DNA of 37,304 nucleotides. Origin: Candidatus Kaiserbacteria bacterium RIFCSPHIGHO2_02_FULL_49_16. GTDB lineage: Bacteria > Patescibacteriota > Minisyncoccia > Phycocordibacterales > UBA2100. Below the pieces are notes generated by a model. That model did no database searches and was not told the origin of the DNA. It saw nothing but the letters and a program-made list of their open reading frames with translations. The number at the start of each line of letters is the position of its first letter. The first letter of the stretch is position 1. This document shows positions 1-37,304 of the stretch, piece by piece. A program made the translations under genes and the position numbers. The DNA is taken from NCBI GenBank assembly GCA_001781465.1, contig MFLD01000021.1:1-37304 (forward strand), given 5' to 3'.

Positions 1-2
1 CA

Positions 3-173
3 TCGGGTGCTATCCGAAAACCGGAAGGAGAAAAAGTAATCCTTAATTTTATTCTTACGAAATTCAAAGCGCACGAGTTTGAGGAATTTAAGCGAGTATC
101 AAGGAAAGTTTCTCATGCTCTAGAAACAATCGCGGCCGAAGGACTCCCGCGGGCGATGAATGAGTTCAACTAG
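3..173 (+). CDS. 3' end of an unrecognised protein (partial)
   Basis: An open frame runs from the window edge to a TAG at 171-173 and gives 56 residues ending in RAMNEFN; the start lies outside the window. The tail is charged and probably helical. I do not recognise the family. It is convergent with the PemK-type gene and ends 12 bases before the first copy of the rpsA-tail repeat. The other two plus-strand frames close within the first 50 bases, so this is the only plausible frame. Confidence 0.5.
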   Translation, partial: SGAIRKPEGEKVILNFILTKFKAHEFEEFKRVSRKVSHALETIAAEGLPRAMNEFN

Positions 174-185
174 GGTATAGCCACT

Positions 186-345
186 AGGGTATAGGGTTTA
201 GGAGAACAAAAGAAAGAAAGAAAAGAGAATTTCCCTAGTGGCTAAACCCTATTGGCTAACTACTATGCCGCCGGCTTCAATGTCATCCTCCTCTCCTTCG
301 CTTCGAAGAAGGTGATGATGAATGGATAAACTTATCCGAACTGGC
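186..345. repeat. Direct repeat copy A: rpsA 3' end plus downstream hairpin region
   Basis: This segment repeats 927-1080. Both copies have a TAGGGTATAGGGTTTA block, a purine-rich stretch, an identical block of about 39 bases containing CCCTAGTGGCTAAACCCTAT, and then the reverse-strand 3' end of rpsA. The noncoding core is identical while the rpsA part has diverged to roughly two-thirds identity by eye. GCCACTAGGG and CCCTAGTGGC in this copy can also pair as a hairpin, so the block may act as a terminator. Confidence 0.8.
263..340 (-). pseudogene. Duplicated fragment of the rpsA C-terminus
   Basis: Read on the minus strand this gives VYPFIITFFEAKERRMTLKP followed by two residues and a stop, almost identical to the last residues of the intact S1 gene at 1000-2178. 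An in-frame TAA sits just upstream, so it is not an expressed gene. It lies beyond the PemK-type gene, as if that gene had been placed between the real 3' end and a displaced copy of it. Confidence 0.85.
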
Positions 346-428
346 GCATTGACTTTTATTTAGGTCCGCATATACTCCATGTACAAACGGCTTCGGCCCT
401 ACTCCGCCGCAAGGCGGAGGAACAATGG

Positions 429-462
429 AAAAAACTCAAGGTAATAATGCCTTGAGTTTTTT
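429..462. terminator. Bidirectional Rho-independent terminator
   Basis: An AAAAAACTCAAGG / CCTTGAGTTTTTT inverted repeat with a short AT-rich loop has A and T runs on both sides, so it can work in either direction. On the minus strand it overlaps the last codons of the PemK-type gene. A GC hairpin (CTCCGCC / GGCGGAG) lies just before it. Confidence 0.75.
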
Positions 463-843
463 CTTTAAGAGGGTGATATCTTTTTCAAAGATGTATCCAA
501 TCATCCTGCGCAATCGTTTCGCATCAATCAGACGCACTTGCGATAATACTGCCGTGCTCTTCTCGATAGGTACTCCGGTATCAGCCTGAAGTGTGAACGC
601 GAAATAAAACGGCAAATCTTTTTGCGTGCGAGTCAGAGGCACTCCCCAGAAAACCTCATTATTAAATTTGCGAATGATGACGACAGGCCTCAAGAACTGG
701 TCGCCGCGTCCGTCTTGTTCAAAACCGATGTTCTCTCCAAGATGGCAATACCAGACTTCCCGCTCGTGGCAGAAGAGTCTCGGCCCATTAATATTGTTCA
801 GCGTTTTCTTAATCGGTGTCCATGCTCGATAGTTCTTCTCCAC
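436..843 (-). CDS. PemK/MazF-family toxin-like protein
   Basis: A 135-aa protein with the PemK/MazF pattern: a REVWYCHLGENIGFEQDG beta-hairpin near residues 28-45, then RPVVIIRKF, VFWGVPLT and a late STAVLSQVRLID strand. Family members are usually ribosome-dependent or free mRNA endoribonucleases paired with a small antitoxin. No antitoxin gene is visible on either side, so this may be a solitary member or be controlled from elsewhere. The gene sits between two direct repeats carrying the rpsA 3' end, which suggests it was acquired as a small module. The first Met was kept; a shorter start is possible because the first 20 residues are not typical of the family. Confidence 0.8.
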   Translation of the reverse strand: MEKNYRAWTPIKKTLNNINGPRLFCHEREVWYCHLGENIGFEQDGRGDQFLRPVVIIRKFNNEVFWGVPLTRTQKDLPFYFAFTLQADTGVPIEKSTAVLSQVRLIDAKRLRRMIGYIFEKDITLLKKKLKALLP

Positions 844-926
844 GCGGATATAGTATCACGCACACAAGAAGTTTCTGGGTAAGTAACGGTAAAAGGTCTG
901 ACCTTCAAACACGACAAAGGGGAATT

Positions 927-1080
927 AGGGTATAGGGTTTAAGGAGATACGAGCAAGAAAAGAGAATTTCCCTAGTGGCTAAACCCTATTGGCTAAGGAC
1001 TACCCGGCTGGCTTCAGCGTCATCCTCCTCTCTTTTGGTTCGAAAAACGTAATTATAAACGGATACACCTTGCCGAGTTC
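927..1080. repeat. Direct repeat copy B: rpsA 3' end plus downstream hairpin region
   Basis: Partner of the repeat at 186-345. It includes the true 3' end of rpsA and the noncoding block after its stop. With copy A it brackets the PemK-type gene, and the distance between equivalent points is about 740 bases. The block just after the rpsA stop probably serves as its terminator region. Confidence 0.8.
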
Positions 1081-2178
1081 GAGCTTCGCGTGGAGGTCGG
1101 CTTCGCTCGCGAATTCCGAAATGTGAACGAGACCAGCAACACCTTCCTCGATGGAAGCGAGCGCGCCGTGTTTGTTGTGCTTTATTACCACGGCATCCAC
1201 TTTCTGATCCTTCTTGTATTTTGCTCCGGCTGGAATCCACGGGTCTTCAATAAGCGCCTTGAGAGAGAGCGAAACTTTGCCGTCTTTAACTTCAATAACC
1301 TTTACCTTCACTTTCTCGCCAACCTTGTAGCGCGACTTTGGATTTTCAACGAGCGCCCAATCCATTTCGGAAATGTGCACGAGGCCTTCCAACCCTTCTT
1401 CCAGCCTCACGAATATGCCGAATTCCGTGGCGCCAGTAACGATTCCATCAAACACATCGCCGACACGGTACTTCTCAACGAGAGAAGTGCGCTCTGAGGT
1501 TCCCGCGCCCTTCTCGCTAAATATGAGTTTCTGCTCTTTCGGATTTGCCGTAATTATTAAGACATCTATCTTTGTCCCGACCATTTTCTTAAGTTCTGTG
1601 AAAATCTTGTCCTTGTCGCCGTCCGGAACACGCGGGTAATGTTCATGGGAAAGTTGGGAAGCGGGGAGGAAGCCATGGATGCCGTTCCAATTGATGATGA
1701 GCCCGCCCTTGTTTGCATCCGTAATCGGAAGCTGGAATATTGTTTTCTTATTCATCGCAGACTCGGCGTCGTTCCAAATGAGCGCCTGGCGAGCCTCGCG
1801 CAAACTCAATTCTATGTATCCATCCGGATTATCCGTGCCCATCACTTTCGCTGTGATGGTGTCGCCAATGTTGACGTTCTTCAGAGTCTCGCGGGCAGAG
1901 AGATATTCCCGCCCGTAAATAATGCCTGTACCGAATGGGTGAATATCAACGAACACGCGCACACGCCCAAACGCGATTACCGGCCCTTCCACCACATCGT
2001 CAATAGAAGGGACCTTCGGAGCCGAGCGAAAGAGCTCCGCCATCGGTCCTTCCTTTATTAAAACCTCGCCATCTTCTCCTGATTCGATTTTCTTCCCGTC
2101 TACAGGTGCCGATGCCAAACCCATCGGCGCGTCTGCATTCTCCCTTTGCTCATCTTGCCCAATAAATTTATTCGACAT
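1000..2178 (-). CDS. rpsA: 30S ribosomal protein S1 (four S1 domains)
   Basis: This 392-aa protein has four OB-fold S1 repeats, at roughly residues 58-128, 145-222, 238-310 and 322-392. The third and fourth show the best motifs (TEFGIFVRLEEGLEGLVHIS and HGALASIEEGVAGLVHISEF). S1 binds mRNA leaders on the 30S subunit and helps recruit mRNA; Proteobacteria have six repeats, while shorter forms occur in other phyla. The 57 residues before domain 1 are acidic and low in complexity. The Met at 2178 is the only good start. Its 3' end is duplicated at 263-340. A TATACT box at 2234-2239 could be its -10, giving a leader of about 50 nt that contains GGAAGGAG well upstream of the start. Confidence 0.93.
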   Translation of the reverse strand: MSNKFIGQDEQRENADAPMGLASAPVDGKKIESGEDGEVLIKEGPMAELFRSAPKVPSIDDVVEGPVIAFGRVRVFVDIHPFGTGIIYGREYLSARETLKNVNIGDTITAKVMGTDNPDGYIELSLREARQALIWNDAESAMNKKTIFQLPITDANKGGLIINWNGIHGFLPASQLSHEHYPRVPDGDKDKIFTELKKMVGTKIDVLIITANPKEQKLIFSEKGAGTSERTSLVEKYRVGDVFDGIVTGATEFGIFVRLEEGLEGLVHISEMDWALVENPKSRYKVGEKVKVKVIEVKDGKVSLSLKALIEDPWIPAGAKYKKDQKVDAVVIKHNKHGALASIEEGVAGLVHISEFASEADLHAKLELGKVYPFIITFFEPKERRMTLKPAG

Positions 2179-2233
2179 GCGTTAAGTGCTTTCGGCGCTC
2201 TCTGCTCCTTCCGTGTCAGTCGCTAGGCAGAAG

Positions 2234-2239
2234 AGTATA
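2234..2239 (-). promoter_or_regulatory. Candidate -10 box for rpsA
   Basis: Read on the minus strand this is TATACT, about 56 bases upstream of the rpsA start. No convincing -35 was found, so the call is weak. Confidence 0.35.
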
Positions 2240-2288
2240 AACCGTCCGCTCTCTATTAATATCGCCTCCAATTAAGCACTTCCTGTTG

Positions 2289-2344
2289 AATTTGTTTCCG
2301 AGGTGAGTCCTTATTCTTGGAAGGTCTCTCCTCGGAAACAAATT
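2289..2344. repeat. T-T mismatch hairpin element, copy 1
   Basis: Stems AATTTGTTTCCGAGG and CCTCGGAAACAAATT enclose the core AGG-T-GAG-T-CCTT, an 8-base loop, then AAGG-T-CTC-T-CCT. All stem blocks pair except two symmetric T-T positions. The middle triplet pair here is GAG/CTC instead of the GAC/GTC of other copies, which is a compensatory change. Confidence 0.8.
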
Positions 2345-2406
2345 CGGAAAGTAATTTGTCGGCGTGGGCACAATATATAGTAGCCACCGCTTGCGTGCAA
2401 GCGGGC

Positions 2407-2451
2407 TTCCCGAGGTGATTCCTTGGCATTTGCAAGGTGTCTCCTCGGGAA
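2407..2451. repeat. T-T mismatch hairpin element, copy 2
   Basis: Stems TTCCCGAGG and CCTCGGGAA enclose AGG-T-GAT-T-CCTT, a 9-base loop, and AAGG-T-GTC-T-CCT. It has the same layout as the copies at 2289, 26292 and 27245. A short hairpin, CCGCAGGTTAAATCTGCGG, follows at 2462-2480. I see no gene in 2179-2551; it holds these hairpins and the rpsA upstream region. Confidence 0.8.
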
Positions 2452-2551
2452 CATATTTCCTCCGCAGGTTAAATCTGCGGAAAAGATTGACGCAGAAGAA
2501 ACCGGTGCAGCGAGGCGTCGCCCCACTGAACCGTGGCCATTGTTATCCTGG

Positions 2552-2674
2552 CTAAAACAACTCCAGGATGACCTTAGTGATGGCAACCGGCAACCCAGCT
2601 GCCACGGCAACTGCCACGAGGAAAATCGCAACCGCCATCACTGTGATGGCGATTCCTTGAATCGCGTTTTTCAT
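2552..2674 (-). CDS. 40-aa hydrophobic membrane peptide (not in ORF track)
   Basis: Translation gives a 40-aa peptide that begins MKNAIQGIA, continues as one long hydrophobic segment rich in A, V and I, and ends in TKVILELF. It looks like a single membrane span with a short charged tail. The start is preceded by GGAGG with a 4-base spacer, one of very few true Shine-Dalgarno sequences in the window. A hairpin, ACGTTG/CAACGT, lies just upstream in the leader, and a TTGACT hexamer further up may be the -35. The function is unknown; a small membrane regulator, toxin-like peptide or complex subunit are all possible. Confidence 0.6.
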   Translation of the reverse strand: MKNAIQGIAITVMAVAIFLVAVAVAAGLPVAITKVILELF

Positions 2675-2678
2675 AAAA

Positions 2679-2683
2679 CCTCC
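2679..2683 (-). promoter_or_regulatory. Ribosome binding site GGAGG for the 40-aa peptide
   Basis: GGAGG sits 4 bases before the ATG at 2674. It decides the start and supports this short ORF, because most genes in the window lack such a site. Confidence 0.6.
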
Positions 2684-2691
2684 ATATTGTG

Positions 2692-2713
2692 ACGTTGAGA
2701 CAGCTCCCAACGT
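2692..2713 (-). promoter_or_regulatory. Leader hairpin upstream of the 40-aa peptide
   Basis: ACGTTG and CAACGT form a 6-bp stem with a 10-base loop directly before the ribosome binding site. A candidate -35 (TTGACT, 2754-2759) lies further up, with GATAGT or GAGATA as possible -10 boxes. Confidence 0.4.
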
Positions 2714-2802
2714 TTGCTACTGATTGGCACTATCTCAAAACAGAGAGAGAGAGAGTCAATGGCCGCCGCTATCGAGCTACTATTGAGATATAACAACGAT
2801 GA

Positions 2803-2808
2803 TATTAT
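2803..2808 (+). promoter_or_regulatory. -10 box TATTAT of the 203-aa gene (leaderless)
   Basis: TATTAT is followed by 6 bases and then the ATG at 2815, so transcription would begin at or next to the start codon. No ribosome binding site fits in that space. Confidence 0.5.
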
Positions 2809-2814
2809 GTAGTC

Positions 2815-3426
2815 ATGTCTATTCTGGATAAAAAGGGAGGGGGGAAACATATAACCCGTACTCCAAGCGCCAGAGAAACCCAAGGACAAGAACCAAAAAC
2901 ATATTCTGAAGCTGAGCTAATAGGTATACTCGCCACCGAAGGTGCTTTGGTGATACCTCAACCACCGTGGAATATTCCTACAACTATAAATTACTCCGGT
3001 CTGGAGCCGGAAAATCCCGAGTCTAGCTTACGCTTGCAGCCTCTGGTATTTAAATGCGCGAATGCATGCAGATCTTACCTTTCGGGTTTAATTATCAGGG
3101 ATTCATTTGGCAATGACCACACTAAAAGACGGTTCTGGCGCAATACGATGTATCAAAAATATGGGGATGCATTTTCTCAAGTCTACAAGAAAAACAAATT
3201 AAGAATAAACCCTATCACACGGGTTCTAGGTAGTTTAAGAGTAATAGTTTCTGCGTCTCGCCTACTTAAAGTGCATTCAGCAAAAGCAGCTGCGATAGAA
3301 GAACTGACGAAACAATTTCCAGATTTTTCTTTGTATCATGAAATGTCCGACGAAGAGAGGTTAAAGATTGTCGAGAAAGTAACATCCCTCTGCAAATCTT
3401 TCTTGGAAATAGTCGCTAAAGAATGA
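2815..3426 (+). CDS. Unrecognised 203-aa protein
   Basis: The protein is mostly helical by composition and basic, with no signal peptide or membrane span. An N-terminal proline- and charge-rich stretch of about 65 residues precedes a compact region from about residue 75 to the end. It contains a CANACRSYL segment and an aromatic stretch, RRFWRNTMYQKYGDAF. I do not recognise the family, and similarity to the HTH paralogs elsewhere in the window is not convincing. A TATTAT box ends 6 bases before the ATG, consistent with a leaderless transcript. It is divergent from the 40-aa peptide gene and ends in a hairpin at 3464-3494. Confidence 0.75.
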   Translation: MSILDKKGGGKHITRTPSARETQGQEPKTYSEAELIGILATEGALVIPQPPWNIPTTINYSGLEPENPESSLRLQPLVFKCANACRSYLSGLIIRDSFGNDHTKRRFWRNTMYQKYGDAFSQVYKKNKLRINPITRVLGSLRVIVSASRLLKVHSAKAAAIEELTKQFPDFSLYHEMSDEERLKIVEKVTSLCKSFLEIVAKE

Positions 3427-3463
3427 GAGTCTATAAAACTCTTTTATCTGTCGAGGATAGCGA

Positions 3464-3494
3464 GTGAAGTGAAAGAGTACCCTCTTTCACTTTC
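3464..3494 (+). terminator. Hairpin after the 203-aa gene
   Basis: GTGAAAGAG and CTCTTTCAC pair around a short loop, extended by GAA/TTTC with one bulge. No long T run follows, so termination is inferred only from position. Confidence 0.45.
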
Positions 3495-3518
3495 GAGTGG
3501 CGCAGACAGCAAAGGTGT

Positions 3519-3600
3519 AAAACCCCGCGGCTTGCCGCGGAATGAACCCGCGCAAGACATTTCTTGCGTGAGTTCGGGTCCAGGGCTTGCCCTGGGGTTT
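3519..3600. repeat. Composite palindrome able to fold as a multi-arm structure
   Basis: An outer AAACCCC/GGGGTTT stem encloses three hairpins: GCGGCTTGCCGC, CGCAAGACATTTCTTGCG and AGGGCTTGCCCT. The layout resembles a four-way junction, but it has no tRNA anticodon or T-loop features. It lies in the 528-base gene-free stretch 3427-3954 and is probably a noncoding repeat. Confidence 0.6.
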
Positions 3601-3633
3601 AAAACCTTTCATATGAAAACACACGTCCCATTG

Positions 3634-3681
3634 CCTTTTTCTTATGCTAGTGTTTTGCAAAACACTAGCATAAGAAAAAGG
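3634..3681. repeat. Perfect 48-nt palindrome
   Basis: CTTATGCTAGTGTTTTG is followed immediately by its reverse complement, flanked by CCTTTTT/AAAAAGG arms. There is no loop and no mismatch over 48 bases. It may form a terminator-type hairpin or a cruciform. Confidence 0.85.
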
Positions 3682-3745
3682 AGAGAAGAGTGGGATAGAC
3701 GAGAAATTGGAGTTGAAGAATAGAGCGGCAGAATCGATTTTTTTG

Positions 3746-3774
3746 TTGCACAGAATCTGATAATGGGTTATAGT
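3746..3774 (+). promoter_or_regulatory. Promoter TTGCAC-N17-TATAGT
   Basis: A TTGCAC -35 and TATAGT -10 are separated by exactly 17 bases. The predicted start near 3781 falls just before a structured region that ends in a strong terminator, with no ORF between them. Confidence 0.65.
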
Positions 3775-3780
3775 GTATGA

Positions 3781-3923
3781 ATGCAAATAAGCAATACAAA
3801 CACACAAAACCGACGTCGAGCAGGTGCTTTGGGGCCGTCTACAGGTGCCCATTCACTGACCTAATGGGCCTGTTTTAGAATGCTTATTACTTAGAGCACA
3901 AAAACGGCCGCACGGCCGTTTTT
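3781..3923 (+). ncRNA. Candidate structured small RNA upstream of argG
   Basis: This transcript of about 143 nt is predicted from a well-spaced promoter and a strong terminator. It has an outer AATAAGCA/TGCTTATT stem (3786-3793 with 3881-3888) and an inner ACAGG-GCCCATT / AATGGG-CCTGT hairpin. Short GACG/CGTC and AGCA/TGCT helices are possible on the 5' side. It does not match the SRP RNA, tmRNA or RNase P motifs I know. It could be an independent small RNA or an attenuating leader; argG appears to have its own -10 after the terminator, which favours an independent gene. Confidence 0.5.
3900..3923 (+). terminator. Rho-independent terminator of the candidate small RNA
   Basis: AAAAACGGCCG-CA-CGGCCGTTTTT: a GC-rich 6-bp stem extended by A-T pairs, with T runs suited to both strands. 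Confidence 0.85.
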
Positions 3924-3942
3924 GTTTATTGATTTAATAGGG

Positions 3943-3948
3943 TAAAAT
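3943..3948 (+). promoter_or_regulatory. -10 box TAAAAT of argG (leaderless)
   Basis: TAAAAT ends 6 bases before the argG ATG, and TTGTTT at 3922-3927 could be the -35 with a 15-base spacer. This implies a leaderless argG mRNA separate from the upstream RNA. Confidence 0.45.
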
Positions 3949-3954
3949 CACTTT

Positions 3955-5223
3955 ATGAAACCACAGCATCCGTATCACAAAGTCGCCTCTTACGAGGGAA
4001 AGAAAGAAGACATCAAGAAGGTCGTTCTTCTCTATTCGGGAGGGCTCGATACTTCTGTACTGCTGAAATGGCTCCAAGACGAGTACAAGGCCAAGGTCAT
4101 TACATTGACTCTAGACCTTGGGCAACAGCACGACGACTTGGAGGCAATCAAAGAGAAGGCGCTGAAATTCGGTGCGGTGAAAGCGGTGGCGCTTGATGTC
4201 AAAGAAGAATTCGCAAATGAGTACTTGGCGAAGGGAATCAAGGCAAATGCGCACTACCAAGGGGAATATCATCTCTCAACGCCGATGGCACGCGCCATCC
4301 TAGCGAGGAAGGCCGTTGAGGTTGCTGAAAAAGAAGGCGCCGACGCAATCGCTCACGGCAGTACCGGCAAGGGAAACGACCAAGTGAGAATCGATGGATA
4401 CATCCTCGCGCACAGTCCGAACATGAAAATTGCCGCGCCGGTGAGGGAATGGGGCATGGATAGGAAAGAAGAGATTGAGTACGCGAAAGAAAACGGCATT
4501 CCGGTTCCCGCGACGGTTGATTTTCCGTATTCGGACGACGACAACATGGGCGGCATCACATGGGAAGGCGGAGAAATAACAGACCCGGGCCTTATTGCTC
4601 CCGAAGAAAGGTTCCTCACGACTTACACACTTCCCAAGAATGCGCCGGATAAACCGGAATTCGTGAAGCTGGAATTCAAGAGTGGCATTCCCGCCGCGTT
4701 AAACGGAGAGAAATTAAGTCTTGCATCGCTCATAATGAAATTGAACAAGGTTGCAGGCAAACACGGTATCGGCACCGCGCAGGTCATTGAAGACAGGTTG
4801 ATAGGATTGAAAAACCGCGGGATATATGAACACCCGGGGCTTCATACGATTATCGAAGCCCATCGCTCTCTAGAAAAATACGTTTCTACAAAAGTACTGA
4901 ACGAGTTGAAAGAAACAATGGACATACGCTGGGGATATCTTTGCTACGGCGCTTTGTGGCTCGATCCGGCAATGGACTCAATCAACGCTTTCAACGACTC
5001 TGTGAACGAGAAAGTGAGCGGGGAAGTCACCGTCAGATTATTCAAGGGGCAGGCGGCGGTCGTCGCGATGAAATCGCCAAACGCTCTCGCGTTTGCCTCA
5101 TTCAATAATGCAGAAGGATACAACTTCAACGTAAACGCGAGCGCGGGATTCATTGAGTTGTATTCATTGCAGATGAAAATCGCGAATGAGATAGCACGCA
5201 AAAACAAAAAAAAGAAGACATAA
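3955..5223 (+). CDS. argG: Argininosuccinate synthase
   Basis: A 422-aa enzyme that joins citrulline and aspartate with ATP to make argininosuccinate in the cytoplasm. The N-type ATP pyrophosphatase loop YSGGLDTSV lies near residues 28-36, and the AHGSTGKGNDQVR substrate motif and DFPYSDDDNMGG are present. Length is close to the family's usual 400-450. A short extension of about 20 residues precedes the core, and no other in-frame start fits better. It is followed 41 bases later by argH, so the two probably form an operon. No other arginine pathway gene is in the window, so the source of citrulline is unknown. Confidence 0.96.
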   Translation: MKPQHPYHKVASYEGKKEDIKKVVLLYSGGLDTSVLLKWLQDEYKAKVITLTLDLGQQHDDLEAIKEKALKFGAVKAVALDVKEEFANEYLAKGIKANAHYQGEYHLSTPMARAILARKAVEVAEKEGADAIAHGSTGKGNDQVRIDGYILAHSPNMKIAAPVREWGMDRKEEIEYAKENGIPVPATVDFPYSDDDNMGGITWEGGEITDPGLIAPEERFLTTYTLPKNAPDKPEFVKLEFKSGIPAALNGEKLSLASLIMKLNKVAGKHGIGTAQVIEDRLIGLKNRGIYEHPGLHTIIEAHRSLEKYVSTKVLNELKETMDIRWGYLCYGALWLDPAMDSINAFNDSVNEKVSGEVTVRLFKGQAAVVAMKSPNALAFASFNNAEGYNFNVNASAGFIELYSLQMKIANEIARKNKKKKT

Positions 5224-5227
5224 AAAC

Positions 5228-5255
5228 ATTCCAACATTCTGCAGAATGTTGGAAT
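5228..5255. repeat. CTGCAG palindrome family, copy 1
   Basis: A perfect 28-nt palindrome with core CCAACATTCTG|CAGAATGTTGG, between argG and argH. The same core recurs at 6894-6927 and 35289-35322, and a diverged relative at 6549-6607. Here it lies inside a likely operon, so it cannot be an absolute terminator. Confidence 0.9.
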
Positions 5256-5264
5256 ATCAAAATT

Positions 5265-6557
5265 ATGACAAAACTCTGGAAAAAAAATGAAGAGAAATTG
5301 CATCCCGCAGTTGAACAATACACGGTCGCGACCGACCCTGTATTTGATATGCAATTGATGCCATTCGACATTCTCGTGTGCAAGGCGCATGCGAAAGGTC
5401 TAAAGAATATCGGTATTTTGACCACCGAGGAATCTAATCAGATTCAGGATACTCTCAAATTGTTGGAGAAGGATTTTGCCGAAGGAAAAATCCAAATCGC
5501 CACTGCCGATGAGGACAGCCATACCGTTATTGAAAATTACCTTGTTGAGAAACTCGGGGACACCGGCAAGAAAATTCATACAGGGAGAAGCAGAAATGAG
5601 GTAACCGTGGCGATGAGACTCTATATGAAAAGCAATCTAAAAAATCTGCAAAATGAGAGCGTCGCGCTCGCGGATGTATTTATAAAAATGGCCGAGAAAT
5701 ACGAGAAGGTTCCCATGCCCGGATATTCGCACACGCAACAGGCGATGCTATCAAGCGCTGGCCATTATTTTTCCGCATTCACCGAGAGTCTCTTAGACGA
5801 TTCAGATTTCACCGCGCTCACCGCGAAGCACATAGACAAAAGCCCGCTCGGTTCGGCCGCGGGATTTGGCGTTGCTATCCCGCTCGATAGGGAATTCACA
5901 GCGAAAGAACTTGGATTTTCCGGCGTGCAGGTTAACTCTCTCTATTGCCAAAACTCGCGCGGGAAATTTGAGAGCGTTTACATGGAAGCGCTCGCGCAGG
6001 TAATGCTAACACTGGGCAAGTTTGCGAACGATATGATTTTGTTCACCTCGCAGGAGTTTGATTTCTTTGCCGTGGACGAGTCGCTCACGACCGGTTCAAG
6101 CATGATGCCTCACAAGCACAATCTGGATGTGATGGAAATCCTACGCGGGAATGTGAGCGTCGTAATCGCGAATCAACTGATGGTCAAAGACATCGCGAAG
6201 AATCTTATATCCGGTTACAACAGGGACGGACAGCTGATGAAAAAGCCGGTGTTTGAGAGTACGAAAATCGTTGCCGACAGTTTGGAGGTTGTCGGATTGC
6301 TGTTGAGCGGTCTTACGCCGAAAGAAGTAAGCATCAAAGCAAAAATAACCCCCGGCATTTTCACCGCAGACATCGCGAACAAATTGGTAACCGAAAAAGG
6401 CGTTCCATTCCGCGATGCCTACAAACAAGCGGCAGAACTTGCATCTGATAAACCAACAGACCTGGCAAAAAACATCGCATCCAAAATCAGTCTCGGAGCC
6501 CCGGGAAATCTAGGGCTTAAAGAACTGAAGAAAAGAATCCAAACAAAGACATTCTAA
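5265..6557 (+). CDS. argH: Argininosuccinate lyase
   Basis: A 430-aa enzyme of the fumarase/aspartase superfamily that splits argininosuccinate into arginine and fumarate. It shows the family signatures TGRSRNEVTVAMRLY, PGYSHTQQAMLSS and the flexible catalytic loop GSSMMPHKHNLD. Asn-Leu replaces the usual Asn-Pro in that loop, a small deviation. Length is slightly below the usual 450-470. It lies just downstream of argG with a CTGCAG palindrome between, and converges on the ArsR-type gene through a long shared terminator. Confidence 0.95.
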   Translation: MTKLWKKNEEKLHPAVEQYTVATDPVFDMQLMPFDILVCKAHAKGLKNIGILTTEESNQIQDTLKLLEKDFAEGKIQIATADEDSHTVIENYLVEKLGDTGKKIHTGRSRNEVTVAMRLYMKSNLKNLQNESVALADVFIKMAEKYEKVPMPGYSHTQQAMLSSAGHYFSAFTESLLDDSDFTALTAKHIDKSPLGSAAGFGVAIPLDREFTAKELGFSGVQVNSLYCQNSRGKFESVYMEALAQVMLTLGKFANDMILFTSQEFDFFAVDESLTTGSSMMPHKHNLDVMEILRGNVSVVIANQLMVKDIAKNLISGYNRDGQLMKKPVFESTKIVADSLEVVGLLLSGLTPKEVSIKAKITPGIFTADIANKLVTEKGVPFRDAYKQAAELASDKPTDLAKNIASKISLGAPGNLGLKELKKRIQTKTF

Positions 6558-6607
6558 CATCCTGCAGGCCGATAGAATTGATATCGGCCTGCAGGATGTT
6601 AGAATGT
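6549..6607. terminator. Bidirectional terminator palindrome between argH and arsR-like gene
   Basis: Two 25-base arms, beginning ACATTCTAACATCCTGCAGG, surround a 9-base loop and contain the stop codons of both convergent genes. The arms resemble the CTGCAG palindrome family with a few changes. Confidence 0.8.
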
Positions 6608-6865
6608 TTTCATGAAGCGGATGAAGGCCTTGCCATATGGCGAAAGTGAATGCGCCACCTGGCGCCCTCGGTAAGTCTTGTTCAAAAGGCCCGCATGAAC
6701 CAGCGACCTCGTATGCTGGGAAATGGTCTTAAAGTTAGCCGCAAGATTGTCAGAAAGCTCCTCCACCGCTATGTTTTTATTGTTCTCCACCATAAGCAGA
6801 ATTGCTATACGCCAATGATTTGCCGCTCCCTTAAAATACCGCTCCAGCTGCTTCGGCGTTTTCAC
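6599..6865 (-). CDS. ArsR-type winged-helix transcription regulator
   Basis: An 88-aa protein starting at GTG (VKTPKQLERYFKGAANHWRI), with helix-turn-helix around AVEELSDNLAANFKTISQHT and the HAGLLNKTYRGRQVAHSLSP wing. It lacks the cysteine motifs of metal sensors, so the signal is unknown. The ORF track begins 11 codons earlier, but a TATAAT box lies inside that extension and ends 9 bases before the GTG. A -35 TTGGGA lies 17 bases upstream of it, so the shorter leaderless form is preferred. The stop codon lies inside the shared terminator with argH. Confidence 0.8.
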   Translation of the reverse strand: MKTPKQLERYFKGAANHWRIAILLMVENNKNIAVEELSDNLAANFKTISQHTRSLVHAGLLNKTYRGRQVAHSLSPYGKAFIRFMKTF

Positions 6866-6874
6866 AACGTCTTG

Positions 6875-6903
6875 ATTATAACACCCGTTTCGTGACATCC
6901 CAA
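6875..6903 (-). promoter_or_regulatory. Promoter TTGGGA-N17-TATAAT of the ArsR-type gene
   Basis: On the minus strand TATAAT (6880-6875) is preceded by a 17-base spacer and TTGGGA (6903-6898). The -35 lies in the arm of the neighbouring CTGCAG palindrome, so the repeat may supply part of the promoter. Confidence 0.6.
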
Positions 6904-6927
6904 CATTCTGCAGAATGTTGGAATGTC
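6894..6927. repeat. CTGCAG palindrome family, copy 2
   Basis: A 34-nt inverted repeat, GACATCCCAACATTCTG against CAGAATGTTGGAATGTC, with a single mismatch. It shares the 22-base core with 5228-5255 and 35289-35322. Confidence 0.88.
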
Positions 6928-6973
6928 AATATCTGCCACATGATGAAGATATTAATGCATGATGCGCCAGTTG

Positions 6974-7058
6974 TGGTGGGCCAGGTGGGCATCGAACCCA
7001 CATCCCTTGCGGGACACGATCTTAAGTCGTGCGCGTATACCGATTCCGCCACTGGCCC
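6974..7058 (-). tRNA. tRNA-Leu (anticodon TAA), CCA encoded
   Basis: Read on the minus strand the 5' half is GGGCCAGTGGCGGAATCGGT and the acceptor pairs with CTGGCCC. The anticodon loop CTTAAGA gives TAA. A long variable arm, as expected for a class II tRNA, and the T-loop GGGTTCGATGCCC are present. Unlike the other two tRNA genes here, CCA follows the discriminator A. It lies in a minus-strand line with tRNA-Cys, rbfA and infB. Confidence 0.93.
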
Positions 7059-7117
7059 TCTCGCACCACTTTAACAGTTTGTTGCTAAATTCTCCAAGCG
7101 GTGGAGATTTCATATTG

Positions 7118-7190
7118 AGGCCTGGGGGGGATTCGCACCCCCGCATACCGGTTTTGCAGACCGACGCGTTAACTGCTTCGCCACCAGGCC
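7118..7190 (-). tRNA. tRNA-Cys (anticodon GCA)
   Basis: GGCCTGG pairs with CCAGGCC, the anticodon loop CTGCAAA gives GCA, and the T-arm is GGGGGTGCGAATCCCCC. The discriminator is U, the usual identity base for tRNA-Cys. CCA is not encoded. Confidence 0.93.
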
Positions 7191-7245
7191 GTGCAAAACA
7201 ATATACCACGACTCAGTTATTGATAGTTGTGAGCGCCATATGACC

Positions 7246-7283
7246 ATGTACTTATAAAACCAGACCGGGTTTTATAAGTACAT
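7246..7283. terminator. Hairpin terminator after rbfA
   Basis: ATGTACTTATAAAAC and GTTTTATAAGTACAT form a 15-bp stem with an 8-base loop. It lies 10 bases past the rbfA stop on the minus strand. Confidence 0.7.
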
Positions 7284-7292
7284 TGATGCTCG

Positions 7293-7619
7293 TTATATCC
7301 GGCGAATTAATTCGTCAATCTTTTGTCTGTGCTTTTCTCCCAAATCAAGCTCAAAATCGACGAGTGGCAGAAACTTCATTTGGCTTTTCTTCTTCAGGTG
7401 TTCTCGGAAATCCGTGCGGACGCGCTTCGCAAACATCAACGCGGATTGCTCAAATTTCTCCGGCAACACTGAAAAATACACTGTGGCATTTTTGAGGTCG
7501 GGGGAAACGTCCGCGCGCGTAACCGTTATAAGCGATTGATGATTGGATTCGCGTTCCAGAAATTCTCCCGCCAAGCGCGCGATAAGCTCCGCAACTTGTG
7601 TTTGGCGCCGTGAGGACAT
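7293..7619 (-). CDS. rbfA: Ribosome-binding factor A
   Basis: A 108-aa protein with the RbfA KH-like fold signatures: a VTRADVSPDLKNATVYFSVL strand region, and a C-terminal LVDFELDLGEKHRQKIDELI. It binds the immature 30S subunit near helix 1 of 16S rRNA and helps late maturation, particularly in the cold. It starts 4 bases after the infB stop; infB-rbfA order is widely conserved and supports the assignment. The length is typical of short RbfA proteins. Confidence 0.92.
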   Translation of the reverse strand: MSSRRQTQVAELIARLAGEFLERESNHQSLITVTRADVSPDLKNATVYFSVLPEKFEQSALMFAKRVRTDFREHLKKKSQMKFLPLVDFELDLGEKHRQKIDELIRRI

Positions 7620-7623
7620 GGCA

Positions 7624-9132
7624 TTATTTCAGAACTGTCGTAAAGCCCTGGAGCGTATCACCCTGCGTTATTTCAAAGACGGCCTCTATCTGCGCGCCAA
7701 ATTCTCCTCCCATCTCGACTCTATTTACGTTTTCTTTGTGCGACTGTATGTTTTTTATTTTTCCTATGCCTATAACGGTCCCGCGCCGTGTTACGCGCAC
7801 AAACCCATTACGCTCTATGTAGCCTTCTGTCACTGAGCCGCCGACAACATGCAGATTCTTCTGAGTACTGAATTGCCGAATGACACGAGCGCTTCCCGTT
7901 ATTTCCTCAACGCTTCTCTTGGGAGAGGACTCTTTTAGGATTTCCTCCAATTTTTCAACCAACTTATAAATAATGTCGAATTTCTCAATGCGAATTCCGT
8001 GCTGGCGAGCGCGTTCAAGCCCGATGGCATCTACGTTAACGTTAAATCCAATAATTACCGTTTCTTTTCCGAAAGATGAAGATGCGGCTTTAATATCGTT
8101 TTCTGAAATGTCGCCGATGCCGGAAAGAACTATTTTTATTTGTGAGTGTTCGTCCCCTATGCGCCGCATCTCGTGTTCTATTGCCTCCAGCGAGCCCGTT
8201 GTGTCGGCGCGCACCACGATTGGTATTCTGAAGACTCCATCAGATTCTTCAGAAGAGGCATTTGTGGATGGGCGGACAATCAGTTTATCCGTAGCTTGAT
8301 CTGCGGAACGTGCGTTTTCGGCATCGCGCCTGCTCTTATAGGCCTGAAATGGCTCTCCGGCGATAGGTAGTTCATCAAATCCTGTTATGGAAATAGGACT
8401 CGCCAATCCCGCTTGTTTGATTGTTTTTCCCATAGAATTTTCCATGATTCTTACTGGTGCGATTGCGCGCCCAGCTCGCACCGACATTCCTGTAGAAAGA
8501 GATCCGTTCGTGATAATTAAAGTTGCCGCGATACCGCGCTTTGGGTCGCGATGCGCTTCAATAATCCATCCTTCCGCGGGGAGAGTTGCATCGCCCTTGA
8601 GCCCTTCCATTTCCGCGACGGCGAGAATAAGGTCAAGAAGTTCATCCACCCCGGTTCCGCTTTTTGCCGAAATCGCAGTCCAGGGAACATCTCCTCCGAG
8701 AGTTTCCAGATACACGGCATTTTCCATTAGTGATGCCTGCGTGCGCTCAACGCTCGCGCTCGGCTTATCTATTTTGTTTATCGCGACAATGAACGGAGTT
8801 TTCGCCGCGCGGATACTTTCGAGCGCTTCAAGTGTTTGCGCCTTAACTCCATCGTCAGCGGCAACAACGAGTATCGCTATGTCCGCAACGTTGGCGCCGC
8901 GCGCTCGTATCGCTTTGAATGCCGCGTGTCCGGGAGTGTCTATAAACGTGATGCGTTTCGCCGAATGAACGACTTCGTACGCGGCAACGTGCTGGGTAAT
9001 GCCCCCGGCCTCCGAGCCAGCGACATTCGTTTTTCTAATGAAATCTAGAAGCGTAGATTTGCCGTGGTCAACGTGGCCCATCACCGCGACAATAGGCGGT
9101 CTCTCCGTTACATTGGAAGTCTCTTGAGCCAT
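7624..9132 (-). CDS. infB: Translation initiation factor IF-2 (short form)
   Basis: A 502-aa GTPase that brings initiator tRNA to the 30S subunit. The G domain starts almost at once: G1 GHVDHGKST near residues 19-27, then [18 protein letters not shown] and SAK. Domain II, IF2 domain 3 (an [14 protein letters not shown] stretch) and the C-terminal tRNA-binding domain follow. The N-terminal domains seen in most bacteria (total length often 700-900 aa) are absent, consistent with reduced genomes. It is followed by rbfA in an operon and is divergent from the cysteine desulfurase gene. Confidence 0.95.
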
Positions 9133-9192
9133 AATTGTTTCTACTCATATAGAGAAGATTTCGAGGATTATACGCCAGAACGCCGAAAATGC

Positions 9193-9198
9193 TATATT
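9193..9198 (+). promoter_or_regulatory. -10 box TATATT of the cysteine desulfurase gene
   Basis: TATATT ends 6 bases before the preferred GTG start at 9205, implying a leaderless mRNA. It lies in the short divergent region shared with infB. Confidence 0.4.
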
Positions 9199-9204
9199 GC
9201 TTGC

Positions 9205-10446
9205 GTGGGACTCTTTTCTAAAAGCAGAATATATCTGGATTACGCAAGCGCGATGCCGATTTTGGATTCTGCGGTTCGCGCCATGCGCGAAGCGGAGAAA
9301 TTAGTAGGGAATCCGGGTTCAATTCATGATGATGGGGTCAAGGCATCGCGCTCTCTAGAAAATTCCCGCGCGCGTATCGCCGCGGAGTTGGGATGCAAGC
9401 CGGGGGAGATTCTTTTCACATCTGGAATTACTGAATCGAACAACCTCGCGATTCTCGGATATGCAAAGAAGGTTGAATTCTTAAGGTCCGATCTTTCCTC
9501 CGAGGACGGATCCGCCTCCGGCGGAAAGGGATTCCAAGGTCGGACCTTGGAGAATACGCACTGGCTCACAACGTCCATCGAGCATGCATCAGTTCTCGCG
9601 TGTTTTCTGCATATTAAAGACATGGGCGGCAATGTTTCTTTTGTTAAACCTGATGCGCACGGAATCGTATCTGCAACTGCGTTCAAAAAAGAATTGCGTG
9701 AAGAAACTGCTTTTGTTTCCCTCGGCTGGGCCAATAATGAGATTGGTGTCATTCAACCTATTGCTGAGATCTCACGCGTTATACATGAGCATGAAAAGAA
9801 GCATGGCTCTACCATCATCTTTCATAGCGACGCCGGCCAAGCGCCGCTCTATCTACCTGCCTCGGCGCACTCGCTCGGCGTTGACCTTTTGTCGATTGGA
9901 GCGGCCAAGCTTTATGGTCCGCATGGGATTGGCGCTCTCTTTAAAGACGACAGAGCGGAACTTGCCCCGATCATTCTCGGAGGCGGGCAAGAACTGGGGC
10001 TCCGTTCAGGAACTGAGAATGTGGCGCTCGCGGCAGGGTTCGCGGAAGCTTTTAACTGCGTCGCGCGCGAGCGCGCGTCGGAATCAAAGCGTCTTGCTTA
10101 TTTGCGCGATATGCTCGCCGAAGGGCTTGCGTCGCAAATTACGGGCATTGTTATAAACGGTGACACAAAACACACGCTTCCGCACATGCTCAACATTTCG
10201 GTACCAGATATAGCCGGCGAATACTTTGTGTTGTCGCTTGATCGAGCTTGCATTTTCATTTCAACCAAGAGCGCGTGCGGAGAGGGCACAGAAAAGAGTT
10301 CACGCGTTGTCGCGGCGCTGATGGGCGAGCCATGGAGGGCGCAAAATTCGCTTCGCTTTTCATTGGGGAGGGAGACAGCCGAGGGTGATATCAAAGAAGC
10401 AATAAAAGAATGTGTCGCGATCGTTGCCCGCCTCCAGTTGCGCTGA
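9205..10446 (+). CDS. Cysteine desulfurase (NifS/IscS family) with an internal palindrome insert
   Basis: A PLP-dependent aminotransferase-fold enzyme that takes sulfur from cysteine for Fe-S clusters and tRNA thiolation. It shows IYLDYASAMP, GNPGSIHDDG, FTSGITESNNLAI, the HSDAGQAPLYLP cofactor site, the lysine segment SIGAAKLYGPHG, LRSGTENV and the cysteine loop STKSACGEG. Ala replaces the usual His before the PLP lysine. The track ORF begins at 9064 inside divergent infB; GTG 9205 gives 413 aa and follows a -10 box. About 28 residues near residue 93-120 are extra compared with the family and coincide with a palindrome in the DNA. No scaffold gene is adjacent. Confidence 0.88.
   Translation: MGLFSKSRIYLDYASAMPILDSAVRAMREAEKLVGNPGSIHDDGVKASRSLENSRARIAAELGCKPGEILFTSGITESNNLAILGYAKKVEFLRSDLSSEDGSASGGKGFQGRTLENTHWLTTSIEHASVLACFLHIKDMGGNVSFVKPDAHGIVSATAFKKELREETAFVSLGWANNEIGVIQPIAEISRVIHEHEKKHGSTIIFHSDAGQAPLYLPASAHSLGVDLLSIGAAKLYGPHGIGALFKDDRAELAPIILGGGQELGLRSGTENVALAAGFAEAFNCVARERASESKRLAYLRDMLAEGLASQITGIVINGDTKHTLPHMLNISVPDIAGEYFVLSLDRACIFISTKSACGEGTEKSSRVVAALMGEPWRAQNSLRFSLGRETAEGDIKEAIKECVAIVARLQLR
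9481..9551. repeat. Palindromic element inside the cysteine desulfurase frame
   Basis: AAGGTCCGA pairs with TCGGACCTT, with inner arms TCTTTCC/GGAAAGGGA and CCGAGG/CCTCCGG. It encodes in frame a polar stretch (SDLSSEDGSASGGKGFQGRT) between two conserved segments of the enzyme. The termini AAGGTC/GACCTT resemble the intergenic palindromes at 10479 and 26271. Confidence 0.8.
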
Positions 10447-10453
10447 CCCTTTT

Positions 10454-10476
10454 TGTCAAACACTCGGTGTTTGACA
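10454..10476 (+). terminator. Hairpin after the cysteine desulfurase gene
   Basis: TGTCAAACAC-TCG-GTGTTTGACA, a 10-bp perfect stem 8 bases past the stop codon. The T-run lies before rather than after it, so termination is inferred from position. Confidence 0.5.
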
Positions 10477-10478
10477 TC

Positions 10479-10520
10479 CAAGGTGAGACCTTAAAGAGTC
10501 ACTCCCAAGGTCTCACCTTG
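10479..10520. repeat. AAGGTGAGACCTT inverted repeat
   Basis: CAAGGTGAGACCTT and AAGGTCTCACCTTG pair perfectly around a 14-base loop. It looks like a variant of the T-T mismatch element in which the two T-T positions have become T-A pairs. Confidence 0.75.
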
Positions 10521-10558
10521 AGTACGTCTCGTGTTTATTGCTTGGAATTTGATATTTT

Positions 10559-10708
10559 CCGCATCGTGGTACGATGCGGGCTATGGATCCCGTTAGAAGT
10601 TACGGAAGTTCTGATGGGTGTATATTAGCGGCATGGTTTGCATCGGTCGGTTTTTTACTAGCCACGAGTAACAAGTCGGAAGCGCAAGCTTCCTACTTCT
10701 AACGGGAT
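10559..10708 (+). promoter_or_regulatory. Structured region sequestering the start of the HtrA-like gene
   Basis: A hairpin, CCGCATCG/CGATGCGG (10559-10579), is followed by ATCCCGTTAGAAG (10587-10599), whose exact complement CTTCTAACGGGAT (10696-10708) covers the first two bases of the ATG at 10707. A GGAAGC-GCAA-GCTTCC hairpin lies inside. If transcribed, the 13-bp stem would hide the start codon. 10447-10706 holds no gene that I can see. Confidence 0.45.
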
Positions 10709-11534
10709 GGACATCGAACACCTTTCAAAATCACAGATAGTACTCCTAACGCTTCTTGTTAGTTTCGTCACATCAATCGCAACCGGCATTGTTACTGTTT
10801 CTCTAATGGAACAGGCGCCACCGTCTATATCTCAAAATGTAAACAGAATAATAGAGCGCACTGTGGAAAAAGTGGCGCCTGGAAGCCAAGCGGCATCTGT
10901 CATTACACAGGAAAAGACCGTAGTAATAAAAGAATCCCAACTAATCTCGAAGGCAGTCGAACTTGTCAAACCAAGCGTGGTACGAGTCTATTCAAGCAGT
11001 TCAGATGTGCCGTTATTTCTGGGATTTGGCGTTGTGATTGATTCAAGCGGCACTGTAGCGAGCGATTCCGACATTCTAGGGGAAAACGCGGACGCGGTAA
11101 TCACATCATTTGATGGAACGCGAGCTCGCGCGTTTGTCACATCGCGCGATGCCAGCTCCGGAATAGCGTTTTTCACGCCAGTCGCGACATCTTCAGACGG
11201 CAAACCAATTTCTTGGAAATCCGCGGCTATCGCCGCTCAAAAACCGGCCATGGGACAGATAGTCGTCGCTTTTTCCGGAAAGAATATCTTTCGCATTGCC
11301 GATGGCATAATGACGGCGCTTATTCCGCAAGAATCGGCAAACACACCCCGCGCGGACGTGATAGACACGAGTATTTCTGCCAGTGCGATTTTGCCAGGCG
11401 GTATTCTGATAAACACGGATGGAGAAGTTGTTGGAATGAGCACTGGAATCTCGCGGATGGTTTCTGCCGGAGGATTTATTTCATCGTCAGCGCTCGTTAA
11501 AAACACGCCCGCCGAAAAAAAGCCCGTGCAATGA
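10707..11534 (+). CDS. Membrane-anchored HtrA/trypsin-like pseudoprotease
   Basis: A 275-aa protein with an N-terminal anchor (about residues 12-33) and an HtrA-like beta-barrel domain. Segments GFGVVIDSSGTVASDSDIL, ITSFDGTRARAFVTSRD and ILINTDGEVVGMST align with HtrA landmarks. At the triad positions His becomes Asp (SDSDIL for NNHVV), Asp becomes Gly, and the Ser of GNSGGP becomes Pro (LPGGIL), so peptidase activity is not expected. There is no PDZ domain. It likely faces the cell exterior as a binding or scaffold protein. Its start codon lies at the edge of a 13-bp inverted repeat. Confidence 0.7.
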   Translation: MDIEHLSKSQIVLLTLLVSFVTSIATGIVTVSLMEQAPPSISQNVNRIIERTVEKVAPGSQAASVITQEKTVVIKESQLISKAVELVKPSVVRVYSSSSDVPLFLGFGVVIDSSGTVASDSDILGENADAVITSFDGTRARAFVTSRDASSGIAFFTPVATSSDGKPISWKSAAIAAQKPAMGQIVVAFSGKNIFRIADGIMTALIPQESANTPRADVIDTSISASAILPGGILINTDGEVVGMSTGISRMVSAGGFISSSALVKNTPAEKKPVQ

Positions 11535-11557
11535 CAAGGTGGTATATAGTGTATAAT
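11531..11557 (+). promoter_or_regulatory. Promoter of the clpB-like gene
   Basis: ATGACA (11531-11536) and TATAAT (11552-11557) have a 15-base spacer. The leader of about 45 nt contains three tandem CCTAGAA heptamers (11581-11601) and no clear ribosome binding site. Confidence 0.55.
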
Positions 11558-11610
11558 AGTACTCGGTTCGGTTCGGGTGGCCTAGAACCTAGAACCTAGA
11601 AGCTATTCAT

Positions 11611-14319
11611 ATGGTTCCATTCAACAACTACACGACAAAAGCAAAGGAGGCGGTACATCGCGCGCATCAGCTCGCGGTAGAGCGAGGTCATAATCAAGTA
11701 TCCATACTGCACCTGCTCGCGGCGCTTCTCACGCAGGAAGAATCAATGGTTTTGCCGATGCTTGAACAGGTAGAAGTTGATGTCGTGCATTTGACTGATT
11801 CTGTTCTCGAGCTTATCGAGGGAAGCGGGGGAGGGAATACTGTTTCCCCCTCTTTCCAGCTTTATCTAACTCCGGAGCTTGTAAAAGTTTTTGAAGCAGT
11901 CCCACGAATTGCCGCGAGTTTCAACGATCAGTTCGTGTCGCCGGAGCATCTTCTATTGGGTGTCGCGGAAAATCCTGGGCAGGCATCCGATGTTTTGGTT
12001 CGCTTCCGCGTGGATCGCGCCGCCCTCGCTCGCGTACTTACGGATATTAAAGAAGGGAAAATTCGCGATATAGACGAGCCGAAAAAGCCGCGCGCTCTCA
12101 CGCGCTTTGCTCGCTCACTCACGGATCGCGCGCGCGAAAATAAACTAGACCCTGTAATAGGCCGCGACACGGAGATTACTCGAGTCATACAAATTCTTTC
12201 GCGCCGTACAAAAAACAACCCGATACTAATAGGAGAGGCTGGAGTGGGAAAAACCGCCGTTGCGGAAGGACTGGCACAGAAGCTCGCATCAGGCGATGTT
12301 CCAGAATCTTTGCGCGGAAAGGAGCTTGTACAGCTTGATTTGGGGCTTTTGATTGCCGGTACCAAATATCGCGGAGAATTTGAGGAACGATTGAAAGCCG
12401 TGATGCGTGAAGTAGAACGCTCGGAGGGAAAGATAATTTTGTTTGTTGACGAGATGCACACCCTTGTGGGGGCGGGTGCCGCTGAAGGCTCCATGGATGC
12501 GTCGAACATGTTGAAACCGGCGCTCGCGCGCGGCGATATCCGTGTCATCGGAGCGACGACTCTCAAAGAATTCCAGAGGCACATTGAGCATGACCCGGCG
12601 CTCACGCGCAGATTCCAGCCAGTTTATGTGAACGAGCCGACGCAAGACGACGCAATCGCTATTTTGCGCGGGCTTAAAGAACGTTATGAACTGTATCACG
12701 GCGTGCGCATTACGGACGATGCGATAGTCGCCGCAGTCCAGCTTTCCATTCGGTACATCACCGAGCGCTTTCTTCCAGACAAGGCAATTGATTTGATGGA
12801 CGAAGCATCTTCTGCCTTGCGCCTTTCTCTTGAAAACAAGCCGCCCGCGCTTGAAGAGGCACAGAGAAAAATTATGCGCCTTGAAATTGAGCGCGAGGCG
12901 CTGAAGAAAGAGGCGGAAGAAAGCGACGGAAAGGCGCGCGCGCGCGTCAAGGTGATAGAAAAAGAAGTCGCCGACTTGAAAGACGGCACTCATGAGCTTG
13001 AACTCAAGTGGAAGAATGAACGCGAAACAATCGCGGAAATAAAACGTGCGAAAGGCGACCTAGAGAAAGCTCGCCTCGAGGCGGATTCAGCGGAAGCGAT
13101 GGCAGATCTCACAAAAACAGCCGAAATTCGTTATGGCAAGATTCCGCTATTGGAGAAAGAAATTGAAACCGCGGCAAAGCGCCTGAAGAAACTGCAGGCG
13201 ACACGGCGTGTTCTGAAAGAAGAAATTACGCAGGAAGACATTGCCGGGGTTGTGTCCCGCTGGACCGGCGTTCCAATAACGCGCATGCTCGAAGAGGAGG
13301 CAGAAAAGCTTTCAAGAATGGAGGACGAGTTGAAGAAGCGAATAGTAGGCCAAGACGAGGCTTTGCAGAAAGTCTCAGACGCGATTAAAAGAAGCCGCGC
13401 GGGCATTGCCGACCCGAATCGCCCTGTCGGGAGTTTCTTGTTTCTGGGTCCGACCGGGGTCGGCAAAACCGAACTCACGCGAGCGCTCGCGGATTTCCTC
13501 TTCAACAGCGAGAAGGCGCTCATTCGAGTGGACATGTCCGAATACATGGAGAAGCATTCCGTTTCCAAGATGATCGGCTCGCCACCCGGGTATGTCGGTC
13601 ACGATGAAGGGGGAGGGTTAACCGAACTCGTGCGGCATCGCCCGTATTCCGTAATTCTTTTCGACGAGATTGAGAAGGCGCACCCGGAAGTATTTAATAT
13701 TTTGCTTCAAGTTCTGGACAACGGACGCTTGACTGACGCCAAGGGCAGAACGGTTAACTTCAAAAATGCCGTTATTATTATGACGTCCAACATTGGATCT
13801 GAACACATTGATAAGATGTCGAGTCTCGGTTTCGGAAGCGAATCGCACGGAAGCGAGAACGACAAGTATGAAAAGATCAAAGAGAAAGTTATGAGTTCGC
13901 TCAAGGAATTCTTTCGCCCGGAATTCCTCAATCGTCTCGATGAGATAGTGCTGTTCAATATCCTTTCTCCGGATGCGGTCAAGACAATAGTGCGCATGCA
14001 AGTAGATATAATCGCAAAGCGCCTTGAGGAAAAACATATAAAGCTCGCGTTCTCTGATGCTGCGCTTGCGCATTTGGCGAAAGAAGGTTACAGCTCTCAG
14101 TATGGAGCACGCCCTTTAAAACGCTTGATACAAACTAAAGTATTGACATCGGTCGCCAATATGATGGTTTCCAGAAATGTGATGGAGGGGGGCTCTGTCC
14201 ATGTTGATGTTAAACAAGGAGAGGCGGGAAAGCCCGCGGAATTTATCTTTGACGTGCGCAAGGGCGCCGTCCGCAAACGAGGCGCAAGCGCTCGCGCGAA
14301 ATTGGCAGTTGGCGCATAA
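11611..14319 (+). CDS. clpB: ClpB-type AAA+ disaggregase with a ClpC-like LGF loop
   Basis: A 902-aa double AAA+ protein. It has a Clp N-domain (about 1-150), NBD1 with Walker A GEAGVGKT (208-215) and Walker B FVDEMH, and a long coiled-coil middle domain including the ClpB-typical [15 protein letters not shown]2 follows with [20 protein letters not shown] and the ARPLKRLIQ sensor 2. The long middle domain points to ClpB, which refolds aggregates with DnaK. However, NBD2 contains [12 protein letters not shown], resembling the tripeptide loop by which ClpC and ClpA dock on ClpP; ClpB normally lacks it. It could therefore be a ClpC-like unfoldase. No clpP is in the window. Confidence 0.88.
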
Positions 14320-14407
14320 GAAGCGCTCAGAGAGATAACGAAATTCGTCGAGGTAGGGCCGTTGCAAAAGACCCCGGTATCTTTTTGATTGGAGTATTGG
14401 TTGGAAA

Positions 14408-14439
14408 TACGATAATTGTACATATGTACCATTATCGTA
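14408..14439. promoter_or_regulatory. GTACATATGTAC palindrome, copy 1
   Basis: TACGATAATTGTACAT and ATGTACCATTATCGTA form a near-perfect 32-nt palindrome centred on GTACATATGTAC. It sits just past the PaaX-like stop codon and between two convergent genes, so it could be a terminator, an operator, or both. Confidence 0.6.
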
Positions 14440-14440
14440 A

Positions 14441-15001
14441 CTAGGCAATCTTAAATTTGCGCTTAAGAGTGGATGCCCCGTCAATACTTGTTGCAGTAAT
14501 AAAAGATATATGCGTGGAGATGCGATAGAAGTTTGCGATTTTGCGCACTTCGTCTTTCATCGGGTGCGGATAAATCCACACTGAACGCTGGTAAAAAACG
14601 AGGCCCAAGTTTTGCAAATGCCTTATAAATGGAATACGGAAGCGTGATTTTTCTGCCGGAATGTCAAAGACGATAAGATTCCATGCCCCAGCCCATAGTT
14701 TGGGCATCGGTATTTTTAGTTCCCACAGATCTTCTTCATCCATTATTTTCTTGCCTCGTTCGGTCATTACATAAGAGCTTGCATTCTCGGCGATATAGCC
14801 CTGATTCTTCAAGTCAAGAATCTTGCGTCGTAAGCGTCGGCGATTTTCCTGAGTGTCTTTTGACGTAAGCTCGCGAATTATTCGCGGAATCGCCCATGGC
14901 GGGGGAACAGCTCCAATGCCGACAAGAAAGACGCCAAGAGCGACCATCTTCAAGATTTTTACAGTTTGCGCGCGACGGCGTTTGTGTTCCGAATCGGACA
15001 T
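14441..15001 (-). CDS. PaaX-like transcriptional regulator (Cas2-like C-terminal domain)
   Basis: A 186-aa protein starting MSDSEHKRRRAQTVK. A hydrophobic segment (MVALGVFLVGIGAVPPPW) is followed by a winged-helix region around RIIRELTSKDTQENRRRLRR. The C-terminal domain has WNLIVFDIPAEKSRFRIPFI and LVFYQRSVWIYPHPMKDE, a ferredoxin-like fold shared by PaaX and Cas2. There is no CRISPR array or cas gene nearby, so a regulator is favoured over Cas2. The ORF track extends the frame across tRNA-Tyr; the Met at 15001 is preferred because TATTAT lies 7 bases upstream. GTACATATGTAC sites lie on both sides, suggesting autoregulation. Confidence 0.75.
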   Translation of the reverse strand: MSDSEHKRRRAQTVKILKMVALGVFLVGIGAVPPPWAIPRIIRELTSKDTQENRRRLRRKILDLKNQGYIAENASSYVMTERGKKIMDEEDLWELKIPMPKLWAGAWNLIVFDIPAEKSRFRIPFIRHLQNLGLVFYQRSVWIYPHPMKDEVRKIANFYRISTHISFITATSIDGASTLKRKFKIA

Positions 15002-15010
15002 ATCCCGAAT

Positions 15011-15036
15011 AATATACCATAGTTGTACATATGTAC
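15011..15036 (-). promoter_or_regulatory. PaaX-like gene promoter region with GTACATATGTAC, copy 2
   Basis: On the minus strand GTACATATGTAC (15036-15025) lies just upstream of the TATATT/TATTAT -10 region, where a repressor would block transcription. The same 12-mer occurs at 14418 and 30237. Confidence 0.55.
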
Positions 15037-15077
15037 CATTACCGTATATGGATGTTCGCCTCGTCTTCTGTTTTGGG

Positions 15078-15083
15078 TATAAT
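15078..15083 (+). promoter_or_regulatory. -10 box TATAAT of tRNA-Tyr
   Basis: A consensus TATAAT, 9 bases before the first base of the tRNA. The -35 (TTCGCC, 15055-15060) is weak but correctly spaced at 17. Confidence 0.6.
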
Positions 15084-15092
15084 GCAATGGTT

Positions 15093-15175
15093 GCGCCGGT
15101 ACCTAAGCGGTCAAAGGGGACGCGCTGTAGACGCGTTGACTTCGGTCTTCGCAGGTTCGAATCCTGCCCGGCGCA
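15093..15175 (+). tRNA. tRNA-Tyr (anticodon GTA)
   Basis: GCGCCGG pairs with CCGGCGC, the anticodon loop CTGTAGA gives GTA, a long class II variable arm is present, and the T-arm is GCAGGTTCGAATCCTGC. The discriminator is A and CCA is not encoded. The next gene starts only 4 bases later. Confidence 0.94.
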
Positions 15176-15179
15176 CAAA

Positions 15180-15620
15180 ATGACATTCCCAACGCACATC
15201 ATAGCCGGGCTCATTATAGGTAAGGTGACAGGGGATTACACCGCGGCGCTCGCGGGTTCTTTGTTCATGGATTTAGACCACCTTATCTCTTACTATAAGA
15301 ATGGGATATTGTTCAAACCTCGGGCAATACTTCGCGAAAGTTTGACTGAACTTGACCCGTGGGGAGACCAGAAGAACATTTTCCACAGCGTGCAGGCATG
15401 GCTCGTCATTTCATTACTAGTCATGGCGATAAATCTGGAATTCGGGCTCATATTTTCATTAGCGTATCTTATTCACCTAGTCATGGACGCACTAACCGGA
15501 GCATTCTATCCTTTTTACCCCTACAAGAAATTCCAGATAAAGGAACCAATAATACGGTATCTCTCAAAGCGGGAGCTTGTTCTTGGTATCGCTCTGCTGG
15601 CTATCTTTCTTATTGTCTGA
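15180..15620 (+). CDS. DUF457/YdjM-like integral membrane protein
   Basis: A 146-aa membrane protein starting MTFPTHIIAGLIIGKVTGDY, with AGSLFMDLDHLISYYKNGIL, FHSVQAW and IHLVMDALTGAFYPFYPY. The pattern of His and Asp residues beside membrane spans is that of the DUF457/YdjM family, often annotated as metal-dependent hydrolases of unknown substrate. About four membrane spans are likely. The start codon lies 4 bases past the 3' end of tRNA-Tyr, so the mRNA is probably released as a leaderless message when the tRNA is processed. The longer ORF in the track crosses the tRNA and is not real. Confidence 0.8.
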   Translation: MTFPTHIIAGLIIGKVTGDYTAALAGSLFMDLDHLISYYKNGILFKPRAILRESLTELDPWGDQKNIFHSVQAWLVISLLVMAINLEFGLIFSLAYLIHLVMDALTGAFYPFYPYKKFQIKEPIIRYLSKRELVLGIALLAIFLIV

Positions 15621-15643
15621 ATGCATTTTTTCTACTTTTGACG

Positions 15644-15649
15644 TACAAT
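15644..15649 (+). promoter_or_regulatory. -10 box TACAAT of the GGDEF gene (leaderless)
   Basis: TACAAT is followed by 6 bases and then the ATG at 15656. No clear -35 was found. Confidence 0.45.
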
Positions 15650-15655
15650 GGGAAT

Positions 15656-16471
15656 ATGTTGGATAAGAAAAATCCCATTACTAGACCGCTCACAACACTT
15701 AAGGGGCGCGAACTAGATATAGCGACGCGCAAGGCAGAGAAAGATAAGGATCAAAGGAAACTTGAGCAAATTGCGACTCAACTTAGTGATGCTAATAAAA
15801 CTATCAAGGAACTCCACAGAACAGCGGAAGTGGAAGAACAGGCGCTCATCCAATCCGTTGAACTTGCCAGAGCGGGCGAGCAAGACCCACTCATCGGGCT
15901 CGCAAGCAGGCCAGAGTTTCTTGCACGCATGCAAAACATCATGCAGAGACGACACATACAGACTGAAGAACCTCACGCAAGGAGAGCCGGGGAGCCCAGG
16001 CGCACACCCAAAGAAATGACTGCCGAAAAAGAAAGGTCAAAACATGTGGCAATAATCTTTCTTGACCTGGACGATTTTAAGCAAATCAATGATAAATATG
16101 AACATGCTGCAGGCGATGCTGTCCTTAGGGCTATAGGAGCGTTGCTCATGGGTGGGATACTTAGAGATGTAGACGTGGTTGGAAGATGGGGTGGCGAGGA
16201 GATTGCCATCGGGCTCCCTAAGACGAACCAGGAGGAAGCAATCAAGGTGGCAGAAAAAATAAGGGCGGCAATTCATGAGCTTCCTATAGAGCATGAAAGT
16301 GTGAGACTACCGGCAGTAACGGCGAGCCTTGGGGTTGCCACTACTGAAAACGGCGAAACTCTGAAGGACATCATAGGCAAGGCCGACAAAGCCATGTATG
16401 CGGCTAAGAGAGCGGGAAAAAACCAGGTGGCTTCTGCTCAAATTGCGGCCACTGAACAAAATAAAGAATAG
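15656..16471 (+). CDS. GGDEF-domain protein (putative diguanylate cyclase)
   Basis: A 271-aa soluble protein: an N-terminal coiled coil (about 20-85), then a GGDEF domain. It contains DPLIGLASRPEF, IIFLDLDDFKQINDKYEHAA and the active-site loop RWGGEEIAIGLPKT, where the signature reads GGEEI. RDVD lies five residues before it and fits the RxxD inhibitory site, so product feedback is possible. A basic insert of about 30 residues separates the first helix from the first strand. There is no sensor or membrane domain; the coiled coil probably drives dimerisation. Family enzymes make cyclic di-GMP from GTP. The ORF track begins upstream in the DUF457 gene; this Met follows a -10 box. Confidence 0.85.
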   Translation: MLDKKNPITRPLTTLKGRELDIATRKAEKDKDQRKLEQIATQLSDANKTIKELHRTAEVEEQALIQSVELARAGEQDPLIGLASRPEFLARMQNIMQRRHIQTEEPHARRAGEPRRTPKEMTAEKERSKHVAIIFLDLDDFKQINDKYEHAAGDAVLRAIGALLMGGILRDVDVVGRWGGEEIAIGLPKTNQEEAIKVAEKIRAAIHELPIEHESVRLPAVTASLGVATTENGETLKDIIGKADKAMYAAKRAGKNQVASAQIAATEQNKE

Positions 16472-16503
16472 CAACTCCGCCTTTGCACAGCGTTACCGAA
16501 ACC

Positions 16504-16833
16504 TTACTCGACAAACTTATACGCCGAATTGATGTCCTTCAATCGGCTCATGTCGGGCTCGTAGCGGCGCGCGTCGGGGGTGACACCAAGGTTGAAAGTG
16601 TTATTAAGAAGGGCAATGATTCCGAGCACACCTACCATCACAAACATGCCGATGAGCCCCCAAAGCATGTGCTGTTTACCCTCCGTGTTTTCACCGCCTT
16701 CGCCGAGATTGAAGATGAACGTGACGAGGCCCCACAAGAAAAGAAAAAGGCCGGCCGTAAATACGAGCCATACCGTCGGGTTTATTATTAGATTTGTAAA
16801 GCGGTCGACGAGCTCTTCTGCGGCGGTATCCAT
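16504..16833 (-). CDS. Pilin-like two-span membrane protein (paralog 1)
   Basis: A 109-aa protein starting MDTAAEELVDRF, with two membrane segments (about 20-42 and 57-79) and a hydrophilic tail. The block MLWGLIGMFVMVGVLGIIAL plus LNNTF is shared with the proteins at 16929-17369 and 18037-18408, so the three are paralogs. Their size and layout resemble the VirB2/TrbC pilin-like proteins common in CPR genomes. The upstream Met codons in the track ORF lie before the TATAG-rich leader, and this start is preferred. It is the last gene of the minus-strand cluster and is convergent with the GGDEF gene. Confidence 0.75.
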   Translation of the reverse strand: MDTAAEELVDRFTNLIINPTVWLVFTAGLFLFLWGLVTFIFNLGEGGENTEGKQHMLWGLIGMFVMVGVLGIIALLNNTFNLGVTPDARRYEPDMSRLKDINSAYKFVE

Positions 16834-16928
16834 ATATCTATAGGAGAGAGCGTATGACCTCGTGTAAAACACTCTTCTTACAATGTTTCACTTCAGCCAG
16901 AGTGTAAACCTCGCTTGGCCAATTAGTA

Positions 16929-17369
16929 CTAGAATGGAACGCTAATTCCACCACTAACCTGTATGACTCCTGTCGTACCTGGGTTAACTCCATAGGCACC
17001 TTGCCGATTGAACGTAGAAACCGGTATGGCTGTCTGGTTACCCCCGACTCCGAACGTATTCTGCAAAAGGCGAATAATGCCCCAAACAGACACCATGACA
17101 AAAAGCGCAATTATGCCCCATAACATCAGCTGAATACCCTTTTTTGCCGCATCCTCTCCCCCGATATTTCCAAGGTATGTAATCAAACCCCAGAAAAAGA
17201 CTACGATTGCAATAGTAATGAAAAGAAACATTGCCATGTTCAGAATACCAAGCACCCTATCCAAGGTGCTTTCAACGGTTACTTGCGCGATAGCGATAAA
17301 CGGCAAGGCAATAGCTGCAAACGCGAGAGCCGAGATACCAATAGTTCGTGTACGCATAAAATATTGCAT
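16929..17369 (-). CDS. Pilin-like membrane protein with signal peptide (paralog 2)
   Basis: A 146-aa protein. Its N-terminus (MRTRTIGISALAFAAIALPF) is a signal peptide. Two membrane spans follow, joined by a short loop with NIGGEDAAKKG, and then a Gly/Asn-rich tail. MLWGIIALFVMVSVWGIIRL plus LQNTF matches its paralogs. The Met at 17357 is also possible and gives a more typical signal peptide. A hairpin at 17488-17545 separates it from the upstream part of the cluster, so it probably has its own promoter. Confidence 0.78.
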   Translation of the reverse strand: MQYFMRTRTIGISALAFAAIALPFIAIAQVTVESTLDRVLGILNMAMFLFITIAIVVFFWGLITYLGNIGGEDAAKKGIQLMLWGIIALFVMVSVWGIIRLLQNTFGVGGNQTAIPVSTFNRQGAYGVNPGTTGVIQVSGGISVPF

Positions 17370-17487
17370 AAAGATATTGTCTGATTACCTGCTATTACTA
17401 TTATTATGATTAAGTACTGTAATGGTATATTAAGCCCCGAAAAGCACAACGGCCAGAGGAAACGGGTGTGGATAACGGGGGTGTTCA

Positions 17488-17545
17488 AAAACCATGTTGT
17501 TTTGGACGGAAGATGAACCCGCACCGTCCAAAACAACATGGTTTT
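17488..17545. terminator. 22-bp hairpin within the pilin-like cluster
   Basis: AAAACCATGTTGTTTTGGAC with two more G on the left arm pairs exactly with the right arm ending ACATGGTTTT, around a loop of 14 bases. On the minus strand it follows the gene at 17590 and is likely its terminator. Otherwise the gap 17370-17589 is AT-rich and shows no gene. Confidence 0.65.
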
Positions 17546-17589
17546 CTCGTTGTAATTTGGCGATAAACAAGAGAAGCCCTTGATTTTAT

Positions 17590-18009
17590 TTAACGCATAG
17601 GCGGCGGCGGTCCCATCGGCCCGGGCGGCGCCTCTTTCTTCTTTCCTCCGCTATAAGCGTAAATAATTAGCCAAAGCACAATCACAAAGACGATTGTGCC
17701 GATGATATACGCCATGTTTGCTGGGTGTCGCTGGAAATATTGAACTACTCCAAGCACAACGATTAGAACGAATAATATTGAGAGCGCCCACTCGATTAAA
17801 TCTAAGGATTCCATGCGGTTTGGACAGCCGAATCGCGTTGTATAAACGATGAAAGCGGCGCCGTACAGTATCAACGCCAATGTCAGAAAAATGCCTACGA
17901 ATATATTGAGAAATCCGAAAAACTGGACGAGGGACATCGCAGAAGCGGCAGTCGGAAGGAATGCCGCTGACACCGCAATTACTTGCAAACTTAGAATGTT
18001 ACGCGTCAT
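17590..18009 (-). CDS. Small membrane protein with signal peptide and proline-rich tail
   Basis: A 139-aa protein with a signal peptide (cleavage expected near TAASA-MSL) and about three membrane spans. One pair is separated by TTRFGCPNRMESLD, and the tail GGKKKEAPPGPMGPPPPMR is basic and proline-rich. It is not an obvious paralog of its neighbours, but its place between them suggests a role in the same envelope assembly. It starts 27 bases after the previous gene, probably in the same transcript. Confidence 0.75.
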   Translation of the reverse strand: MTRNILSLQVIAVSAAFLPTAASAMSLVQFFGFLNIFVGIFLTLALILYGAAFIVYTTRFGCPNRMESLDLIEWALSILFVLIVVLGVVQYFQRHPANMAYIIGTIVFVIVLWLIIYAYSGGKKKEAPPGPMGPPPPMR

Positions 18010-18036
18010 GATAGATAAAAAGATAGTAATTGGCGG

Positions 18037-18408
18037 CTACGCGCTCCTCTGCCCTGGCGCTAGCTGTTGTTGCTGATTTTGCGTGTCCTGCGGTATCAAG
18101 AACGTATTGCCAAGCAATCGCAAAATCCCCAGCCAGCTTAACATTACAAAAAGTATAATAATCCCCCAGAAGAAAAACGCCGTTCTCTTTTCAGCGCTAT
18201 TTTCTTCACCGAATTTGAGAATGTTTGTGGATATGCCATAAAAATAACCGACGAACGCGAGAACTACAAGAACTATAGAACCCATCGCAATTATTGATAC
18301 GAGTTTATCAATGAGTTCTCCATACGTGCGAGCGGCAGGAGCGGCAAACACAAAAGCGGGAATCGCCACGATAGCACACGCGAGGATTACCGACGTGATA
18401 CCGGTCAT
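18037..18408 (-). CDS. Pilin-like membrane protein with signal peptide (paralog 3)
   Basis: A 123-aa protein starting MTGITSVILACAIVAIPAFV, a signal peptide, followed by two spans and the shared block FFWGIIILFVMLSWLGILRL plus LGNTF. A Gln-rich tail (QNQQQQLAPGQ) ends it. The track start five codons earlier overlaps the previous gene; the Met at 18408 lies one base after that gene's stop, which suits translational coupling and the signal peptide. Confidence 0.78.
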   Translation of the reverse strand: MTGITSVILACAIVAIPAFVFAAPAARTYGELIDKLVSIIAMGSIVLVVLAFVGYFYGISTNILKFGEENSAEKRTAFFFWGIIILFVMLSWLGILRLLGNTFLIPQDTQNQQQQLAPGQRSA

Positions 18409-18409
18409 A

Positions 18410-18793
18410 TTAGGGCGCGACAAGCTTCGAAACTGTAGATGCGATTAATGTCGCAAGTACCCAAGCCCCCATGATTAAAAGCGCCCCAATGACTACCCAC
18501 ATGAAATTCTTGCGTGCCTCGTCAAGCGCGCTAGGGTTCCCTTGGGCAGAAATGAACTTGAATCCGGCGATTACGAAAAAGAGCACAATGATAGGCAACG
18601 CTATTATCACAACAGCCTTAAGCGCGCCGGCTATGAAAGTCGGGATTGTGGAATACTCGGCTCTAAGAGGATTTTCGAGAAACGTCGATGATTTATCGTC
18701 CGCGCGCGCGATGACAGTTTGTGCAAGCAGAGAAACAATGCCGAAAAAAACCGGATTCGCGAGCTTTTTCAAATATGCGAGCAAGATTCTCAT
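18410..18793 (-). CDS. VirB2/TrbC-family pilin-like protein
   Basis: A 127-aa protein starting MRILLAYLKKLANPVFFGIV. A hydrophobic N-terminus is followed by a polar stretch and two spans, VVIIALPIIVLFFVIAGFKF and WVVIGALLIMGAWVLATLI, with SAQGNPSALDEARKN between them. This is the standard VirB2/TrbC layout, the pilin of type IV secretion systems; in CPR bacteria the family is common, often without a full secretion apparatus. It begins 4 bases past the solute-binding protein gene, so they are co-transcribed. The longer track ORF overlaps that gene and was shortened. Confidence 0.82.
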   Translation of the reverse strand: MRILLAYLKKLANPVFFGIVSLLAQTVIARADDKSSTFLENPLRAEYSTIPTFIAGALKAVVIIALPIIVLFFVIAGFKFISAQGNPSALDEARKNFMWVVIGALLIMGAWVLATLIASTVSKLVAP

Positions 18794-18797
18794 GTTT

Positions 18798-20096
18798 TTA
18801 AATGCCGGCGTCAATTTCCTGATTGGCGCGACTGACTGCTTCCGAAAGACTAAGAGCGCCACTGGTAACGTTTTCAATCATAGCGCGGAACGCGGAAGAT
18901 GTCTTGGCAGGATTCGGGTCAATCCATGAGCGCGATATCAGCGCCTCTCGTCTGTATAGCTCGCCCGCGCCCTTCGCTGGCAAGGCAAGTACATCTCGCA
19001 ACGCGCTCGGGATTCCGAGCGCGGTCGCAAGTTGTTGCCCCATTCCGGAAGTTGGGGATGCGAATTGCGACGCGACAGCAAAAGCTCCGGTCTGATTCTT
19101 GGTCGTGCGTGAAATCGAAATTCCGTACACGCGCGCCGTATTAACAGCAAGAGTCCCGGTTTTTATCTGCGGCAGGGACGCAACATCAAAGCTAAGATTT
19201 GGATTCATTCTTGCGATGAGTTGTCCCTCGCTAGCAAATCCTATGTACAGGGCCAAATCTCCCGCGGCAAACGCGTTTAGTGACGCGGGCAAGGCTCTGT
19301 TCCATGAATAATAGGATTTTGAAGGATTCGCGAATTCGGTGTAAAAGCGCAAGGCATTTTCCGCGGTCTGCGAAGAACCAGTTCCTCCGGATAACAGCCC
19401 AGCGACCAGATTTCCGGAACCATCTCTAGATACTATCTGCCCGCCAAGCTGAAAGATAAGAACGCTCAAAATTTCCTTCGCGTTTGTTACGTTCGCGTAT
19501 TCTCCGAGCGCTATCGCGCTTTTCACGATTCCGCCCGCGTCATTTCGCCTCTGCATCTTTACGCCCATTTCCTGCACCTCCGTCCACGTTCCGGGAGGTT
19601 TGGCGTATCCGTCCGCGTTCAACATATCTTTGTTCCAGTACAGAACGAGAGGATCCGCGACAATCGGGATTCCAAGTACGCCGCGCTGGTCGTAAAAAAC
19701 AGAACTGGCGTCGATGAACAGAGTGTTGAATCGCTCCAGAGGCAGCGAGGATGAAGGTATTGGAATTACTCGCTCCGCGTTTTGTATCAGTTGATTTTGA
19801 CGCAAAATAAACAAGTCGGGTCCTGTTCCGCTCGCGAGCGCGTTTACTAAGTCGGATTGATATGTCACGGGGTCTTTCTCCGCGTATTTGACCTGATCGA
19901 AATCTGGATTAGCATCTGAAATATTCTTGAGGACGGAATTCATTGCTTGTGAATTAATATCTCCCCATATTGTAACGGGACCTATATTCGTGGTGCTACT
20001 GCTGGTATTCGCGAAAGCAAAAATAAGAATACCGACTACGCCAAGCGCTCCGAAAGTAATCAGAATGGCTATTTGGAAGATGGAAAGTTTTGCCAT
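18798..20096 (-). CDS. Extracellular solute-binding protein, membrane-anchored
   Basis: A 432-aa protein of the family 1 (maltose/sugar-type) ABC solute-binding proteins. After an N-terminal anchor (about 8-30) come VTIWGDINSQAMNSVLKN, GTGPDLFILRQNQL, LGIPIVADPLVLYWNKDML, GTWTEVQEM and FAAGDLALYIGF, the usual landmarks of the two-lobe fold. There is no lipobox cysteine, so it is held by an uncleaved N-terminal helix. No permease or ATPase gene is nearby. It lies 3 bases after a methyltransferase gene and 4 bases before a VirB2-like pilin gene, so it may act in uptake or attachment at the cell surface. The ligand is unknown. Confidence 0.88.
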   Translation of the reverse strand: MAKLSIFQIAILITFGALGVVGILIFAFANTSSSTTNIGPVTIWGDINSQAMNSVLKNISDANPDFDQVKYAEKDPVTYQSDLVNALASGTGPDLFILRQNQLIQNAERVIPIPSSSLPLERFNTLFIDASSVFYDQRGVLGIPIVADPLVLYWNKDMLNADGYAKPPGTWTEVQEMGVKMQRRNDAGGIVKSAIALGEYANVTNAKEILSVLIFQLGGQIVSRDGSGNLVAGLLSGGTGSSQTAENALRFYTEFANPSKSYYSWNRALPASLNAFAAGDLALYIGFASEGQLIARMNPNLSFDVASLPQIKTGTLAVNTARVYGISISRTTKNQTGAFAVASQFASPTSGMGQQLATALGIPSALRDVLALPAKGAGELYRREALISRSWIDPNPAKTSSAFRAMIENVTSGALSLSEAVSRANQEIDAGI

Positions 20097-20099
20097 GCG

Positions 20100-20672
20100 T
20101 TAGATTTTCTTTGAGAAAATAAGACCGTAATGATGCGAGCCGGCGGGGAACTCGCGCGAAAGCTCGAAACCGTTCGCGCGCGCGAGCGATTCGGCACTCT
20201 CTTTCGTAACGACATCAACCTCTTGCGGGCCGATGCCGCCGAAAGAATCGCTCCAGTCTATTATAACAAGCCGGCCGGCGGGTTTTAGAACTCGCCGAGC
20301 TTCTCTAAGGACGGCGTTCTTGTTGTTAATTTGGAACAACAGATTAGAGATAAGCACCATATCGAGTTCTTCGTCCGAGATTTTTGTCGCGCCCGCGTAC
20401 TCCAAATCTCCCCAAATTACCTCCACGCACCCATACGATCTTTTAGTCGCCTCTCTTTTAACTTTGCGCAGAAGGTCTCCTTGCACGTCAACCGCGTACA
20501 CATGCCCGCTGTTTGCCAGAGCTTCCGCGATTGCGAGAACGTATGCTCCGCTTCCGGACCCAAAATCCGCGATTTTCATGCCGGGGCCGATACCAAGTGC
20601 CGCGACATTTCGCGCGGGGTGGGCAAAATGCGGACGCGCCCCATGAACGACTGTAGTTTTGACCGTATGCAT
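20100..20672 (-). CDS. Class I SAM-dependent methyltransferase
   Basis: A 190-aa Rossmann-fold methyltransferase. Motif I is IADFGSGSGAYVLAIAEAL, the acidic residue after strand 2 is in YAVDVQG, and the later motifs are MVLISNLLFQI and LKPAGRLVIIDWSDSFGG. The substrate is unknown. The track start (20681) overlaps a TATAAT box; the Met three codons later lies 7 bases after it, so the leaderless start at 20672 is preferred. It heads an operon with the solute-binding protein and pilin-like genes. Confidence 0.85.
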   Translation of the reverse strand: MHTVKTTVVHGARPHFAHPARNVAALGIGPGMKIADFGSGSGAYVLAIAEALANSGHVYAVDVQGDLLRKVKREATKRSYGCVEVIWGDLEYAGATKISDEELDMVLISNLLFQINNKNAVLREARRVLKPAGRLVIIDWSDSFGGIGPQEVDVVTKESAESLARANGFELSREFPAGSHHYGLIFSKKI

Positions 20673-20679
20673 CAAGCGC

Positions 20680-20685
20680 ATTATA
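20680..20685 (-). promoter_or_regulatory. -10 box TATAAT heading the methyltransferase operon
   Basis: Consensus TATAAT on the minus strand with 7 bases to the ATG at 20672. It probably drives the operon down to about 17590. Confidence 0.55.
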
Positions 20686-20742
20686 TACCGATTAAAATCG
20701 AGTGGGCGACACTCTATCTATATAGTGGGGAAACCGCAATAA

Positions 20743-21672
20743 TCAACCCAAATCTTTCTCCGGTTGCACTTGCTGACCTTTCTTTTCTTTTCGTTTTTCG
20801 TCCACTAATTTAAGGACAGTGTCAGAAAATGGACTCAATTCTGGTGTTGACAATAATATTCCCACCTCATTCTCTGAAACCTTGATAGTCGATAATCCAT
20901 GCACGCGAGCGGCTATTTCGCTGGAAGTTCTTCCCTCCAAAGCTAATCTAAGAATAGAAAGAACAGCATCAAGGGGTAACTCCGATTGTGAACCATTCTT
21001 CTGCCAAGAAGATACTGGGGGTACTCTATTCGTTTTGAAAACATCCTTGACTTTAATGTTGTGGGGAGGTGTCGTAATTCCATTAAGCGCATTTGTCAAA
21101 CCTGGAAATTCCTCTATATGTTCCAATGGATATAAACTTCTCTCGGCCTGAACTCGATTAATTACATTCAAAAAAGATTCAGAAAGCTCAAACCGTTGTC
21201 CGGCATTTTTATCATGCTCACCTAGAATATTTAATGCAACCGGTTCACTTAAGCCCAGTAATCTAAAAACGGCGTATCTCATCTCTTTCGGCTTGATATC
21301 ATTATTTGCATCTGAGCCAGAAAAGAACATCCTCCTGCTTATCGGTCCTCTGATATCATCATCCGCGTAATCAAATTTCTTTAGAAATGCCTTGCAAATA
21401 GGTATTGTCTCGTGCTCCGATGCATTTAATAAAATTGAAACAGCTTGAGATATGCGTATTGGGCGTCTTTTATCAAGCTTGTTATCAACCCGTTTCTTTT
21501 CCCAATCGTAACCGTAAAGTTTAGCTCTCGTAGGTCGACAAAGAGCCTCCACGGCAGCAACGCCGCTCTCGGCTCCCTCTCTGGGGGCTTGCTTTGATGT
21601 ACGGATAACTTCTGCGCCTCCAACTCTCTTGATTTTGGGCAATGGTTTTTTCCCCTGCGACATAGATATCAT
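20743..21672 (-). CDS. HTH-containing protein of an uncharacterised family (paralog A)
   Basis: A 309-aa basic protein without membrane spans. Its middle part (MRYAVFRLLGLSEPVALNIL) and its C-terminal third (VKDVFKTNRVPP, LDAVLSILRLALEGRTSSEI) match the neighbouring 271-aa protein and the 256-aa protein at 33449. The end looks like a helix-turn-helix, so DNA binding is likely. I do not recognise a named family. Its ATG overlaps the stop of a duplicated gyrA tail (ATGA), the arrangement expected if this family once sat directly behind gyrA. MSQGKK, three codons later, is an alternative start. Confidence 0.75.
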   Translation of the reverse strand: MISMSQGKKPLPKIKRVGGAEVIRTSKQAPREGAESGVAAVEALCRPTRAKLYGYDWEKKRVDNKLDKRRPIRISQAVSILLNASEHETIPICKAFLKKFDYADDDIRGPISRRMFFSGSDANNDIKPKEMRYAVFRLLGLSEPVALNILGEHDKNAGQRFELSESFLNVINRVQAERSLYPLEHIEEFPGLTNALNGITTPPHNIKVKDVFKTNRVPPVSSWQKNGSQSELPLDAVLSILRLALEGRTSSEIAARVHGLSTIKVSENEVGILLSTPELSPFSDTVLKLVDEKRKEKKGQQVQPEKDLG

Positions 21673-21740
21673 TCTACCGCACTTTCATCATTTGCAAATA
21701 CCACAAAAGAGGCAACCTTGTCGTTCTCGCAAAGTTTCAT
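21669..21740 (-). pseudogene. Duplicated fragment of the gyrA C-terminus
   Basis: Translation gives [15 protein letters not shown] and an acidic end with a stop, matching the gyrA end [15 protein letters not shown]. Over 41 bases (21700-21740 against 22664-22704) there are four differences by eye. Similarity stops abruptly just upstream of the ATG. It lies between the two HTH paralogs. Confidence 0.85.
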
Positions 21741-21811
21741 AGTGTTCATTGTATACCGATTATTATCGCAAGTGTACCCAAGAAAAGTCCAGTAGGTAAA
21801 GGAAATCAGAA

Positions 21812-22627
21812 TCATTCGCCTTTCTTTACAAGCTTATTTACCAAAGTAAACATTTCAGGCGAAAGGGGGCTTTTATTTTCGTTTTTTAGCAAGGTGTGTA
21901 CAAGGCCAGTGGGTCTTTTATGCTCGTCAGCTATTTTATGTGCATTTTTCTCTCCCTTGAGCGCTAGAAGAATCATCGAAAGAGCTTCCTCTAGCAAAAA
22001 CGGCTTAGTACTTATCGTCTTGGCTGTCCAAGAGAACATCGGGGGTGCAAAGCCCTTCTTAAAAATTTTCTCTGCCTTAATATTTGATAGTTGCTCGATT
22101 TCGGCCAGATATTTTTGGATATCAGGGAAATATCCAGAATTAGTAAACGGAAATAACTCTCTCTTGTCTTCTATTTCCCTTTCGGCTTCTTTATATACAG
22201 TGGATAAAGATTTGTAATGTTTATTACAGGATCCGAAAAGGTTGTGCCTATTCTCTTGACTGACGCCCAACAATCTGAAAATGGCATCTTTAATAAGCAC
22301 TCGTTGTATATTGTCAGCGGGTAATTCTAGAAAAAGGCCCCGCTTATTTGTTTCGGCGTCAAATTTTCCCGCATCAATATTAAACTCCGCAAGATACGCT
22401 TCGAGAATCGCTTGTTCGTTCTCCATGGCATTTGCCAAAATTGCCACTGGAATTGATACGCCTAACGGTTGACCCAGTTTAGTAATACACACTTCTACTG
22501 GGGCGAGGCCGATACGTTGCGGTGGAGTGAGTTTTCTAAAATCCTTCAAGTTATATACATTTTTTGCTTGAGGCAATTCTTGAGGCAATCTTCGCATCAC
22601 ATTCAATTTTATAGAGGCCTCAATCAT
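21812..22627 (-). CDS. HTH-containing protein of an uncharacterised family (paralog B)
   Basis: A 271-aa protein starting 5 bases after the gyrA stop, so probably co-translated with gyrA. It shares with paralog A the block IKDAIFRLLGVSQENRHNLF, the segment FPDIQKYL, AEKIFKKGFAPPMFSW, and the C-terminal LLEEALSMILLALKGEKNAH. The C-terminal region has helix-turn-helix spacing but is weaker than in the protein at 33449. Function is unknown; DNA binding is inferred. The two paralogs have diverged far more than the gyrA tails next to them. Confidence 0.75.
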   Translation of the reverse strand: MIEASIKLNVMRRLPQELPQAKNVYNLKDFRKLTPPQRIGLAPVEVCITKLGQPLGVSIPVAILANAMENEQAILEAYLAEFNIDAGKFDAETNKRGLFLELPADNIQRVLIKDAIFRLLGVSQENRHNLFGSCNKHYKSLSTVYKEAEREIEDKRELFPFTNSGYFPDIQKYLAEIEQLSNIKAEKIFKKGFAPPMFSWTAKTISTKPFLLEEALSMILLALKGEKNAHKIADEHKRPTGLVHTLLKNENKSPLSPEMFTLVNKLVKKGE

Positions 22628-22632
22628 ATCCG

Positions 22633-25161
22633 TTATTCCTGCACTGAATCGTCAAAAGGAAAAACCACAAAAGAGGCAACCTTGTCGTTTTCGCGGAGCT
22701 TCATCACCCTTACGCCCTGCGTTGCGCGGCTTAATGTCGGTATTTCATCAAGTCCAGTCCGTATCGCAGTTCCCTTCTGCGACATCGCTACAAGTTCTCC
22801 TTGTTTCGTCGATTCCCCGCTTCCGCCCACAACTGCTGCTCCAACTAATTGCTTTGTTTTTGCCGTAATGGACATCGTTTTTATTCCGGAACCGCCTCTG
22901 CCCTGTGTTTTGTATTCTCCAAGTTTTGTTTTCTTTCCATAACCCGTGGAAGAAAGAACTAAAAGCTCTGCTGTCTTTGCGCCGGAGGCGGGCACTATGT
23001 CAGAACCAACGACAAAATCTCCAGAGCGAAGTTTAATTCCGCGAACTCCTCCCGCCTGTCTTCCCATCTCCCTCACATCTGCCGATTTGAAACGAATGGA
23101 CTGTCCTTTTGAGGTGGTAAGAATTACATCATCGTTTTTGTTCGCAAATCGTGCGCATATAAGAGCATCTCCTTTATCGAGAGAAATTGAAATGAGTCCG
23201 CTTCGGCGCACATCGCGGAATTTATCCGCCGTGACTTTTTTCACCGTTCCATTTTTAGTCGCGAGTACCAGCGAGAGCCCTTCAATCGCTTTAAGCTCCT
23301 TCGGCATAGCAAGTACGGAAGTGACAGTTTCCCCCTGTTCAAGCGAGAGAAAATTCATTATTGACTTTCCTTTGGTCGCGCGCCTGCCTTCCGGAATGTC
23401 GTACATTTTGAGCTGGTATGCTTTCCCACGGTCAGAAAAGAAAAGAATGTCGTTGTGCGCGCTCGCCGTCAAAAATTGTGTGACGAAGTCTTCTTCCTTT
23501 GTGTCCAAATCCATCACACCTATGCCTCCGCGCTTCTGCTTTCGGTATTCGCTCGGATTCGTCCGCTTTATGTACCCACCGGCAGTCAGAACAAGCACGC
23601 TTTCCTCGTCCGCAACCAAATCCTCCGCGGAAAGAATAGTCGCTGCGCGCTTCATTATTTTTGTGCGCCTCAAATCTCCGTACTTCTCAATAACCTCGCG
23701 AATTTCTTTCTTGATGACCTCCATGAGCTTCTTCTCGCTTTTAAGGAGTGACATAAGGAATTCAATGAGAGCTTGGACCTCTTTCAATTCATCCTCTACT
23801 TTCTTGCGTTCAAGTCCGGCGAGTTTTTGCAAGCGCATTTCAAGAATCGCGTTCGCTTGCAGTTCCGAAAACTTGAAGGTCTTCATCAAAGCGAGGCGCG
23901 CCGCGTCCACATCCGCGCTTTTCTTGATGAGCTTGATAATTTCGTCAATGTGGTCAAGCGCCTTGGAGAGTCCGAGCAGGATATGCTCGCGGTCTTGCGC
24001 CTTCTTCAAATCAAACTTCGCTCTTCGCGTAACAACTTCTTTGCGGTGCTCTACGAAGTACTCAATAAGCGCCTTGAGTGAGAGCGTCTGCGGAACTCCG
24101 TCTACAAGAGCGACAACGTTGTAGTGGAATGTTTCTTCAAGCTGTGTGTGCTTATACAAATAATTCAGCACGGTCTGCGGATGCGCATTATTTTTGAGTT
24201 CTATAACAACTCGGATATCCTTGGTAGATTCGTCTCGAATATCCCGTATACCCTCAATTTTCTTTTCGTGCACGAGGTCGGCGATTTTCGTCAGTAGGTC
24301 TGATTTGTTAACCCGGAAGGGGATTGAGGTTATGACAATTTGGTAATCGCCCTTCTTGCCCTCAGCTATTTCCGCGTTCCCGCGCACCGCGACTCCTCCG
24401 CGCCCTGTGGCATAAGCATGGGCGATATCTTTCTCGTTGAACGCGATGCATCCTGTCGGGAAGTCGGGTCCCTGCACGAATTTCATAAGGTCGTCAGTCG
24501 TCGCTTCGGGGTCTTCTATCAAATGTATTGCCGCCTCGCACACTTCGCGGATGTTGTGCGGAGGAATGTTTGTCGCCATGCCGACCGCGATGCCGAGGGT
24601 TCCGTTGACAAGAAGATTTGGGAACGCGGCAGGCAATACAGAAGGTTCTTTTTTTGTGTTGTCGTAGTTAGGGAGAAAATCCACAGTATCTCTGTCTATG
24701 TCGTTCATCATCAATGATGCGAGTTTGGACATTTTCGCCTCGGTGTATCTGTATGCCGCTGCAGAATCTCCGTCTATACTGCCAAAATTTCCTTGACCGA
24801 TTATGAGCGGGTAGCGCATCGTAAAATCCTGCGCCATTTTTACCATTGAGTCATACACAGCCACATCGCCGTGCGGGTGGTATTTTCCTATTACGTCTCC
24901 GACGACGGTCGCCGATTTTCGCGTCTTCGCGTTCGCGGAAAGTCCAGCTTCCTGCATCGCGAATAAGATTCTTCGGTGTACTGGCTTCAATCCATCACGC
25001 ACGTCTGGAAGCGCGCGCTGGGTTATGACGGACATCGCGTAGTCAAGGTACGACTCGCGCATCTCCGTCGTAATGTTTCTGGAGATTATGCCAGCCCCCG
25101 CTCGCGCGGGGATTTCTTGCGGTTCTTTACCCTTCCTTTTCCCATCATCCTTTCGAGCCAT
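22633..25161 (-). CDS. gyrA: DNA gyrase subunit A
   Basis: An 842-aa type IIA topoisomerase subunit that breaks and rejoins DNA; with GyrB it introduces negative supercoils. The breakage-reunion domain has the catalytic tyrosine (about Tyr139, in AYRYTEAKM), and the C-terminal beta-pinwheel has the GyrA box KQKRGGIG, which separates it from ParC. The position matching E. coli Ser83 is Val (HGDVAVYD), a change that in other bacteria lowers quinolone binding. gyrB is not in the window. A TAAAAT box lies 9 bases before the ATG. The gene's 3' end is duplicated at 21669-21740. Confidence 0.96.
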
Positions 25162-25199
25162 ATTAGTGTCATTTTATCACAGAAAATGCAGGAAATAAA

Positions 25200-25234
25200 G
25201 GCAGTCAGACTGCCATGAAAGCAGTCTGACTGCC
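25200..25234. repeat. GGCAGTCTGACTGCC palindromes
   Basis: GGCAGTCAGACTGCC and GCAGTCTGACTGCC lie 6 bases apart and pair fully. The same unit recurs at 36637-36651. It lies between gyrA and the next minus-strand gene and may act as that gene's terminator. Confidence 0.75.
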
Positions 25235-25241
25235 GCTATTC

Positions 25242-25532
25242 CTAGTCTTGGGGATCAGTATCGGCCGGTGTCGGAAGCCTGTTTTTCATCTCACTTAGAC
25301 TATCTTGTACTTGTTTCCTCGCTTCTATTATTGATTCCGTATTAAACGCACTCAGTTTTGGAATTTGTATCGGTTCGATTTGTATCCCGTTCGCAGTGAT
25401 GTTATTAAAAAACCATATCACCCAGCCGAGGAACAATATGCCTACCACCACTAGCGCGCTACCGCGCGCGACAGCCCGGCGCTCATGATGCGGACGTCCT
25501 CTCAAATTATCGACAGCTTTTTTGAGAACCAT
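25242..25532 (-). CDS. Single-span membrane protein of unknown function
   Basis: A 96-aa protein with a basic N-terminus, one membrane span (SALVVVGILFLGWVIWFF, about residues 25-42) and an acidic helical tail that should face outside. I do not recognise the family. A TAAACT box lies 6 bases before the ATG, again consistent with a leaderless mRNA. It follows the MBL-fold gene on the same strand but a repeat-rich gap separates them. Confidence 0.65.
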   Translation of the reverse strand: MVLKKAVDNLRGRPHHERRAVARGSALVVVGILFLGWVIWFFNNITANGIQIEPIQIPKLSAFNTESIIEARKQVQDSLSEMKNRLPTPADTDPQD

Positions 25533-25540
25533 ACGACAAG

Positions 25541-25622
25541 TTTACAGTTTACAGATAACAGTTTACAGAAAAATGCATTGAGATTCTGATTTCTGCTGTC
25601 AACTGTAAACTGTCGACTGTCA
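25541..25622. repeat. Inverted CAGTTTACAG repeats
   Basis: CAGTTTACAG and related words occur three times on the left, and CTGTAAACTG / CTGTCAACTG occur on the right, forming an imperfect long inverted repeat between two minus-strand genes. It probably acts as a terminator for the MBL-fold gene and carries the promoter of the next one. Confidence 0.55.
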
Positions 25623-26240
25623 ACTGCTTAATACTACCACCTCATTCTCCTTCCCGGCCACGTCGCGGGGCTTTAGTGTCAATTTATCGACCGGCGCTAT
25701 TTTTTCTTCGCCGGATTCTTTCAGGAATTGCTTGAGTGTTTTGTCGTCATAGAGAATCGGAACGATTATTTTCGCCTCAAGTTTTACGGAGAGCTTTTGT
25801 GCCTCTGCTGAAGTCAAAACTCCATTTCCTCCGACAGGAATTATAAGAATATCCGGCGAATCCATTTCCAGAACATCAGGCGGAAGTTCCGTATTGCCAA
25901 GCGCGCCGAGGTATAAAACCGAGAGTCCGTCGAATTTCAGCGCGTAGACGGTATTTATCTTTTCACTTCCGCCGTACTTTGATTTAGTCGGGAATCCCGC
26001 GACAGTAATTTCTTTGACTTCATATTCTCCTGGGCCGGTGACCGCAAAAGGCACTTTATCTCCTCGCCCCGCTTCCTCGACGCCGTTCATATCCGGATGG
26101 TTGAGCGAGACGAAAGCCACATCCGCGCCGAAATTCGTCGGCTTAAAATTCTTTGACTGCTTGGAAACGGGCCCCAAGACGAGAGTAGTATCTCCCGCGC
26201 TTATTCGTACGCATGTTGCATCATGGTAGGTTATTATCAT
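25620..26240 (-). CDS. MBL-fold protein with an altered metal site
   Basis: A 206-aa protein starting MIITYHDATCVRISAGDTTL, with the metallo-beta-lactamase fold order: VAFVSLNHPDMNGVEEA, VTGPGEYEVKEITVAGF, LYLGALG and ILIIPVGGNGVL. The usual HxHxDH metal motif is reduced to SLNHPDMNG, so metal binding may be altered or lost. The ORF track extends upstream into the next palindrome; TATAAT 7 bases before this Met supports it as a leaderless start. Substrate unknown. Confidence 0.8.
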   Translation of the reverse strand: MIITYHDATCVRISAGDTTLVLGPVSKQSKNFKPTNFGADVAFVSLNHPDMNGVEEAGRGDKVPFAVTGPGEYEVKEITVAGFPTKSKYGGSEKINTVYALKFDGLSVLYLGALGNTELPPDVLEMDSPDILIIPVGGNGVLTSAEAQKLSVKLEAKIIVPILYDDKTLKQFLKESGEEKIAPVDKLTLKPRDVAGKENEVVVLSS

Positions 26241-26247
26241 CAGCAGG

Positions 26248-26253
26248 ATTATA
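26248..26253 (-). promoter_or_regulatory. -10 box TATAAT of the MBL-fold gene
   Basis: Consensus TATAAT on the minus strand, 7 bases from the ATG at 26240; TTGGGA about 15 bases further up may be the -35. Confidence 0.6.
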
Positions 26254-26270
26254 GCAGATTTTGGAAATTC

Positions 26271-26356
26271 CCAAGGTCTCTCGGGAATTGAGAGGTGACT
26301 CCTCACCTGAAGGGGAGGTGTCTCCTCGCAGGTTTGGTTCTTGGGTGAGACCTTGG
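26271..26356. repeat. Composite palindrome containing T-T mismatch element, copy 3
   Basis: Outer arms CCAAGGTCTC and GAGACCTTGG enclose GAGG-T-GAC-T-CCTC, a 10-base loop and GAGG-T-GTC-T-CCTC. The inner part follows the same rule as the other copies, with CCTC/GAGG replacing CCTT/AAGG as a paired change. Confidence 0.8.
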
Positions 26357-26385
26357 ACGTTCCACCGCTTGCATAAAAAGGAAAA

Positions 26386-26409
26386 CCACCGGCACTTCCG
26401 TACCGGTGG
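26386..26409 (-). terminator. Terminator of the 10-codon ORF unit
   Basis: On the minus strand a 7-bp CCACCGG/CCGGTGG stem is followed by TTTTCCTTTTT. A second hairpin, GTGGGG/CCCCAC, lies just upstream at 26417-26438. Confidence 0.75.
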
Positions 26410-26458
26410 CCCAACTGTGGGGACAATCTCAGCCCCACTTCAGCCTTGGTTGTGTGGC

Positions 26459-26491
26459 TTAGTTGTTTTGTTGCGCGCGGTGGTAGCGCAT
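26459..26491 (-). CDS. 10-aa ORF behind a near-perfect Shine-Dalgarno
   Basis: Encodes MRYHRAQQNN. It is preceded by AAGGAGGTGAT, the longest match to the 16S anti-Shine-Dalgarno in the window, 7 bases from GGAGG to ATG. A 12-bp leader hairpin lies upstream (26515-26556) and two hairpins, the second a terminator, lie downstream. It may be a leader peptide, a regulatory upstream ORF or a tiny protein. The ORF is too short to judge by coding bias, so the case rests on the signals around it. The stretch 26241-26823 holds no other gene that I can see. Confidence 0.45.
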   Translation of the reverse strand: MRYHRAQQNN

Positions 26492-26494
26492 AAA

Positions 26495-26505
26495 ATCACC
26501 TCCTT
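26495..26505 (-). promoter_or_regulatory. Ribosome binding site AAGGAGGTGAT
   Basis: Eleven bases complementary to the usual end of 16S rRNA, at good spacing to the ATG of the 10-codon ORF. Exceptional in a window where most genes have no such site. Confidence 0.65.
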
Positions 26506-26514
26506 CCCGAGGTT

Positions 26515-26556
26515 GGGCGTAGTCATATGCTCCAGATGAGCAGAATGACCACGCCC
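26515..26556 (-). promoter_or_regulatory. Leader hairpin of the 10-codon ORF unit
   Basis: GGGCGTGGTCAT pairs with ATGACTACGCCC (one G-T pair) with an inner GCTC/GAGC helix. It ends 9 bases before the ribosome binding site. Confidence 0.6.
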
Positions 26557-26573
26557 GGTTGAACACCACTTTC

Positions 26574-26601
26574 AACGTACCAGGGGGGGGGAATTTGTAA
26601 A
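26574..26601 (-). promoter_or_regulatory. Possible promoter with a C9 tract in its spacer
   Basis: On the minus strand TTTACA (26601-26596) and a weak TACGTT (26579-26574) are 16 bases apart, and the spacer contains nine consecutive C. Slippage in the tract would change the spacing. Confidence 0.3.
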
Positions 26602-26630
26602 GGCCATTCTATGCGGAACGTACGCGGAAG

Positions 26631-26714
26631 CAGAATATCCGGAGGTTTAACCTCCGGAGAAAAATGCTAATAATCTACGCCTAGGCGTAGATTATTAGCA
26701 TTTGGATTCTGCTT
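26631..26714. repeat. Nested palindromes upstream of the SET gene
   Basis: TCCGGAGGTTTAACCTCCGGA (26638-26658) is followed by a perfect 42-nt palindrome centred on GCCTAGGC (26662-26703). Flanking GCAGAAT/ATTCTGC can close both. A T-rich run after 26711 makes it terminator-like on the plus strand. Confidence 0.75.
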
Positions 26715-26789
26715 TTTCTCTACTGACTACTTACTACTAACTACTGACTGCCCGATTTTGTTGCGGTGGATAAAATTATTCTTGTCGTC

Positions 26790-26795
26790 TATAAT
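26790..26795 (+). promoter_or_regulatory. -10 box TATAAT of the SET-domain gene
   Basis: Consensus TATAAT 28 bases before the ATG at 26824; the short leader contains no ribosome binding site. Confidence 0.5.
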
Positions 26796-26823
26796 GCCCA
26801 CCTCTCAATCTTGAGAAATCAAT

Positions 26824-27261
26824 ATGCGAACACGAATACTTCAAGCCCGGTTTGCCGTACGGAAATCCAAGCCCGGAACGGGGCATGGGCTTTTTGCCAC
26901 TTCTTCGCTTCGTAAGGGAGATTTTATTCTTGAATACAAAGGCAGGCATATCCCAACTACGGAGGCAGATACCTCCGACTCCAGATATCTTTTTGAGATA
27001 GATGGAGAATGGACAATTGACGGCAGTCCGCGCTTCAACATCGCAAGGTACATCAATCATTCGTGCAAGCCGAACTGCGAAGCGGATATGCGGGACAGCC
27101 ACATTCTAATTTACGCGACCCGCGACATAGCGAAAAGCGAGGAATTGAGCATTGATTACGGAGAAGAATACTTTGACGAATTCATCAAACCGATTGGATG
27201 CAAGTGTGCAGGATGCGGTTTACAGATAGAAGTGTCGGCGGCTTTCGAGGTGACTCCTTAG
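26824..27261 (+). CDS. SET-domain protein (putative lysine methyltransferase)
   Basis: A 145-aa protein with the SET fold: KPGTGHGLFATSSLRKGDFI, then the SAM-binding NIARYINHSCKPNCEA and catalytic EELSIDYGEEYF, then a post-SET CKCAGC cysteine cluster. SET enzymes transfer methyl groups from SAM to lysines; bacterial targets are mostly unknown. The last residues (AFEVTP) and the stop codon are encoded inside a palindromic element at 27245-27282, which suggests the element changed the original C-terminus. Confidence 0.9.
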   Translation: MRTRILQARFAVRKSKPGTGHGLFATSSLRKGDFILEYKGRHIPTTEADTSDSRYLFEIDGEWTIDGSPRFNIARYINHSCKPNCEADMRDSHILIYATRDIAKSEELSIDYGEEYFDEFIKPIGCKCAGCGLQIEVSAAFEVTP

Positions 27262-27282
27262 CTTTAGAAGGTGTCTCCTCGA
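27245..27282. repeat. T-T mismatch hairpin element, copy 4
   Basis: TCGAGG-T-GAC-T-CCTT, an 8-base loop, AAGG-T-GTC-T-CCTCGA. This is the cleanest copy: every block pairs except the two T-T positions. It overlaps the end of the SET gene and supplies its stop. Confidence 0.85.
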
Positions 27283-27459
27283 GTGGGAACTTGCAAGCTC
27301 AAAAAATCAATTTGCAAAGAAATCAAAAACTTCAAAAATCAAACGGCAAGTCCGCTTTGAAAATTGAAAATTGGAATTTTGTTTGCAAATTGCAAATTGA
27401 GTTTTGCAAATTTTTGGCACCTCTTCACATACGTATATATCGTTGGTAGTATTGATGTC

Positions 27460-27843
27460 ATGAAACGTGGCGCCCTCATATTCTGGCTAGTCGTACTCGC
27501 GCTTATCGTTGGTGGAATCGGGACAAATTTTATAGTGAACCCGCCGGGTCCTGGAAAACTTGATGGATTCGCACAATGCCTTAAGGATTCGGGAACGGTT
27601 TACTATGGCGCGTTTTGGTGTCCTCACTGCCAGGCAACCAATAAACTTTTCGGCAAATCTAAGAAACTCTTGCCGTATGTAGAATGTTCAACTCCCGATG
27701 GAAAGGGGCAGACGCAGATTTGCAAAGACAAGAACATAACAGGATACCCGACGTGGGTGTTTCCCGATGGGGAAATATTGACTGGCGAGCGCACCTTGGA
27801 GGAGCTAGCGACCGCGAGCGGATGTGTTTTACCAAGCCAGTAG
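27460..27843 (+). CDS. Membrane-anchored thioredoxin-like protein
   Basis: A 127-aa protein starting MKRGALIFWLVVLALIVGGI, an N-terminal anchor, followed by a thioredoxin-like domain with YYGAFWCPHCQATNKLF (CPHC active site) and ITGYPTWVFPDGEILTGERT with the cis-proline. Two further cysteines may form a second pair. CPHC is the DsbA-type motif, and the neighbouring gene is DsbB-like, so it probably introduces or rearranges disulfides outside the membrane. TAGTAT lies 7 bases before the ATG. The track ORF starts earlier in an AT-rich repeat region (27300-27420) with no other sign of coding. Confidence 0.85.
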   Translation: MKRGALIFWLVVLALIVGGIGTNFIVNPPGPGKLDGFAQCLKDSGTVYYGAFWCPHCQATNKLFGKSKKLLPYVECSTPDGKGQTQICKDKNITGYPTWVFPDGEILTGERTLEELATASGCVLPSQ

Positions 27844-27934
27844 CTGGTAGCCAGTAGCCCGTAGCCAGAAACTAGCGTCGTATGAATTTGCATTTTGCTA
27901 CAAGCTACAAGCTACAAGCAACAAGCTGATAACT

Positions 27935-28471
27935 ATGCCCCTCAACTACTCCCTTGCGCTCGCTGTTATTGCCCTGCAAATTGTCAGCGTCGCATTCCTT
28001 GCATTATTTTTCTTGCGAAAGAAATTTACAGACCTCGCGCCGATATCCGACTTTTTGGGGAAGTGGGGTTTGTGGATTGGATTTTTAATGTCGCTCGGCG
28101 GGGTAGCGATTTCATTATTTTATTCCGAAATTCTAGGCGTTCTTCCTTGCGGATTGTGCTGGCTCCAAAGAGTTTTTCTCTATCCGCAAGCACTGCTTTT
28201 TGCCGTTGCAATATGGAAAAGCGACAAAAGCGTCGCCGATTACAGCATCGCATTTTCAGTATTCGGCGGAGCGGTTGCTCTCTATCAGCACTATCTGCAA
28301 ATGGGAGGGTCAAGCATTGTGCCGTGTCCGGCAGTTTCCACCGGCGTAGATTGCGCCCAGCGCTATCTTTTTGAGTTCGGCTACATCACATTCCCGCTCA
28401 TGTCCTTCACCATCTTTGCGTTTCTAATTATTGTGATGCTTTTTGTACATACGCCACGGAACTCGGCTTAG
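27935..28471 (+). CDS. DsbB/BdbC-family disulfide bond formation protein
   Basis: A 178-aa membrane protein with four to five spans. LGVLPCGLCWLQRVFLYPQ carries the CxxC pair and the quinone-binding Arg region, and SSIVPCPAVSTGVDC carries the second cysteine pair. DsbB/BdbC oxidises a DsbA-like partner and passes electrons to quinones. The partner is most likely the thioredoxin-like protein just upstream; the 91-base gap between them contains ACAAGCT tandem repeats. Its stop codon directly abuts the stop of the convergent FAD oxidase gene. Confidence 0.88.
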   Translation: MPLNYSLALAVIALQIVSVAFLALFFLRKKFTDLAPISDFLGKWGLWIGFLMSLGGVAISLFYSEILGVLPCGLCWLQRVFLYPQALLFAVAIWKSDKSVADYSIAFSVFGGAVALYQHYLQMGGSSIVPCPAVSTGVDCAQRYLFEFGYITFPLMSFTIFAFLIIVMLFVHTPRNSA

Positions 28472-30154
28472 TCACCTTTTCAGAATACTCCTCTCGATAT
28501 CTGCGATAGTTCCGCCGACTTTTTTGCCGGGGTTTAGGATATTTAATGGGTCAAAAATGTTTTTGACTTGCGCGAAAATGTCGCACATTTTTTCGCCGAA
28601 CATCATAGGCAGATATGGAGTGCGGATAATCCCGTCGTTATGTTCGCCGTCTATCGAGCCGTGATATTTTGCCACTAACTCGTACACTTTTGGTTGAAGT
28701 TCCAAAATCGCTTTTTTGCTTTCCGGCTTATTGAGATCCATCAGCGGAATGATGTGAAAATTTCCTTCACCCGCGTGTCCTGCAATCGTATAAATCAAAT
28801 TGTAGGATGAAAGTAGTTTATTCAGTTCCGGAAGGAACATTGGATAATCATCCGGATGCACGACGATATCGTCTATGAAAGGCGATGCGTACAATCCCTT
28901 AAGGTTTTTGCGCAAAAGAGAGAAGCTTTCACGTCGAATAGTCCAATATTTTGCCGCCTGCGTCTCGCTTTTGGCAATTCTCGTGCTCACTGCGAGCCCG
29001 TGAAGAGCCCTTTCCGCGGCTTCCGCTTGGAAAAGCGCGTCGTGCTCTGTCTCGTCGGAAAATTCCGCCATGAGAACGAGTTTGGGAACTCCTCCGAAAA
29101 GCACCATTAACATCTCTGGGATGAAAGCGATTCCGAGTTGGATCATTTGCACGATGCCGAAGTGTCCGATTATCTGCGAAATAAATCGTACGGCGAGTTT
29201 GAATGTCTGGTCGTCGTACGACTCAAATGATTCGGGGTTGAATTTCAAAACTCGGTGGACGATTTCTGGCAGGATATTGATATCGGAAAGAAAGATGACT
29301 AGCATCGAGCGGTGCGGTTTATTATGGACTAAACCCATCTTCGCTTTCGTTACAAATGCGAGAGTGCCTTGCGAGCCGGTAATAAGTTGCGTTAGGTCAA
29401 ATGTATTGCGTTGCTTGTCATGCACATCCCACAAGGCGTATCCTGCGGAATTCTTTGTGACCGTCGGGCGCGCTCGCTCGATTTCCTCGGCCTTGTTTGT
29501 GAGCAGTTCGTGGATTCCGCGATAAATTGAACCCTCTAGAGTTTGCTCTGCCTCTTTCTCTTTCAGTTTGTTTGAGGATAGAGGATGCAGGGTCGCGCGC
29601 GAACCGTCGGAGAGCACCACGTCAAGCTCTCTCACATAGCGATTCGTTTTCCCGTATTCAAGCGTCAATTCACCGCCAGAATTATTAGATATCATTCCGC
29701 CTAAAGCGCATATCTCTCGGGACGCGGGGAATGATGGAAGGATTTGCCCGTTGTGTGCGACGGTCGCTTTCTCAAAATCGCGATAATAGACTCCCGGCTC
29801 TGTTACCGCGTAATCATCAGTTATCTCGCCGATATGATTCATGTGTTTCGTGAAGACCATTAAGACAGAATCGGTCAAAGGACCTCCCGACATATCCGTT
29901 CCAGCCGAGCGCGCGGCAACCGAAATATTGTCCCCGTGCATTTTCGCCTCATGAACGTAGTGAACTACGGCGGAAACATCCTCCGCGTTTTTCGGATACA
30001 CGACAAGCGAAGGCGTTCGCTCAAAAATGCTGGTGTCGCGGCTGTATGTTTTCAGCGTCTCAGCATCGTCCGCGACATCCACATCGAGAAGCGTGGAGAA
30101 GCGGTGACGCAGAGTATCCCCGCGGGAAATTGGGCGAGCCCCGATGAATGTCAT
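28472..30154 (-). CDS. FAD-linked oxidase (D-lactate dehydrogenase / GlcD-like)
   Basis: A 560-aa flavoprotein with a PCMH-type FAD-binding domain (PSLVVYPKNAEDVSAVVHYV, ARSAGTDMSGGPL, ALGGMISNNSGGE, LITGSQGTLAFVTKA) and the C-terminal cap of the GlcD/D-LDH family (IAGHAGEGNFHIIPLMDL, GEHNDGI, LNILNPGKK). Such enzymes oxidise D-lactate, glycolate or other 2-hydroxy acids. A hydrophobic stretch near the middle may touch the membrane. The track start lies upstream in a palindrome; the Met at 30154 is preferred because TACTAT/TATACT lies 4-7 bases before it. No iron-sulfur partner gene is adjacent. Confidence 0.9.
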   Translation of the reverse strand: MTFIGARPISRGDTLRHRFSTLLDVDVADDAETLKTYSRDTSIFERTPSLVVYPKNAEDVSAVVHYVHEAKMHGDNISVAARSAGTDMSGGPLTDSVLMVFTKHMNHIGEITDDYAVTEPGVYYRDFEKATVAHNGQILPSFPASREICALGGMISNNSGGELTLEYGKTNRYVRELDVVLSDGSRATLHPLSSNKLKEKEAEQTLEGSIYRGIHELLTNKAEEIERARPTVTKNSAGYALWDVHDKQRNTFDLTQLITGSQGTLAFVTKAKMGLVHNKPHRSMLVIFLSDINILPEIVHRVLKFNPESFESYDDQTFKLAVRFISQIIGHFGIVQMIQLGIAFIPEMLMVLFGGVPKLVLMAEFSDETEHDALFQAEAAERALHGLAVSTRIAKSETQAAKYWTIRRESFSLLRKNLKGLYASPFIDDIVVHPDDYPMFLPELNKLLSSYNLIYTIAGHAGEGNFHIIPLMDLNKPESKKAILELQPKVYELVAKYHGSIDGEHNDGIIRTPYLPMMFGEKMCDIFAQVKNIFDPLNILNPGKKVGGTIADIERSILKR

Positions 30155-30221
30155 TACTAGTATAGTAACGTATTTATGGGCACGAGTTTCCGATAGACGT
30201 GGATAAACATTTGCTTTCAAG

Positions 30222-30263
30222 GCGTACACGATACTTGTACATATGTACAAGTATCGTGTACGC
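30222..30263. promoter_or_regulatory. GTACATATGTAC palindrome, copy 3
   Basis: A perfect 42-nt palindrome: GCGTACACGATACTTGTACAT and its reverse complement. Its centre is identical to the two sites around the PaaX-like gene. It lies between the divergent FAD oxidase and 20-aa protein genes, a good place for an operator. Confidence 0.65.
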
Positions 30264-30310
30264 AGGATTTGCAGCCGCATTTTGATTGGTGTGTGCTAAA
30301 ATATACCCAT

Positions 30311-30316
30311 TATAAT
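30311..30316 (+). promoter_or_regulatory. -10 box TATAAT upstream of the 20-aa protein
   Basis: Consensus TATAAT 19 bases before the ATG; a TTGATT lies upstream at 30282-30287 but with too long a spacer to pair with it confidently. Confidence 0.45.
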
Positions 30317-30335
30317 TAATAACCGCTCAAACAAT

Positions 30336-30398
30336 ATGGCAAAAGGAAACAATGCCCAGAGGAAGGAAGCGAAGAAGCCGAAAAAGAATAAGAAGTGA
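30336..30398 (+). CDS. 20-aa lysine-rich basic protein (not in ORF track)
   Basis: Encodes MAKGNNAQRKEAKKPKKNKK, a very basic peptide similar in style to short lysine-rich proteins seen in many bacterial genomes. It has a TATAAT box upstream and a perfect palindrome after the stop. A nucleic acid- or ribosome-associated role is possible but not shown. Confidence 0.6.
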   Translation: MAKGNNAQRKEAKKPKKNKK

Positions 30399-30399
30399 G

Positions 30400-30437
30400 T
30401 TAAGACCCCGTCCGCCAGCTGGCGGACGGGGTCTTAA
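30400..30437. terminator. Perfect 38-nt GC-rich palindrome
   Basis: GACCCCGTCCGCCAG and its reverse complement meet at CAGCTG, giving a very stable stem directly after the 20-aa gene. No T run follows; likely a terminator or mRNA-stabilising hairpin. Confidence 0.65.
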
Positions 30438-30450
30438 ACAGTCGCAAAAT

Positions 30451-30735
30451 ATGCACAAAGAAATCAAGAGGATACTCGTACTTGCGGCCGCAGTGATTTT
30501 TATCGTTCTCGGCATTTTAGGATTGGCTCTTCCCTTCTTGCAGGGAATTCTATTTCTTGTCATCGGTCTTATACTTCTTTCCATTGCCTCTTCTAAAGCT
30601 CGCAAATGGATTGAATCGCACACAATTCGTTATCCAAAACTTCACGCTTTCGTAGAGAAAACGGAGAAGTGGATGACAGGCATTATCGGAACTGTTGACC
30701 AAGATGAAAACTCGGATTTAGACGCAAGAAAATGA
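30451..30735 (+). CDS. Small integral membrane protein (PGPGW/DUF454-like)
   Basis: A 94-aa protein starting MHKEIKRILVLAAAVIFIVL, with two close spans; the second contains LGLALPFLQGILFLVIGLIL. An amphipathic SSKARKWIESHTIRYPKLHA segment and an acidic tail follow. The layout recalls small PGPGW/DUF454 proteins of unknown function. The track ORF starts upstream across a palindrome; this Met begins right after it. Confidence 0.7.
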   Translation: MHKEIKRILVLAAAVIFIVLGILGLALPFLQGILFLVIGLILLSIASSKARKWIESHTIRYPKLHAFVEKTEKWMTGIIGTVDQDENSDLDARK

Positions 30736-30801
30736 GTTTATTTGATAGAATCAGGCTGATTCGAATCAAGGAATTGCCTAGATTCTAAGAGCGAAAAACT
30801 T

Positions 30802-31749
30802 ATGCAAGAAATGAAGCCAACAAACTCACAAAACAACCCTCGTGAAGACGAAGTTGCCTTTTTTCGGCACAGCAATGCTTTCTATAGGTCTGTGCTCGGC
30901 GTGTTGGGAGGCGGCAATCCAACTAAGTCCATAGATGCAGACGACATCGCAAATCAGCAATGGCCGGATCTCACGCCAGAGGGCATTGAGCTTGCAAAAG
31001 CAGAAGCAGAGAAATATTTCTCGACTCTTGACCCTGATAAAGATGTTCTTTTCTTCGCATCGAGCGATCAAGTGCGCGCAATTGAGACGGGAAAAATATA
31101 TTTGGACGCGGCGCGCAAGAAAGGATTCCAAATTATCGAGCGCAAGCAAATCGTATCGCGGCTCCAACCTCGCCGCCATGGTCAAGAGTTAGCGCAAAAG
31201 ATGGAAGCTGGTGATATCAAGGTACTAAAGAATCTGTGGCGCAACATCGGGAATGTGCTTGCGCAGAGCGTTTTTAACCCCAATGCCCAGATTAATAAGG
31301 GAGCATTGCGTTGGGATAAAGTAGACCCTGCGTTTCGCGCTCGGTGGGAATCAGCGCGAGCAATTGTTGAAGCTGACCCACAGTTTTCAAGTTCCTCATG
31401 GGGAGAAAACTTTGTTAAATATTCTAAAGCGGTCAAGAAATTCCTCCCTGAAATCACTACAGCACGAGAGTTGTACGACAAAGACTTTGCAAATCTGGTG
31501 CGCCTTGCAGAGTTCGGACTTAAGAAAGTGCGTGATTCGAAAATGCAAAAGAATATAAAAATCTTGGCATTCGGACACGAGAACTATCTTGGAATATTTT
31601 TAGAGGATGTTATGAAGGAGAAGGATGGGATAAAGAATTGCGAGGTCATACGGATAACAGAAACAGAAAAAGGACTTAAAGCAAAGTTTCGTGGTAAGGA
31701 AGCCCTTATTAAGCCAAAAGACAAATCTATTGATGTGGTGCAAGGGTAA
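30802..31749 (+). CDS. Histidine phosphatase superfamily protein
   Basis: A 315-aa cytoplasmic protein with the phosphoglycerate mutase-like catalytic set: FFRHSNAFYRS (RH motif, about residues 20-30), LTPEGIELAKAEAEKYF, FFASSDQVRAIETGKIYL and a late AFGHENYLG (second His). The middle holds an added helical region of about 120 residues. These enzymes act through a phospho-histidine; the substrate here is not evident. It starts 66 bases after the membrane protein gene, so co-transcription is possible. Confidence 0.8.
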   Translation: MQEMKPTNSQNNPREDEVAFFRHSNAFYRSVLGVLGGGNPTKSIDADDIANQQWPDLTPEGIELAKAEAEKYFSTLDPDKDVLFFASSDQVRAIETGKIYLDAARKKGFQIIERKQIVSRLQPRRHGQELAQKMEAGDIKVLKNLWRNIGNVLAQSVFNPNAQINKGALRWDKVDPAFRARWESARAIVEADPQFSSSSWGENFVKYSKAVKKFLPEITTARELYDKDFANLVRLAEFGLKKVRDSKMQKNIKILAFGHENYLGIFLEDVMKEKDGIKNCEVIRITETEKGLKAKFRGKEALIKPKDKSIDVVQG

Positions 31750-31754
31750 TCCTA

Positions 31755-31797
31755 AGGTGTCATGTTCCATCAAGGTGTACATCAAGATGTCGCCTTG
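31755..31797. repeat. Degenerate AAGGTGTC-type hairpin
   Basis: AAGGTGTCAT pairs with ATGTCGCCTT with two non-standard positions, with AAGGTGTACAT in the loop. It looks like a decayed member of the AAGGTG hairpin group and follows the phosphatase gene. Confidence 0.5.
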
Positions 31798-31872
31798 AGG
31801 CATTGCTAATCAAAATAAACGCGCTTTAAGAAAATCCTTTGAGTTTGGCCGAATATACTGTAAGTTCTTCCA

Positions 31873-33333
31873 ATGTCTGCGAATAATATAGTCGTTAGAT
31901 TCGAAAACGTGTCGTTTGAGTACGAACACGCGAAGCCCATTCTAGATGAGGTGAGTTTTTCAGTACGCGAGGGCTCGAAAATAACATTGATGGGTCAAAA
32001 CGGCGCTGGCAAAAGCACGATTTTCGGTCTCATAACTGGTGCCTCACAACCGCAGTCTGGAAGCATTCATATAGAGAATGGACAAACGATTGCCACAGCG
32101 CGGCAGGTGATGCCGCGCGAAGAATATGAGCTGACAGTCCGCGCATTCTTTCAGAAGTGTTTCGACAAAAAGATATACGACATAGACCCGCGAATTGATG
32201 AAGCGCTTGAAGTTGTGAATCTTAGGGGACATGAGAAAGTGCACTCTCGTCTCATAAAATCATTTTCCGGAGGCCAGCAAGCACGGCTTCTTTTGGCCTC
32301 CGCGCTCATCCAGAATCCGGACATCTTGCTCTTGGACGAGCCGACGAACAACCTCGATAAAGCAGGCATCGAACATCTCACAAAATTCCTGATTGATTAC
32401 ACAAAAACCTGCATCGTTATTTCGCACGACGCAGGATTTTTGAACGCTTTTACGCATGGAGTTTTGTATCTTGATGTATTCACTCGAAAAGTCGAGCAAT
32501 ATGTCGGCGATTATTTTGATGTGGTTTCCGAGATTGCTCTGCGAATGGAAAAGGAGAACAGGAAAAATGCTCAGCTTGCCAAAGAGATTCAGGCCAACAA
32601 AGACAAAATGAACTTTTTTGCCCAAAAGGGAGGCAAGATGCGTTTGGTCGCGAAGAAAATGCGTACGAAAGTGGAAGAGATGGAAGAGGCGAAAGTGGAT
32701 GTCCGCAAAGAGGATAAAACTATCCGACCATTCCATATTCCAGCACAGAAAGATATCGTCGGCGAGATTCTCGGCATCACCTCATTCACCCGGATGAAGA
32801 ATCATAAGCAAAGTACGCAGAAGGCCAATATCCATCTAAAGCGCAGAGACCACCTATTATTGACGGGACCGAACGGAATCGGAAAAAGCACGCTGTTAGA
32901 ATCGATTGCAAAAAGCACATTAAAAGGCGCGAGCATCGCTGAAGGAGTTACGGTGGGGTATTACCGCCAAGATTTTTCCACTCTCAACTTTGAGGACACG
33001 GTTTTTGATTCTCTATACTCGGTCGCGCGTAGGCATTCCGAACAGCACGTGCGTTCTGTTGCCGCGGGATTCTTAATTACCGCCGACATGATACACGCGA
33101 AAATCGGCGACCTCTCAGAAGGGCAGAAGGGGCTGGTTGCGTTCGCGCGACTTGTCCTCCAAGAGCCGGGGATCCTAATCCTCGATGAGCCGACGAACCA
33201 CATAAACTTCCGCCACATTCCAATAATTGCAGAGGCACTCAATAGTTATGAAAGCGCAATGGTGTTGGTATCCCACGTGCCAGAATTCGTCGCAAAAATC
33301 AGGATTGATGAAGTGTTGGATTTGGAGAAGTAA
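31873..33333 (+). CDS. ABC-F family ATPase
   Basis: A 486-aa soluble protein with two ABC domains and no membrane span. Domain 1: Walker A GQNGAGKST, signature SFSGGQQAR, Walker B LLLDEPTNNLD. A charged linker of about 80 residues (NKDKMNFFAQKGGKMRLVAK) joins it to domain 2: GPNGIGKST, signature LSEGQ, LILDEPTNHIN. ABC-F proteins act on ribosomes, often in the E site, to resolve stalling or protect against antibiotics. Glu replaces Gly in the second signature. TATACT lies 13 bases before the ATG; a candidate translation factor rather than a transporter. Confidence 0.92.
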   Translation: MSANNIVVRFENVSFEYEHAKPILDEVSFSVREGSKITLMGQNGAGKSTIFGLITGASQPQSGSIHIENGQTIATARQVMPREEYELTVRAFFQKCFDKKIYDIDPRIDEALEVVNLRGHEKVHSRLIKSFSGGQQARLLLASALIQNPDILLLDEPTNNLDKAGIEHLTKFLIDYTKTCIVISHDAGFLNAFTHGVLYLDVFTRKVEQYVGDYFDVVSEIALRMEKENRKNAQLAKEIQANKDKMNFFAQKGGKMRLVAKKMRTKVEEMEEAKVDVRKEDKTIRPFHIPAQKDIVGEILGITSFTRMKNHKQSTQKANIHLKRRDHLLLTGPNGIGKSTLLESIAKSTLKGASIAEGVTVGYYRQDFSTLNFEDTVFDSLYSVARRHSEQHVRSVAAGFLITADMIHAKIGDLSEGQKGLVAFARLVLQEPGILILDEPTNHINFRHIPIIAEALNSYESAMVLVSHVPEFVAKIRIDEVLDLEK

Positions 33334-33448
33334 GTTCTTGATTAGGTTAAACTTCCGCAAATGATGGGTTCGAAAGTTGTCAAACTAATGGAAGCCATGT
33401 CTTAAGGTTTGGTTTTGAATACTTATTAAAAACTTATTTTACAGCGGA

Positions 33449-34219
33449 TTACCTTTTATAGCGTGGTTTCAAGCCTATAGCCGTTCTATATACTTCTCTG
33501 GCACGTTTCGTGACGTAATCATTCAAGAAACTATTAACTGTGTTCCCCGTGATGCCGAGTCTTTGTGCACAGTCCGCATGAGAAAGACCTTCTAGCTTTA
33601 AGAGGTACAGTTTCAAAGCTGTTTCAAGGTTCAGTCGTGTACTTTGCAAACCCTTGCCCGCGTGCGACGGAAGCTCTTCAGTCCTGAAAATATCAACCAT
33701 TGAAAGGGGTGACTGGCCAAGACTTATAAGCTTGGTTTGCACTTGTTTTTCTAATTTTTTCAGCTCAGGGTATGGAGCCAGAACAGCAGCTTCCCTCGCT
33801 AGTCTTTTCCAGACCTCTTCAATACGGAGCTTGCATTCGTCGGTTAGGTGGTTGCTAAGAATTACGCGTAAGGTTGACTCAGGATTCTTATCATCAGTCT
33901 TTATCGAAGCATGCCAATCCCAGATTCTGGATTTAGACCCAAGTCCTATTCCCTCAAGACGCGCTAAAATAACACGCTTTAATTCAAGGCGTCTCGCATC
34001 AGACTCTTCTTTTTTCGCATAGTACCGAGAATAGTCGGGCTTCCCAGGCTTAAATACTTCGTTAAGCCCATGCCGTTCCTTAAATGCTCTATCAAGTACC
34101 GCCTCATCCATTCCGATGATTCTTTCGAAACTAAGTTGCCCGACGGGCGGATATGGCGAAAGATCTTCGCGCCCCGGAGTTGTGAGCGAACGGTGAGACA
34201 GTTTCTGTTCGGTATCCAC
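33449..34219 (-). CDS. HTH-containing protein of an uncharacterised family (paralog C)
   Basis: A 256-aa basic protein starting at GTG, with TATATT 8 bases upstream. The C-terminal part shares VDIFRTEELPS, LNLETALKLYLLKLEGLSHA and DCAQRLGITGNTVNSFLND with paralogs A and B, and here the helix-turn-helix is clear and resembles sigma region 4 or LuxR-type domains. The N-terminal 150 residues are charged and helical. Probably a DNA-binding protein; targets unknown. The gap 33334-33448 shows nothing notable. Confidence 0.75.
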   Translation of the reverse strand: MDTEQKLSHRSLTTPGREDLSPYPPVGQLSFERIIGMDEAVLDRAFKERHGLNEVFKPGKPDYSRYYAKKEESDARRLELKRVILARLEGIGLGSKSRIWDWHASIKTDDKNPESTLRVILSNHLTDECKLRIEEVWKRLAREAAVLAPYPELKKLEKQVQTKLISLGQSPLSMVDIFRTEELPSHAGKGLQSTRLNLETALKLYLLKLEGLSHADCAQRLGITGNTVNSFLNDYVTKRAREVYRTAIGLKPRYKR

Positions 34220-34287
34220 AGGGTCTTAATATATCATTTTTTTAGTCAAGTGTGGGTTCGAACGTCCTATATCAAGCGTAGCACAAA

Positions 34288-35001
34288 TCAAAATCCGAGC
34301 ATTTTCAGAAAGTCCTGCAATTCTTTTCCTTGGATTGGGCGATGCTCGCCTGGCGGGAGAGGCCCCAGTTTTACATTTATAATTCTTTTTCTCTCAATGC
34401 CGGAGGCGTCCAAGCCGAACGCCCCGCACATTCTGCGTATCTGGTGTTTCTTGCCTTCGGTGAGCGTTACCGAAAATTTGTTGTAGCTCAACAGCTCAAT
34501 TTTGCACGGTTTGGTTACGTACCCGCCGATGTCCACACCTTTTTCAATTCTTTCTTTGAAATTGAGTGGCAAATTTGCAGTGCACGTGACCCAATATTCT
34601 TTCTCATGCACGAAGTCGGGATTAAGAAGCGGGTCCACAATTCTCCCATCATCGGTGAGAATTATCAATCCGAAAGAATCTTTATCGAGCCGGCCGACAG
34701 GAAAAACGTTTTTGAGATTGCGCGGCAGTATCATCGCGATATCTTCCTCATCATCGCCTTGCGGAGAATGCGTTATGATTCCGCGCGGTTTGTTGTACGC
34801 GTAGTACCTGCAATTTTTCGCCCGCCACTTCACTTCCACAGAATCTTTCTCCGTGATTTTGTCGCCGAGCACAGCGAGCCTTCCGTTGATAAAAACCTTG
34901 CCCTTTTTTATAACTTCATCCGCCTCCCGCCTGGTGCAGTATTTTTTAGACGCGAGATATTTGTTTATCCGCATTGGGTACTGTGGCTTATCTGTATTCA
35001 T
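34288..35001 (-). CDS. Pseudouridine synthase, RsuA/RluB/RluF family
   Basis: A 237-aa enzyme with an N-terminal S4 RNA-binding domain (RINKYLASKKYCTRREADEV, about residues 10-65) and the catalytic domain with FPVGRLDKDSFGLIILTDDG, whose Asp attacks the target uridine, then HEKEYWVTC and GKKHQIRRMCGAFG. It modifies one position in rRNA; which one cannot be decided from sequence alone, though it resembles RluF. The track start is 12 codons earlier; MNTDKPQYPMR is preferred as it leaves room for the divergent GIY-YIG gene's promoter. Confidence 0.9.
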   Translation of the reverse strand: MNTDKPQYPMRINKYLASKKYCTRREADEVIKKGKVFINGRLAVLGDKITEKDSVEVKWRAKNCRYYAYNKPRGIITHSPQGDDEEDIAMILPRNLKNVFPVGRLDKDSFGLIILTDDGRIVDPLLNPDFVHEKEYWVTCTANLPLNFKERIEKGVDIGGYVTKPCKIELLSYNKFSVTLTEGKKHQIRRMCGAFGLDASGIERKRIINVKLGPLPPGEHRPIQGKELQDFLKMLGF

Positions 35002-35030
35002 ATATGCTTGAAGTAGTAGACTATCACCAT

Positions 35031-35282
35031 ATGACACATTTTACCTACATCCTTCTATGCGCCGATAAAACACTCTATGTCGGATGCACGAATAATCTTG
35101 AGAAGAGATTGAAAGAGCATAATGAATTGAAGGGGGGAGCGCACTACACAAAAATCCGCCGGCCGGTGATTCTTAAACATTACGAAAGATTCCGCTCGCT
35201 CGCAAAGGCCCGCGCTCGCGAGGCGGAGATTAAGAGATGGACACGAAAACAAAAACTCGCTTTTCTGCACAAGAATCCTTAA
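35031..35282 (+). CDS. GIY-YIG nuclease-superfamily protein
   Basis: An 83-aa protein with TYILLCADKTLYVGCTNNLE (GIY-YIG core), KRLKEHN and AREAEIKRWTRKQKLAFL, the layout of the YhbQ/UPF0213 group. Some members have nuclease activity on branched or damaged DNA; the role of others is unclear. The start Met lies 29 bases from the divergent pseudouridine synthase start, and TAGACT 8 bases upstream may be the -10. A CTGCAG palindrome follows the stop. Confidence 0.88.
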   Translation: MTHFTYILLCADKTLYVGCTNNLEKRLKEHNELKGGAHYTKIRRPVILKHYERFRSLAKARAREAEIKRWTRKQKLAFLHKNP

Positions 35283-35288
35283 GTTCAC

Positions 35289-35322
35289 GACATTCCAACA
35301 TTCTGCAGAATGTTGGAATGTC
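35289..35322. repeat. CTGCAG palindrome family, copy 3
   Basis: A perfect 34-nt palindrome, GACATTCCAACATTCTG and its reverse complement, between the GIY-YIG gene and obg. Same core as 5228-5255 and 6894-6927. Confidence 0.9.
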
Positions 35323-35355
35323 CCAAATCGCGCTCAATCGTGATAGCATGCGGAA

Positions 35356-36336
35356 ATGCTAATAGATGAAATCACCATACGCCTGCACGCTGGGCGCGGC
35401 GGGCGCGGCGCTGTCGCTTTCAACAAAGTTAAACTCTCGCAGGGCCCCGTGGGGGGCGATGGTGGCAACGGTGGCAATGTCTATTTTCAGGGCGTTTCCA
35501 ACATAAACGCGCTCATGTCGTACGCGAGCAATAAAGAGATGAAAGCCGAGGACGGGAAGAACGGCCGCGGCCGATTTCTTGACGGAAGGCGCGGCGAAGA
35601 CCTTGTCCTCAAAATCCCAACGGGAACGACAATCACTAATCTTGGTACGGGGTACAAGCAGGAAATGATAAAAGTCGGCCAGAGAATTCTTGCTGCCGGA
35701 GGTGGAATGGGCGGAAAAGGGAATTTCAAATATCGCTCGGCGATAAACACCACTCCGCTTCAATTTCAAGAGGGATTGGCGGGAGATGTGTGCGAATATC
35801 ATCTTGAGCTTCGGCTTATCGCCGATGTCGGCCTCGTGGGGTTGCCCAACGCGGGAAAGTCCAGCCTTCTTAACGAGCTTACCGCGGCAAAAAGCAAAGT
35901 GGCAAATTACGCTTTTACGACTCTTGAACCGCATCTCGGCGCATATTACGAACTCATCATAGCGGACATTCCGGGGCTTATCGAAGGAGCGTCGCAAGGG
36001 AAGGGGCTAGGCGTAAAATTTCTTAAACACATTGAACGCACGACGACGATATTCCATTTAATATCCGCGGAGTCGGAAGACCCCGCGCAAGATCATGAAA
36101 TTATTCGCAATGAATTGGAAATCCACAATCCGCTTCTTTCTGTCAAGACGGAATACGTATTTCTTACAAAAACAGATGCAGTTGCACCGAGGGTTCTCAA
36201 AGAGAGAATTGCAACGCTAAAGAAATTGGGCTTGAAACCCGTCCCCGTTTCCATACTAGATGTAGATAGTCTTGATGAGGTAAAGAAAATCCTAAACAAG
36301 ATCAAGGCAGAAAAGTTGAAAGGAGACTCGAAATAA
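35356..36336 (+). CDS. obg: GTPase Obg/CgtA
   Basis: A 326-aa protein with the glycine-rich Obg fold (MLIDEITIRLHAGRGGRGAV, GPVGGDGGNGGNVYF) followed by the G domain: GLPNAGKSSLLNELT, FTTLEPHLGAYY, DIPGLIEGASQGKGLG and TKTD. Obg binds the 50S subunit and links ribosome assembly to nucleotide levels. The variable C-terminal OCT domain is missing. GATAGC 8 bases before the ATG is a possible -10. Confidence 0.95.
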   Translation: MLIDEITIRLHAGRGGRGAVAFNKVKLSQGPVGGDGGNGGNVYFQGVSNINALMSYASNKEMKAEDGKNGRGRFLDGRRGEDLVLKIPTGTTITNLGTGYKQEMIKVGQRILAAGGGMGGKGNFKYRSAINTTPLQFQEGLAGDVCEYHLELRLIADVGLVGLPNAGKSSLLNELTAAKSKVANYAFTTLEPHLGAYYELIIADIPGLIEGASQGKGLGVKFLKHIERTTTIFHLISAESEDPAQDHEIIRNELEIHNPLLSVKTEYVFLTKTDAVAPRVLKERIATLKKLGLKPVPVSILDVDSLDEVKKILNKIKAEKLKGDSK

Positions 36337-36366
36337 TAGGAACTATGAGAAACCAGCTCCAAAAAC

Positions 36367-36394
36367 TATATGCTTATTCGCGCGAATAAGCATA
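36367..36394 (+). terminator. Palindrome after obg
   Basis: ATATGCTTATTCGC and its reverse complement form a perfect 28-nt palindrome 30 bases after the obg stop. Confidence 0.6.
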
Positions 36395-36444
36395 TAAGGT
36401 CGTGGCTTGACGACAGGGTTTAAATGTATTATTATCGCATAGAT

Positions 36445-36612
36445 ATGAATACACCAGTAAAAACCTTTCAATGGCGTGGTAAATTTGTCGCCAAACCGGA
36501 GCGCGAAAAGGCGCCTGTTTGCCGTTGCGGAAATAAGTATCTCAAGACCCGCAAAAATCAGAAGGAGTGTCTTCGTTGTATCTTGAACAAGAACCGCACT
36601 CCGGCCAGATAG
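36445..36612 (+). CDS. Small zinc ribbon protein
   Basis: A 55-aa basic protein starting MNTPVKTFQWRGKF, with CRC at one end and CLRC at the other of a short hairpin (CRCGNKYLKTRKNQKECLRC), enough to bind one zinc. Such small ribbons often bind RNA or ribosomes. The track start is seven codons earlier; TATTAT lies about 9 bases before this Met, which favours it. Confidence 0.65.
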   Translation: MNTPVKTFQWRGKFVAKPEREKAPVCRCGNKYLKTRKNQKECLRCILNKNRTPAR

Positions 36613-36636
36613 CCGAGTATATTTCTGGCAGTTTCT

Positions 36637-36651
36637 GGCAGTCTGACTGCC
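36637..36651. repeat. GGCAGTCTGACTGCC palindrome
   Basis: The same 15-base unit as at 25200-25234, about 11 kb away, with a partial TTTCTGGCAG repeat just before it. Confidence 0.7.
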
Positions 36652-36707
36652 TTCCATCATTGCATGCTAGAATAGAGGCATTACAAGAACGGCTAACCAT
36701 ATCCACA

Positions 36708-36776
36708 ATGGCAAAAAAGAAAAAGAGAAATTACTCAAAGGTCCCCGGAGGCAAGCGCCGGATGAGGCATAAGTGA
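36708..36776 (+). CDS. 22-aa basic protein (not listed separately in ORF track)
   Basis: Encodes 22 residues starting MAKKKKRNYSKVPGGKRRMR. The extreme charge resembles the very short basic ribosomal proteins (Thx/bL36 style), but I cannot assign it. TAGAAT (36668-36673) could be the -10. The track frame 36567-36776 reaches it through unrelated sequence. Confidence 0.55.
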   Translation: MAKKKKRNYSKVPGGKRRMRHK

Positions 36777-36784
36777 AGCGGTAT

Positions 36785-36860
36785 ACAGTATTCCGTATAC
36801 CGTATTCTGTATAAATACATGGAGATTAAAGATACTGAATACGGAATACTAAATACTAAA
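36785..36860. repeat. Inverted AGTATTCCGTAT repeats
   Basis: AGTATTCCGTAT on the left and ATACGGAATACT on the right pair across about 40 bases, with further CGTATTCTGTAT words between. It probably ends the transcript of the 22-aa gene. Nothing else is visible in 36777-36872. Confidence 0.55.
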
Positions 36861-36872
36861 TGCGTCCTCCAA

Positions 36873-36900
36873 CTTGACTTTTGTGTTGCAAGTGCTACAA
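36873..36900 (+). promoter_or_regulatory. Consensus-like promoter TTGACT-N16-TACAAT
   Basis: The best promoter in the window, about 98 bases before the GTG of the 83-aa gene. The leader can pair GACTGG with CCAGTC immediately before the ribosome binding site. Confidence 0.7.
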
Positions 36901-36997
36901 TCTCGGCTGACTGGAACAGATCGAACTTCGCATGAAAGGCGGCATGGCGCCGACCTATGGTGGAGGTTTGATAACCCCAGTCAAAAGGAGACAAATC

Positions 36998-37249
36998 GTG
37001 AGTAAGAAAAGAAGGCGCCAAGGGCACCGCGGTAGGTCCCTAAGTGAGCGGCTTTTCGCGCACACGGCCTACTTGAGGTCGTGTGGAAGGGACGATGAAG
37101 AGTACCACTACGGGTTGTCGGGCACCTGCAGGCGGTGCAGGGCACTCGGGCAGATTTCTGTCGTGCGGGGGGTAGAAAATTACCCAACCTCGTACATGGT
37201 GGCCATCGTGGCCATCATCATCGCGGTCGTACTCGTGTTACTCGTGTAG
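36998..37249 (+). CDS. 83-aa basic protein with C-terminal membrane anchor
   Basis: Starts at GTG (VSKKRRRQGHRGRSLSERLF), with GGAG 7 bases upstream (AAAAGGAG). A very basic N-terminal half with LSGTCRRCRALGQ is followed by a C-terminal membrane span (MVAIVAIIIAVVLVLLV). The orientation suggests a tail-anchored protein with its basic domain in the cytoplasm. Family not recognised. The track start at 36932 ignores the ribosome binding site and was rejected. Promoter, leader, site and terminator are all well formed, which suggests strong expression. Confidence 0.65.
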   Translation: MSKKRRRQGHRGRSLSERLFAHTAYLRSCGRDDEEYHYGLSGTCRRCRALGQISVVRGVENYPTSYMVAIVAIIIAVVLVLLV

Positions 37250-37269
37250 CGGCGAGTCCTTCGGCGAAA

Positions 37270-37295
37270 ATGGGCGGTCCCGCGTGGCCGCCCAT
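37270..37295 (+). terminator. Terminator of the 83-aa gene
   Basis: ATGGGCGG pairs with CCGCCCAT around a GC-rich loop, followed shortly by TATTTT at the window edge. Confidence 0.75.
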
Positions 37296-37304
37296 CACTA
37301 TTTT

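Follow-up and report, generated by a model that had tools for sequence, protein, structure and literature searches.

Small mRNAs and peptide-coding small RNAs (sRNAs) are a known kind of transcript, and it is common for small RNAs to contain coding ORFs (PMC5521070). Stem-loops at the 5' end and strong Shine-Dalgarno sequences (SDs) are reported to stabilise mRNA, and a strong SD was enough to keep the ompA and ermC mRNAs stable when the start codon was missing (reviewed in PMC7509114). The window, i.e., the whole stretch of 37,304 nucleotides that was analysed here, contained a complete small transcription unit on the minus strand (26601-26375), including a promoter, a leader hairpin, an SD, an ORF, a second hairpin, and an intrinsic terminator. 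There is about an even chance that this unit is a complete small gene whose own RNA, ~190 nt in length, is a stabilised short mRNA for a micropeptide; we infer its transcription, stability, and translation, as well as the function of the peptide. The unit is located between a SET-domain gene (26824-27261, plus strand) and a gene of the beta-lactamase superfamily with an MBL fold (25620-26240, minus strand), beyond which lies a gyrA-like gene. A genome of 0.9 Mb and the genes it contains point to a Patescibacteria-like host. The features of the unit, together with one element of the downstream gene, are as follows:

26601-26574, minus strand: predicted promoter, with TTTACA at 26601-26596 and TACGTT at 26579-26574
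Between these two boxes, minus strand: promoter spacer of 16 nt, AATTCCCCCCCCCTGG, with nine C at 26591-26583 and TG at 26582-26581
26556-26515, minus strand: 5' leader hairpin of 12 bp, arms GGGCGTGGTCAT/ATGACTACGCCC, with an inner 5-bp stem TGCTC/GAGCA
26513-26498, minus strand: small hairpin ACCTC/GAGGT, which pairs part of the SD in the predicted fold
26505-26495, minus strand: SD AAGGAGGTGAT, an 11-nt perfect complement of the standard 16S rRNA 3' end
26491-26459, minus strand: ORF MRYHRAQQNN, from ATG to TAA, 10 codons plus TAA
26438-26417, minus strand: hairpin GTGGGG/CCCCAC, 3' of the stop codon in the predicted fold
26409-26375, minus strand: intrinsic terminator, with stem CCACCGGTAC/GTGCCGGTGG at 26409-26386 and tail TTTTCCTTTTT at 26385-26375
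26256-26248, minus strand: promoter-like extended -10 element TGCTATAAT of the downstream MBL-fold gene, past the terminator and outside the unit

The first-pass annotation had described a self-contained minus-strand unit with a leader hairpin, an SD, a 10-codon ORF, two hairpins, and a terminator, and every one of these parts was found in the sequence. The unit starts at the upper coordinate of that annotation because the putative promoter occupies 26601-26574. This promoter was called on the basis of its conservation and its likeness to sigma-70 boxes; a simple promoter scan did not list it. The RNA is predicted to start at ~26567, and the leader hairpin begins ~11 nt after this point. The RNA between 26572 and 26380 was predicted to fold at -87.3 kcal/mol (z = -5.7), a value that was reached by none of 200 shuffles, and the fold of the first 60 nt gave z = -7.1 against shuffles.

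A related unit was identified in the same SET/MBL intergenic position in three sister species of the genus (G041, G048, and G013), and the comparison thus covered four assemblies, one per species, apparently all metagenome-derived. The unit was absent from the SET- or MBL-gene flanks of the other relatives compared, and the upstream regions of the MBL gene in 30 genomes contained no such unit beyond the sister species. A direct DNA search of 98 genomes returned fragments only, which led to the syntenic orthologs, and a search of 118 genomes for the SD-ATG pattern returned, besides the window unit and G041, two unrelated matches in or at coding sequence. The MBL-fold proteins of G041, G048, and G013 (the last a fragment) were 88-90% identical to that of the window, and the SET proteins were 77-83% identical. 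Despite these conserved flanking genes, the sequence of the unit was recognisable between orthologs only in pieces. Common to all four were the promoter (GCCTTTACAA..TT..CCCC..TGnTAC), the motif GYGWGGUC at the beginning of the 5' stem, and a terminator with a split T tail. The terminators occupied the same position in all orthologs and had a similar bipartite T tail, and their stems were altered yet still paired. A different hairpin took the place of the post-stop hairpin in G041, and none was evident there in G048 and G013. The sequence TGCTATAATC at the promoter-like element of the downstream gene was present in all four species. The unit can therefore be called self-contained, as originally proposed, in that promoter, 5' hairpin, and terminator were kept together in four species and the adjoining gene appears to have its own promoter.

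Other small elements were observed around this locus. Other members of the genus, namely L092 (G047), L094 (G018), L081 (G008), and L093 (G014), carried different small units upstream of the MBL-fold gene, which by eye consisted of an SD, a short ORF (8 to ~66 codons), and a terminator, without the C-rich promoter. A 40-nt perfect palindrome (aatgctaataatctacgcctaggcgtagattattagcatt) lies at ~26660-26700 of the window, between the divergent SET gene and the unit, with partial copies in G000 (contigs C36 and C5); comparable places also hold other palindromes in G013, G041, and G048 as well as on contigs C19 and C6. The terminators of several units are followed by a dispersed repeat block (GAGGAGACACC..GGAGTCACCTC, often with GAGACCTTGGG), whose sites include ~26265-26345 of the window and L010, L011, L016, L134, and L136.

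The outer 5' stem was kept in all three orthologs, with two compensatory changes, three wobble changes (one-sided, to G-U), and no breaks. All 32 cells of the eight aligned pairs in the four sequences were paired, a count that leans toward structure because the arms were hand-aligned to the fold. Pairing fell to 21-50% when the partner was shifted by one to three positions, and in a second control, 36 of 500 letter shuffles matched the observed covariation. With four sequences, the covariation of the 5' stem is suggestive rather than conclusive. Relatives had been expected to conserve either the ORF or the paired arms of the unit; the arms were kept throughout, and the ORF was found in three of the four orthologs and was lost in G013.

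Fragment matches in the window's own genome led to other genes that were preceded by the same promoter and a GGTCTT motif. A unit on contig C6 contained a 23-codon ORF (MSKLLTGLGNVAVRRSTETNGGV) with its own terminator, and a unit on contig C19 encoded a 284-aa orphan protein. A third set, which was found using a profile (R1) of the six promoters at the SET/MBL locus, C6, and C19, adjoins rpsT and contained ORFs of 58 (G013), 51 (G048), and 52 (G041) codons. These rpsT-side units do not lead into the adjoining gene because they face its 3' end on the other strand; no rpsT was found in the assembly to which the window belongs. A profile of all nine promoters (R2) returned, over 70 family genomes, nine units at E below 1e-6, all in four species (window unit, E 1.6e-9), a recovery that follows from R2 having been built from those nine. 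Nothing else in the 70 genomes fell below E 0.05, and large searches of this kind use stricter filters. Weak profile matches were detected in G038, G018, G044, G004, G029, G106, and G037, none of which obviously heads a comparable unit. The promoter pattern matched six sites in the 70 genomes, one of them an unrelated-looking site in G100, and the reversed pattern, used as a control, matched none. Beyond two contigs apparently of G041 and G013, the pattern occurred in the genome collection only in distant taxa, and the viral contigs showed only partial promoter matches plus two starts that ran into longer ORFs.

A hairpin lay within ~11 nt of the predicted start in seven of the nine units, and not clearly so in those of C6 and C19. 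The first 60 nt folded more strongly than the shuffle mean in 7/9 units, clearly so in about half. The family proteins were mostly not alignable; the C6 protein and the rpsT-side protein of G013 shared one stretch (AVRRSTETNGG / ALQRSTSGNSG; uncorrected P 0.005, with 21 comparisons made). Searches of Pfam and PHROGs with the family proteins, including the 284-aa protein of C19, gave no match, and in Rfam (15), at gathering and relaxed thresholds, the window unit matched only far below the gathering score. No entry for the family was thus found in Rfam, Pfam, or PHROGs, and no description of it was recognised in the titles and abstracts of the open-access literature. Given that the shared promoter heads five further units, the window appears to hold the shortest member of a lineage-restricted, fast-evolving family of small genes, for which at least nine units in four related species have been found so far.

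The ORFs at the SET/MBL locus encode MRYHRAQQNN in the window (10 codons), MRYRQSRRNS in G041 (10 codons), and MRKKSFARNEENG in G048 (13 codons), and G013 has none. The window and G041 differ in 13 of the 27 nt of codons 2-10, and every residue of the two peptides is identical or similar. The BLOSUM62 sum for this single pair, which was chosen after the data had been seen, was 23 vs. a simulated mean of 4-9 (P 0.0003-0.005, depending on the substitution model), and a cruder residue-shuffle test gave P 0.018. The G048 ORF has GGAGG seven bases 5' of its ATG, and its likeness to the window peptide is weak and not significant (P 0.33). The G013 ortholog kept the promoter, the 5' hairpin, and the terminator; its ORF and strong SD are absent. 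To judge from these substitutions, the codons of the window unit do not look free. On the other hand, similarity in G041, a non-significant result in G048, and the lack of an ORF in G013 indicate that the 5' hairpin is better conserved than the codons. Of the three functions that had been offered for the unit, a tiny protein gained the most support, namely from the SD and ORF in three of four orthologs, the conservative substitutions, and the sister ORFs of 23-58 codons, and the loss in G013 counts against it.

No other start codon in the window is preceded by as long an anti-SD match as that of the unit (11 nt vs. 8 and 7 nt for the next), as scored against the standard 16S rRNA 3' end that was assumed for the host. 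Exact copies of AAGGAGGTGAT are expected by chance ~0.02 times in the window (2 x 37304 / 4^11), and the whole 905-kb assembly contained three, of which one of the others lies opposite an apparent coding region and one lies 3' of an rpsO-like gene. At L040 (G000 C36, ~10148-10158), a sequence like the 16S rRNA 3' end (AAATCACCTCCTTTCT) was observed directly 3' of an rpsO-like gene. Mean pairing probability in the predicted fold was 0.8 for the SD and 0.6 for the start codon. The description of this site as the strongest ribosome binding site in the window therefore holds for its sequence and not as a measured strength, given this partial pairing of both elements. An SD core (GGAGG/GGGGG) with a 7-nt spacer to the start was present in the window unit, G041, and G048, i.e., in three of four orthologs, and G013 had none. 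The core was only GGAGG in G048 and C6, and GGAAGGA-, AAGGAGA-, or GGAGAA-like in the rpsT-side units. Local hairpins at the SD, analogous to ACCTC/GAGGT of the window unit, were also predicted in G041 and G048, which is weak evidence. Partial pairing of SD and start codon in all three ORF-bearing orthologs could, according to the modelled folds, gate translation; little weight was placed on this because short motifs rich in purines readily find pairing partners.

The most unusual feature of the family is its C-rich promoter spacer. A run of 8-9 C separates the boxes in the window unit, G041, G013, and G048b, and uninterrupted runs of 7-9 C occurred in five units overall; the spacer was 15-17 nt long across units. 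The run was interrupted in the other four of the nine units (CCCCCACC, CCCCTCCCCC, CCTCCCTCC, and CCACCCCCC), so that C-richness, and not a slippery run, is what is kept. Poly-C-spacer promoters are associated with phase variation in the opc and fetA genes of Neisseria. A lineage-specific regulon, in which a cassette of C-tract promoter and 5' hairpin drives tiny fast-evolving proteins and C-tract slippage switches each unit on or off, is a doubtful reading of the present family; if it were true, these reduced-genome bacteria would vary their repertoire of small peptides. Runs of 9 and 11 C, possibly slippage-prone, were also observed within related-looking small coding sequences at L142 (G038 C5) and L053 (G017 C15).

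If the unit is a stabilised short mRNA for a micropeptide, its C-rich-spacer promoter would start the RNA at ~26567, the 5' leader hairpin and, at the other end, the terminator hairpin would protect the RNA from decay, and the very strong SD would load ribosomes onto the ten-codon ORF. The product would be a micropeptide rich in arginine, glutamine, and asparagine, and the encoded peptides of the family would evolve very fast under a common promoter module. Ten codons are very short for a product with its own function, which counts against the micropeptide. The strongest competing reading is that the RNA itself is functional, because in G013 the RNA frame persists and the ORF does not. The 5' hairpin and terminator would then frame a small regulatory, possibly dual-function RNA that acts by base-pairing with targets or by binding a protein, with the ORF being secondary. 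The retention of promoter, 5' hairpin, and terminator in 4/4 orthologs despite the loss of the G013 ORF, the strongly structured window-unit RNA (z -5.7), and the frequency of small RNAs with coding ORFs (PMC5521070) are consistent with such an RNA. However, the single-stranded sequence needed for target pairing is not conserved: no conserved unpaired seed or protein-binding site was found among the four orthologs, which share little sequence apart from the promoter, the first part of the 5' stem, and the tail of the terminator. There is also no Rfam family match, the sister units with the same promoter have ORFs of 51-58 codons and in one case encode a 284-aa protein, and the substitutions between the window and G041 look peptide-constrained. 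A regulatory RNA is a tentative possibility and on the whole unlikely.

Less probable than this is a decaying remnant, i.e., an ancestral small-protein gene with an ORF reduced to 10-13 codons, or to none in G013, and with a promoter, hairpin, and terminator that linger. The ORFs of 10, 10, 13, and 0 codons at this locus vs. 23-58 at the sister loci, together with the loss in G013, point in that direction, but decay should also erode the promoter and the stems, yet the stems stay paired via compensatory changes. The SD spacing is moreover constant at 7 nt in three species, the window-unit SD is the strongest in the window, and the residue changes are conservative. Far less likely is a ribosome-sensing leader with switching downstream hairpins, as suggested by the first-pass annotation, which as an attenuator would control the beta-lactamase-fold gene and gyrA. 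An ORF of leader-peptide size, with a hairpin and a terminator between it and a gene on the same strand, would suit this role, which is nevertheless unsupported because nothing further downstream appears to belong to the transcript. The unit is unlikely to regulate the MBL-fold gene, since that gene has its own extended -10 promoter-like element past the terminator in 4/4 species. The terminator stems pair fully alone, visual comparison of the minimum-energy folds from the four orthologs showed no conserved alternative partner, the rpsT-side sister units do not lead into their neighbour, and the ORF lacks a long run of one regulatory codon. The third suggested function, an RNA that captures 30S subunits with its SD as a decoy for the 16S rRNA 3' end, is the least credible. 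The SD complements the standard anti-SD over 11 nt without a mismatch, a strength found nowhere else in the window, which speaks for a decoy, but a decoy should keep exactly the SD sequence of the window unit. This function found no support because the G013 ortholog lacks a strong SD, the core is only GGAGG in G048 and C6, and the rpsT-side sister units have weaker variants, and the window-unit SD is itself predicted to be largely paired.

Most knowledge of reduced-genome bacteria such as these comes from assemblies, and annotation normally passes over very short genes. The present family shows that small genes can be picked out in them by a common promoter and RNA ends, even with ten codons that are nearly unrecognisable between species, and the promoter profile provides a short list of loci for existing metatranscriptomes. 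The family resembles the Neisseria opc and fetA promoters in the C run between -35-like and -10-like boxes, whereas the run is interrupted in 4/9 units here, where one genome per species was compared. As in ompA-type mRNAs that are stabilised by a 5' stem-loop (PMC7509114), a hairpin is located at or near the predicted 5' end and is followed by a strong SD; unlike in these mRNAs, the coding part is tiny, and stabilisation of the window-unit RNA is presumed from this likeness. The closest known kind is that of small mRNAs and peptide-coding sRNAs (PMC5521070), with which the predicted transcript shares its independent short length, a promoter, an SD, an ORF within 10-50 codons, and an intrinsic terminator. 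In contrast to these, the present family is restricted to the four species in which it was found, is without a match to a known family, and is linked by a common C-rich-spacer promoter that heads otherwise unrelated, very fast-evolving ORFs.
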